A stretch of 44,678 nucleotides of DNA. Source: Spirosoma sp. Lineage in GTDB: Bacteria > Bacteroidota > Bacteroidia > Cytophagales > Spirosomataceae. The notes beneath the pieces were generated by a model. The model made no database searches, had not been told where the DNA came from, and saw only the letters and a program-made list of their open reading frames with translations. Shown piece after piece: positions 1 through 44,678 of the stretch; position 1 is the stretch's first letter; each line of letters opens with the position of its first letter. Where the stretch lies: positions 1-44,678 of the forward strand of contig JACMPG010000247.1 in the NCBI GenBank assembly GCA_014377625.1, in the 5' to 3' direction. Made by a program: the position numbers and the translations under genes.

Positions 1-1013
1 ATTTCATAAAACTTGGTATGGGTGGGTGATAATGAAATTGTAGAAGAAGAATGGGTTGACATAACTACCATTATTCCTTGTTTTGTAAAGAAATCATCAA
101 TTACTGTAAAAAATATTTCAATTAATGACGGGTTTAATACGGAATCTAATTCATCAAGAAGTAAAAGTTTTTTTTCAGAGAACTTATTGCCAATTAATGA
201 AGCAAAACATAAGGAAATTATAGTTTTCTCTCCATCTGATAAATCAGAAAGAACTCTTCCCTCATCAACATTAATTGAGCCACCAATATTCAGTGGAAAT
301 AATCTTGGTTGCTCATTAATTTCTACACCATTAATAAAATAATCATCCTTAAATCTATATTCCAAATTCAGTTTTGTAAAAAGCTCATTTAATACTGTCC
401 AAGGTGCTTTTTCTAGCATTGATGAATTATAGTTTGCTCTGCTAACTTCTTTCATCATTTCACTTACTTTTAAGCAATGATTGAAAAATATTTCTCCAAT
501 GGAATTTGTGAATTTATCACCTGAACGCCAAATAAAATTTTCTTTTAAAAGTTTTGACTTAAAATCATTTTCTGAAATTTGAATTGAATTAAATTTGTCT
601 TCTCCATATCCTTCTTGTAGTATTTTTCTAGCAATAAAACAGGAGTCTGCAAACTGGTAATTGTCGTATGATAATGGATTTAAGAGGTTTTTTCTATAAA
701 TCTCCCAAGCCGTATTTCCTGAATTTATAAAACTTAGGGGAGTAGAAGGTGTTAGTTCTGGAATATAGGTATTGTCTTTAAATGATCTTATATCAATGTC
801 ATTAATATGAATTGGTTGGTCGTCAATTAGTATTGTGGAATTTATTTTTTTTTGAATATCTTTTCCTTCTTGTCCATAAATTATATTCAAAAGTTGTGAT
901 TTACCGCTTCCGTTTACACCTGATAGAATTATTAAATTTCCCGTCAAGGAAATATTGAAATTAGCTTCAAATGATTTAAATTTCTGATTTAGCTTAATTT
1001 TTAATTCTTTCAT
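1..1013 (-). CDS. AAA/ABC-type ATPase, SMC/RecF-like (partial, cut by left edge)
   Basis: Open reading frame read by hand from an ATG at 1013 through position 1 with no stop, so the C-terminus lies outside the window; 337 residues are visible. It shows a full ABC/SMC-type ATPase core: Walker A GVNGSGKS (residues 32-39), signature LSDGE (258-262), Walker B LLLLDELDS (D287, E288) and a switch histidine in STHS (H321). No coiled coil separates the two halves, so it resembles the compact AAA_15/AAA_21 ATPases often found in nuclease or abortive-infection modules rather than a true SMC. It is very AT-rich compared with genes beyond 3 kb, which suggests horizontal acquisition. Any partner gene downstream would lie left of position 1. 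The ATPase call is firm; a defence role is inference. Confidence 0.85.
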   Translation of the reverse strand, partial: MKELKIKLNQKFKSFEANFNISLTGNLIILSGVNGSGKSQLLNIIYGQEGKDIQKKINSTILIDDQPIHINDIDIRSFKDNTYIPELTPSTPLSFINSGNTAWEIYRKNLLNPLSYDNYQFADSCFIARKILQEGYGEDKFNSIQISENDFKSKLLKENFIWRSGDKFTNSIGEIFFNHCLKVSEMMKEVSRANYNSSMLEKAPWTVLNELFTKLNLEYRFKDDYFINGVEINEQPRLFPLNIGGSINVDEGRVLSDLSDGEKTIISLCFASLIGNKFSEKKLLLLDELDSVLNPSLIEIFFTVIDDFFTKQGIMVVMSTHSSSTISLSPTHTKFYE

Positions 1014-1102
1014 TTAGTTTGATGTAAGTGGTGGGTTCGTTACAATTGTGCACAACTCGCTAATATGCGAAAGTTTTGTCGTACTTTCTGTATTTATTTG
1101 TA

Positions 1103-1135
1103 CTATACTAATAAATTATTGTACTATTAGTATAG
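1103..1135. repeat. 11-bp inverted repeat upstream of the AAA ATPase gene
   Basis: The arms CTATACTAATA (1103-1113) and TATTAGTATAG (1125-1135) are perfectly complementary across an 11-base AT-rich loop. It sits about 90-120 bases upstream of the ATPase start at 1013. It could be an operator, a small terminator, or a chance AT-rich palindrome. Confidence 0.5.
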
Positions 1136-1221
1136 CGTTTATTTAACTATTGAGCAAGTTTCTTCGGTTTCAAACGTAGCCAGTTTAAGTCAGGAATGCA
1201 AATCATTAATGCTCTTTGGAA

Positions 1222-1381
1222 CAGGGATTTCTTACAAAATCCTAGAACTCTATAGGAGCAGTATATCTGTAGAAAATAGCATAGATCTATCCTGTTATGA
1301 ACTCCGTCGGAGTTATGAGGGATCACAAATACCTGATTCTATAAAAGATTATATCCTCCAGGATTTTATAAGAAAGCCCTG
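1222..1381. mobile_element. MITE-like element, copy A (about 160 bp, non-coding)
   Basis: The ends are near-perfect terminal inverted repeats of 21 bases, 1222-1242 and 1361-1381, with two mismatches; the right end contains GGATTTTATAAGAAAGCCC. The interior has small palindromic units such as AACTCCGTCGGAGTT. Its right 55 bases align without gaps of consequence to the reverse complement of copy B at 2791-2908, sharing AAATACCTGATT followed 22 bases later by GGATTTT. No transposase is present and no clear target-site duplication was found. Copies A and B bracket the Nramp gene in opposite orientation. Confidence 0.6.
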
Positions 1382-1474
1382 TATGAAGCATAGATACTGA
1401 GCCCCGCATAAATGTTTCTATGAGGCACATCAGCCCGCTTTTTGCCAGGACACTGATATGTCCAGTTCTTATTA

Positions 1475-2740
1475 TTATTTTAGTTGCAGGTAAATCAGTA
1501 ACCCGGCGGCAACTGTCATAATAGCCAATGCAGCAAAGCCCAGAATATTTATTGGCCTGCTATTTACAAATTCCCCCATAATTCTTTTATTATTTGAAAT
1601 GTGAAGAATTATCGCAATCAAAACGGGTGCGGTTATGCCATAGAGTATTGCCGTGTAAATCAAAGCCTGTATAGGTGAAATACCTATGTAATTTATTGCC
1701 AGTCCAAGTACTAATGAAATGGCTATTATTATATAAAACCCTTTTGCCTCATGAAATTTTTTGTCAAGCCCCTGTTCCCAACCAAATGTTTCGGTAAAAA
1801 TATAGGATAGAGAGCCGCTCAATACGGGTATTGCAATTAATCCGGTTCCTATAATACCTATTGCAAAGAGTAAGTAGGCTAAATTACCAGCCAAAGGCTT
1901 CAACGCCATAGCAGCCTGCTCAACGGTATCTATTTGGTGAATTCCTCCCTGAAACAACACCGTACCTGTTGTAAGAATAATGAAGTACATTACAAAGCCA
2001 GAAACGCCCATTCCAAAATCTACATCCTGATTCATGGCGCGAATCAATTTTTTATTTACTATAAGATGCCTTTTCCTATTATTCATCTCTTCAACCTCCA
2101 TGGATGCTTGCCAAAAAAATAAATACGGAGAAATTGTGGTTCCTAATATCCCCACAACAATGGCCAGAAAGTCTTTGTCAAATTTTATTGTGGGAATAAA
2201 GGTTGCTGTCAATATTGCGCCAAAATCCTGTTTGTACAGGAAAGGAACAATGAAGTAAACTAACATTACAGTGCAAATATATTTTAAAGAAGATGCTATT
2301 TTCTGATATGGTAAATAGACAATTAGCCCCAACAATAAAATAGTAAAATAGACGCTAAAAAAGCCATCGTCTATTTTAGGAAATAATAAGTTACCCACTG
2401 CTCCCATCCCTGCGATGTCTGCACCAATATTCAGTATAATGGCTGGAAAGCTGAATAAAAGCATAACATACAAAATTGGTCTTGGATAATATTTCTTGAG
2501 AGTTCCGGTTAATCCCTGCGAAGTTACCAGGCCAATTCTGGCACACATTTGTTGAATGGCAGCCATAAGCGGAAATGCAACAATAGAAGTCCAAAGTGTT
2601 GAAAGGCCATAAGCCGCACCAGCCTGTGAATAGGTGGCTATTCCCGATGGATCATCATCGCTTGCACCTGTTACCAAACCAGGACCTATTTGCTTCCAAA
2701 ATGAAGATAGTCTACTTAAGATATTTTTCTTACTTTTCAT
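1475..2740 (-). CDS. Atypical Nramp-family divalent metal transporter
   Basis: A 421-residue polytopic membrane protein with about 11 hydrophobic segments and a short cytosolic N-terminus (MKSKKN). The start region IGPGLVTGASDDDPSGIA (about residues 18-35) matches the TM1 region of the Nramp superfamily, where canonical Mn/Fe transporters have DPGN; here it reads DPSG (D30-P31-S32-G33). The TM6 position, normally MPH, reads SPY (204-206), so the metal-coordinating methionine is absent. This places it in the divergent Nramp-like clade related to the NRMT-type proteins, and the transported ion cannot be read from sequence. The gene is markedly lower in GC than the core genome and lies between two MITE-like elements, consistent with acquisition. 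Confidence 0.88.
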   Translation of the reverse strand: MKSKKNILSRLSSFWKQIGPGLVTGASDDDPSGIATYSQAGAAYGLSTLWTSIVAFPLMAAIQQMCARIGLVTSQGLTGTLKKYYPRPILYVMLLFSFPAIILNIGADIAGMGAVGNLLFPKIDDGFFSVYFTILLLGLIVYLPYQKIASSLKYICTVMLVYFIVPFLYKQDFGAILTATFIPTIKFDKDFLAIVVGILGTTISPYLFFWQASMEVEEMNNRKRHLIVNKKLIRAMNQDVDFGMGVSGFVMYFIILTTGTVLFQGGIHQIDTVEQAAMALKPLAGNLAYLLFAIGIIGTGLIAIPVLSGSLSYIFTETFGWEQGLDKKFHEAKGFYIIIAISLVLGLAINYIGISPIQALIYTAILYGITAPVLIAIILHISNNKRIMGEFVNSRPINILGFAALAIMTVAAGLLIYLQLK

Positions 2741-2790
2741 TTCTTGGTTTATTTCGAATTATTGGGAAAAGAATAAGTAAGACAAGGAAC

Positions 2791-2908
2791 CGGGGCTTTG
2801 TTATAAAAATCCATAAGAAATTTAACCTTCTTATAATCAGGTATTTATGGCTCCGCAGGACTCCGGCAACCCGGTCCTGTGGAGTTCTGAAGTTTCTTAA
2901 GAAAGCCG
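2791..2908. mobile_element. MITE-like element, copy B (diverged, inverted relative to copy A)
   Basis: The ends CGGGGCTTTGTTATAAAAAT (starting 2791) and GAAGTTTCTTAAGAAAGCCG (2889-2908) are imperfect terminal inverted repeats of the same type as copy A. The reverse complement shares AAATACCTGATT and a GGATTTTTATAACAAAGCCC end with copy A at identical internal spacing. The centre contains GGACTCCGGCAACCCGGTCC, a palindromic GC-rich core. It lies just upstream of the Nramp start, so it may also carry promoter sequence for that gene. Confidence 0.55.
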
Positions 2909-2935
2909 CGCAGGATTATATAATCAGCGAACCCT

Positions 2936-3403
2936 TCATTGTTTCACCCGCACGTATTGTTCCGTATTGATGCGGTTAATGCCCGCGCTTTCGATTTTCT
3001 CGACGCCGGTTTGGGTAAGCGTGTCGTTCTTGATGGTTACGGTGAAAACGAAGTCGTTGCCTTCCCACTGCCGGTCGCTGCAATAGGTGAGGTGTTCGGT
3101 GTAGAGCGAGTCGGCGAGGTTGTATCGGCCCCCGCCAGACGAATACACCGCCGAGTCCTTGCCTTTAGTGAGGTCGTGCAGCAAAAAGGCGAAATGGGTA
3201 TCGTTGATAATCTTGATGAAAGGCGTTTTCTGCGTATAGTCTGTCACGGTCGTGTCGCCATTCTCGATAAGGGTGCCGCTGAGTAGTTGCCACGTGCCCA
3301 CAATGGGCAGACGATCCGATGTCGGCGCGTCATGCGCTGGTTTGTTGGTACAGGCGGTGAGCAGCAGAGCCGCGATTAGGGCGGGAATAAGGGTATGGGT
3401 CAT
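2936..3403 (-). CDS. Lipocalin-like/DUF4488-type lipoprotein
   Basis: A 155-residue protein. The frame is open further upstream, but the start at 3403 gives a classic lipoprotein signal, MTHTLIPALIAALLLTAC, with the lipobox cysteine at residue 18. The mature part begins with IVGTWQLLSGT, the motif that opens lipocalin-like beta-barrels of Bacteroidota, and continues in alternating beta-strand character to the end (EQYVRVKQ). It is probably anchored in the outer or inner membrane; the ligand is unknown. It is divergent from the nitrilase gene with an 83-base shared upstream region. It is the first GC-rich core gene after the AT-rich island. Confidence 0.75.
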   Translation of the reverse strand: MTHTLIPALIAALLLTACTNKPAHDAPTSDRLPIVGTWQLLSGTLIENGDTTVTDYTQKTPFIKIINDTHFAFLLHDLTKGKDSAVYSSGGGRYNLADSLYTEHLTYCSDRQWEGNDFVFTVTIKNDTLTQTGVEKIESAGINRINTEQYVRVKQ

Positions 3404-3486
3404 TTGCAGGGTGGGATTAAGTCGCTGGTTGATTGTGGGGGGCGTATCTTGCGAAACGCAAACATAGCAACTACCCGCCACACGCC

Positions 3487-4437
3487 ATGCCTGATACGCT
3501 CACTATTGCCCTGGCCCAACTCGCCCCCGTCTGGCTCGACAAACGTGCTACGCTGAAAAAAATAACAGCCGCCATTCAGGAAGCCGCTGGTCAACACGCC
3601 GGGCTGGTTTGCTTTGGCGAGACGCTGCTGCCCGGCTACCCCTTCTGGCCTGACCTTACCAACGGTGCCCGCTTCAACTCCAATACCCAGAAAGATATTT
3701 TTGCCCACTACCTCGCCGAAGCCGTCAGCATCGAAGCCGGTGATTTACAGCCGGTGTGCGACCTGGCTAAGCAGCATCGGATTGCCGTGTATCTGGGTTG
3801 CGCCGAACGGCCCGTTGACCGCGCCCGGCACAGTATTTATTGCAGCCTGGTGTATATCGACCAAAGCGGGATTATCCAGTCAGTACACCGCAAACTAATG
3901 CCGACGTATGAAGAACGTCTGGTCTGGAGCATCGGCGATGGCAACGGGCTGCGGACACACGAACTGGGGCCGTTTACTGTGGGCGGGCTAAACTGCTGGG
4001 AAAACTGGATGCCAATGGCCCGTGCCTCGCTGTACGCGCAGGGCGAGAATCTGCACGTAGCTACCTGGCCCGGCAACATCCGAAACACTACCGACCTGAC
4101 CCGCCACATTGCGCTGGAAAACCGAATGTACGTCTTGTCGGTGTCGGGTCTGATGCGCCGGAGCGACATCCCGGACACCGTGCCGCACCACGCTTTGATT
4201 TGGCAGGCCGCGCCTGATTTTATGGCCAACGGCGGCTCGTGCATTGCCGCGCCCGACGGTAGCTGGGTCATTGAACCCATCGAAAACGAAGAAGCCATTC
4301 GGACCGCCACCATTGATTTGAACGAGGTCAGGAAAGAACGGCAGAACTTCGACCCGTCGGGCCACTACGCCCGCCCCGACGTATTTGCGCTGCACGTGAA
4401 CCGCGAACGTCAGACGCTGGTGCGGTTCAGTGGGTAG
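3487..4437 (+). CDS. Nitrilase (carbon-nitrogen hydrolase family)
   Basis: A 316-residue protein starting MPDTLTIALAQLAP. It has the complete Glu-Lys-Cys triad of the nitrilase superfamily: E45 in FGETLLPGYP, K136 in HRKLMPTYEE and C170 in GGLNCWENWMP. The CWEN context and the HRKLMPTYEERLVW segment are typical of branch-1 true nitrilases, which hydrolyse R-CN to the carboxylic acid and ammonia in the cytosol; amidases of the superfamily usually differ here. The length is slightly short for the branch. The frame is open upstream to 3433, but the alpha-beta-beta-alpha domain starts at MPDT. Substrate unknown. Confidence 0.88.
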   Translation: MPDTLTIALAQLAPVWLDKRATLKKITAAIQEAAGQHAGLVCFGETLLPGYPFWPDLTNGARFNSNTQKDIFAHYLAEAVSIEAGDLQPVCDLAKQHRIAVYLGCAERPVDRARHSIYCSLVYIDQSGIIQSVHRKLMPTYEERLVWSIGDGNGLRTHELGPFTVGGLNCWENWMPMARASLYAQGENLHVATWPGNIRNTTDLTRHIALENRMYVLSVSGLMRRSDIPDTVPHHALIWQAAPDFMANGGSCIAAPDGSWVIEPIENEEAIRTATIDLNEVRKERQNFDPSGHYARPDVFALHVNRERQTLVRFSG

Positions 4438-4525
4438 GCATCTTGCGGGTAGTCAGCCCGTAACCATTTCACATCAGTCGGGTTCTTTTTCTGAACGCCA
4501 CGATCTCTACACACTACCACACGAT

Positions 4526-5884
4526 ATGAAAACACGGTTTCGGCAGGTTTTACAGCAGTTACTCAGCTCGCTCTGGTTTGTACCAGGCCTGATGGTTATT
4601 GCCTCGGTAGTACTGGCCGTGGGTCTTGTCGAGTTCGATAGCAATACGTCCTGGAACGGGACCAAACGCTACCCGCTGCTGTTTGGCGTGGGGGCCGATG
4701 GCTCGCGGGGGATGCTCACGGCCATTGCCGGGTCGATGCTGACGGTGGCCGCGCTGTCGTTTTCGCTTACGCTCACGGCTATTACCCAGGCCAGCAGTCA
4801 GTACTCACCCCGGGTGTTGCGCAACTTCATGGCCGACCGCGTCAATCAGGTTGTTATGGGCTATTTTGTGGCAGTATTCACCTACTGCCTCATCGTGCTG
4901 GGGACCATTCGCGGGGGGGACGAAAGCAAGTTTGTGCCGGGTACGGCGGTGCTGGTGGGGCTATTTCTGGCCCTGGGTGGCGTGGCGGCCCTGATCCTGT
5001 TCATTCACCATATTGCCGAATCGCTTCAGACCGGCACCGTTGTTCAGCATATTCACAGAGAAACCATTGAGGCTATCGATACCCTGTTTCCCGGTCGTTT
5101 TGGTGACGCTATCGATGATCCGGACCAACTGAAAGCGGCTCTGACCTACACCCGTGAACAGGTGGGCTGGCACGGCGTAGAATCGACGCAGACGGGTTAT
5201 CTCCAACGGATTAATACCGACGGCCTGCTGGAATGGGCCAAAAAGAACCGGGTGGTGCTGCGGGTCGAAAAAGACATGGGTTCGTTTGTGGGCATAAAAA
5301 CCGTCCTGTTCAGCGTGCGCAGCGGCATGGAACGCCCTGACCCTGATGAAGCCGACTGGCCCGACGATCTGATAAACTACGTTAGCATTGGCCGCAACCG
5401 AAACATTGGTCAGGACGTTGCCTACGGCATTCAGCAGTTAGTCGATATAGCCCTGAAAGCTCTCTCACCCGGTATCAACGACACCACCACGGCTATCATG
5501 GCCATCGACTACCTCGGTGCTATCTGCGCCCGGCTGGCCTGCCTCGATTTTCCGGCCCGGCTGCGGTCTGACGGGAAAGAACTGCGTGTGCTGGTTATGT
5601 CAGCTGATTTTGAGACGTACGTCCGGCTGGCGTTTAACCTGGTTCGGGTCAATGCCAAAGGTAATTACGCCGTTTTTCGCCGGCTATTGCGGGCACTGGC
5701 CCTGGTAGGTACTAATGTGATACGTGATGAGCACCGGGCTGTTTTGCACGAACAGGCCCTGCTGCTGCTCGCCCGGTCTAATGACACGTTAGCTACCGAT
5801 TACGAAAAACACCTTGTGCGGTCTTTATATGACGATCTAAAAGCGGCCTGGACGGTCATGGACACGACCGGGCAAACGTCCTGA
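4526..5884 (+). CDS. DUF2254 family integral membrane protein
   Basis: A 452-residue protein. I chose the ATG at 4526 (MKTRFRQVLQQ) because the first membrane helix, SSLWFVPGLMVIASVVLA, follows directly; upstream residues in the open frame are polar and unlike the family. Four hydrophobic segments in the first 170 residues enclose the DUF2254 hallmarks GMLTAIAGSMLTVAALSFSL and SQYSPRVLRNFMADRVNQ. A conserved SPGINDTTTA motif lies in the cytosolic C-terminal half. The family function is not established. It is followed 32 bases later by an MscS channel on the same strand, which hints at a role in envelope stress. Confidence 0.85.
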   Translation: MKTRFRQVLQQLLSSLWFVPGLMVIASVVLAVGLVEFDSNTSWNGTKRYPLLFGVGADGSRGMLTAIAGSMLTVAALSFSLTLTAITQASSQYSPRVLRNFMADRVNQVVMGYFVAVFTYCLIVLGTIRGGDESKFVPGTAVLVGLFLALGGVAALILFIHHIAESLQTGTVVQHIHRETIEAIDTLFPGRFGDAIDDPDQLKAALTYTREQVGWHGVESTQTGYLQRINTDGLLEWAKKNRVVLRVEKDMGSFVGIKTVLFSVRSGMERPDPDEADWPDDLINYVSIGRNRNIGQDVAYGIQQLVDIALKALSPGINDTTTAIMAIDYLGAICARLACLDFPARLRSDGKELRVLVMSADFETYVRLAFNLVRVNAKGNYAVFRRLLRALALVGTNVIRDEHRAVLHEQALLLLARSNDTLATDYEKHLVRSLYDDLKAAWTVMDTTGQTS

Positions 5885-5916
5885 TAACATAATCCAATCA
5901 CTTAAAAATCTGATTG

Positions 5917-7644
5917 ATGCTTTTTCCCACTCTCTTCTCTATTCGTATTTATTCACGTATTGTCAGCCTTATTCTGGCGGTTATGCTGATTACAGGGCCG
6001 CAGGGATGGGCACAGCTACCCACGATCAAACCCGAAACGACTTTTTCTGCCGGAGCCGTTGATTCGCTGGGAAGGCAAACGCCCCGCGGTACCGTGCAGG
6101 GATTCATCAAAGCCGTTGGTAACGAAAACTACGCGCGGGCGGCCCTGTACTTGGATCTGCCTGTGCGGATGTCTGCCAAAAACCGGCGAACGGGACCGCA
6201 ACTGGCGCAGGCCTTGCAGCAACTGCTTGATCAGGAGGGTAGTCTGGTTCCCGAATCGCTCATCAGCAACGATTCGACCGGCAAAAACAGCGATAAGCTG
6301 GGGCCTGATCTGGATCAGGTGGGCGAGGCTACCGTAGATGGACAAACGATCCCTATTCTGCTGGAGCGGAAAAGCATACCCGGACGGGACAGGCTCTGGC
6401 GATTTTCGGTGCAAACCGTTCAGCAGATACCGGCTCAGTCGGCCCTGATGGAGCAGTCTGTTGTCAACCGGTTTCTGCCGAAATACCTGATCGAAAAAAA
6501 ATGGGGTGGGGTGCCGGTGGGCCACTGGTTTGTTATGCTGGTACTGCTGATGGCGTCCTATATACTGGCCCGGCTACTCGTTACCCTCGCGTCCTGGCTA
6601 TTGCGTATATTCTGGTACAAGGCGCGTAAAGAACAGATGACGCAGCTGATCCAGGCCTTTGTGCCGCCTGTCCGGCTTTTCCTGACGGTGGTGCTGTTCA
6701 CGGCGGCAAGCGGGGCCATTGGCGTGTCGATTGTGGTCCGGCAGAGCTTCGGCGAGATTATTATTGTGATTGGGCTGGTGGCGTTTTTGCTGTTGATGTG
6801 GCGGCTGGTCGATGTGTTTTCGAAGTATGCCCAGGTTCGGCTGCTGGAAAGCGGGCAGGCGGGGCGACTCTCGGCGGTGCTGTTTTTGCGCCGGGGTATC
6901 AAGCTGGTACTCATCGCATTTGGCAGCATCTCTGTTCTCAACGTGTTTGGCTGGGACGTTACCACCGGACTGGCCGCGCTGGGTATCGGTGGTCTTGCCC
7001 TGGCGTTGGGCGCACAGAAAACCATCGAGAATTTTGTGGGCAGCATTACCATCATTGCCGATCAGCCCCTGCGGGTGGGCGATTTCTGCAAGGTAGACGG
7101 CATGGCGGGTACTGTTGAGCAGATCGGTATCCGGTCCACACGGCTGCGGACGCCCAGCCGCACCATCGTGGTGATTCCCAACGGGCAACTGGCCGCCCTC
7201 AAAATCGAGAACTTCGCCTTCCGCGACCGGATGCTCTTCAACCCGACGCTTGGCCTGCGCTACGAAACTACGCCCGACCAGATTCGGTACCTGCTGGCTC
7301 AACTCCGGTCACTGTTGCAAAACCACCCGCAGGTAAACCCCAATCCGGCACGGGTGCGTTTTACCGGGCTGGGGGATAACTCACTGAATGTGGAGGTCTT
7401 TGCCTACGTCGATACGGTTGATTTCAATGAATTCCTGGCTGTTCAGGAAGACCTGGTACTACGTATGCTGGACATCCTCGACGAGAGCGGTGCGGGTATT
7501 GCCTTTCCCTCGCAGACAGTCTATGTGGGGGCCGATTCGACGCAGTCAGCAGAAAAAATTAAGCGGGCCGAAGAAAAAGGGCGCGAATTACGGGTAAAAG
7601 ACGAACAGAATCGCGCCGATGCCGACGCGCCCAAAAACGCATAG
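5917..7644 (+). CDS. MscS family small-conductance mechanosensitive channel
   Basis: A 575-residue protein using the ATG at 5917 (an in-frame TTG lies just before it). It starts with a signal peptide that probably ends after GPQGWA, followed by a roughly 150-residue extracytoplasmic domain, then four predicted membrane helices between about 195 and 330. The pore-lining helix and beta domain are clear: ALGIGGLALALGAQKTIENF, DQPLRVGDFCKVDGMAGTVE, and RTIVVIPNGQL. It would open under membrane tension to release solutes during hypo-osmotic shock. The tail (residues about 545-575) is highly charged and likely helical. Confidence 0.92.
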   Translation: MLFPTLFSIRIYSRIVSLILAVMLITGPQGWAQLPTIKPETTFSAGAVDSLGRQTPRGTVQGFIKAVGNENYARAALYLDLPVRMSAKNRRTGPQLAQALQQLLDQEGSLVPESLISNDSTGKNSDKLGPDLDQVGEATVDGQTIPILLERKSIPGRDRLWRFSVQTVQQIPAQSALMEQSVVNRFLPKYLIEKKWGGVPVGHWFVMLVLLMASYILARLLVTLASWLLRIFWYKARKEQMTQLIQAFVPPVRLFLTVVLFTAASGAIGVSIVVRQSFGEIIIVIGLVAFLLLMWRLVDVFSKYAQVRLLESGQAGRLSAVLFLRRGIKLVLIAFGSISVLNVFGWDVTTGLAALGIGGLALALGAQKTIENFVGSITIIADQPLRVGDFCKVDGMAGTVEQIGIRSTRLRTPSRTIVVIPNGQLAALKIENFAFRDRMLFNPTLGLRYETTPDQIRYLLAQLRSLLQNHPQVNPNPARVRFTGLGDNSLNVEVFAYVDTVDFNEFLAVQEDLVLRMLDILDESGAGIAFPSQTVYVGADSTQSAEKIKRAEEKGRELRVKDEQNRADADAPKNA

Positions 7645-7737
7645 CGAGACGGAATGCAGGGGTCTGAGTTAAACAGACGGGCTGCTGTGGGGTTATGTAG
7701 GGACACTAACAAACTGCACAATCAGTTTATGCACACT

Positions 7738-8139
7738 ATGAAATCGATCCTGTCTGTTGCCATTGCCCTATGCCTGACACTTTTTTTAGTCTCCTGCGGT
7801 GCCTCGAAAATGGTATTCGAGAACTCCTCTGTCGTGCCAGCCGCCACCGGCGACGTCAAAGTGAAAAAAGACAAAAACGAAAATTATGCCATTGACCTGA
7901 GCGTAAAGAACCTGGCCCCGCCCCAGAAACTGACCCCTTCGAGAGAAATGTACCTGGTCTGGATGGAAGATGGTAAAAATCCGGTGCGGAAGCTGGGCCG
8001 TATGGACCCTTCCAGCTCGCTGAAAGCCAGTCTGACTGCCCTGTCAACTACCACGCCTGAAAAAGTATTTATTACTGCCGAAAATAACGCCGAAGTGACC
8101 TATCCCACCGGCGACGTGGTGTTGACGACCAAGAAATAA
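7738..8139 (+). CDS. Small lipoprotein of unknown function
   Basis: 133 residues from the ATG at 7738 (MKSILSVAIALCLTLFLVSC); a second ATG three codons upstream at 7729 is also possible. The lipobox is LVSC. The mature protein is a short beta-rich domain with the pattern DVKVKKDKNENYAIDLSVKN, then MYLVWMEDGKNPVRKLGRMD and VFITAENNAEV. This resembles a small immunoglobulin-like or anti-sigma-type periplasmic domain but I do not recognise a named family. It follows the MscS gene by 93 bases on the same strand and may belong to the same stress cluster. Confidence 0.7.
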   Translation: MKSILSVAIALCLTLFLVSCGASKMVFENSSVVPAATGDVKVKKDKNENYAIDLSVKNLAPPQKLTPSREMYLVWMEDGKNPVRKLGRMDPSSSLKASLTALSTTTPEKVFITAENNAEVTYPTGDVVLTTKK

Positions 8140-8229
8140 TAGGTATCCCGTTCGTAGCAGACAGCGCAGTTCTGAGGGCTGAAATCAGATGGCTGTCCGA
8201 TACGGATGGAACTTCTAAACCCTACCTGA

Positions 8230-8771
8230 ATGGAACACAATCACTCATCATCCCGCCAAACTACGCTGTACATTTTTACGGGGTCATTGCCACGCTGATG
8301 CTACTACTGGTGGGCTATCTGATCTATCGCAACTACGAGCAGAACAAATCGTTCGAGAGTGAACGGACCAGTCTTCTGGCTACCGTCCGGCAGCGTCGGC
8401 TGGCCAATGATAAACAGCAGCTCACGTTTGGCATGAAGACCTTTACCTGGGCCGTGCGTAACACCATGATTCAGAACAAGCCCGGCGAAATAAACGAGTA
8501 CTTCAATACACTCGTTAAGGACCGGGGCATTAAAGAGATGCTGCTCGTTGACGATACCGGTACCGTGCTGATTTCAACGAACAAGAAGAATCAGGGTATT
8601 CCATTTACCAGCCGCTTTCCGGGCGAACTGCTTCAGCGCGAAGACGTGTATTTTGCTGATAAACGCCCGTATGAACTCTCAGCCCCGGTTACAGCCCCTA
8701 ATAAACGGCTCGGTACGCTGGTCATGTTCTATACCCCCGCCCCCATTCTGCCCGACTCACTAAGCCGGTAG
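8230..8771 (+). pseudogene. Frameshifted single-pass membrane protein with periplasmic sensor-like domain
   Basis: A plausible start at 8230 (MEHNHSSSRQTTLYIFTG) runs into a stop after 22 codons, while the rest of the protein continues in another frame from 8298 (ATG) to 8771. Inserting one G in the GGGG run at 8280-8283 joins the two frames and produces a perfect membrane helix, IFTGVIATLMLLLVGYLIY. The remainder (residues RNYEQNKS to the end) looks like a membrane-proximal helix plus a small Cache/PAS-like periplasmic domain (EMLLVDDTGTVLIST), but no output domain follows. If the frameshift is real the gene is broken; a base-call error is the alternative. A shorter product from 8298 would lose half the helix. 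Confidence 0.6.
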
Positions 8772-8800
8772 ACGGGGTAAACCTGACACCACACGACTCT

Positions 8801-9049
8801 ATGCTTTTTCTGCTCGTACGCTGGCAGCCTTCTAAAGTAAACCAGCCGCCCTTTACCGTCAGCGACGGAATTGCCCTGTTCTGGGGTACCGTACGCGATT
8901 TTTTGAAGGGCTTCGCCGAACGTCTGCCTTACATTATTGTGGGCGTTCTGATCTATATCCTGTTCCTGATCCTGAGCAAACTACTCAAGAAAGGAATCAA
9001 TAACATTGCCCGACGATCCAATTCGATCAACGATACGCTGGCCAGTTGA
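8801..9049 (+). pseudogene. 3'-truncated second MscS-like channel (N-terminal fragment)
   Basis: 82 codons from an ATG at 8801. The segment RLPYIIVGVLIYILFLILSK followed by KGINNIARRSNSINDTLAS is the characteristic first membrane helix and amphipathic linker of short MscS channels, which normally continue with two more helices and the beta and alpha/beta domains. Here the frame ends immediately after NDTLAS and the sequence runs straight into the middle of a DUF4136 gene. Roughly the last 200 residues of the channel are missing. This is a deletion scar, so the fragment is probably non-functional. Confidence 0.7.
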
Positions 9050-9467
9050 CAGCAAACTCGATCCCGGTTTCTATTTCCTGAACGATCTGGAACTGAAGGA
9101 CCGGATTCGGACCTCGGTGGCTGATGAACTGGAAGGACGCGGCTACAAAATGGACCGGCAGTCGCCCGATTTGATGGTTAACTTCCGGGTATTTGATAAG
9201 CCTACCAAAATAGAAACCAACTCGGACTATGGAAATAGTTATTACGGGGCTGGTGAGATCGGTACTATTGATGGCATGAAGACGATTGACGTAGCCGCCG
9301 GGGCAATTGTTCTGAATATCGTGGATAAAAAAAGTGGTCAGGTTGTCTGGCGCGGACTGGCATCGGGTCTGACAAACGCCAATGGGTTTGACCGCGACAA
9401 AAACAAAATTAAGGAAGCGGTAAATCTGATGTTCAATAAGTACGAATACCGCGCCGACAAATACTAA
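9047..9467 (+). pseudogene. 5'-truncated DUF4136 lipoprotein (C-terminal fragment)
   Basis: The frame open from 9006 carries, from about position 9047, the C-terminal two thirds of a DUF4136 domain: NDLELKDRIRTSVADELEGR, then GYKMDRQSPDLMVNF, then IVLNIVDKKSGQVVWRGLAS and a final NLMFNKYEYRADKY. The family normally begins with a lipoprotein signal and a YxxF-x-W segment; both are absent, and the sequence before residue VDSKLDPG is the out-of-frame end of the MscS fragment. No good start codon or signal peptide exists, so export is not possible as it stands. Confidence 0.7.
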
Positions 9468-9481
9468 GTCAGTCGGTGAAG

Positions 9482-9530
9482 CACACAAAAGGGCCATCTG
9501 TCAAATATAGATAGATGGCCTTTGTGTGTG
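9482..9530. terminator. Bidirectional hairpin terminator between convergent genes
   Basis: The stem GGCCATCT (9492-9499) pairs with AGATGGCC (9513-9520) and is flanked by an A-rich run on the left and T/G-rich sequence on the right, extending the pairing (CACACAAAA against TTTGTGTGTG). It lies between the end of the DUF4136 remnant and the end of the PAP2 gene, where a bidirectional terminator is expected. Confidence 0.65.
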
Positions 9531-9541
9531 AAGGGTCAGTT

Positions 9542-10114
9542 TTAGATAGGTTTTTGTTGAGATCGCCGGGTTAGTCTCTCATACCCGGTAACACACAGCC
9601 AGGCAGTCAGGACACCGATACCCGCTCCGGTGAGTACGTCGAGCGGGTAGTGGGCACCCACGTAGATGCGACTGTACGAAACAATGGCGGCCCACAAAAA
9701 TACCCAGCGCACAACAGGATACTGCCGTCCCAGCAATAACCAAAGCCCCGTGGCCAGCGCGAACGTATTGGCCGCGTGCGACGAGGCAAAGCCGTATAGA
9801 CCCCCACATTCCAGCACCGGATGAATCAGCTTTTGCAGGCCCGGCGTGTGGCAGGGACGCAGTCGGTGGGTGAGAGGTTTGAGCAGAGCCGACGTCGTTT
9901 GGTCGCTGATGGCCACAGAAACGGCCAGTGTCAGTACTATGCCGATGGCCTGTTTCCGGTAGCGAAACGCCAGCCAGCCAATGAGCAGGGCATAAAATGG
10001 AATCCAGACGTCCCGCCCCGTAATGAGCACCATAGCCGGATCAAGCCAGGGCGCGTACAGGCCGTTGAGCCACAGAAACAGATCGGTATCGAGTTGATTG
10101 ATAGTCTCACGCAT
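9542..10114 (-). CDS. PAP2 superfamily membrane phosphatase
   Basis: A 190-residue protein with about five to six membrane segments. All three PAP2 signature motifs are present: KPLTHRLRP (motif 1), GFASSHAANTF (motif 2, catalytic histidine in SSHA) and SRIYVGAHYPLDVLTG (motif 3, second histidine and aspartate). Members dephosphorylate lipid phosphates such as undecaprenyl diphosphate or phosphatidate on the periplasmic face. Its ATG overlaps the TAA of the upstream isomerase-like gene by one base (TAATG), so the two are probably translationally coupled. The exact lipid substrate is not visible. Confidence 0.88.
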   Translation of the reverse strand: MRETINQLDTDLFLWLNGLYAPWLDPAMVLITGRDVWIPFYALLIGWLAFRYRKQAIGIVLTLAVSVAISDQTTSALLKPLTHRLRPCHTPGLQKLIHPVLECGGLYGFASSHAANTFALATGLWLLLGRQYPVVRWVFLWAAIVSYSRIYVGAHYPLDVLTGAGIGVLTAWLCVTGYERLTRRSQQKPI

Positions 10115-11043
10115 TACAACACCAGAAACTGACTGAGGTAGTTGCGGGCGGTCAGGATGGCCGTTTTAACGTCTGCCGGGCTGCCCTCATACGCTTTATC
10201 CTCGACCTCGATGCAGACCGGACCCCGGTAGTGAACGTCGGTGAGGGCCGCGAAGAAATTGCGCCAGCGCACGTCGCCAAGGCCGGGCAGCTTGGGCGAA
10301 TGGTACGCCAGCGGATTGGCCATGATGCCCACCCGGTCAAGTTTGTCGCGGTAGAGCTTCACGTCTTTGAGGTGGATGTGGTGCAGCCGGTCGCGGTAGT
10401 CGTATATGGGTCTTACCTCATCCATCATCTGCCAGATCATATGGCTGGGGTCGTAATTGAGGCCCAGAATAGGCGAGGGGATAATCTCGAACATGCGGTC
10501 CCAGACGGCGGGGGTGGTGGCGAGGTTTTTGCCGCCCGGCCACTCGTCGTCGGTGAACCACATCGGGCAGTTTTCGATGCCGATCTTCACGTTACATTCT
10601 TCGGCCACCTTCACAATGCCGGGCCAGTGTTCGGCAAAGAGTTTCAAGTTGTCGGCCATGCTCAGGGTGGGGTTGCGGCCAATAAACGTCGTTATCGCAG
10701 GAACCCCCAGCCGGGCAGCCGCCCGGATAATTTTCTTTAGATGCTCACGGTAAAACTCCGCTTTCTCCGGGTCCGGGTCGAGCGGATTGGGATAATAGCC
10801 GAGAGCCGAGATTGATACGCCGTACTGCCGGGTCAGGTCGTGAATCTGGCTGACGTTCAGGTTGTCTACGTCGATGTGCGTAACGCCCGCATACCGGCGG
10901 GTGTCACGGTCCGGCGTTCCGGCGTTGCTGGTGGGCCAGCACATGACTTCTACGCAGGTGAATTTATTCTCCGACGCAAATTTGAGAACGCTGTTCAAAT
11001 CATAATCGGCCAGAATTGCCGATACAAAGCCGAGGTTGAGCAT
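10114..11043 (-). CDS. Sugar phosphate isomerase/epimerase (xylose isomerase-like TIM barrel)
   Basis: 309 residues from the ATG at 11043 (MLNLGFVSAILADYDL); the frame extends upstream, but only through one arm of an inverted repeat, so that part is not taken as coding. It has the AP-endonuclease-2/xylose-isomerase TIM-barrel pattern with metal-binding acid and histidine residues at strand ends: IGIENCPMWF, LNYDPSHMIWQ, HHIHLKDVKLY and VCIEVEDKAYEG. Family members isomerise or epimerise sugars and inositols in the cytosol. The W- and D-rich IENCPMWFTDDEWPGG loop is typical of the Bacteroidota subgroup of unknown specificity. One-base overlap with the PAP2 start suggests co-expression. Confidence 0.85.
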   Translation of the reverse strand: MLNLGFVSAILADYDLNSVLKFASENKFTCVEVMCWPTSNAGTPDRDTRRYAGVTHIDVDNLNVSQIHDLTRQYGVSISALGYYPNPLDPDPEKAEFYREHLKKIIRAAARLGVPAITTFIGRNPTLSMADNLKLFAEHWPGIVKVAEECNVKIGIENCPMWFTDDEWPGGKNLATTPAVWDRMFEIIPSPILGLNYDPSHMIWQMMDEVRPIYDYRDRLHHIHLKDVKLYRDKLDRVGIMANPLAYHSPKLPGLGDVRWRNFFAALTDVHYRGPVCIEVEDKAYEGSPADVKTAILTARNYLSQFLVL

Positions 11044-11047
11044 AGTA

Positions 11048-11150
11048 TTTTGTCCTGCTGACGAAGGAAGCATCTCCGTCGGATTACTGATACGATAATG
11101 ATGAAATTCCAGGCCACAACGAAGATGCTTCCTTCGTCAGCAGGACAAAA
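11048..11150. repeat. Perfect 28-bp inverted repeat with 47-bp spacer
   Basis: Arms 11048-11075 and 11123-11150 are exact reverse complements over 28 bases; the core of the right arm reads GATGCTTCCTTCGTCAGCAG. The right arm ends one base before the trpS stop codon and the left arm begins four bases before the isomerase start, so the element fills the whole intercistronic gap. There is no U-tract on the minus strand, so it is not a standard terminator. It looks like an interspersed palindromic (REP/MITE-type) element; I recall similar CTGACGAAGGAAGCATCT sequences from other Cytophagales genomes but could not check. Confidence 0.85.
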
Positions 11151-11151
11151 A

Positions 11152-12129
11152 TCATTTGAACCCCAGTACCTGCCGTACCCGGTCGATGGTTTGACGGGCC
11201 ACGGCGCGGGCTTTTTCTTCGCCCGCCCGGAGTTCGGCTTCCAGCGCGTCGGGGTGTTCGGTCATAAAATAATTAAATCGTTCGCGTTCGGTGGCGTAGT
11301 TGTCCCGGAGGAGTTCAAAAAGTTCTTTCTTGGCTGATCCGTAGCCGTAGCCACCCGCTTCGTAACGGCCGCGCAGCGTCCGTATCTGCTCGTCCGACGC
11401 CACCAGCGAATACAATTGAAATGTACTATCAGTATCCGGGTTTTTCGGTTCTTCGAGCGGGGTCGAGTCCGATTTTATCTTTTTAACAACCTTGTACAGT
11501 TCATTTTCGGGTAAAAAGATGTCGATGTAATTATTGTACGACTTGCTCATTTTCTGCCCGTCCAGTCCCGGAATGGTCATAACCCGCTCGTCGATGCGGG
11601 CTTCGGGGATGGTCAGAATTTCGCCGTACTGCCGGTTGAAGGCCGAGGCTACGTCGCGGGTGATTTCGAGATTCTGCCGCTGATCTTTCCCCACCGGAAC
11701 GATATTCGCGTTGTATAAAACGATGTCTGCCGCCTGCAAAATGGGGTAGACAAACAGCCCGCTGTTCACGGAGCTAACCGCCATCTTTTCGGTTTTTTCC
11801 TTGAAGGCCGTGGCGTTTTGCAGCATGGGCATGGGCGTGAAGCACTCCAGATACCAGGCCAGTTCGGTGTGCTCGGCCACCCGCGACTGCCGCCAGAAGG
11901 TGTTCCGCTCCGTATCCAGCCCGAACGCCAGCCACGCTGCCGCTACCGCCCGTGTAAACTCCCGGCGCGTTTCGCCGTCGCGCAGCGAGGTCAGCGAATG
12001 CAGGTCGGCGATAAAGAAAAACGAATCGTTGCCGGGCTGTACCGACAGGTCGATGGCGGGTTTGATGGCCCCCAGAATATTGCCCAGATGCGGACGCCCG
12101 CTGGACTGAATACCGGTTAAAATTCTCAT
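11152..12129 (-). CDS. trpS: Tryptophan--tRNA ligase
   Basis: A 325-residue class I aminoacyl-tRNA synthetase of normal length. It starts MRILTGIQSSGRPHLGN, with the HIGH-equivalent PHLGN at residues 13-17, and has KMSKS at 193-197. Specificity pointers for tryptophan include the family segments FIADLHSLTS, VYPILQAADIVLYN and VPVGKDQRQNLE. It charges tRNA-Trp in the cytosol. It is the second gene of a minus-strand run after maeB, separated from it by a 116-base gap filled by a palindromic 8-mer array, so shared transcription is possible but not certain. Confidence 0.97.
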   Translation of the reverse strand: MRILTGIQSSGRPHLGNILGAIKPAIDLSVQPGNDSFFFIADLHSLTSLRDGETRREFTRAVAAAWLAFGLDTERNTFWRQSRVAEHTELAWYLECFTPMPMLQNATAFKEKTEKMAVSSVNSGLFVYPILQAADIVLYNANIVPVGKDQRQNLEITRDVASAFNRQYGEILTIPEARIDERVMTIPGLDGQKMSKSYNNYIDIFLPENELYKVVKKIKSDSTPLEEPKNPDTDSTFQLYSLVASDEQIRTLRGRYEAGGYGYGSAKKELFELLRDNYATERERFNYFMTEHPDALEAELRAGEEKARAVARQTIDRVRQVLGFK

Positions 12130-12132
12130 TAT

Positions 12133-12245
12133 TAAGTTGTAAAGTCGTAGAGTTGTAAAGTTATAAAGTTATAAAGTTGCGTCCCGATCCGTTGACGCGC
12201 CAGCCAACTATATAACTCCATGACTTTACAACTTTACAACTCTTT
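12133..12245. repeat. Inverted array of 8-mers (TTRTARAG), copy 1
   Basis: The left half, 12137-12176, is five consecutive 8-mers (TTGTAAAG, TCGTAGAG, TTGTAAAG, TTATAAAG, TTATAAAG) followed by TTG. The right half, read on the opposite strand, is again 8-periodic: TTGTAAAG, TTGTAAAG, TCATGGAG, TTATATAG, TTG. The two halves face each other across a GC-richer centre (CGATCCGTTGACGCG). The array fills the maeB-trpS gap, starting four bases after the maeB stop. A second copy is at 40986-41120. Confidence 0.75.
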
Positions 12246-14513
12246 TTATTTCCCCTGTGCTTCGACCACCGCGATGGCGACCATGTTCACGATTTCGCGC
12301 TCCGACGAGCCAAGTTGCAGGACGTATACGGGTTTGCGGATGCCGAGCAGAATCGGGCCGATGGTGTCGAAGCCCGCAGCTTCGGCCATGAGGTTGTAGG
12401 CAATATTGGCCGCCGACAGGTTCGGGAAAATCAGCGTATTGGCCCCCTCGCCAACGAGTTTGCTGAACGGATGGTTTTGTTCGAGCAGTTCGGTGTTGAA
12501 GGCTAAGTGCGCCTGAATTTCGCCATCCACGACCATGTCGGGGTGTTTACGCTGTAAAATCTCGACTGCCCGGTTCATCTTCTCGGCATCGTCGCCTTTG
12601 GCACTGCCGAAGTTGGCGTACGTAACCAGGGCAATGCGGGGCTTTATGTTGAACCGCTCAACGGTTTTGGCGGTCATCTCGGTAATCTCCACGATCTCAT
12701 CGGCGGTGGGGTTGAAATTGACCGTGGTGTCGGAGAAGAACAGCGGGCCGCGCTTGGTCAGCAGGATGTACATACCTGCCACCCGTTGTACGCCCGGCTC
12801 CTTGCCAATGATTTGCAGGGCGGGCCGGATCGTTTCGGGATATGAGCTGGTCAGGCCCGAAATCAGGGCATCGGCTTCGCCCGTTTCCACCATCATCGCG
12901 CCGAAATAATTGCGGTAATACATCAGTTTCCGCGCTTCGGTAGCGTTCACGCCCTTGCGCTTGCGCTTGTCGAAGTACAGTCCGGCAAATTTGGTAATCA
13001 GGGCATCCTGCTCTTTGGCGCGGGGGTCGATGATCGGAATCTGGCCGAGGTCAAGGTTATTATCGCGGATGATTCTCTGGATTTTAGCCGTTTCGCCGAG
13101 CAGAATGGGGTGGGCAATGCCTTCGTCGCGCACTTGCTGGGCGGCTTTCAGGACTTTCAGGTTTTCGGCATCGGCAAAAACAACGCGCTTGGGGCTGCTC
13201 TTCGCCTTATTGAGAATCACCCGCGAAATCTGATTGTCGTGGCCCAGCCGCCGGGCCAGTTGCATTTCGTAGGCGTCCCAATCCTGAATCGGCATCCGCG
13301 CCACGCCCGACTCCATAGCCGCCCGTGCCACTGCCGGGGCTACCGTAGCCAGCAGACGCGGATCAACGGGTTTGGGCAGGATATACGTCCGGCCAAACAG
13401 GATGTTATCCTGCCCGTAGGCCAGATTCACAATGTCGGGAACGGGTTTTTTAGCAAGGTCGGCCAGGGCGTAGGTAGCCGCCAGTTTCATGGCTTCGTTG
13501 ATCTCCGTAGCCCGCACGTCGAGGGCACCCCGAAAAATGTAGGGAAAGCCCAGTACGTTGTTCACCTGATTGGGGTAGTCTGAGCGGCCCGTAGCCATGA
13601 TGAGGTCGGGGCGCGCGGCCATGGCGTCTTCGTAGCTGATTTCGGGCGTCGGGTTGGCCATCGCGAAAACAATCGCATCAGCTGCCATCGACCGGATCAT
13701 GTCGGCGTCTACAATGTTGCCCCGCGAAAGACCCACCATGACATCGGCGTTTATAAACGCTTCGGCAATGGATGCAATGGCGCGATTAGTGGCAAACGGG
13801 CGGGTAATGTCGTTGAGATCGGTGCGGTCGGCAGTGAGGCAGCCGTTTACGTCGAACATCACGATGTTTTCGTAGGCTGCGCCGAGGGCTACGTACTGCC
13901 GGGCGCACGAGATAGCGGCTGCGCCGGCTCCCAGAATAACGAACCGGGTCGTTTCTATTTTCTTGCCGACCAGCACCAGCGCGTTGAGAAGGGCGGCACC
14001 GCTTACAATGGCCGTACCGTGCTGATCGTCGTGCATGACCGGTATGTTGAGTTCGGCACGCAGCCGGGTTTCGATCTCAAAGCATTCGGGAGATTTGATG
14101 TCTTCCAGATTGACCCCGCCGAAGGTCGGCTCCAGAATCTTTACCGTCCTGACAAACTCGTCGGCGTTGTGGGTGTCGAGTTCAATATCGAATACGTCGA
14201 TGTCGGCGTATATTTTGAACAGCAGCCCTTTGCCTTCCATGACGGGTTTGCTGGCTATGGCGCCAATATCGCCCAGGCCCAAAACGGCAGTACCGTTGCT
14301 GATAACGCCCACCAGATTACCCTTGGCGGTGTATTTGTAGGCATCGTCGGGGTTGGCTTCAATGGCCAGACACGGCTCGGCCACGCCCGGCGAATACGCC
14401 AGCGAGAGGTCGCGCTGCGTACTGTATTCTTTGGTCGGCACCACTTCGAGTTTACCGGGACGCCCTTTGGCGTGGTATTCGAGGGCGTCTTCGCGCCGTA
14501 TTTTCTGTTGCAT
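12246..14513 (-). CDS. maeB: NADP-dependent malic enzyme with phosphotransacetylase-like C-terminal domain
   Basis: 755 residues from the ATG at 14513 (MQQKIRREDALEYH); the 23-codon upstream extension is not conserved-looking. The N-terminal malic domain has SLAYSPGVAEPC and GNLVGVISNGTAVLGLGDIG, followed by DDQHGTAIVSGAALLNAL. The Rossmann NAD(P) domain has VILGAGAAAISCARQY. From about residue 430 a phosphate acetyl/butyryltransferase-like domain continues to the end; in MaeB proteins this domain is regulatory rather than catalytic. The enzyme oxidatively decarboxylates malate to pyruvate, supplying NADPH and feeding gluconeogenesis or lipid synthesis. Full length for the family. Confidence 0.95.
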   Translation of the reverse strand: MQQKIRREDALEYHAKGRPGKLEVVPTKEYSTQRDLSLAYSPGVAEPCLAIEANPDDAYKYTAKGNLVGVISNGTAVLGLGDIGAIASKPVMEGKGLLFKIYADIDVFDIELDTHNADEFVRTVKILEPTFGGVNLEDIKSPECFEIETRLRAELNIPVMHDDQHGTAIVSGAALLNALVLVGKKIETTRFVILGAGAAAISCARQYVALGAAYENIVMFDVNGCLTADRTDLNDITRPFATNRAIASIAEAFINADVMVGLSRGNIVDADMIRSMAADAIVFAMANPTPEISYEDAMAARPDLIMATGRSDYPNQVNNVLGFPYIFRGALDVRATEINEAMKLAATYALADLAKKPVPDIVNLAYGQDNILFGRTYILPKPVDPRLLATVAPAVARAAMESGVARMPIQDWDAYEMQLARRLGHDNQISRVILNKAKSSPKRVVFADAENLKVLKAAQQVRDEGIAHPILLGETAKIQRIIRDNNLDLGQIPIIDPRAKEQDALITKFAGLYFDKRKRKGVNATEARKLMYYRNYFGAMMVETGEADALISGLTSSYPETIRPALQIIGKEPGVQRVAGMYILLTKRGPLFFSDTTVNFNPTADEIVEITEMTAKTVERFNIKPRIALVTYANFGSAKGDDAEKMNRAVEILQRKHPDMVVDGEIQAHLAFNTELLEQNHPFSKLVGEGANTLIFPNLSAANIAYNLMAEAAGFDTIGPILLGIRKPVYVLQLGSSEREIVNMVAIAVVEAQGK

Positions 14514-14624
14514 ACGATTCAGTTTGCAGGTGGTTTTGTTGTGCGAGTCAGGACCGCGAAGGTACGGAAACGGGCCATGCAACCGAAATCCAACAACCGA
14601 AAGGCAGAGTATCTTTCCTGATGC

Positions 14625-15422
14625 TCACTTGCCCAGCCACTCTTTGAAGTCGGTCATGCGGTCGCCACTGACGAAAACCTGGGCGGCATTCCGTTCGGGG
14701 CGGGGGCGGGGCAGCAGGTCGAGTTTGAGCTTGCCCGCCGAAAACTGGTGGATGGTCTGGATGGCGGGTAGTGATACCAGAAACTGACGGCTGATTCGGA
14801 AAAACCGGCGTGGGTCCAGCAGTTGCGCCAGCTTTTCCAGACTATAATCTACGGGCAGGGTCAGGTTGTCCTGCGTGACCAGAAAAACGATACGTTCTTC
14901 GAGGTAAAAATACGCAATGTCGGCGGTGTCGATGCTGCGGATTTTGGTACCCACCGTAATCATAAACCGGTCTTTGTAGGTAGTTTGCCGGGCTGGGCCA
15001 AGTAGTTGCAACAGCGTGTCGAGGTCGGGATTTCGGGCGGGGGTGCCGGAGCCAAACTGTTCTTTCAGGGCTTTGAATTTATCAATAGCGGCCACTAACT
15101 CGCTGTAGTTGATGGGTTTGAGCAGGTAGTCGATGCTGTTAACCTTAAACGCCTGCACCATGTACTCGTCGTAGGCGGTCGTGAAAATGACGGGCGTTTG
15201 CAGGTGGGTCTGCTCAAAAATACGGAAACCGATATCGTCTTCGAGATGAATATCCATGAATATCAGGTCGAGGGCGGGGGCGTCTGGTTGTGAAAGCCAG
15301 ACCACCGTATCGGCTACCGATGGCAGTTGCGCCAGCACCCGAATGGCCGGATCGTATTTCGCCAGCATGCCTTCCAGCCGCTTCGCTGTCAGGCTTTCAT
15401 CTTCAATAATCAGGACGTTCAT
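14625..15422 (-). CDS. LytTR family response regulator
   Basis: A 265-residue protein with an N-terminal receiver domain (MNVLIIEDESLTAKRLEGML; acidic pair E7/D8, phospho-acceptor aspartate in LIFMDIHLEDD, switch threonine in VIFTTAYDEYM, lysine in YLLKPINY). A linker leads to a C-terminal LytTR DNA-binding domain (DRFMITVGTKIRSIDTADIA, then RRFFRISRQFLVSLPAIQ). It would be phosphorylated by the histidine kinase encoded immediately upstream and bind direct repeats at target promoters. The two genes are separated by 103 bases that contain a 16-bp inverted repeat. Confidence 0.93.
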   Translation of the reverse strand: MNVLIIEDESLTAKRLEGMLAKYDPAIRVLAQLPSVADTVVWLSQPDAPALDLIFMDIHLEDDIGFRIFEQTHLQTPVIFTTAYDEYMVQAFKVNSIDYLLKPINYSELVAAIDKFKALKEQFGSGTPARNPDLDTLLQLLGPARQTTYKDRFMITVGTKIRSIDTADIAYFYLEERIVFLVTQDNLTLPVDYSLEKLAQLLDPRRFFRISRQFLVSLPAIQTIHQFSAGKLKLDLLPRPRPERNAAQVFVSGDRMTDFKEWLGK

Positions 15423-15447
15423 CTTTTTTAATGAGTGAATGGTTGAG

Positions 15448-15518
15448 TTTTGACTGATAGAATATACTTGCGTAAGCCCCGCTTCGGCGTCCCGATTCTA
15501 CCATTCTATCAGTCAAAA
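15448..15518. repeat. 16-bp perfect inverted repeat in the kinase-regulator gap
   Basis: Arms TTTTGACTGATAGAAT (15448-15463) and ATTCTATCAGTCAAAA (15503-15518) are exact reverse complements with a 39-base spacer. It occupies most of the intercistronic gap between the sensor kinase and the LytTR regulator. It could form a long hairpin in the shared mRNA, be a regulator binding site, or be another interspersed palindromic element. Confidence 0.7.
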
Positions 15519-15525
15519 TTCATAA

Positions 15526-16662
15526 TTAGATGAGGGGTATTTTTACTACGAAACTCTCCTCCCTTTCCTGCACGTGAACGGGGGAGTCTGTGAGCAGGGC
15601 GTAGCGATTGATGATGTTTTGTAGTCCCAGGCCGGTCGAGGTTTCGGACTGGGGGCGCAGTTGCCGGTTATTCTGAACGACGAGACAGTCACCGGCCACG
15701 AAAATATGCACCTGCAACGGCTCTTTGGCCGACATCCGGTTGTGCTTTACTGCATTCTCGACCAGTAATTGCAGGGTGAGCGGGGCAATGCTACGGCGTT
15801 GCTGCACGTCTTCCGGTACGTCAATCACGACGTCGAATTTATTCTCGAAGCGGATGTTGAGTAGAAACCGGTACGCCTGGATAAAGGCCAGTTCAGTTTT
15901 GAGCGGCACCCGTTCGTTATCTTTCTGCTCCAGAATGTACCGGTATGCTTTTGATAACTGGTCGATAAACCGCTCTGATAGTTCGGCGTCGGCATACACC
16001 AGCGACGACAGGATGCTCAGGCTGTTGAACAGAAAATGGGGATTGACCTGACTCTTGAGCGCGGCAAACTGCGCCTGAAGTGCTTCTTTTTCGAGCCGTT
16101 CGGCGCGTAGCTGCACGTCTTCGAGCCGGCGGTTGGTTCGGCGGTTGGCAGCCAGATAAAATGCCGATAGCAGGGCCATGACGGTCAGGCCATTGTTGAC
16201 CCGCGCCCGCTGTTCGCGGCTATACTGACGCACCACGGGCAAATCCAGCGCGGCAGCGCGGGGTGGGGGGGTGACCCGAAACGCCGGGAATTGCTCCTCT
16301 ATCATCCCGTTTACCGACCGCGCAATAGTATAAAACCCGAAATTAAACCCCATTGCTATGATGCTGGCAATCAAGAGGGTAGCCAACTGATCCGGTATTC
16401 TAAACTCAAGCAGAAAGCCGTCGCCAAACCAGCGAAACAGGCGTCGCTGAATCCACTCGGTAATGCTGATCCACAGAAAAAAGAACAGCAGCGACAGGAC
16501 AATTTCGAGGACAAAAAACGGAATCCGCGTAGCCCGGAACGCCCAGGCCGGACTGCTGATATTAACGTAGAGCCGGATGGGCCAATAGACCACAAAAACG
16601 CTCACGGCAAGCTGCCACTTCTGGCGGCCGGTCAGGCGGTACAGGCTCAGGTCTGGTGTCAT
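15526..16662 (-). CDS. LytS/YehU-type sensor histidine kinase
   Basis: A 378-residue protein with four hydrophobic segments in the first half (for example LAVSVFVVYWPIRLY, VLEIVLSLLFFFLW, LLIASIIAMGFNFGFYTI and VMALLSAFYLAANRR). A coiled-coil helix with the phospho-acceptor signature QVNPHFLFNSLS (His_kinase family) follows, and then a HATPase domain with LLVENAVKHN (N box) and GLGLQNIINRYALL (G box). It acts at the inner membrane and should phosphorylate the LytTR regulator encoded downstream. The sensed signal is unknown; no large periplasmic domain is present, only a loop of about 60 residues. Confidence 0.92.
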   Translation of the reverse strand: MTPDLSLYRLTGRQKWQLAVSVFVVYWPIRLYVNISSPAWAFRATRIPFFVLEIVLSLLFFFLWISITEWIQRRLFRWFGDGFLLEFRIPDQLATLLIASIIAMGFNFGFYTIARSVNGMIEEQFPAFRVTPPPRAAALDLPVVRQYSREQRARVNNGLTVMALLSAFYLAANRRTNRRLEDVQLRAERLEKEALQAQFAALKSQVNPHFLFNSLSILSSLVYADAELSERFIDQLSKAYRYILEQKDNERVPLKTELAFIQAYRFLLNIRFENKFDVVIDVPEDVQQRRSIAPLTLQLLVENAVKHNRMSAKEPLQVHIFVAGDCLVVQNNRQLRPQSETSTGLGLQNIINRYALLTDSPVHVQEREESFVVKIPLI

Positions 16663-16751
16663 GACGTAAAGCTACGTGAGTCCGGTAATTCGCAAAAAAA
16701 TAAACCCATTGAATGCCGGTTTTGTAGGAGCGAATGCCCCGTTTAGACGTT

Positions 16752-16759
16752 TATATTTG
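16752..16759 (+). promoter_or_regulatory. Bacteroidota -7 box for the SdiA-regulated-type lipoprotein gene
   Basis: TATATTTG fits the TAnnTTTG consensus and lies 29 bases before the ATG at 16789. A TTTG at 16721-16724 is 27 bases upstream, longer than the usual 19-21, so the -33 element is not well supported. Confidence 0.4.
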
Positions 16760-16788
16760 CCTGTTTACCGAATTGAAAACCGTTGTTT

Positions 16789-17640
16789 ATGAATCGCCTT
16801 TGCTTTGTTGTGCCCTGGTTGCTTATGGGTTGCGGTGGTGGTAAGTCGTCTGAAAGTGATCGGGCCACTTCCGAAACGCAGGCTACTCCATACACCTTCC
16901 CGTATGCGCTCAACGCCCCTGCCGATGCTGTAACGCTGCCCAAACGGCTGCGCGAGGTGTCGGGGCTGACGTATTACAAAGACAATAAACTGCTCTGCAT
17001 TCAGGATGAGGAAGCCGCCGTATTCGTCTACGACATCGAAAAAAAGCAAATTACGCAGGAGGTGGGCTTCGGTGGCTACGGTGATTTTGAAGGCATCGAA
17101 TACGTAAACGGCGACGTGTACGCCCTCGAAAGTGATGGTAATCTACAGCGGTTTACGCTCGACCTGTCGTCGCCGAAATCGGTTCAGGTGGCCCGTATTC
17201 CAACCGACCTGCCCGCCAAAACGGAGGTTGAAGGGCTGGGCTACGATCCCAAAACCGAGCGGCTGCTCATTGCTGTAAAAAAGGGGGGTGGCACGTCCAG
17301 CAGCCGCGCCGTGTACTCGTTTGGGCTCCGCAGCCGGGCCGTCTACCGCGAGATGCAGCTTCCCGAAGAAACCCTCCGCAGCGCGGGCGTGGACCCCGAT
17401 GAGTTTAAACCGTCGGCCCTGGCGGTACACCCCGAAACGGGCGACTGGTACGTCCTGTCGTCGGCCAGCCACCAGCTGATCGTTACCAACGGCCAGAAAC
17501 AGGTGTTACACGTCGAGAAACTGGACAAGAAACAATTGCCCCAACCCGAAGGCATCTGTTTCGCGCCCAACGGCGATCTGTTCATTGCCAGCGAAGGCAA
17601 AGGCAAATCGGGATATCTGCTGCGGTTTGGGTCCAGGTAA
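16789..17640 (+). CDS. SdiA-regulated domain lipoprotein (YjiK-like beta-propeller)
   Basis: 283 residues from the ATG at 16789 (an in-frame TTG two codons earlier is less likely). It has a signal of the form MNRLCFVVPWLLMGC with a lipobox cysteine. The mature protein is a run of beta-propeller blades: REVSGLTYYKDNKLLCIQDE, FGGYGDFEGIEYVNGDVYAL, AKTEVEGLGYDPKTERLLIA, FKPSALAVHPETGDWYVLSS, and PEGICFAPNGDLFIASEG. This pattern of repeating E/G-I/L motifs matches the SdiA-regulated family, whose biochemical role is not settled. It is divergent from the sensor kinase. Confidence 0.82.
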   Translation: MNRLCFVVPWLLMGCGGGKSSESDRATSETQATPYTFPYALNAPADAVTLPKRLREVSGLTYYKDNKLLCIQDEEAAVFVYDIEKKQITQEVGFGGYGDFEGIEYVNGDVYALESDGNLQRFTLDLSSPKSVQVARIPTDLPAKTEVEGLGYDPKTERLLIAVKKGGGTSSSRAVYSFGLRSRAVYREMQLPEETLRSAGVDPDEFKPSALAVHPETGDWYVLSSASHQLIVTNGQKQVLHVEKLDKKQLPQPEGICFAPNGDLFIASEGKGKSGYLLRFGSR

Positions 17641-17653
17641 TGAATCGTCAGGC

Positions 17654-18028
17654 TCAGGGCGTCTGCCGGATTTCGGCCCCGATCGTGGCGTTTTTGCCTT
17701 TGGTATCTACGAACGTAGTGCGCGGCTGTTTCTCGCCGGGGTCCAGTTCGGGCAGGCCGTCGGTGGTGGTGTAGGTCGTGCCGTCGGTAGCGGTAGCTGT
17801 GAATACTGCGCTGAACCGCGGTCTTCCGGTAATGGTGTACCGCCGGGTCGACATATTTGTGACGTCGTAATTGACACGGTACATATTGGCGGCTGCCGTT
17901 GAGGCCACAACCGTGACGCTGAAATTGGTAATCAGAAACGGTTCAGGTTCGGGTTCGTTTTTTTTACAATTCCAGAGCGAGAGAGTCAGCAGAACAACAA
18001 TGAGCTGAATTAGACATGTTTTTTTCAT
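17654..18028 (-). CDS. Small lipoprotein of unknown function
   Basis: 124 residues from the ATG at 18028 (MKKTCLIQLIVVLLTLSLWNC), giving a lipobox cysteine at residue 21; the longer frame upstream overlaps the FAD-enzyme gene and lacks a signal. The mature domain is a beta-sandwich-like segment (FSVTVVASTAAANMYRVNY, then RPRFSAVFTATATDGTTYTT). I do not recognise a named family. It follows the FAD oxidoreductase by 52 bases on the same strand and ends 13 bases from the convergent lipoprotein gene. Confidence 0.65.
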   Translation of the reverse strand: MKKTCLIQLIVVLLTLSLWNCKKNEPEPEPFLITNFSVTVVASTAAANMYRVNYDVTNMSTRRYTITGRPRFSAVFTATATDGTTYTTTDGLPELDPGEKQPRTTFVDTKGKNATIGAEIRQTP

Positions 18029-18080
18029 AACGAAGCAGGTAATTGGTTTCTTAGAATACGGCTTTATCGCCAGTTGGGAT

Positions 18081-19202
18081 TCACGTCGGGCTGATTTCCG
18101 TGCCGTGGGTGTGCTGCATGACGGTGCGCAGGGCGGGGCGGAACAGGCCAAATGCCCGGATACCCGCTTCGGTCAGACCCGGTCGGCCAAATAGTTTCTG
18201 CACGTTTCGCCCCACCCACAACCGCCGGCCAAACTGCGCCGACCAGCCGCGCTGATACTGTTGCTCCAGCTCAGGCCGGCTTAGTGTCCCGCGCAAAAAT
18301 GAGCCGGACAATTCACTGACGAGCTTGGCCCCGTGAATCGCCATCGCCATACCGTTGCCGCAGAGGGGCGTAATCAACCCTGCCGAGTCGCCCGCCATCA
18401 GGATGTGGTTTTCAATGGCTGGTTTGGGCGCGAAGGATATTTCGTTGATAACTTCGGGCTTTTCATACAGGAAGGTGGCGTTTTCAAACACCTGCCGAAG
18501 GTGCGGATTCTGGTACAGCACGGCCCGTTCCATATCGGGAATGTTGCCGTGCTGCCGCAGGTTTTTGCGCGTTGTAAGGTAACAGACGCAGTATTTACCG
18601 GCCTCAATCGCCGACATGCCGCAGTAGCCGTCGGCAAAATTGTGCAGGGCAATTACGTCGGCGGGAAAGTCCATCACGACGTGGTACTTCACGCCGATGT
18701 AGGGCGACGGCTGGTGCATGAATGCCCGGTCGAGGGTTTTGTCTAACCGGGACCGTTTACCAAATGCGCCAATTACCAGCCGACTCGTCAGGGTTTCGCC
18801 GTTACTCAGTGCAACTGTGAACCCGTTATCGGCAAAACTAATAACGTCGGCCTGCTGACCCAGCACAAACGTAACTCCGGCTGCTTCGGCCAGTTTATAG
18901 AGTTCATAATCAAGGATATAGCGACTGATACCAAAGCCGCCCAGATCGAGCGTACTCTCCAGCAGCCGCCCCGACGGTGCCGAAACCTGAAACCGGCTGA
19001 TAGCGGCCGCATCCAGCCCGGCCAGGTCAATACCCAGCGATTCGACGTAGGCCCGCACTTCATTGGAGATGTACTCGCCACAGACTCGGTGGAAGGGATA
19101 CGTTTTTCGTTCCACGAGCGTAACACTGTGGCCCGCCCGTGCCAGCTCAATGGCCGATACCAGCCCGGCGAGCCCGCCCCCTATAATCGCTACGTCCTGC
19201 AT
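18081..19202 (-). CDS. FAD-dependent oxidoreductase (geranylgeranyl reductase-like)
   Basis: A 373-residue flavoprotein of the PHBH/FixC-like group. The N-terminal dinucleotide-binding motif is VAIIGGGLAGLVSAIELARA with the ribose-binding acid in VTLVERK. HRVCGEYIS is the conserved FAD-contact segment of geranylgeranyl-reductase-type enzymes, and the second FAD motif is HILMAGDSAGLITPLCGNGM. Relatives hydrogenate isoprenoid chains or oxidise polyketide or aryl-polyene intermediates in Bacteroidota; the lack of biosynthetic neighbours here leaves the substrate open. Cytosolic or peripheral membrane. Confidence 0.82.
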   Translation of the reverse strand: MQDVAIIGGGLAGLVSAIELARAGHSVTLVERKTYPFHRVCGEYISNEVRAYVESLGIDLAGLDAAAISRFQVSAPSGRLLESTLDLGGFGISRYILDYELYKLAEAAGVTFVLGQQADVISFADNGFTVALSNGETLTSRLVIGAFGKRSRLDKTLDRAFMHQPSPYIGVKYHVVMDFPADVIALHNFADGYCGMSAIEAGKYCVCYLTTRKNLRQHGNIPDMERAVLYQNPHLRQVFENATFLYEKPEVINEISFAPKPAIENHILMAGDSAGLITPLCGNGMAMAIHGAKLVSELSGSFLRGTLSRPELEQQYQRGWSAQFGRRLWVGRNVQKLFGRPGLTEAGIRAFGLFRPALRTVMQHTHGTEISPT

Positions 19203-19252
19203 GGATTTTCCAATTACTAAATCTCTTCTTTTTATGACAAATGGCAGGGCAG

Positions 19253-19282
19253 TTTGGTTTTATAAATACAACGCTACTTTTG
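19253..19282 (+). promoter_or_regulatory. Bacteroidota promoter (TTTG, 18 bp, TACTTTTG) abutting the start codon
   Basis: A -33-like TTTG at 19253-19256 is followed 18 bases later by TACTTTTG at 19275-19282, an exact match to TAnnTTTG. The start codon is only five bases further (19288), so transcription from this promoter would give a leaderless or nearly leaderless mRNA. Confidence 0.55.
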
Positions 19283-19287
19283 CTCAT

Positions 19288-21255
19288 ATGCCAACTACTC
19301 TCTCCGATATACAAACCAACTGGCAACGAAATTACGCCAGCCTGACCGCTGCCTACGGATCGGGGCAAACGTCGTTCGTTGTGGATCTGCTGCCCCAGAC
19401 CGCCGTTCAGCTTTCGGTCTATCAAACGCTCGACGTTCTTCACAAACGGCTCGGTACCGATGTGATGCGCCGGGCACTCGACCCTGCCGAAACCATTGGC
19501 AGTCCCGTGGCGGGTCAGCCCGACGGCTCGTGGCTCAAAGAAAGTAATATGGTGGGGGTCAACGTCCGCACGTTGGGTTCGTTCTGGAGCGTAGTGGCCT
19601 ACAGCCTAACCCTCCCCGCCCTGCACGACAGCATCCATCTGCTGCCCGTTTGGGAGCCGGGCGTGGTGGGTAGTTTATACGGTATGGTGAGCTGGCAGAT
19701 CAACCCCGAATTTTTCGATCAGAATCTGGCGCAGTACGTACCGGCCCTGAATACGGTAGAGAAGCAACTCAAAGCCGTTGTCAACCTGCTTCACGCCACG
19801 GGCCGAACGGTGGGCATGGACGTGATTCCGCATACCGACCGCTTCTCGGAGATGGTACTGACCCACCCATCGCTGTTCGAGTGGGTCCGGCGCGAGGGAC
19901 CAAAACTCATTGACCATAGCAGCATGGTTTATAAGTACGTGGAAGAAGCCATCTATCAGTTTTTGCGCAGCGAAGGAACCGCCGATGGGTCGGTGCTGAC
20001 AATGAGTAAGGACGTTTTTTTCTCGACCATCGACAGCCATCTGACTGATGGACAGCGCACCGGGATGATCTTCGGCAACCCGACCAACTATGCCGGGCGG
20101 CTGAGTCGGCGGCTGGCCCTGATGCGGCACCTGCTGGCCCGGGGCTACGAAACCCTGCCGATGACCATGGCCCCGCCGTACCGGGGGCTGCACATCGACG
20201 CCAACGACTTCATGACCGACGGCTACGGCCAAATCTGGTATCAGTACGCGTTCGATACCCCCGAATCTATGTCGCGGGTGTTTGGCCCGCTGGCCCGGTA
20301 CCGGTTTTTTGAACCGAAAAACGACAATCAGAATTGGGAACTGGACTTTGATACCCCCAACTACCCCGCCTGGGATTACCTGAACCAGCGCGTTTATGAC
20401 TGCCAGCGGACGTATAACTTCGATTTCATGCGGGGCGACATGGCGCACGTACAGATGCGGCCCGGTGGCGTTCCCGATATGGTGGGACATTACTACGACC
20501 CATTAAAGGCCGTAAAACGCTACGTGCAGGGCAACGGCGTGTCGCACTTCGGTTTCTTTGCCGAGACCTTCCTGGCCCCGCCCGACACGATGGGCTACGG
20601 CAATGAACCCGACCATCTGGACGCCATCGACGCCGACTCAACGCTGGGCGATTTACAGTCGCTGGTGGTGAGTTCGGACGAGTTCAGGCGGCAGCTGGGG
20701 TTATATGACGGGTACCGGAAAACGCACCGGTTCGCGCCGAATTTTACGGTCATGACCGCCGACAAAGACGACCCGCGCTTCGATGCATTCTACCGCACGG
20801 GCAACGTCTTTCGCTATTTTACCGCCCTGTTCCTGACCGACTGGCCGAGTTACACAGGGCTGGGATTTGAGGTAAGAAACGGGCATGAGCAGCGCGGGGC
20901 CAACGAAGAATATACCAAGCTGTACGTGTTTCAGATCGAAGACGACCGCCAGCCCGACAAAGTGACGCACGGCCCGTTTGTCTGGGGCCAGAACGCCGAA
21001 CAGTTTACGGCCATCGTCCGCATCCGTCAGTTTGCCGAACAAATCTGGGAACAAATCCGGGGTAAAGAAACGCGCTGGCTCGTCGGTCCTGACGCCGGGG
21101 AAACTTATCTGGCCTGGACCCAGCGCGAAAACCCAACCCATATTTTTGCGGCCAGCCTGACCGGCGAATTACCCGATACCGTTCCGGAACTTGAAATGGG
21201 TGAGGTCGTTTTTGCCGAAGCGGGCTGCTGCGTGTGGCGCGTTGACCCGGCATGA
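19288..21255 (+). CDS. Divergent alpha-amylase superfamily (GH13-like) protein
   Basis: 655 residues from the ATG at 19288; the open frame extends upstream into the FAD gene's antisense and is not coding. No signal peptide, so cytosolic. TIM-barrel landmarks of clan GH-H can be placed: GMDVIPHTDRFSE (region I), FDFMRGDMAHVQMRP with the likely nucleophile in RGDM (region II), FGFFAETFL with the likely acid/base glutamate (region III), and NFTVMTADKDDPRFD (region IV). A small C-terminal beta domain ends the protein (ELEMGEVVFAEAG). The usual NH of region I and HD of region IV are altered, so it belongs to an uncharacterised subgroup; activity on alpha-glucans is inference. Confidence 0.65.
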   Translation: MPTTLSDIQTNWQRNYASLTAAYGSGQTSFVVDLLPQTAVQLSVYQTLDVLHKRLGTDVMRRALDPAETIGSPVAGQPDGSWLKESNMVGVNVRTLGSFWSVVAYSLTLPALHDSIHLLPVWEPGVVGSLYGMVSWQINPEFFDQNLAQYVPALNTVEKQLKAVVNLLHATGRTVGMDVIPHTDRFSEMVLTHPSLFEWVRREGPKLIDHSSMVYKYVEEAIYQFLRSEGTADGSVLTMSKDVFFSTIDSHLTDGQRTGMIFGNPTNYAGRLSRRLALMRHLLARGYETLPMTMAPPYRGLHIDANDFMTDGYGQIWYQYAFDTPESMSRVFGPLARYRFFEPKNDNQNWELDFDTPNYPAWDYLNQRVYDCQRTYNFDFMRGDMAHVQMRPGGVPDMVGHYYDPLKAVKRYVQGNGVSHFGFFAETFLAPPDTMGYGNEPDHLDAIDADSTLGDLQSLVVSSDEFRRQLGLYDGYRKTHRFAPNFTVMTADKDDPRFDAFYRTGNVFRYFTALFLTDWPSYTGLGFEVRNGHEQRGANEEYTKLYVFQIEDDRQPDKVTHGPFVWGQNAEQFTAIVRIRQFAEQIWEQIRGKETRWLVGPDAGETYLAWTQRENPTHIFAASLTGELPDTVPELEMGEVVFAEAGCCVWRVDPA

Positions 21256-21303
21256 AAATCTTCCCGTTTCTGCGTATCTTGCCGTAAACCAGCATCGACC
21301 AAC

Positions 21304-21846
21304 ATGACTCAAGCCCAGCCACAGGCACTTGTTCTGCCTACGACCTTTGAGGAGTTTCTGCGTTTCGAACCAGCCGATGGCTACAAGTACGAATGGAATG
21401 ACGGCGAACTCATCAAATTTTCCAGCACGAAACGAAAACACTTACCCATTATTCAGGCACTGAACTTTTGTTTCGACAAGACGAAAGCCAAGCAGGAGCG
21501 AGGGCAACTTATTTGTGAGCAGGACGTGATGCTGACCGGTATTCAGATGCGCCGACCCGACGTAGCGTATTTTTCCGACGGGCAGATCCACAGTGATGAC
21601 GAACCCATTCCGGCTTTCTGCATCGAAATTATCTCGCCGACCGACGACGCCATGAAGGTGGAAGCCAAACGCATCGAGTACTTCAATGTGGGGGTGCAGG
21701 TGTTGTGGCATGTCTTTCCCGAAACCCGCGAAGTATATGTTTATACAGGCCGCAAAACCGTCCAAATCTGCTCCGACGATGACTTGTGTTCGGCACAACC
21801 CACGCTGAACGATTTCGCTATTACGGTAAATGAGCTGCTGGGCTAA
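21304..21846 (+). CDS. Uma2 family (DUF820) putative endonuclease, copy 1
   Basis: A 180-residue PD-(D/E)xK-fold protein. The core motifs are MRRPDVAYFSD (catalytic aspartate), PAFCIEIISPTDD (catalytic glutamate) and KRIEYFNVGVQVLWHVFPET (helix and final strand; family normally has YWLV). Uma2 proteins are very common in cyanobacteria and some Cytophagales; nuclease activity is predicted from the fold and the physiological role is unknown. It is the first gene of a three-gene run with a second Uma2 gene 21 bases downstream. GC content is somewhat lower than in flanking enzymes. Confidence 0.85.
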   Translation: MTQAQPQALVLPTTFEEFLRFEPADGYKYEWNDGELIKFSSTKRKHLPIIQALNFCFDKTKAKQERGQLICEQDVMLTGIQMRRPDVAYFSDGQIHSDDEPIPAFCIEIISPTDDAMKVEAKRIEYFNVGVQVLWHVFPETREVYVYTGRKTVQICSDDDLCSAQPTLNDFAITVNELLG

Positions 21847-21867
21847 TCAACGCAAACCAATCAGATT

Positions 21868-22347
21868 ATGGAAGCTGTTCTTGAATCCACTTTCCTGACG
21901 CCCTACGAACGCGAACGCGGAAAACCCATGCCAAGCTTTAACCATAGTAAATTACAGGCTCGTTTGAGTCAGCAATTGCTGAATCAGTATGAAGACCGGT
22001 ATGATGTGCTGAGCGAGTTGTCGCTGGAGGCTCCGAACCCGTCGTACGTACCGGATTTGTGTCTGTTTCCGGTAGAACCCTCTAACTGGCGCGAAGATGA
22101 AGTGAAAGTAAGTGAAGTACCGCTGACCGTGATCGAAATCATTTCGCCTTCGCAGACTGACACGGAGTTGACTGAGAAATCGAAAGCGTATTTTGCGGCT
22201 GGTGTTAAATCGTACTGGCTCGTGCAACCCGTATTGCGGACTATTTTTGTACTCCTGCCCACCGGCGACGAACTCGTTTTCCACAACAACGTCCTGACAG
22301 ACCCCACCAACGGTGTTTCTATTGATCTGAGGAAAGTGTTTCGATGA
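21868..22347 (+). CDS. Uma2 family (DUF820) putative endonuclease, copy 2
   Basis: A 159-residue protein with the same PD-(D/E)xK core as its upstream neighbour but clearly diverged: SYVPDLCLFP, LTVIEIISPSQTD and KSKAYFAAGVKSYWLVQP. The N-terminus is shorter and starts directly in the helix that precedes the core. The two paralogues are different enough that they are not a recent duplication. Its stop overlaps the start of the alpha/beta hydrolase gene by four bases (ATGA), indicating translational coupling. Confidence 0.85.
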   Translation: MEAVLESTFLTPYERERGKPMPSFNHSKLQARLSQQLLNQYEDRYDVLSELSLEAPNPSYVPDLCLFPVEPSNWREDEVKVSEVPLTVIEIISPSQTDTELTEKSKAYFAAGVKSYWLVQPVLRTIFVLLPTGDELVFHNNVLTDPTNGVSIDLRKVFR

Positions 22348-23309
22348 AAAATGCTTCTCTTCATGCACGCTTTTTCTGGTATATTCCGCTGCTTCTGTTC
22401 GCCCTGATTGTCTGGTGTTTTACTACTTCACAATCTGCGGTTGACCAGGCCACACGCTATTTCCCCCAAGAGAGTAAATTTGTGCAGGTGGGTTACCCGG
22501 CAAAAGCATTACACTATCTGCGGGCCGGGCAGGGTCAAACCGTTGTGCTGATTCACGGCGACGGTGGTTCAACTTACGACTGGACAATGGCTAATTTTGC
22601 CCGGTTAGCCAAAAAATATGATGTTATTGCCATTGACCGGCCTGGGTTTGGATTTAGCGAAACGTTGCCAAACCAGTCTGTTCTTAGTCAGGTGCGGTAT
22701 ATTCACAAGGGATTGCAACTGGCTGGAATTCGTCGGCCCGTGCTGGTTGGACATTCGCGCGGGGGCGAGGTAGCTACGCTTTTCGCCGAAGAATACCCTA
22801 ACGAATTAGCAGGCGTTGTTACGTTGGGTGGGGCCTGCTTCAACACTGAAGACCGTGAACCTCTCTGGCAATACAAACTGCTGCGAACTCCGATATTTGG
22901 TAAGTTATTGGCTCATACCGTTTATATTCCAATAGGAAAGCCAGCGGCCAAAGCCGGTTTAGACCACGCTTTTTCGCCCGAGAGTACCTCACCCGATGCG
23001 TACACCGAAGTCTATACTGCCCTGATGATGCGTCCGCAGACGCTGCTTAACTGGGCGATAGATCACGACGCTACGGTGCTGGATTCTTTGATTATTCCGC
23101 GATACAAATTCATTCGGGTGCCGTTTGTGGTGGTCAATGGGCAACTCGATCAGAACGTTCCCGTAGCTATGGCCCGCCGGTATAGTCAGATGATTCCCGG
23201 TGCTCAGCTATTGGTTGTTCCGGGTGCCGGACACGAATTGATGTTTCATCATCCCGACGTGGTTGAACAGGCTATTAATATGGTATTGCAAAAGGCTACG
23301 CAGAAATAG
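22344..23309 (+). CDS. Alpha/beta hydrolase with N-terminal membrane anchor
   Basis: A 321-residue protein. Residues 8-28 form a membrane anchor or uncleaved signal (FFWYIPLLLFALIVWCF). The hydrolase domain has the oxyanion segment LIHGDGGSTYDW (residues 69-80), the nucleophile elbow VGHSRGGE (S138), an acid in VNGQLDQNVP and the catalytic histidine in GAGHELMFHH. It is probably an esterase or lipase-like enzyme facing the periplasm; the substrate is not evident. The four-base overlap with the Uma2 gene suggests an operon of three genes. Confidence 0.85.
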   Translation: MKNASLHARFFWYIPLLLFALIVWCFTTSQSAVDQATRYFPQESKFVQVGYPAKALHYLRAGQGQTVVLIHGDGGSTYDWTMANFARLAKKYDVIAIDRPGFGFSETLPNQSVLSQVRYIHKGLQLAGIRRPVLVGHSRGGEVATLFAEEYPNELAGVVTLGGACFNTEDREPLWQYKLLRTPIFGKLLAHTVYIPIGKPAAKAGLDHAFSPESTSPDAYTEVYTALMMRPQTLLNWAIDHDATVLDSLIIPRYKFIRVPFVVVNGQLDQNVPVAMARRYSQMIPGAQLLVVPGAGHELMFHHPDVVEQAINMVLQKATQK

Positions 23310-23317
23310 TATGACGT

Positions 23318-23325
23318 TAACTTTG
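23318..23325 (+). promoter_or_regulatory. Bacteroidota -7 box abutting the radical SAM start codon
   Basis: TAACTTTG fits TAnnTTTG exactly and ends four bases before the ATG at 23330, as at 19275-19288. No -33 TTTG was seen at the usual distance. Transcription from here would be leaderless. Confidence 0.4.
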
Positions 23326-23329
23326 CCTT

Positions 23330-24352
23330 ATGAATCGTAACCTCCACGACGGGCTGAATTTTGCCCGGAAGCTGACCCCGAAGCGCGTGGCCAATGCGCT
23401 TCGGGTACTGTCGAGCTACTACGTCTCGAAACGGACGGGACGGGCCAGTCACCGGGGCTTGCCAATGTCCATTGCGTTTGAGCCGACCACGAGCTGTAAC
23501 CTGCGCTGCCCCGAGTGCCCCAGCGGGCTGCGTTCCTTTACTCGCCCCACCGGTATGCTCGTCGAGGAACTCTACAAACGCACCATCGACGAACTCCACG
23601 ATACGCTGTTGTACCTGATCTTTTATTTTCAGGGCGAACCCTACCTGCACCCGCAGTTTCTGGACCTCGTGCGCTACGCCACCGACCGCAATATCTATAC
23701 CGCTACCAGTACCAATGCGCATTATCTTACCGATGCCAACGCCCGTAAAACCGTGGAGTCGGGGCTGGACCGGCTCATTATCAGCATCGACGGTACCACG
23801 CAGGAAACGTATCAGCAGTACCGGGTGGGTGGGAAGCTCGAAAAAGTGCTGGAAGGCACGAAGAACATCCTGCGCTGGAAAAAAGAACTGAAATCGCGCA
23901 CGCCCCACGTAGTGTTCCAATTTCTGGTGGTGCAGCCCAATCAGCACCAGATTGATGAGGTGAAGCAACTCGCCCGCGACCTCGGCGTGGACGAGGTAGG
24001 GCTGAAAACGGCGCAGATCTACGACTACGAACACGGCTCCGACCTTATTCCGACGCTGGACCAGTACAGCCGCTACGCCGAACAACCCGATGGCACGTAC
24101 CGCATTAAAAACGGCTTCGGCGACCACTGCTGGAAAATGTGGCACTCCTGCGTTATTACGTGGGACGGGCTGGTGGTACCGTGCTGCTTCGACAAAGACG
24201 CTCACCACCGGCTCGGCGATTTGCAAACCGACTCCTTCGCCGACCTCTGGCGCGGCCCCGCCTACCAGAACTTCCGGCAAACACTGCTACGGTCGCGCTC
24301 CGAAATTGAGATGTGCCGCAACTGCACCGAAGGCACGCAGGTCTGGGCGTGA
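23330..24352 (+). CDS. Radical SAM/SPASM domain protein
   Basis: A 340-residue protein. The radical SAM cluster motif CNLRCPEC supplies C56, C60 and C63. A TIM-like core follows (IFYFQGEPYLHPQF; LIISIDGTTQETYQQYR). The C-terminal SPASM region has further cysteines for auxiliary FeS clusters: CWKMWHSC, VVPCCFDKDAHHRLGD and MCRNCTEG. SPASM enzymes modify peptides, sugars or tRNA-linked substrates. No precursor peptide of obvious type lies nearby, and Bacteroidota homologues often sit in glycan loci. The substrate is unknown. Its stop is 13 bases from the convergent ATPase gene. Confidence 0.9.
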   Translation: MNRNLHDGLNFARKLTPKRVANALRVLSSYYVSKRTGRASHRGLPMSIAFEPTTSCNLRCPECPSGLRSFTRPTGMLVEELYKRTIDELHDTLLYLIFYFQGEPYLHPQFLDLVRYATDRNIYTATSTNAHYLTDANARKTVESGLDRLIISIDGTTQETYQQYRVGGKLEKVLEGTKNILRWKKELKSRTPHVVFQFLVVQPNQHQIDEVKQLARDLGVDEVGLKTAQIYDYEHGSDLIPTLDQYSRYAEQPDGTYRIKNGFGDHCWKMWHSCVITWDGLVVPCCFDKDAHHRLGDLQTDSFADLWRGPAYQNFRQTLLRSRSEIEMCRNCTEGTQVWA

Positions 24353-24365
24353 CCAGCTACAATAC

Positions 24366-26087
24366 TTAGGAAAGGGCGTTGAGGATGGCATTTAATTTTT
24401 CGGGGATTTCAGGGTCAACTTCTTCAGGTCTCAGCAAACTGACAAGCTCGTAATAATCCCGTTTATAAAAATTGGCGGGTAAACTCAGGCGTTTATAAAA
24501 TTCGGGAAAGATAACATCCAGCCAATCGTCTGACAATTTGGTATCACTCCAGAATTTAGCTGATAAGTCCCGAAGAGCAGCAGGAGCGGTGATGTCGGTG
24601 ATAACCTGCTCCATAACTTCTTTCAGTTTTTCGCTACTAAACGATGGATGTTTGTGATGCAGTAAACCCGCGTGTCGAATTAAGATGTCTGGTCGGGCGA
24701 AATAATTTTCCAGTTCGCGTTTTTTCCAGAATTGCACAGGTATAGGCGGTGGGTTATTCTCGTAATTTTTCTCGACCCGGTCAAATAGAGCAAATCCCTG
24801 CAAATCAGGTACAAACTCACGCAGGGCCACAAAATTTTCTATGGCTTTGTGCGGTACGTTATTTTCTGTGTACTGTACATTGGCTGTTTGTAGAAAAGCG
24901 AGTATTTCAGGATTCAGCTTTTCTGCAAATTTTTTAAGCATTTCAAGATCAGTTGAGCCTTCTAGATAAAGGATATGACCTTTCAGCCGGGCCAGATAAT
25001 AACGCTCCCAGCCGATGTCCGTCAGGGCTTTTTTAAGGTAATTAATTTGCTTTCGCTTTTGATCCGTATTCAGGTCTATGGCCTTACTATCAATCAGGGC
25101 TACTATATTCGATGCATCGGCGGCTTCATCGAGTACTACTTCTGAGTGGGAAGCCATAATCAACTGCGACTGGGTTTCGTTGGCAACGGCGTTTATTAGC
25201 TGGAATGCTTCGCGCTGCCGAATTACTTCAAGGTGCGCATCGGGTTCGTCGAGCAGTAGTGTCGTGCCGGGGTGGGCGTACATATAGGCCAATAGGAGCA
25301 GCGTCTGCTGAAAACCCCGCCCCGCTGAAGCAATGTCGTACCGAATCTTTTTCTCGGTGTACTCAAGTTGGAGTAACCCCGTTGCCCGAATGTATTCGGG
25401 TTCATGCAGGTCGGCACCAAACATCTTTTGGATGGCTTCGCGCAGTTTTTCCCAGTTCGCCTGCCCGTTGTTGGCAGCCTGTGAAGGGATTTCGGGATGC
25501 AGGATGCTGTAGCAAATATTTCGGAGCACTTCGGCGGTTCGGCCTTCGCCCAGGCGTCGGTCAACGGCACCGGGCGTTAGCAGGTCCTCTTCGGTAGCCA
25601 GACCCGACATGGGTTGGAGAAAGCCAAAATGAACGGCTTTATTCTGGTCAATCAACTGACTATACTGCTTAAGGCCACTCACTATTTTGCAGCTAATGGA
25701 CTCCGCGTTGGCAAACGTAAATTCGGTTTTACAATTCCAGTCTTTGCCATCCTGTTCGCCCGTTAGCTCGACGGTCAGCCGCACATGCTCCACTCCGCCA
25801 CTCTTTTTGTTTTCGGTCACTTTTTTGCTTCGCCATAGGAATCTGGCGTCAGCAATAGGCGTATTGAGTAAATCTTTCCGGTTAATGGTAACCGCTCCCT
25901 GCCGGTTTAAGTCATTTTTTTGGTGCGCCTGAACGAAGTTGGCAACACCAATTTCCCAAAGACACAATGCTTGGAAAATGGTTGATTTACCTGCGTTATT
26001 GGGTCCAATCAGAACAACCGACTGGGAAAGTGAGAACGATACGGCTTCTAATTTCTTGAAGTTTTTTATGGCAACTCTCGTAATCAT
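24366..26087 (-). CDS. OLD/PARIS-like ATPase with C-terminal TOPRIM-like domain
   Basis: A 573-residue two-part protein. The ATPase half (1 to about 340) has Walker A GPNNAGKST (28-36), signature SAGRGFQQTL, Walker B LLLDEPDAHLE and a switch histidine in MASHSEVV. The second half resembles TOPRIM/DUF4435 nucleases: HILYLEGSTDLEML (motif I glutamate), GFALFDRVEKN at the position of the DxD motif, and FWKKRELENYFARP, an ELENY helix typical of these proteins. The second aspartate of DxD reads valine, so catalysis could be altered. OLD, GajA and PARIS proteins of this plan act in phage defence. It stands alone, is lower in GC than its neighbours, and a defence role is inference. Confidence 0.8.
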   Translation of the reverse strand: MITRVAIKNFKKLEAVSFSLSQSVVLIGPNNAGKSTIFQALCLWEIGVANFVQAHQKNDLNRQGAVTINRKDLLNTPIADARFLWRSKKVTENKKSGGVEHVRLTVELTGEQDGKDWNCKTEFTFANAESISCKIVSGLKQYSQLIDQNKAVHFGFLQPMSGLATEEDLLTPGAVDRRLGEGRTAEVLRNICYSILHPEIPSQAANNGQANWEKLREAIQKMFGADLHEPEYIRATGLLQLEYTEKKIRYDIASAGRGFQQTLLLLAYMYAHPGTTLLLDEPDAHLEVIRQREAFQLINAVANETQSQLIMASHSEVVLDEAADASNIVALIDSKAIDLNTDQKRKQINYLKKALTDIGWERYYLARLKGHILYLEGSTDLEMLKKFAEKLNPEILAFLQTANVQYTENNVPHKAIENFVALREFVPDLQGFALFDRVEKNYENNPPPIPVQFWKKRELENYFARPDILIRHAGLLHHKHPSFSSEKLKEVMEQVITDITAPAALRDLSAKFWSDTKLSDDWLDVIFPEFYKRLSLPANFYKRDYYELVSLLRPEEVDPEIPEKLNAILNALS

Positions 26088-26209
26088 AGTTTTCGTTAAT
26101 ACGTCCTCAAATAGCTAAATAGACGCACAAATTACAACCATTGACTGAAAGAGAGTAATACGGGTGTAGCTGAACTGCTCTATTTTTTCTAAACGCAGAT
26201 CGTCAAAAC

Positions 26210-28747
26210 TCAGAATGCCAGCCAGCCCGATATTTTGAGGGCGAAGGGCGTAACGGGGATGCCCGTGCGGCTCACGTTGTCCAGATAGGTAAGCCGGTGA
26301 ATGGCATCGACCCGGAATACTTTGAAGATGTTATCGATACCGTAGCCCACTTCTACGTAGGGCGTGCTGGTGAGCGAGTTGAAGCCGTCAACGGCCCGGC
26401 CCTGTGGGTCAGTAGGCGGGATGAGGTTCGTGTTGGCCGGCGATACGCTGCCCACCATGACTTTTGCGGTAACCAGCTCGCGCCACTTGAGCCGACGTAG
26501 CAACGGAACCCTGTTAAACAGCAGCCCGCCAAAATTATGCTCGTAGCGCACCGTAGCCCAGCGGTCGGCCACAAATTCGAAGTAATTCATCAGGTTATAC
26601 GCGTTACCGACGTAAAACCAAGATTCGTTGCCCAGTGGCGTATAAAGCAGCGTGTAGGGTACCGTTGAGGGAATAATCCCCGCGTCGATGGTGTAGTAAG
26701 ACCGGCCCAGTACGCCCATGCGGAACGAGTGCTTCAGCGACATCGACACGCGATGGTACGTAAAATCACTATCGAACAGGTACCGTATGCCAACTGTATA
26801 ACGCAGGGTAAGAATTGGTTTTCGGGTGGCGCCCGTGCTGAGCCGGGTATTGTCGTTCTGGATAATCAGTTCATCAGGCGCGTAGCGCGTTTCTGACGTA
26901 ATCTCCGACACGGCATAGTCAGACCGGATGTTCTGATCGGTATCCTGCGGTTGTGGGCGGAAGGCAAATGGAAACAGCGGATCGAACGAGCGTCGGCGGA
27001 TGGCCAGCGTCTGGGTCAGCCCCTTACCTATTTCGCGCCGGAAATACAGCAGTTTGTCTTCCTGGAAATACGGTCGGCGGATGGTACCAAAGCGCGAGAA
27101 GGCTGCAAAAAAAGTATTGTTACCGAGGTTATCGGCTCCCAGACCTACCCGTTCCAGGTCGTAGGTTTGCCGGTAGCCCACCACGGTCCAGGGCTTACGG
27201 CTCAGGATGTGTTCAACGCCCGCACTATATTTGAATTGCCGGTCGAGGGTTCCGTAGGCCAGATAACCCGTCAGCAGCCATTTTTTGCTGAAACCCGTTG
27301 TGGTGCGTCCGCCCAGCCGAAACCGGTGACCTTCAACGGTATTGCTGGCATAGCTGTCGAGTAGATGACCAATTTCGAGGTGTAATTTCGGTACGGGAAT
27401 GTAGCCCAGCGTAGCAATGCTGATAAACTTGCCCGCCACCCGCATGAATGGTACGTTGCGCACTGAATCGACCACCTGCATGGCCCGTAGCTCACGGCCC
27501 GAGAGTTGCTGGGGTCGTACGCTTTTCCAGAAGGTCAGGTCGTCGGTTTTATAGTCGTCGGCGAGTTCGATGGCCGGGTTGTAGAAGCCAGCGTCTTTGG
27601 GCTGATTTTCTACGATTCCGGTGGCCGTAGCCAGAAACCGAATCAGCGCGCCGGGTGCTTTCTTGGTAGGTTGCCACGTATCAATCGTGAGCTGGGTCTG
27701 GGTTGGAAACCGAATGCCCGACGCGGTCTGCTCCCAGTCCTGCTCAATACGTAGTTCATCAATAAAATTGATGTTAGCCCGTTTGTCCACCCGCGCGTCA
27801 ATCTGCGTCAGCGCATAGCGGAGCGTGTCGATCCAGACGGTGCCTTCAAAAGCAAGATCAGCGGCTCGTTTGGGCGCGAACTCAATCTCGAAACAAGTCA
27901 CGTCACCCACGTTGACGGTGTCCTTGAGCCGGAACGTGTAAACCGTTTCCCACGACCCACCCACCGGCGAAGGGATATCCTTTTGGAAAACATAGAGTGA
28001 GTTACGGTAAAAATTGTACTGCTGAAACGACGCCCCCGTCAACTGTGCAATTAGCCCGCCGTCGCCCACGCCTACACCCGTTACGTGCGATTTGAGAACA
28101 TTTTCCTTTTGGAGAACGGGATTGGTACGGGTAAAAAACTGCGAATATGTTTCGGATACGAATACCGGCACGGCAGCACGTCCGCTGGCATCGGTAATGG
28201 CGGGCAGTTTACTTAGTAGCCGGTTGATGGGCCCGGGACGCCGTCCGTTCTGGCGGTTCTGATCGAAATTATTCAGATACCCCTCAATCTTGGTATAGCT
28301 GTCATACTGAAACGCCGACAGTTGAGTCGGGTTATACTGATCACGCCGTTTCACCACCTCGCGAATAATCCGATACGCCGGGTCGCCCTTTTTTGCGTAA
28401 ATCTTTACTTCCTGTAGTTTAGTGGCTTCCGCTGTCAACTGAACCTCTACCGTCTGACTGGCAATGGCCAGTAACCGATATACACGGGTCTGGTAGCCAA
28501 GACTGAAAACCTGAAGCGAGTCGGAAAACTGCTTCGTCTGGAGTTTGTATTGCCCCTCCGCGTTGGAGGTGGTACCGGTTGATGTGCCTTTGAGGGCAAT
28601 GCTAGCAAACGGGATGCCTTCGCCGGTGGCGGCATCGGTCACGCGCCCGGTAATGCTATAGGTTTGCTGGGCAAGCGTGGGTTCGGCCAGTAAGAAACTG
28701 GTAAACACCGGGACAAGCAGAAAAACGTAGCGTATAGTAAGTGTCAT
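26210..28747 (-). CDS. DUF5686 outer-membrane protein with carboxypeptidase-regulatory-like domain
   Basis: 845 residues from the ATG at 28747. A signal peptide ends near EPTLAQ, followed by an Ig-like carboxypeptidase-regulatory domain (YSITGRVTDAATGEGIPFAS, then GTTSNAEGQYKL). The DUF5686 region follows (AYRIIREVVKRRDQYNP; FYRNSLYVFQKDIPSPV), and the C-terminal half is a beta-barrel with alternating strands ending in a terminal aromatic (ISGWLAF), typical of outer-membrane proteins. It is common in Bacteroidota; function unknown, perhaps linked to surface-structure assembly or transport. Full length. Confidence 0.88.
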   Translation of the reverse strand: MTLTIRYVFLLVPVFTSFLLAEPTLAQQTYSITGRVTDAATGEGIPFASIALKGTSTGTTSNAEGQYKLQTKQFSDSLQVFSLGYQTRVYRLLAIASQTVEVQLTAEATKLQEVKIYAKKGDPAYRIIREVVKRRDQYNPTQLSAFQYDSYTKIEGYLNNFDQNRQNGRRPGPINRLLSKLPAITDASGRAAVPVFVSETYSQFFTRTNPVLQKENVLKSHVTGVGVGDGGLIAQLTGASFQQYNFYRNSLYVFQKDIPSPVGGSWETVYTFRLKDTVNVGDVTCFEIEFAPKRAADLAFEGTVWIDTLRYALTQIDARVDKRANINFIDELRIEQDWEQTASGIRFPTQTQLTIDTWQPTKKAPGALIRFLATATGIVENQPKDAGFYNPAIELADDYKTDDLTFWKSVRPQQLSGRELRAMQVVDSVRNVPFMRVAGKFISIATLGYIPVPKLHLEIGHLLDSYASNTVEGHRFRLGGRTTTGFSKKWLLTGYLAYGTLDRQFKYSAGVEHILSRKPWTVVGYRQTYDLERVGLGADNLGNNTFFAAFSRFGTIRRPYFQEDKLLYFRREIGKGLTQTLAIRRRSFDPLFPFAFRPQPQDTDQNIRSDYAVSEITSETRYAPDELIIQNDNTRLSTGATRKPILTLRYTVGIRYLFDSDFTYHRVSMSLKHSFRMGVLGRSYYTIDAGIIPSTVPYTLLYTPLGNESWFYVGNAYNLMNYFEFVADRWATVRYEHNFGGLLFNRVPLLRRLKWRELVTAKVMVGSVSPANTNLIPPTDPQGRAVDGFNSLTSTPYVEVGYGIDNIFKVFRVDAIHRLTYLDNVSRTGIPVTPFALKISGWLAF

Positions 28748-28910
28748 CAAACGAGCCGGAGCTAATTGTATTTTAATGTCAACCTGCTTTTAGTCAACAG
28801 AGTTTACTATTTGTGCCTGTTTTTGATGAACGGCGAAATAATCATGTAGATACACAAACTCATCTTTGTTGAGTACGATTTCAAGCCATCAAAAGCAGAG
28901 GGACCATAAC

Positions 28911-28941
28911 AAAAAAACGTCCCGCTATTAAGCGGGACGTT
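28911..28941 (-). terminator. Intrinsic terminator of the DUF349 gene
   Basis: An 11-bp perfect stem, AACGTCCCGCT (28916-28926) against AGCGGGACGTT (28931-28941), with a four-base loop. The A-run at 28911-28917 becomes a T-run on the minus strand. It sits about 27 bases past the DUF349 stop. Confidence 0.92.
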
Positions 28942-28967
28942 CCATAAATTGTTATCCGTCAGATAAG

Positions 28968-31622
28968 TTACGCCTGCTCGACACGGAGTTGATGGCGAAG
29001 CTCGTCAATCTGCTTTTCGGATTCAGCGATTTTGCGGTCGATGTCGGCGCGGAGCTGATCGGCGTTTTTCGAGCGGGCAAAGAATTCGATGTTATTGCGA
29101 TACGTAGCAATGTCGTTTTCAATGGCGGTAATACGTCGGCGCAGGTCTCCCTCGCGCTTGCTGCCACCACTGTCGCCCCGGTTGTAATCGTCGCGATAGG
29201 TGTTACGGCCATAATCGCGGTCATCATCCTGATCGCGGCTGCCCCGGTTGCCACCACCCCGATTCCGGTCGCGGTTACCGCCCTCTTGTGGGCTGCCCTC
29301 CCGTGGGCCGCCCCGTTCGCGGTTACCGCCGGGTCTTGCCCCTGCGTCTGAGCGTCGGTCCGACCGGGGGCCTCCCGCCCGAGATCCTCCAGTCCGGGTC
29401 GCTTCGGCTTCGCTCTGGAGCATGATACGCTCCTTATCTTTGGCCGGAATCTGACCCGTAGCACTTACCAGCGCGTTTACGGCGTTGATGTACCGCTTTT
29501 GAGTTGCTTCTTTATCTTTCTTGGGAACGAAACCAATGGACAGCCATTCCTGCCGGAAGGCTTCGAGTTGAGAGAGGTCAGCGTTTTCGGTGGTGGCCGC
29601 TTCAATGCGTTCGATGAGCGCAATTTTCTTCGTCAGATTATCCTCAAACTCACGTTCGGTATCCTGATTCCGGGCGCGTTTCTTGTCGAAAAAGGCATCG
29701 CAGGCTGCTTTGAAGCGCTCAAAAATCGAGTTCTTCTGCTTTTCCGGCACCTGCCCGATATTCTTCCACTGCCGTTGCAGTTCAATCACCGTCTGGGTAA
29801 TCTCCGGCGATTCTTCGCCAGCGGCCAGAATCGCTTCTACCTGCTCGCAGAGTTCGGTTTTCTGGCGCAGGTTGTCTTCGCGCTTGCTTTCCAGCTGCCG
29901 GAAAAACTCACCTTTGTTGGCGAAGAACGTTTTGAGTGAAGCCCAGAACTTCTTGCTCAGGTCTTTGCCTTCATCGCGGGGCATCGGCCCTTTTATGGCG
30001 TTCCAGCGGTCCTGAAGGCCCATTACCACTTTGGTACGGTCGTTCCAGTCGTTGATGCTGTTGGATGAGAACGACGTAAGCGGAATCAGTTCTTCGTAGA
30101 TCGCCGATTTTTCTTCGTATAACTGCGCTGACTCTTTGCGCTGCTCGTTGGTCTGATCGCGCCGTTTGTCGTACAGGATATCCAGAGCAGCTTTCATTCT
30201 GGCCCACAGGACTTCCTGCTCGGCTTTTGGGGCTGGTCCAATGTGTTTGTATTCCTCGAAGAGCGCGTTGGCATCGTCGATGGTCTGGCGCGTTACGGGC
30301 GTCTCGTCCGATGCTTTGGCCATAGCCTCCACCTTCTCGATAACCTCGGTTTTCAGGCCGATGTTTTTCTTGCGGTCAAGTTCTTTCAGTTCAAAATAGA
30401 TGTTGCGGTTGCTGAAATACCGGTCAACGAGCGCGTGGAACGTGGCCCAGAGCGTAGCATTGTGCGGGGAGTTCATATTCCCGGCGGCTTTCCACTCGTC
30501 CTGAATTTTCTTAAACTCGTTCCAGCTTGCTTTCTGGTCGACGGCGTTGGTTTCGTCCGACTCAACCAGTTCGCGCAGACGGGTCAGTAATTCGGTTTTG
30601 GCCGTGAAATTGCCGTCTTTGGCTTTGTCCAGATTCTGAAAATAGGTATTCTTCTGACTCTTGATCTGCTTGTACAACTCATCGTAGCGCAGGACTTCGT
30701 CGTCGTGTTTGAACGTAAAGCCTTCTTCAGATGCCTCTTCGGCCTGGGCCGTGTAGAGCTGGAGGGCGGCTTCGCGCTCGGCCCGCTTCATTTGATCGAA
30801 GAGGGGCTTGGTATCTTTCAGGACGCGGTCGGCCCGCTTAAAATCGGCGGGCATTACCGCCGATGCCGAGATAATGGTTATCTGCCCTTCGAGCAGAGAA
30901 ACGAAGTCAGTTTTTGAGAACTGGCTATAGTCAGCGGCAGGTTCAGCTATGGTTTCATCTTCAGTTGCAGCGTTATCTGACTCACTGCTGACCGGTTCGG
31001 TTTCTTCTGCTTCCGTAATGTCGGCAACGTCTTCCTCTACGGCAGCGGCAACGGTTTCTGCTTCGTCAATCGGAGTGTCGTCGGAGACTGCATGGCTCAT
31101 GTCGGTTTGCGCCATGACGTCGGTTTCCGCTGGTGCCGATGCGTCAATAGCTTCCGCAACGGCAGCTGGCGCGTCCGGTTCGGGCATCTCGGCAGGGGGT
31201 GGGAGGGTGGTTTGGGCTTCTACAACGGGCATAACGGCTTCGTCCAGCTCCGCCGTTTCGTCCACATCTGCCGACGAGTCAGCCTGTTCGACAACTGCCG
31301 CTTCATCAGCTACCGGCGTCTCTATCGGCTCAGCCACGTCTGCCGGATTGGTCACGACTTCCGTTGTTTCGCCGATTACCGACTCATCTGATTGTTCGTC
31401 AGTTGTTGTGTCGTCGGGCGATGGGATCGCTGTGTTGTCAGAATCCGTTGGCTGAACTGGCGTTGCAGCAACTGACTCCGCAGTCTGGGGCGGAGTGTCC
31501 GTGGCCTCAACCGCCGTGTTGGCTGGCGTCGTGGTCACGTCGGGGGTATTCACTGCCAGCGCGTCGGTTGTCTGAGAGGTGACTTCCGGCTGCTGGTTTA
31601 TTTTCTGGTCTTGGTTTGCCAT
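28968..31622 (-). CDS. DUF349 domain-containing protein with long acidic N-terminus
   Basis: An 884-residue protein. Residues 1 to about 235 are a low-complexity acidic and alanine/threonine/valine-rich region. The remainder contains several tandem DUF349 helical repeats recognised by W-x-x-I/A motifs: [55 protein letters not shown] and [15 protein letters not shown] basic glycine/arginine-rich segment (about residues 735-810) precedes a final coiled coil. DUF349 proteins are linked to nucleic-acid and stress functions, but the role is not defined. The Gly/Arg tract suggests RNA binding or phase separation; this is inference. It has its own terminator and a promoter back to back with pdxH. 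Confidence 0.85.
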
Positions 31623-31647
31623 GTTGGGAACGTACCGATTACTTTTG
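31615..31647 (+). promoter_or_regulatory. Promoter for pdxH
   Basis: TTTG at 31615-31618, a 21-base gap, then TACTTTTG at 31640-31647, an exact TAnnTTTG. The start codon lies 70 bases downstream. The -33 element overlaps the first codons of the divergent DUF349 gene. Confidence 0.6.
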
Positions 31648-31655
31648 CAAAACTA
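31648..31655 (-). promoter_or_regulatory. Minus-strand -7 box for the DUF349 gene, abutting the pdxH -7 box
   Basis: On the minus strand this reads TAGTTTTG, another TAnnTTTG match. It touches the plus-strand box, so the two form the near-palindrome TACTTTTGCAAAACTA. No clear -33 was seen. The DUF349 start is 25 bases downstream. Confidence 0.5.
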
Positions 31656-31717
31656 CGAAAATTGGCGAATCCATCGCTGTTCAGCCTTTTAAATGCCACT
31701 TTAGACCCCTCAACGGT

Positions 31718-32359
31718 ATGTCTGCAACCCTCAGTGACTTACGAAAAGAGTACACCTTAGCTGGTCTTGACCTGACTGATGTCCTGCCCGACCCGATGGC
31801 GCAGTTTAGGCGGTGGTTTGATGCAGCCCTCGGTGCGGGCGTTCCCGAACCCAATGCCATGCACCTCAGCACGGTGAATGCCGATGGCCGGCCCGATGGC
31901 CGGATTGTGCTTATTAAAGATGTGTCGGACGCCGGATTTGTGTTTTATACCAATTACGAAAGCCGTAAAGGACAGGAACTGCTGGGACAGCCGTTTGCCG
32001 CACTGACGTTTTTCTGGCCCGAACTGGAGCGGCAAATTCGGATTGAAGGGCGGGTTGAAAAGGTGAGCGATGCCGAATCGGACGCTTATTATGCCAGTCG
32101 CCCGCGCGGGAGTCAGATTGGTGCGTGGGTGTCGCAACAGAGCCGCATCATTACTAACCGTGCGGTGCTGGAAACCCGGCAGCGCGACCTCGAAGCACAG
32201 TTTGCTGACCAGTCCGTGCCGCGCCCGCCGTACTGGGGCGGGTTCCGGCTCGTACCCGACGCACTGGAGTTCTGGCAGGGGCGCCCCAGCCGCCTGCACG
32301 ACCGGATCCATTACCGCAGAGAAGAAAATAGCTGGGTGCTGGAACGGCTGTCGCCGTAG
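31718..32359 (+). CDS. pdxH: Pyridoxamine 5'-phosphate oxidase
   Basis: 213 residues from the ATG at 31718 ([17 protein letters not shown]); the frame extends upstream but that part is not family-like. Canonical features are [20 protein letters not shown] (FMN-binding strand), [42 protein letters not shown] and the C-terminal signature [13 protein letters not shown] with RLSP at the end. The enzyme oxidises pyridoxamine or pyridoxine 5'-phosphate to pyridoxal 5'-phosphate with FMN and oxygen in the cytosol. It is the usual length. Confidence 0.96.
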
Positions 32360-32456
32360 TGTTTTGGGACGGTTAGTCTGTCCAATCGGTAGAAAACGAA
32401 CCGGACATTGTTTTACCAGTCCACGAACAACCCGGCTCCTGAGTCGTTATCTCGCC

Positions 32457-33665
32457 ATGCAAAGCACCATGACTTCGCCCCGCAACAAGGCCGACGCTAC
32501 TGAACCTACTACGGATTTTTATTGCCTCGACGATCTGCTCACCGATGAGCATAAGCTGGTGCGGTCGGCGGTGCGCAACTTCGTTAAACGCGAGATTTTG
32601 CCCATCGTGGAAGATTATGCCCAGCGGGCTGAGTTTCCGCGTCAACTGGTGCCTAAGTTCGGGCAGATCGGTGCGTTTGGGCCGAACATACCGACCGAAT
32701 ACGGCGGAGGGGGGCTGGATCAGATCAGCTACGGACTGATGACTCAGGAACTGGAGCGGGGCGATTCGGGCTGCCGCTCGTGCGTATCGGTGCAGAGTTC
32801 GCTGGTGATGTACCCCATCTGGGCGTTCGGTACGGAAGAACAAAAGCAAAAATACCTGCCCCGGCTGGCCACGGGTGAGTTGCTTGGTTGCTACGGCCTG
32901 ACCGAACCCAACCACGGATCGAACCCCGGTGGTATGGAAACCAACTTCATCGAGCGTAGCGATTACTACCTGCTCAATGGCTCAAAACTCTGGATTACCA
33001 ACGCACCCATTGCTGATATTGCCATTGTATGGGCTAAAAACGATCAGGGTAAAGTACGCGCCCTGATTGTGGAACGTGGCTTTGAAGGCTTTACTACGCC
33101 CGAAATCCGCAACAAATGGTCTTTGCGGGCCAGTACCACCGGCGAGTTGGTGTTTCAGGACGTGCGGGTACCGAAAGAAAACCTGCTCCCCGGGGCCTAC
33201 GGGCTGAAAAGTGCCCTCAAGTGCCTGGATCAGGCTCGTTATGGCATCAGCTGGGGGGCGTTGGGCGCGGCCATGGACTGCTACGAAGTGGCCCGCCGGT
33301 ACGCGCTGGAGCGGGTGCAGTTCGAAAAGCCGATTGCGAGTTTTCAGCTGGTGCAGAAAAAACTGGCCGAAATGCTGACCGACATCACGCAGGCGCAACT
33401 GCTATGCTGGCGGCTGGGCGTCCTCAAAAACGAAGACCGCGCCACTACCGCCCAGATTTCGCTGGCCAAGCGCAACAATGTGGAGATGGCCCTGCGCATT
33501 GCCCGCGAAGCCCGGCAGATTCTGGGAGCGATGGGCATATCAGGCGAGTATCCTATTATGCGCCATCTAATGAATCTTGAATCAGTTAGTACCTACGAAG
33601 GTACGCATGACATTCACCTGCTCATCCTGGGCGCCGAAATCACCGGAATTTCAGCTTATAAGTAA
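32457..33665 (+). CDS. Acyl-CoA dehydrogenase, glutaryl-CoA dehydrogenase-like
   Basis: 402 residues from the ATG at 32457; another ATG at 32469 is possible, and the long upstream extension lies inside pdxH in another frame. It has the acyl-CoA dehydrogenase fold: IPTEYGGGGLD, the FAD segment CYGLTEPNHGSNPGGMET, KLWITNAPIADIAIVWAK, RYALERVQFEKPIASFQLVQ and the catalytic glutamate in STYEGTHDIH. The SYEGT-type glutamate with the R-x-Q-F-x-x-P-I pattern and the GSNPGGMET loop are typical of glutaryl-CoA dehydrogenases, which degrade lysine and tryptophan. The stop codon lies within a 56-nt palindrome. Confidence 0.88.
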   Translation: MQSTMTSPRNKADATEPTTDFYCLDDLLTDEHKLVRSAVRNFVKREILPIVEDYAQRAEFPRQLVPKFGQIGAFGPNIPTEYGGGGLDQISYGLMTQELERGDSGCRSCVSVQSSLVMYPIWAFGTEEQKQKYLPRLATGELLGCYGLTEPNHGSNPGGMETNFIERSDYYLLNGSKLWITNAPIADIAIVWAKNDQGKVRALIVERGFEGFTTPEIRNKWSLRASTTGELVFQDVRVPKENLLPGAYGLKSALKCLDQARYGISWGALGAAMDCYEVARRYALERVQFEKPIASFQLVQKKLAEMLTDITQAQLLCWRLGVLKNEDRATTAQISLAKRNNVEMALRIAREARQILGAMGISGEYPIMRHLMNLESVSTYEGTHDIHLLILGAEITGISAYK

Positions 33666-33708
33666 AAGGGAGCCGCAATAAATTGCGGCTCCCTTTTACT
33701 TATAAGCT
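33653..33708. terminator. 56-nt perfect palindrome, probable bidirectional terminator
   Basis: Arms of 27 bases, 33653-33679 and 33682-33708, are exact reverse complements around a two-base AA centre; the core is GGGAGCCGCAAT/ATTGCGGCTCCC flanked by AAAA and TTTT. The TAA stop of the acyl-CoA dehydrogenase (33663-33665) and its last codons lie inside the left arm. It separates convergent genes, so it can terminate in both directions. Confidence 0.85.
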
Positions 33709-33735
33709 TCTGCGAAGTAACGCCCGTCTGCGTAC

Positions 33736-34809
33736 TTACTCCGCAAGAACCGCTACCGCTTTTTTGCTTTCAGGCTGTTTGCTTTCTGATTTTTCGGCGA
33801 TGTGAACGTACTTCTTCAGGAAATCTTTCTTGTTATCGCGGTACGACGACACCATACCGAGCTTATACAGGCCATAGATGTACATCCAGGCAAAGTCGAT
33901 TTGGAACGGCAGAAAACCAGCGCGGGCACTGCTGGGGTACAGGTGGTGGTTGTTGTGCCACTCGCCCGAGAAAAAGCCGGGTCGTGACTGATTGACAGAC
34001 AGGTTACGCCGGTCGAAATCAACGCCCTCCACGTGTTTCACTTCGCCTTTGCCGTGGCCGGTGTAGTTAAACGCCCGCACCAGCACGAACCAGAACATGG
34101 CACCGGTAAACAGGCCGCACACTAACGCCGGGCCGCCAATCAGGTAAAACACCGTGGCCCAGAACGACCAGTTCAGTATCCACAAACCAATCGTATAGTA
34201 CGGCGAAGCTACTGACCCCCATTTTTGGTAGGCTGCGTAGCTGTTAATCCAGACGCCGGTATGCTTCATAAAGCTGGCGGCCTTGTTATAATCTTCTTCG
34301 CTCAGGTTTTTGGAAATGCTCTGGTGATTGACGTCCGACAGCATGCAGTACATCAGCCCGCCCTGCGCGTTGTACGGGTCGCCGGGCTGGTCGGATTTGG
34401 AGTGGTGAACGTGGTGCGAGACCACATAAATCTCTTCGGGGAACGTCTTCAGTACCAGGTTCTGGGTAATAAACCGCCACACCGGATGGCTGAACGTGAA
34501 GGCTTTGTGCGTGCTGTAGCGGTGGAACCAGACGGTGGCATGGGTACTCATCACCATGATACTGTACAGGAACGAAACCAGCAGCAGCGGAAACGAGAAG
34601 TATTTAATGAAGGCCAGCAGCACGAATGGTACCAGACAGGCTGCCATGAGCCAGCTAACCGCAGAAATCCAGTTTCTTCGGTCAGTAAAAATGTTGATTC
34701 GCGAAAAGGCTTCTTTAAAAAGTTGTCTTGTGGTGGGAACGATCAGTTCACCATTTTCATCGCTCCAGCCGTACGCTGGTTTCTGAAGAACGTTGTCAAT
34801 AAATGCCAT
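33736..34809 (-). CDS. Fatty acid desaturase (acyl-CoA delta-9 type)
   Basis: A 357-residue integral membrane di-iron enzyme. The three histidine boxes are intact: HRYSTHK, HHVHHSK and HNNHHLYP, with membrane helices between them (WLMAACLVPFVLLAFIKYF; LLLVSFLYSIMVMSTHATVW; YYTIGLWILNWSFWATVFY). The pattern matches the stearoyl-CoA/delta-9 family that introduces a double bond to adjust membrane fluidity. The tail is lysine/glutamate-rich. The 209-base region upstream contains a palindromic TATCTTTGACAAGATA (34835-34850) that may hold promoter or operator sequence. Confidence 0.93.
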   Translation of the reverse strand: MAFIDNVLQKPAYGWSDENGELIVPTTRQLFKEAFSRINIFTDRRNWISAVSWLMAACLVPFVLLAFIKYFSFPLLLVSFLYSIMVMSTHATVWFHRYSTHKAFTFSHPVWRFITQNLVLKTFPEEIYVVSHHVHHSKSDQPGDPYNAQGGLMYCMLSDVNHQSISKNLSEEDYNKAASFMKHTGVWINSYAAYQKWGSVASPYYTIGLWILNWSFWATVFYLIGGPALVCGLFTGAMFWFVLVRAFNYTGHGKGEVKHVEGVDFDRRNLSVNQSRPGFFSGEWHNNHHLYPSSARAGFLPFQIDFAWMYIYGLYKLGMVSSYRDNKKDFLKKYVHIAEKSESKQPESKKAVAVLAE

Positions 34810-34834
34810 AAAGAGTGAATGGATTAAATCAGGC

Positions 34835-34850
34835 TATCTTTGACAAGATA
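34835..34850. promoter_or_regulatory. Imperfect palindrome with -7-like boxes upstream of the desaturase gene
   Basis: TATCTTTGACAAGATA reads TATCTTTG on the plus strand (exact TAnnTTTG) and TATCTTGT on the minus strand. It lies 26 bases before the desaturase ATG and 169 bases before the GNAT gene. It could be the desaturase promoter, an operator, or both. Confidence 0.35.
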
Positions 34851-35018
34851 CGGAAAGAAGTTGAGAACTGCCGGGATGCGCCAAAGACTTGTAAGGAATA
34901 AAGAAATTTATGAACAATCGTTTGCCAGCTTGTTAGACTACCTGCCGCCCGGAGTAACGGATTTCTGAACAATACCGTTTCGTTTTAGGTAAACTTTAGT
35001 GTACAAACTAACCAACGT

Positions 35019-35330
35019 ATGAACCTCGTCGATACGTCCGTGAAGGATAACACCTACAAAAACCGCTTTGAGCTAAATTACGCCAATAAACTGGCCATTG
35101 TTGAGTATCGACAACTTGACGACGAAACGCTGGCCCTGACCCATACCGAAGTAGATGCCAGCTTAGAAGGGCAGGGGGTGGGGTCGCATTTAGTTAAGGG
35201 CGTGCTGGAGTACGTTGACCGCAATAACCTGAGGATCGTGCCAGCCTGCCCGTTCATAACCACGTATCTCAAGCGTCATCCTGACTGGAACCGCCTGATC
35301 TCGACCAGCTACAGCGTAGCCGATTTATGA
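35019..35330 (+). CDS. Small GNAT-type N-acetyltransferase (NATD1/YidJ-like)
   Basis: A 103-residue minimal GNAT domain. The acetyl-CoA-binding turn is EGQGVGSHLVKGVLEYV, and IVPACPFITTYLKRHPDW is the C-terminal signature of the NATD1/YjdJ-type group with its conserved C-P-F/Y-V segment. These short proteins lack the first strands of full-length GNATs; substrate unknown. It ends 17 bases from the convergent TonB receptor gene. Confidence 0.85.
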   Translation: MNLVDTSVKDNTYKNRFELNYANKLAIVEYRQLDDETLALTHTEVDASLEGQGVGSHLVKGVLEYVDRNNLRIVPACPFITTYLKRHPDWNRLISTSYSVADL

Positions 35331-35347
35331 AGTACTTGATAGTGAAT

Positions 35348-37555
35348 TTAGTGCTTCAACTGGTATTTCAGGGCCAGATTAACGATCCGTCCCTGCTGGG
35401 GTCCCCATAGGGGTGCAATGGACGGGTTGCGAACATCGCCCGTAACGACGGGGCCGAAATTAATTTGCTGGACGTTGAAGAGGTTTTCGGCGTTTAAAAT
35501 CAGGTGAAACCGCCCAAACATCCGCTCTACGGCGGTGGCCCAGAAATAATAACTGGCCACCCGCTGATTATTGTAGATGTATTGGTTTCCCACCCAGCTT
35601 GCTTCGATACCAAACCGCCATGTATCGGGAATTTCGTAGGCTACCGTCAGCGAGCCTTTGTCGCGCGGGTTGAACGGCACAAATTGTTGCCCGTTGCCAC
35701 TCACCTGCGTCTGGCGGGCCGCCGTGTGGTTATAGCCGATGTAAAATTCGATGGCGTCGTACTCCAGCCTCAGGTACGTATCGGTGCCAAGGGTACGGTA
35801 GTTGTAGCTGGCGTTCCGCAGCCGGGTCAGAGGATTTTTCGGGCTGGTCAGGTCGGCAACAGCCACAATTGGGTTATCTACGTAGGAGTAGAAGAATGCC
35901 TGGTCGAGCAGTACGCTCAGATGTTCGCCAATGTTACCGTGATAGGCAATGTCCATGTTCAGGCCCAGCGACTGTTCGGGCGTTATTGACGGGTCAAGGC
36001 CCTGCAAATAGCGGTAGCGTGTGCTGGCACCGGGCGTAGTTGTAGTCACATTCCCAAAGACGTTGGGCGTTTTGTAGCCCGTGCCAATGCTGATGCGGAT
36101 GCTGAAATGCTCGCTCGGTTTGGTCAGGATGGAGAGCCGGGGCAGAAAGAAGTTGCCGTACACGTTGTGATGATCGAGCCGCAGCCCGCCCTGAAATGTC
36201 AGGTATTTTCCCGCCCTGTAGTCATCCTGTACAAACGCACCGACGGTATTGTAGGTGAAGTTCTGGATGGTTGTGGCGTCGGTAATGCCCTTCGTGAACT
36301 GTTCGTGGGTCACGTTTACGCCCGCTACCATATTGTGTGGACCCCGCTCGTAATTGTCCGTCAACTCAACATAGGTGGATAGTTGCTGCCCGTCGAAGCG
36401 GTAGCCGCCATCGGTCTGTTTCCGGTCGAAATAACCGACGGTTCCGCGCCCGGTCAGGCTGTGTTTATCGGTAAAAATATGCTCGTAGGTCGCATCGCCG
36501 GTGTGCCGAACGAGGTCGTTGTTGAGGGTGTACAGATTATCGGTATTGCTGGCCGGGTTGTTCACCGCCGATGCATAGCCGCCGTTCCGCTTTTCGCTCA
36601 CGAATGAATATCCCACGTTAAACTTGTTTTGGCTGCTGGGCGTGAGAAACAGGCGTGGATGCAAATCAAACTGATGAATAAGCGGTACGTCCGAAAAACC
36701 ATCGCCGTTTACATCCACGGCGGGTTGGTTGGTATAGCCCGTAAACATGGTGAACCCCACTTTTTCGTTGAGTTGCCGACTGCCATACACGTTCAGGTTA
36801 CTCTCGCGCAGGCTGGAGCGATTGGCCACTACGGTCAGTTCAGGTTCGGAGCCGGGCCGGCGCGAGACGAGATTAATCAGGCCCCCAATGGCCCCGCCCC
36901 CGTAGAGCGTTGAGGCCGGACCTTTCACGATTTCTACCTGTTTCAAATCCAGTGGTGGAATCTGCAACACCCCAAGATTACCCGAAAATCCTTCGTACAG
37001 CGGCAAACCGTCGCGCAAAATCTGCGTGTATTTGGGCGCGATACCCTGCATCCTAATCCCCTCGTTGCCCGTTGGGAGGGAGGTGCGCTGGAGGTGAATA
37101 ATCGAGATGTCGCCGAGGATGCTGCCTACGTTACCCGGCACTACGGCGGCCTCTTCGTCCATGTCTGCCTGCCCCAGCACTTCTACCTTTACGGGCAAAT
37201 CCTCGATGCGCCGGTTGGTTCGCGTTGCCGATACGGTTACTACGTCAAGCTCGTCCGCTGCCGACGCCAGCCGCACCGTCATCAACGAATCGGCGGGTAC
37301 GCTAATGGTACGTGTGTATGGTTTGTAGCCGAGGTAGCTGACCGTTAGTCGATAGGCTCCAGTGGCGAGACCCATTAGCTGAGCCAGGCCTTCGGTATCG
37401 GTAACGGCACCGCTAACGGGGGTGGTGTTTATCCGAAGGGTTACGCCCACGAGTGGTTCGCGGTTCAGGCTGTCGAGGACTCGGACCCGAACGGTCTGGG
37501 CGTTAGCCGCGCCGGATAGCCAAACGGCAAGCGCGAGAAAAAAGGAGAGCTTCAT
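35348..37555 (-). CDS. TonB-dependent outer-membrane receptor
   Basis: A 735-residue receptor. A signal peptide (cleavage near GAANA-Q) precedes a carboxypeptidase-like domain (VRVRVLDSLNREPLVGVTLR), then the plug (VTVSATRTNRRIEDLPVKVE; EGIRMQGIAPKYTQILRDGL; VEIVKGPASTLYGGGAIGGL) and a 22-strand barrel ending with IVNLALKYQLKH. RIEDLP takes the TonB-box-proximal role. The DGLPLYEGF segment and the short length suggest a siderophore, metal or vitamin ligand rather than a SusC-type glycan, but no metal-binding or SusD neighbour settles it. Confidence 0.92.
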   Translation of the reverse strand: MKLSFFLALAVWLSGAANAQTVRVRVLDSLNREPLVGVTLRINTTPVSGAVTDTEGLAQLMGLATGAYRLTVSYLGYKPYTRTISVPADSLMTVRLASAADELDVVTVSATRTNRRIEDLPVKVEVLGQADMDEEAAVVPGNVGSILGDISIIHLQRTSLPTGNEGIRMQGIAPKYTQILRDGLPLYEGFSGNLGVLQIPPLDLKQVEIVKGPASTLYGGGAIGGLINLVSRRPGSEPELTVVANRSSLRESNLNVYGSRQLNEKVGFTMFTGYTNQPAVDVNGDGFSDVPLIHQFDLHPRLFLTPSSQNKFNVGYSFVSEKRNGGYASAVNNPASNTDNLYTLNNDLVRHTGDATYEHIFTDKHSLTGRGTVGYFDRKQTDGGYRFDGQQLSTYVELTDNYERGPHNMVAGVNVTHEQFTKGITDATTIQNFTYNTVGAFVQDDYRAGKYLTFQGGLRLDHHNVYGNFFLPRLSILTKPSEHFSIRISIGTGYKTPNVFGNVTTTTPGASTRYRYLQGLDPSITPEQSLGLNMDIAYHGNIGEHLSVLLDQAFFYSYVDNPIVAVADLTSPKNPLTRLRNASYNYRTLGTDTYLRLEYDAIEFYIGYNHTAARQTQVSGNGQQFVPFNPRDKGSLTVAYEIPDTWRFGIEASWVGNQYIYNNQRVASYYFWATAVERMFGRFHLILNAENLFNVQQINFGPVVTGDVRNPSIAPLWGPQQGRIVNLALKYQLKH

Positions 37556-37572
37556 CAGGTTCTATTTACGGA

Positions 37573-37580
37573 CAAAGCTA
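37573..37580 (-). promoter_or_regulatory. -7 box for the TonB receptor gene
   Basis: The minus strand reads TAGCTTTG, an exact TAnnTTTG, ending 17 bases before the ATG at 37555. A T-rich stretch lies about 20 bases upstream, but no exact TTTG. Confidence 0.45.
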
Positions 37581-37765
37581 CCGGCTAATTCTGGAGAAAA
37601 ACTAAAGAACAGAGCACCATCTTACCGGTACCGTTTCTGTCGTCATTCCCGAAGAGTTTTTAGGGTAAAACGGAATACCTGACTGGATGAAATCAGGTGT
37701 TCCGAGTCGATTAGATTTTCCGGGCGAAACATTCATATTCCGCGTTACTTTCTATTGCCTGGTTC

Positions 37766-37809
37766 AAAAACAAAAAGCCCTGAAACGCAGATTACATTTC
37801 GGGGCTTTT
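37766..37809 (-). terminator. Terminator after the RND pump gene
   Basis: AAAAGCCCTGAAA (37773-37785 region) pairs with TTTCGGGGCTTTT (37797-37809) with one mismatch. A-runs at 37766-37776 become T-runs (CTTTTTGTTTTTG) on the minus strand. It lies 58 bases past the pump stop codon. Confidence 0.8.
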
Positions 37810-37866
37810 GCTGAACGGTTAGTCATCAACCTGCGTCGGGAAGTACCTTCTGCCTGCTTCGGTATG

Positions 37867-40800
37867 TCAGACGGCAACTGGTTCGGGCTCTGGTTTTGAT
37901 ACATCCGGCTGCGTTTCGCCCGGCTGTTTGTCTTTTCGGCGACTTAAATATGTATAAATAACGGGTACCACATACAGCGTCAATATGAGCGAGAACAGTA
38001 GCCCGCCCACGATGACAATACCCAGCGGTACGCGGCTTTTGGAGGCTGATCCCAGCGCGAGGGCCAGCGGCAGCGCACCAAAGGCCGCTACGAGCGTGGT
38101 CATGAGAATGGGGCGCAACCGCAAAGCCGCCGATTCGGTAGCGGCCTCAAACCTGTTCTTACCCAGCAGCCGCTGCTCGTTGGCAAATTCCACGATCAAA
38201 ATCCCGTTTTTCGTGACCAGACCCACCAGCATGATAATGCCAATCTGGCTAAAGATATTCAGCGTCTGATTAAACATCCAGAGCGAGAATACCGCCCCGG
38301 CCAGGGCCAGTGGCACGGTAATCATGATGATGAAGGGATCAATGAACGAGTCAAACTGGGCGGCCAGAATCAGATAGACCAGAATCAGGGCCAGCCCGAA
38401 GGCAAACAGCGTGTTGGACGAACTCTCGGCGTAGTCGCGGGAGGGGCCGGAGAGGGCGGTCTGGAAGGTTGGGTCGAGCGTGCGGTCGGCAATGGCCTGC
38501 ATGGCCGCTACGCCGTCGCCGATGGTTTTTCCCGGAGCTAATCCTGCTGACACCGTAGCCGACTTGAACCGGTTGTAATGATACACCTGCGGGGGGCTGC
38601 TCACTTCCTGAAACTTAACGAGGTTATCCAGTTGAATCAACCGCCCTTCGTTGGTACGGACGTAGAGCGAAGCCAGATCTACGGGGGCGTCGCGGTCGGC
38701 GCGGTCCACCTGCCCGATCACCTGATACTGCTTGCCATTCATCAGAAAATAGGCCAGTCGCCGGTTACTCAGGGCCAGTTGCAGCGTTTGGGCCACGTCC
38801 TGCACCGATACGCCCAGGTTGGTGGCTTTTTCGCGGTCGATGCTGATGTTGAGTTCGGGCTTATTGAATTTCAGGTCCACGTCCGAAGTCTGGAAGGTCG
38901 GGTCTTTCTGCACTTCATCCAGAAAGGTGGGCAGTTTTTCGCGCAGTTTCTCAAAGTTCAGGTTCTGGATCACAAACTGTACCGGTAGCCCACCACCCCG
39001 TCCTACCTGAATGGTCTGATCCTGGGTAGCAAAAATGCGGGCTTCGGTGAATTTGCGCATGCTTTTGTTCAGGTAATCAACTATATCCTGCTGCGATCGG
39101 CCACGCTCTGAGGGATCAGTCAGGTTATCGAATACGAACGAATTGTTGACGGCTCCCGCGCCCGAAAAGCCGGGGGCTACCACACTAAACGCCAGCTTGG
39201 TTTCGGGAATCGAGTCGAGCATAAACTGCATGACCCGGTCGGTAAGCTGGGCCTGGGGTTCGTAACTGGTGCCTTCGGGCGAGGTGATGATTACACGGGT
39301 CCGGCTGCGGTCTTCCAGCGGAGCCAGCTCCGATTTGAGCAGCGAGCCAATGCCAGCGATCATGGCCAGACACACTCCAACCATCACCAGTGCCAACCAG
39401 CGTGTTCGCATGAATCCCGTCAGTGACTCGCGGTACGACTGGTCGAGCCAGGCAAAGAATGGTTCAGTTTTTTGGTAAAACCAGGAGCGGTAATTGTGGT
39501 TTTTGCGGGTCATTTTCACGCTCAGCACCGGCGTCAGCGTCAGCGATACGAAGGCTGAGATCAGCACCGCCCCGGCCACCACCACGCCAAACTCGCGGAA
39601 GAGCCGCCCCACAAACCCTTCGAGAAAAATAATGGGTAGAAACACGACGGCCAGCGTAATACTGGTGGCTAAAACAGCGAAGAAAATTTCGTTGGCTCCT
39701 TCGCGGGCGGCTCGCTGCGGCTCCATGCCGCCCTCTACTTTCTTGTAGATATTCTCCGTTACCACAATGCCGTCATCAACCACCAGACCCGTGGCCAGCA
39801 CGATAGCTAACAGTGTTAACACGTTGATACTGAAGTCAGCTATGTACATAATGAAAAACGCGCCAATCAGCGAAACTGGAATATCGATCAGGGGCCGGAA
39901 GGCGATAAGCCAGTCGCGGAAGAAGAGGTAGATGACCAGCACGACAAGTACAAATGAGATGAGCAGGGTTTCGCCTACTTCTTCAATGGCCCGCCGGATA
40001 AACACCGTCCGGTCGGTACCGATTTTAACGATCAGGTCGGGGGGTAGGTCGCTCTTGATCCCATCGAAGCGTTTATAAAACTCATCGGCAATACTGACGT
40101 AGTTGGCACCGGGTTGCGGAATCAGGACGACAATGACGCCCACCACGCCATTCTGCTTCGAGATGGTTTCTTCGTTTTCAGCACCGAGGGTAGCGTAGCC
40201 GATGTCTTTGAACCTGACAATCTGGTTACTGGTCTGGCGCAGAATCAGATCATTGAAGTCTTTCTCACTGGTGAGCCTGCCAACCGCTTTAACGGTTAGT
40301 TCGGTGGTGTTGCCATAGACTTTGCCACCCGGTAACTCCACGTTTTGTGCCGTCAGGGCAGCCTGAATATCCTGGGTGGTAAGGCGGTAGGCCGATAGTT
40401 TGATGGGGTCGATCCAGAGCCGCATGGCCTGCCGTTTGAGTCCGTAGATATTCACCTGACTCACGCCCGGAATGGTCTGTACGCGCTCCTGAAGCACATT
40501 CTCGGCATAGTCCGAGAGTTGGGTGGCGTTGCGGGTGGTACTTTGCACGTTCATAAAAATGATCGGGTCGGAGTTGGCATCGGCCTTGCTCACTACCGGG
40601 GGAGCGTCAATATCCTGCGGTAGTTGCCGCTGCGCCTGAGCTACCTTGTCGCGTACATCGTTGGCGGCCCGTTCCAGGTCGGCGTCGAGGTTAAACTCGA
40701 CCGTGACCGAGCTAACGCCGAGGGCCGAGTTGGACGAGATGGTCCGGATGCCTTCGATGCTGTTGAGCGATTTCTCGATGGGTTCGGTAATCTGCGACTC

Positions 40801-40977
40801 AATAATTTCGGGGTTGGCACCGGTATAGCTGGTACGTACCGAAATAACGGGCGGGTCGATGGCCGGGTACTCCCGGACGCCCAGAAACGTAAAGCCAATG
40901 ATGCCGAAGAGGACGATGACAATCGACATCACCATCGCAAAAACGGGCCGGTTCAGACTCAGCTCAGGAAGACTCAT
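37867..40977 (-). CDS. RND family efflux pump inner-membrane subunit (AcrB/MexF-like)
   Basis: A 1036-residue protein of full RND length. It starts MSLPELSLNRPVFAMVMSIV (TM1), has two large periplasmic loops and 12 membrane segments. TM4 carries the proton-relay aspartates in ATGLVVDDGIVVTENIYK; the position after DD is glycine where most HAE1 pumps have alanine. Other landmarks are FREFGVVVAGAVLISAFVSL and LVGLVTKNGILIVEFANEQR. It is a multidrug or solvent exporter working with the adaptor encoded just upstream. No TolC-type channel gene is in the window. It ends in a charged, proline-rich tail. Confidence 0.95.
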   Translation of the reverse strand: MSLPELSLNRPVFAMVMSIVIVLFGIIGFTFLGVREYPAIDPPVISVRTSYTGANPEIIESQITEPIEKSLNSIEGIRTISSNSALGVSSVTVEFNLDADLERAANDVRDKVAQAQRQLPQDIDAPPVVSKADANSDPIIFMNVQSTTRNATQLSDYAENVLQERVQTIPGVSQVNIYGLKRQAMRLWIDPIKLSAYRLTTQDIQAALTAQNVELPGGKVYGNTTELTVKAVGRLTSEKDFNDLILRQTSNQIVRFKDIGYATLGAENEETISKQNGVVGVIVVLIPQPGANYVSIADEFYKRFDGIKSDLPPDLIVKIGTDRTVFIRRAIEEVGETLLISFVLVVLVIYLFFRDWLIAFRPLIDIPVSLIGAFFIMYIADFSINVLTLLAIVLATGLVVDDGIVVTENIYKKVEGGMEPQRAAREGANEIFFAVLATSITLAVVFLPIIFLEGFVGRLFREFGVVVAGAVLISAFVSLTLTPVLSVKMTRKNHNYRSWFYQKTEPFFAWLDQSYRESLTGFMRTRWLALVMVGVCLAMIAGIGSLLKSELAPLEDRSRTRVIITSPEGTSYEPQAQLTDRVMQFMLDSIPETKLAFSVVAPGFSGAGAVNNSFVFDNLTDPSERGRSQQDIVDYLNKSMRKFTEARIFATQDQTIQVGRGGGLPVQFVIQNLNFEKLREKLPTFLDEVQKDPTFQTSDVDLKFNKPELNISIDREKATNLGVSVQDVAQTLQLALSNRRLAYFLMNGKQYQVIGQVDRADRDAPVDLASLYVRTNEGRLIQLDNLVKFQEVSSPPQVYHYNRFKSATVSAGLAPGKTIGDGVAAMQAIADRTLDPTFQTALSGPSRDYAESSSNTLFAFGLALILVYLILAAQFDSFIDPFIIMITVPLALAGAVFSLWMFNQTLNIFSQIGIIMLVGLVTKNGILIVEFANEQRLLGKNRFEAATESAALRLRPILMTTLVAAFGALPLALALGSASKSRVPLGIVIVGGLLFSLILTLYVVPVIYTYLSRRKDKQPGETQPDVSKPEPEPVAV

Positions 40978-40985
40978 TTTTTTAA

Positions 40986-41120
40986 AGGAGTTGTAGAGTT
41001 TTTATAGTTATGTGGTTGTAGAGTCATAAAGTTATAAAGTTGGCTGACGCATTCGTGCGGCAGTATCTACCGTGGTTGCCAAGTTTATAACACTGTAACT
41101 CTATAACTTTATGACTTTGT
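40986..41120. repeat. Inverted array of 8-mers (TTRTARAG), copy 2
   Basis: The left half from 40990 reads TTGTAGAG, TTTTTATAG (one base longer), TTATGTGG, TTGTAGAG, TCATAAAG, TTATAAAG, TTGG. The right half, on the other strand, reads TCATAAAG, TTATAGAG, TTACAGTG, TTATAAAC, TTGG. The centre is GC-richer (CTGACGCATTCGTGCGGCAG). The right half runs into the adaptor gene, so the last codons of that gene (N-K-V-I-K-L-stop) are written in repeat units. Copy 1 is at 12133-12245. Confidence 0.75.
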
Positions 41121-42195
41121 TTACCTTAACCGGGGCGTCGGGTTTCAAAAACAATAAACCCGTAACCGCCACGGTATCGCCCGCCGACAGGCCAGCCTGT
41201 ATTTGAATAACGCCCGCCGTCCGTAAACCGGTCTTTACGTCGGTAAAATTGGCTTTTCCGTTTTTGATCACCACGACCTGATTGGTGCGCGTTTGGGGAA
41301 TGACGGCCTGTGTGGGAACGACGAGGCTCCTATCATTCTGCACGGTGAGGGTAACGCGGGCAAACGCGCCGGGTCGAAGCCTCGCCGATGCGTTGTTGAC
41401 CCGCGCCCGGATGCGCAGGTTACGGGTTGCTTCTTCTACCCCCGGTTCAATGGCATATACCACGCCTGTACCGGGCTGATTACTGCCATCCACCTGAAAG
41501 GAAATGGGACTGCCCACCCGTACCGCCGGACCGTATTTTTCGGGAATCGAGAAATCGAGCTTAAGCGATGATATCTGTTGCAGTCGCGCAATGAGCGTGT
41601 TGGGCGATACTACCGCACCGAGGCTCACATTACGCAGCCCGATGACACCCGAAAACGGCGCGCGAATTTCGGTACGCTGGAGGTTGGCACGTACCAGCTC
41701 GATGTCGGCCAGCGACGAACGCAGATTGGTTGTGACAATGTCATATTCCTGCTGGCTGATACCGCCCCGCTCCAGGAGTTGCTTGTTGCGGTCTTCGGTG
41801 CGCCGGGCGTTGTCGGCCTGGGCCTGTAGTTTCTGGAGTTGCGCCCGCAGGTCGGCATCAAAAAGTTTGACCAGTAAAGCACCTTTGGCTATGGGTTGAC
41901 CCTCCCTGATGTTGAGCTGGGTGATACGGGCCGAGATCTCAGGGTAGATATCGACCTGTTCAGCGGCCAGCAGCGAACCGCTGGATACTATATCCTCGCG
42001 CAGGTTTTGTGAGGTCACGATAAATACGCTTACGGCGGGGGAGGCTCCCTGGCCTGCGCCAGCGCCACCTTTGCCGCCGTTTTTACCACCACCTTTACCA
42101 CCATCGGCTCCGGGGGCGGGGTGTAATACTTTGTTGTACACGATAATCCCGCCAAGAACAAGCGCGACGAGACCGAGGGCAATCCATCTTTTCAC
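41101..42195 (-). CDS. RND periplasmic adaptor subunit (membrane fusion protein)
   Basis: 364 residues beginning with a GTG codon at 42195; no ATG is available at that point. One N-terminal membrane anchor (ALGLVALVLGGIIVYNKVL) is followed by a Gly/Lys-rich linker of about 20 residues (GGKGGGKNGGKGGAGAG). The barrel-sandwich hybrid domain (VDIYPEISARITQLNIREGQ; IRAPFSGVIGLRNVSLGAVV), a short alpha-hairpin between them and a membrane-proximal beta domain follow. It links the pump to an outer-membrane channel. The C-terminal codons are supplied by the 8-mer repeat, and the gap to the pump gene is 123 bases. Confidence 0.92.
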   Translation of the reverse strand: MKRWIALGLVALVLGGIIVYNKVLHPAPGADGGKGGGKNGGKGGAGAGQGASPAVSVFIVTSQNLREDIVSSGSLLAAEQVDIYPEISARITQLNIREGQPIAKGALLVKLFDADLRAQLQKLQAQADNARRTEDRNKQLLERGGISQQEYDIVTTNLRSSLADIELVRANLQRTEIRAPFSGVIGLRNVSLGAVVSPNTLIARLQQISSLKLDFSIPEKYGPAVRVGSPISFQVDGSNQPGTGVVYAIEPGVEEATRNLRIRARVNNASARLRPGAFARVTLTVQNDRSLVVPTQAVIPQTRTNQVVVIKNGKANFTDVKTGLRTAGVIQIQAGLSAGDTVAVTGLLFLKPDAPVKVNKVIKL

Positions 42196-42292
42196 AGTAT
42201 AAAAGTTTTCAGGACTAAGCCTGTTGAAAAATAGGGGCTGGGTAAGCTTTCCTGTTAACCTACAAATCTATGACAGCCGGAGACTATATCAA

Positions 42293-42320
42293 GGGCCAGG
42301 TTATCTGCATGGCCCGTTTT
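42293..42320 (+). terminator. Weak plus-strand hairpin followed by T-run
   Basis: GGGCCA (42293-42298) and TGGCCC (42310-42315) form a six-bp stem followed by GTTTTT. It lies between two minus-strand genes, so as a terminator it would act on an antisense or small plus-strand transcript that is not otherwise visible. Confidence 0.3.
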
Positions 42321-42334
42321 TCGTGCTGAATGAC

Positions 42335-43789
42335 TTATTTCATACTCGCAATGCCACCCGCGCGTACGTTGGCACCGGTCCGTTGCTGAAGATCATCGCC
42401 GAGGTCAGCGCGGGCCTTTTCGGCGAGTGCTTCCAGATCGGCTTTTACCAGCGGATAGGTCGTGCTAAGGTCGTATCGTTCGCCGGGGTCATGGGCCAGG
42501 TCGTACAGACCGGGTGGCGTGGGGAAGTTTTCGTTGGTTTCGCCCCGGTAGCCGTCTTTTCCGGGTACGTACCCTTCGTCGCGCCGACCGGGGTGGGCAA
42601 ACACCAGCTTCATATTGCCCCGTCGCACGGCTTCAAGGCTGTTTTTCCGGTAGTAATAATAGAACTCCTGCCGGGGCGACTGCTCGGCTCCTTTCAGCAA
42701 AGCCACTGCGTTTTTCCCGTCGATGGGCTTTTTGGGCAGCCGTGCTCCGCAGAAACCGGCGATGGTGGGTAACAGATCCAGGGTGGTCAGGAGCTGGTTG
42801 CAGACCCGCCCTGCCGGAATAACGCCCGGCCAGCGCATCAGGCCCGGCACCCGGTGGCCCCCTTCGTAGGTGGTACCTTTTCCTTCCCGAAAGCCGCCCG
42901 ACGAGCCGGCATGGTTACCAAACGTGAGCCAGGGGCCGTTGTCGGACGTGAAAATGACGAGTGTATTTTTATCCAGCCCGTTTTTTTTCAGCGCGTTCAT
43001 CACTTCGCCCACCGACCAGTCCACTTCCTGCATCACATCGGCAAACAGGCCCGCACCGGTTTTGCCCATAAAACGGGGCGAAGCCGCAATGGGTACGTGC
43101 ACCATATGGTGGGGCAGATACAGAAAGAAGGGTCGGGCCGCGTTCGGTCCGTTCCGATTTTTAGTAATGAAGGATACGGCCCGCTCGGTCAGCCGCTTCG
43201 TAAGCAGGCCCTGATCGGTCAGGGTACGGATGGTGTCTACTGGTTGTGTCCCGTTGATCATCGGTAGGGGCGGGTACTGCGTTTTATTGCCCGATATAGC
43301 TGGGGTGCCGTCGTAATCAACCGGCCACATGTCATTGGAGTATGGTATCCCGAAATACTCATCGAAGCCCTGTTTCGTGGGGAGAAATTCCGGCTTGTTG
43401 CCCAGGTGCCATTTGCCGAAAATGCCCGTAGCGTAGCCCTGTTCTTTGAGTAGTTCGGCCAGGGTTTCCTCGTCGGGGTGGAGTCCGTTGCGGGCGCTGG
43501 GCGACAACGCGCCCGATAAACTGAGCCGGTTGGCGTAGCAGCCCGTGAGCAAAGCCGCCCGCGAGGCCGTACAAACGGCGTGGGTAGTCAGGAAATTGGT
43601 GAACCGCGTGCCGTCGGTGGCCAGCTGATCAATGTTTGGCGTGGTATAGTTCAGCGCCCCGTAGCACGACAGATCGCCGTAGCCCATGTCGTCCATAAAA
43701 ATTAGTACGACGTTCGGTTTTTTCGGAGCCGTAGGGCTGAGCAGAAATCCGGCGGCAAGAATAAGGAAGAAGAGGAAGGGCTTTTTCAT
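42335..43789 (-). CDS. Family S1 sulfatase
   Basis: 484 residues from the ATG at 43789 (an in-frame TTG four codons upstream is less likely). A signal peptide precedes the sulfatase domain. Metal-binding residues lie in VVLIFMDDMGYGD, the active-site motif CTASRAALLTG carries the formylglycine cysteine C73, and GKWHLGNKPEFLPTKQGFDE, PHHMVHVPIAASPRF and VIFTSDNGPWLTFGNHAGSS provide further active-site residues. It hydrolyses sulfate esters, most likely on glycans, in the periplasm. Maturation needs an anaerobic or formylglycine-generating enzyme encoded elsewhere. Linked to a second, broken sulfatase upstream. Confidence 0.92.
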   Translation of the reverse strand: MKKPFLFFLILAAGFLLSPTAPKKPNVVLIFMDDMGYGDLSCYGALNYTTPNIDQLATDGTRFTNFLTTHAVCTASRAALLTGCYANRLSLSGALSPSARNGLHPDEETLAELLKEQGYATGIFGKWHLGNKPEFLPTKQGFDEYFGIPYSNDMWPVDYDGTPAISGNKTQYPPLPMINGTQPVDTIRTLTDQGLLTKRLTERAVSFITKNRNGPNAARPFFLYLPHHMVHVPIAASPRFMGKTGAGLFADVMQEVDWSVGEVMNALKKNGLDKNTLVIFTSDNGPWLTFGNHAGSSGGFREGKGTTYEGGHRVPGLMRWPGVIPAGRVCNQLLTTLDLLPTIAGFCGARLPKKPIDGKNAVALLKGAEQSPRQEFYYYYRKNSLEAVRRGNMKLVFAHPGRRDEGYVPGKDGYRGETNENFPTPPGLYDLAHDPGERYDLSTTYPLVKADLEALAEKARADLGDDLQQRTGANVRAGGIASMK

Positions 43790-43842
43790 GGTATCAGACA
43801 AATAGTAAACGAATAGAGCAGAGGTCCTTTAAGAATCCTGAC

Positions 43843-44371
43843 TTACCGAAGTGGTTCCAGTTCAATGGCTTTTACATCGGCAACTTCATTGCCCGCTACG
43901 CGCAACAATAGTTGGACCAGTGTCCGGCGCAGAATCCCAGAAACTCGTCGAAGCCCTGCCCGGCTGGGTTGTTCGGATAATGTTCGCCGTTGTGCCACTT
44001 GCCGAAAATACCCGTGTGGTAGCCGTTATCCCGGAAAATTTCGGCCAGCGTCGTTTCGTTAGCCCGCATCGTTTCAAGTCCTTTCGTAACCGATACGGTA
44101 CCGGTGCGGAGGTGGTAGCGACCCGTAAGCAGACTGGCCCGCGTGGGCGCGCACAGCGGACTTACGTAAAACCGGTTGAAGGTGGCACTCTGCCGGGCCA
44201 GCGAATCCAGCACCGGCGTTTGCAGCATCGGGTTTCCGCTGCTGCCCAGATCTCCCCATCCCTGATCGTCGGTCATAATCAGCAGCACGTTGGGGGCGTC
44301 TGGCGTGGGGCTGACCATTGCACCAGTGCCAGGCTACCTACGGCAAGAATCGCAAGAAATAATAATCGCAT
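43843..44371 (-). pseudogene. Sulfatase pseudogene (frameshift plus large internal deletion)
   Basis: Three pieces of one sulfatase gene survive in different frames. The signal peptide, MRLLFLAILAVGSLALVQ, starts at 44371 and is out of frame with the catalytic N-terminus, which runs in the frame ending at 43896: NVLLIMTDDQGWGDLG, LCAPTRASLLTG (formylglycine cysteine) and GIFGKWHNGEHYPNNP. That frame stops after GFCAGHWSNYCCA, where sulfatases normally continue for over 300 residues. The sequence then resumes in another frame with a C-terminal-looking tail, LLRVAGNEVADVKAIELEPLR, ending at 43843. The gene cannot encode an active enzyme. Confidence 0.82.
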
Positions 44372-44410
44372 AGCCAGGAAAAGAGAGCGGGAGACTATAC
44401 ATACCCGTTC

Positions 44411-44513
44411 CTGAGGGCTATTACGCAGAGATGCGCAGAGAAAAAAAAGAGATTCGCAGAGGAAATATAACTCCGTGAATCTCTTTTTTTCTCTGCGCAA
44501 TAGCCCCTGAGAC
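44411..44513. repeat. Long imperfect palindrome (about 100 bp)
   Basis: The left side GGGCTATT, a 10-base insertion (ACGCAGAGAT), GCGCAGAG, A8, GAGATTC pairs with GAATCTC, T7, CTCTGCGCAATAGCCC on the right. The insertion looks like a duplication of the adjacent GCGCAGAG unit. It is intergenic between the sulfatase pseudogene and the gene at the right edge. CTCTGCG-type repeats of this form recur between genes in Bacteroidota genomes as far as I recall. Confidence 0.7.
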
Positions 44514-44533
44514 GAGCGTCAGCGAGTCTTCAA

Positions 44534-44678
44534 TCAACCAAAGCTCGCGATGTGTTTCTGGAAGATCGCATCGTATTTGGCGGCTGCGGCTGTTTGCTTG
44601 GCTTCTTTACAGGCTTCCACGACGGTTTGCAGGATATACAAATCGGCGTCGGGGTTGCCAAACTGACCCTGGCCTGAC
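44534..44678 (-). CDS. C-terminal end of an unrecognised gene (partial, cut by right edge)
   Basis: Forty-seven codons of a minus-strand frame enter from the right edge and end at a TGA at 44534-44536. The visible end reads QFGNPDADLYILQTVVEACK and later AAAAKYDAIFQKHIASFG: a helical, alanine-rich C-terminus with good codon character. Not recognised; nothing can be said about function. Confidence 0.6.
   Translation of the reverse strand, partial: SGQGQFGNPDADLYILQTVVEACKEAKQTAAAAKYDAIFQKHIASFG

Follow-up and report, generated by a model that had tools for sequence, protein, structure and literature searches.

Hairpin arrays behind Spirosoma genes: positions often kept, arms apparently rewritten together

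Two inverted octamer arrays in the window

The window (the whole stretch of DNA analysed, 44,678 nt) belongs to a draft Spirosoma genome of 378 contigs that is 85% complete. As the preliminary description had it, the gap between the genes for an RND adaptor and its pump is occupied by an inverted array of octamers of the form AGT[T/C][A/G]TA[A/G] (about 40989–41118, from sequence and repeats). A sister array takes up the space separating maeB from trpS (12133–12241), and both copies do lie between co-directional genes, all of them on the reverse strand. The features are as follows, with the basis of each in brackets.

11152–12129, minus strand: trpS, a class I W/Y tRNA synthetase (tRNA-synt_1b; family assignment)
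12133–12179, plus strand: second copy, trpS-side arm of octamers (repeats, sequence)
12206–12241, minus strand: second copy, maeB-side arm, 4 nt past the maeB stop codon at 12246–12248 (repeats, sequence)
12246–14582, minus strand: maeB-type malic enzyme/PTA gene (family assignment)
37867–40977, minus strand: AcrB-type RND pump gene (family assignment)
40989–41041, plus strand: left arm, on the pump side, made of degenerate tandem octamers AGTTGTAG/AGTTATGT/GGTTGTAG/AGTCATAA/AGTTATAA (sequence, repeats)
41042–41050, plus strand: intact half-core GGCTGACGC, the partner half being degenerate in this copy (sequence, core family)
41051–41077, no strand: loop or reworked centre of the array (sequence)
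41078–41118, minus strand: right (adaptor-side) arm, inverted octamers (sequence, repeats, orthologue comparison)
41101–41103, minus strand: adaptor stop codon TAG, supplied by the array (sequence, orthologue comparison)
41101–42195, minus strand: HlyD/CusB-type periplasmic adaptor gene (HlyD_D23/HlyD_3; family assignment, orthologue comparison)

The pump start codon lies 11 nt from the adaptor–pump array, the arms of which are complementary at 19 of 20 positions in their best ungapped stretch; its predicted RNA minimum free energy is −36.3 kcal/mol, whereas shuffles average −19.3 (z −5.46). The trpS start is 3 nt from the sister array, which folds with a z of −9.75 relative to shuffles. Each window copy retains a single recognisable half-core, GGCTGACGC in the adaptor–pump gap and the variant GCGCCAGCC in the maeB–trpS gap, and AGTTRTARAGTTRTAR occurs 35 times in the same genome as against 0 times for its reversed control. 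Membership of an Rfam family was considered for the adaptor–pump array and rejected: in 40900–41200 nothing exceeded its gathering score, the only matches being miRNA-like (best let-7, 26.9 bits against 53.5).

The preliminary description credited the array with the last codons of the adaptor, N-K-V-I-K-L-stop. The array stretch 41101–41118 reads K-V-I-K-L-stop in the adaptor frame, and the N codon (41119–41121) is outside it. For 30 of the 36 Spirosoma genomes the junction could be compared (30 loci returned; the G012 frame and the G033 pump start are unreliable), and orthologues there usually end in ..PVK(V/I)(G/N)(K/R)VITLPGxGPKVAxN-stop, as against ..PVKVNKVIKL-stop in the window. Since K-V-I is also present in homologues that lack the array (G026 reads ..VNKVITLP..), these three residues are native, and the array contribution shrinks to K-L-stop. 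N-K-V-I is thus common to the window and the array-less homologues, contrary to the earlier claim, while the native end and stop are gone: about 12 native C-terminal residues have given way to K-L, and the protein is about 10 residues shorter than typical orthologues. Judged from these sequences, the window adaptor has lost its native C-terminus and stop codon to the array.

Number, placement and arm types of the hairpins

The array family was followed through a panel of 36 Spirosoma genomes, including the one at hand, and 23 genomes of other genera. The octamer pattern was found in 16 of the 36 Spirosoma genomes (own genome included), at least 15 times in each of six, and in 0 of the 23 others. 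A subfamily with a common hairpin tip, GGCTGACGC...GCGTCAGCC, is present in 28 of the 36, and also in Larkinella and Fibrella. This core gave 301 forward matches (some nested) in the Spirosoma genomes and 4 for the reversed control, although some core sites (e.g. L075, L083 and L086) are without array-type arms and look like chance. A scan of genome contigs for the core found at least 119 stretches; among the 80 listed, palindromic arms of no less than 15 nt flanked the core at 17 of 20 Spirosoma, Larkinella and Fibrella loci and at 0 of 60 loci in other organisms, so that the armed matches listed from outside Spirosoma are those of Larkinella and Fibrella.

Around one core the own genome has several arm types in different copies. 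AGT[TC][AG]TA[AG] is found in many of them, GGAG(TTA/CGA/TGA) in most copies of G026 and G035, and GGTATTC/GGTTTAC in several copies of G032. Both core halves contain CGTC/GACG, with no one-ended tag seen in the copies viewed, and the 8-nt half-cores are 11–14 nt apart in the 16 own-genome copies measured. Several cores have loop sequence in common between loci, and their dispersal suggests copying between loci. On a tree of the adaptor junction the array types are partly clustered; the AGTT type needs three changes, and the deep forks are weak. In the arms of four own-genome loci a ATGGTCCGCC-like insert was noticed, one-sided in three (L009, L031 and L035) and mirrored in L030. Further repeated palindrome families were seen in one region of G016 (C1:2.6–3.0 Mb, L246–L265), namely GAGACGCAAAGGGTTGCGTCTC, ACCCCACCCCAACCCCTCCCC, ACGGAT arrays and ACACAGAG arrays, and at position 2870107 of this genome a GAGACGC hairpin sits within a GGCTGACGC-like stem.

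A census of palindromes with arms of at least 18 nt, made in parts of five Spirosoma genomes (1.477 Mb) with a home-made gene caller, returned 237, as against 0 when this sequence was shuffled once with a first-order Markov model; the same search found 0 in 50 kb of E. coli and 6 in 80 kb of a genome from a different family within the order. The units are short and A+T-rich, which would suit an origin by chance or low complexity, but with these counts and with pattern controls near zero such an origin is scarcely credible. Convergent gaps hold 74 palindromes in 23.0 kb (3.2/kb), co-directional gaps 139 in 101.8 kb (1.4/kb) and divergent gaps 9 in 45.0 kb (0.2/kb), with 15 being genic. Further palindromes at gene 3′ ends, a search for which the preliminary description had proposed as a check on the arrays, were found in number, 159 of 213 being no more than 20 nt from a stop codon or overlapping one. 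A lax periodicity test was passed by 87 of the 237, and the remainder include ordinary-looking terminators and other palindromic families. Among 188 arms of at least 24 nt, the best period at a self-identity of at least 0.6 was 7 in 34, 8 in 15, 9 in 5 and another value in 2. In the periodic class the arms consist of tandem units of 7–9 nt, G-containing and C-poor in the 5′ arm, and each unit has its mirror image in the 3′ arm. G exceeds C in the 5′ arm of 79 of the 86 periodic palindromes in which they are unequal, a polarity that is valid on both strands because the arms are symmetrical.

General overwriting of gene ends was considered and rejected for G026/G035, the one species pair compared, as its 84 gene pairs have no extra C-terminal divergence: the mean identity of the last 12 residues was 0.92 for the 36 in which a palindrome lies no more than 60 nt from the stop and 0.86 for the 48 without. 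In the same pair, 14 palindromes lie over or within 3 nt of a stop codon, and only one of these 14 gene ends looks altered. From the proposal of a mobile family that inserts into gene ends and donates stop codons, what survives is a dispersed family at gene 3′ ends; a habit of inserting into gene ends and donating stops finds no support in this species pair.

Such a bias towards gene 3′ ends is expected from selection if the elements are RNA hairpins, that is, bidirectional terminators or stabilisers of mRNA 3′ ends (also within operons) whose sequence drifts with compensation. The proximity to stop codons, the excess in convergent over divergent gaps and the strong predicted folds of both window copies all fit this explanation. 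A scan of 40800–41300 for terminators (hairpin plus U-tract) speaks against it, finding one site, which is outside the adaptor–pump array; the array, 11 nt before the next start codon, gave no signal.

Turnover at orthologous junctions and mirroring of the arms

The maeB–trpS junction was read in 30 of the 34 genomes with a match, with an inverted-repeat z calculated from 20 shuffles each. The z was above 3 in 25 of the 30 species, and this retention of position in most species is again what selected RNA hairpins would predict. The units in it vary and, read by eye, include AGTTGTAA, GTGATGA, GAATGATG, GGAGCGA, GGAGGAAAGGGA, GTTTATG and others; clustering by local alignment gave eight groups (single linkage at a chosen threshold, on which the number depends), with the own species standing alone. 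The inverted repeat was not above z 3 in G022, G023 and G003; that of G014, which is above it, is a short plain palindrome. In G006 (L403) and G009 (L402) the array is absent and the gap is 2–3 nt, a natural empty state for comparison and a point against selected RNA hairpins. At the adaptor–pump junction, z was above 3 in 9 of the 26 gaps of at least 25 nt; two further gaps were shorter, and G033 and G012 were left out of the 30.

Across 65 orthologous gaps of G026 and G035, a palindrome was found in both species in 11, in one only in 12 and in neither in 42 (Fisher p 2e-5), and for two of six dissimilar best-palindrome pairs a related palindrome was also in the gap. In two species pairs that share G035, 47 of 52 palindromes could be mapped, and every partner palindrome was tested, a score above the 95th percentile of mismatched sites being taken as related. 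There was a partner palindrome at 39 of the 47 sites and none at 8; 24 of the 39 partners were related in sequence and 15 were without clear relation, one of these being an artefact (99485) and several borderline, with six scoring no more than 11 against the whole partner gap. On these sequence comparisons, related species frequently keep the position of a hairpin while the repeats of both arms change. The sites with unrelated partners could reflect repeated insertion at tolerated places.

It may be supposed that the hairpins are non-autonomous mobile palindromes of MITE or REPIN type, moved by a transposase in trans, and that the same gaps behind genes, where insertion is tolerated, receive members of different families. 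Repeated cores with common loops at many loci, the dominance of certain unit types in some genomes, the 8 of 47 palindromes without a partner and an 82-bp palindrome of G035 at a site at which the flanks of G026 are directly joined are all consistent with this. At that single clean filled/empty site no new target duplication was seen by eye. Y1_Tnp matches exist in 29 of the 36 genomes; a driver of the RAYT/HUH kind was nevertheless rejected, as no Y1 transposase was found in two core-rich genomes, G029 (24 cores) and G031 (8), and a paired core was found at 0 of the 30 Y1 loci inspected, five of which carry lone half-core octamers. (At one of these loci, L239, another array is nearby; Y1/RAYT-like genes at L236, L243 and L244 are near unrelated long palindromes and are candidates for true REPtrons.) Viral contigs gave 0 exact matches to one core pattern, and a search of plasmids with one element was negative. 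The arms differ among copies that belong to a single core family, and the retention of an inner stem with rewritten outer arms, described below, is not plain insertion. Mobile palindromes are therefore regarded as an unlikely account, albeit one with several facts on its side.

Loss of the hairpin nuclease SbcCD was also considered as a cause and set aside. SbcD was found in 26 of the 36 Spirosoma genomes, while 10, the own draft among them, gave no match at E up to 1e-10; G026 and G035 possess it and are still palindrome-dense, so there is no simple correlation. SbcD was not found even in single-contig genomes such as G016 and G032.

The two arms of a copy resemble each other far more than they resemble the arms of other copies. 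Within-copy mirror identity, set against that between left and right arms of different copies, was 0.75 versus 0.47 at 16 of the own genome's 24 core sites, and 0.78 versus 0.42 (18 sites) and 0.79 versus 0.40 (17 sites) in the other comparisons, above all 10,000 permutations each time; restricted to the nine AGTYRTAR-armed copies the margin was narrow (0.795, with the highest permutation at 0.788). G025 and G035 are 91% identical over long alignments, and some of their hairpin pairs have kept the inner stem with the outer arms rewritten on both sides. A 15-nt insert is in both arms in G025 and in neither in G035, and in two G035 palindromes the left arm holds an inverted copy of right-flank sequence, of which G025 has the right copy only. 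In 26 aligned pairs there were 39 double changes that preserve Watson–Crick pairing (20 transversions and 19 transitions) against 9 other doubles. The same pairs have 105 single changes, more than the paired ones, and 57 gapped positions, so the mirroring is not immediate.

If pairing were restored base by base in RNA, G.U mismatches should be favoured in the sense orientation. They numbered 40, as against 48 A.C, in 63 periodic palindromes from co-directional gaps; 95 non-periodic palindromes lean weakly to G.U (77 versus 56, p 0.08), as RNA hairpins would. With no G.U preference in the periodic arms and with transversions making up half of the paired changes, selection for RNA hairpins appears quite improbable as the general explanation. 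The mirror identity, the mirrored insert and flank copies, the paired transversions and the absence of a G.U excess together make copying between DNA arms a better fit to the periodic arrays than compensation of RNA one base at a time. Concerted change of the arms at kept positions likewise suggests arm-to-arm copying rather than a simple jumping element.

The reading we prefer, and to which we give about an even chance of being right, is that Spirosoma hairpins after stop codons are rewritten by DNA fold-back (template-switch) copying together with slippage, and are tolerated or favoured there. During replication the tract would become single-stranded and the nascent strand would snap back at the hairpin tip and take one arm as template for its partner, a form of template switching or quasi-palindrome correction, with slippage multiplying the 7–8-nt units; inserts in one arm, even native flank, would thereby be mirrored. 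In the window, this fold-back process, or an insertion followed by fold-back, may have overrun the final adaptor codons. Hairpins could be left behind stop codons if selection removes them from promoters and coding sequence, and would persist there through being tolerated or through a putative benefit that a hairpin brings to the 3′ end of the mRNA. We infer fold-back copying from its outcomes, and the mechanism and the dispersal alike from sequence. Fold-back copying does not account for the loop sequence common to cores of different loci, and the uneven plus-strand arm mismatches in convergent gaps of the five genomes (29 G.U, 54 A.C) likewise do not fit it readily.

A wider reading, possible though on balance doubtful, is that of a genus-wide, satellite-like set of self-mirroring hairpins whose position is inherited while their sequence is replaced by fold-back copying and the spread between loci of the units dominant at the time, with a fixed strand polarity, such that they evolve as DNA structures and not as sequences. 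If so, a large natural archive of hairpins with one arm copied from the other would exist within one bacterial genus. To our knowledge such copying is known mainly from reporter genes. There would also be a class of extragenic element conserved in place and shape more than in sequence, so that their escaping similarity searches would be understandable, and a system for telling REP-like function apart from hairpin mutagenesis. It is the turnover of the hairpins that is the part of the finding worth following.

Relation to known repeats and mechanisms

Short tandem units in intergenic DNA are represented in cyanobacteria by the short tandem heptamer repeats (STRR) and small dispersed repeats; the Spirosoma units differ from these in that their array is inverted and mirrored. 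Bacteria are known to correct quasi-palindromes by template switching. Mutations of this kind turn imperfect palindromes into perfect ones (reviewed in PMC7999016); in Spirosoma they are proposed for many hairpins across a genus and would include a mirrored insert and flank copies. In the literature searched, which left subscription journals mostly outside, no published description of these Spirosoma arrays was recognised; the nearest described kinds that were found are REP/REPIN and the CGTC-tagged repeats (PMC3116915; PMC3733652; PMC6006769).

CGTC-tagged REPs are palindromes without a dedicated transposase, reported from phyla that include the Bacteroidetes, and resemble the Spirosoma elements in the GACG/CGTC within the core; the word Spirosoma does not occur in the main text (PMC3733652). 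In CGTC-tagged REPs the tag is at one end and loops are mostly 4 or 5 bp, whereas the Spirosoma motif is inside a symmetrical core with 11–14 nt between half-cores and long variable arms (PMC3733652). Subclass 2.6 of the tnpA_REP genes of Bacteroidetes is associated with atypical secondary structures that have copies elsewhere in the genome (PMC6006769); the Spirosoma Y1 genes inspected differ from it in not being flanked by the core. In common with MITEs, the hairpins are present or absent at orthologous sites (G035 versus G026; 8 of 47 without a partner), but no conserved terminal inverted repeats were found, the outer ends differing between copies of one core family. The likeness to REP/REPIN elements with their RAYT genes (PMC3116915) is that of short, dispersed, extragenic hairpin palindromes in high copy number (237 in 1.477 Mb, 15 genic). 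Because none of the 30 Y1 loci inspected has the paired core, the Spirosoma hairpins are best placed as a variant of extragenic palindromes, distinguished from the elements described there (PMC3116915) by arms that are often tandem 7–9-nt units differing between copies and by turnover at fixed junctions.
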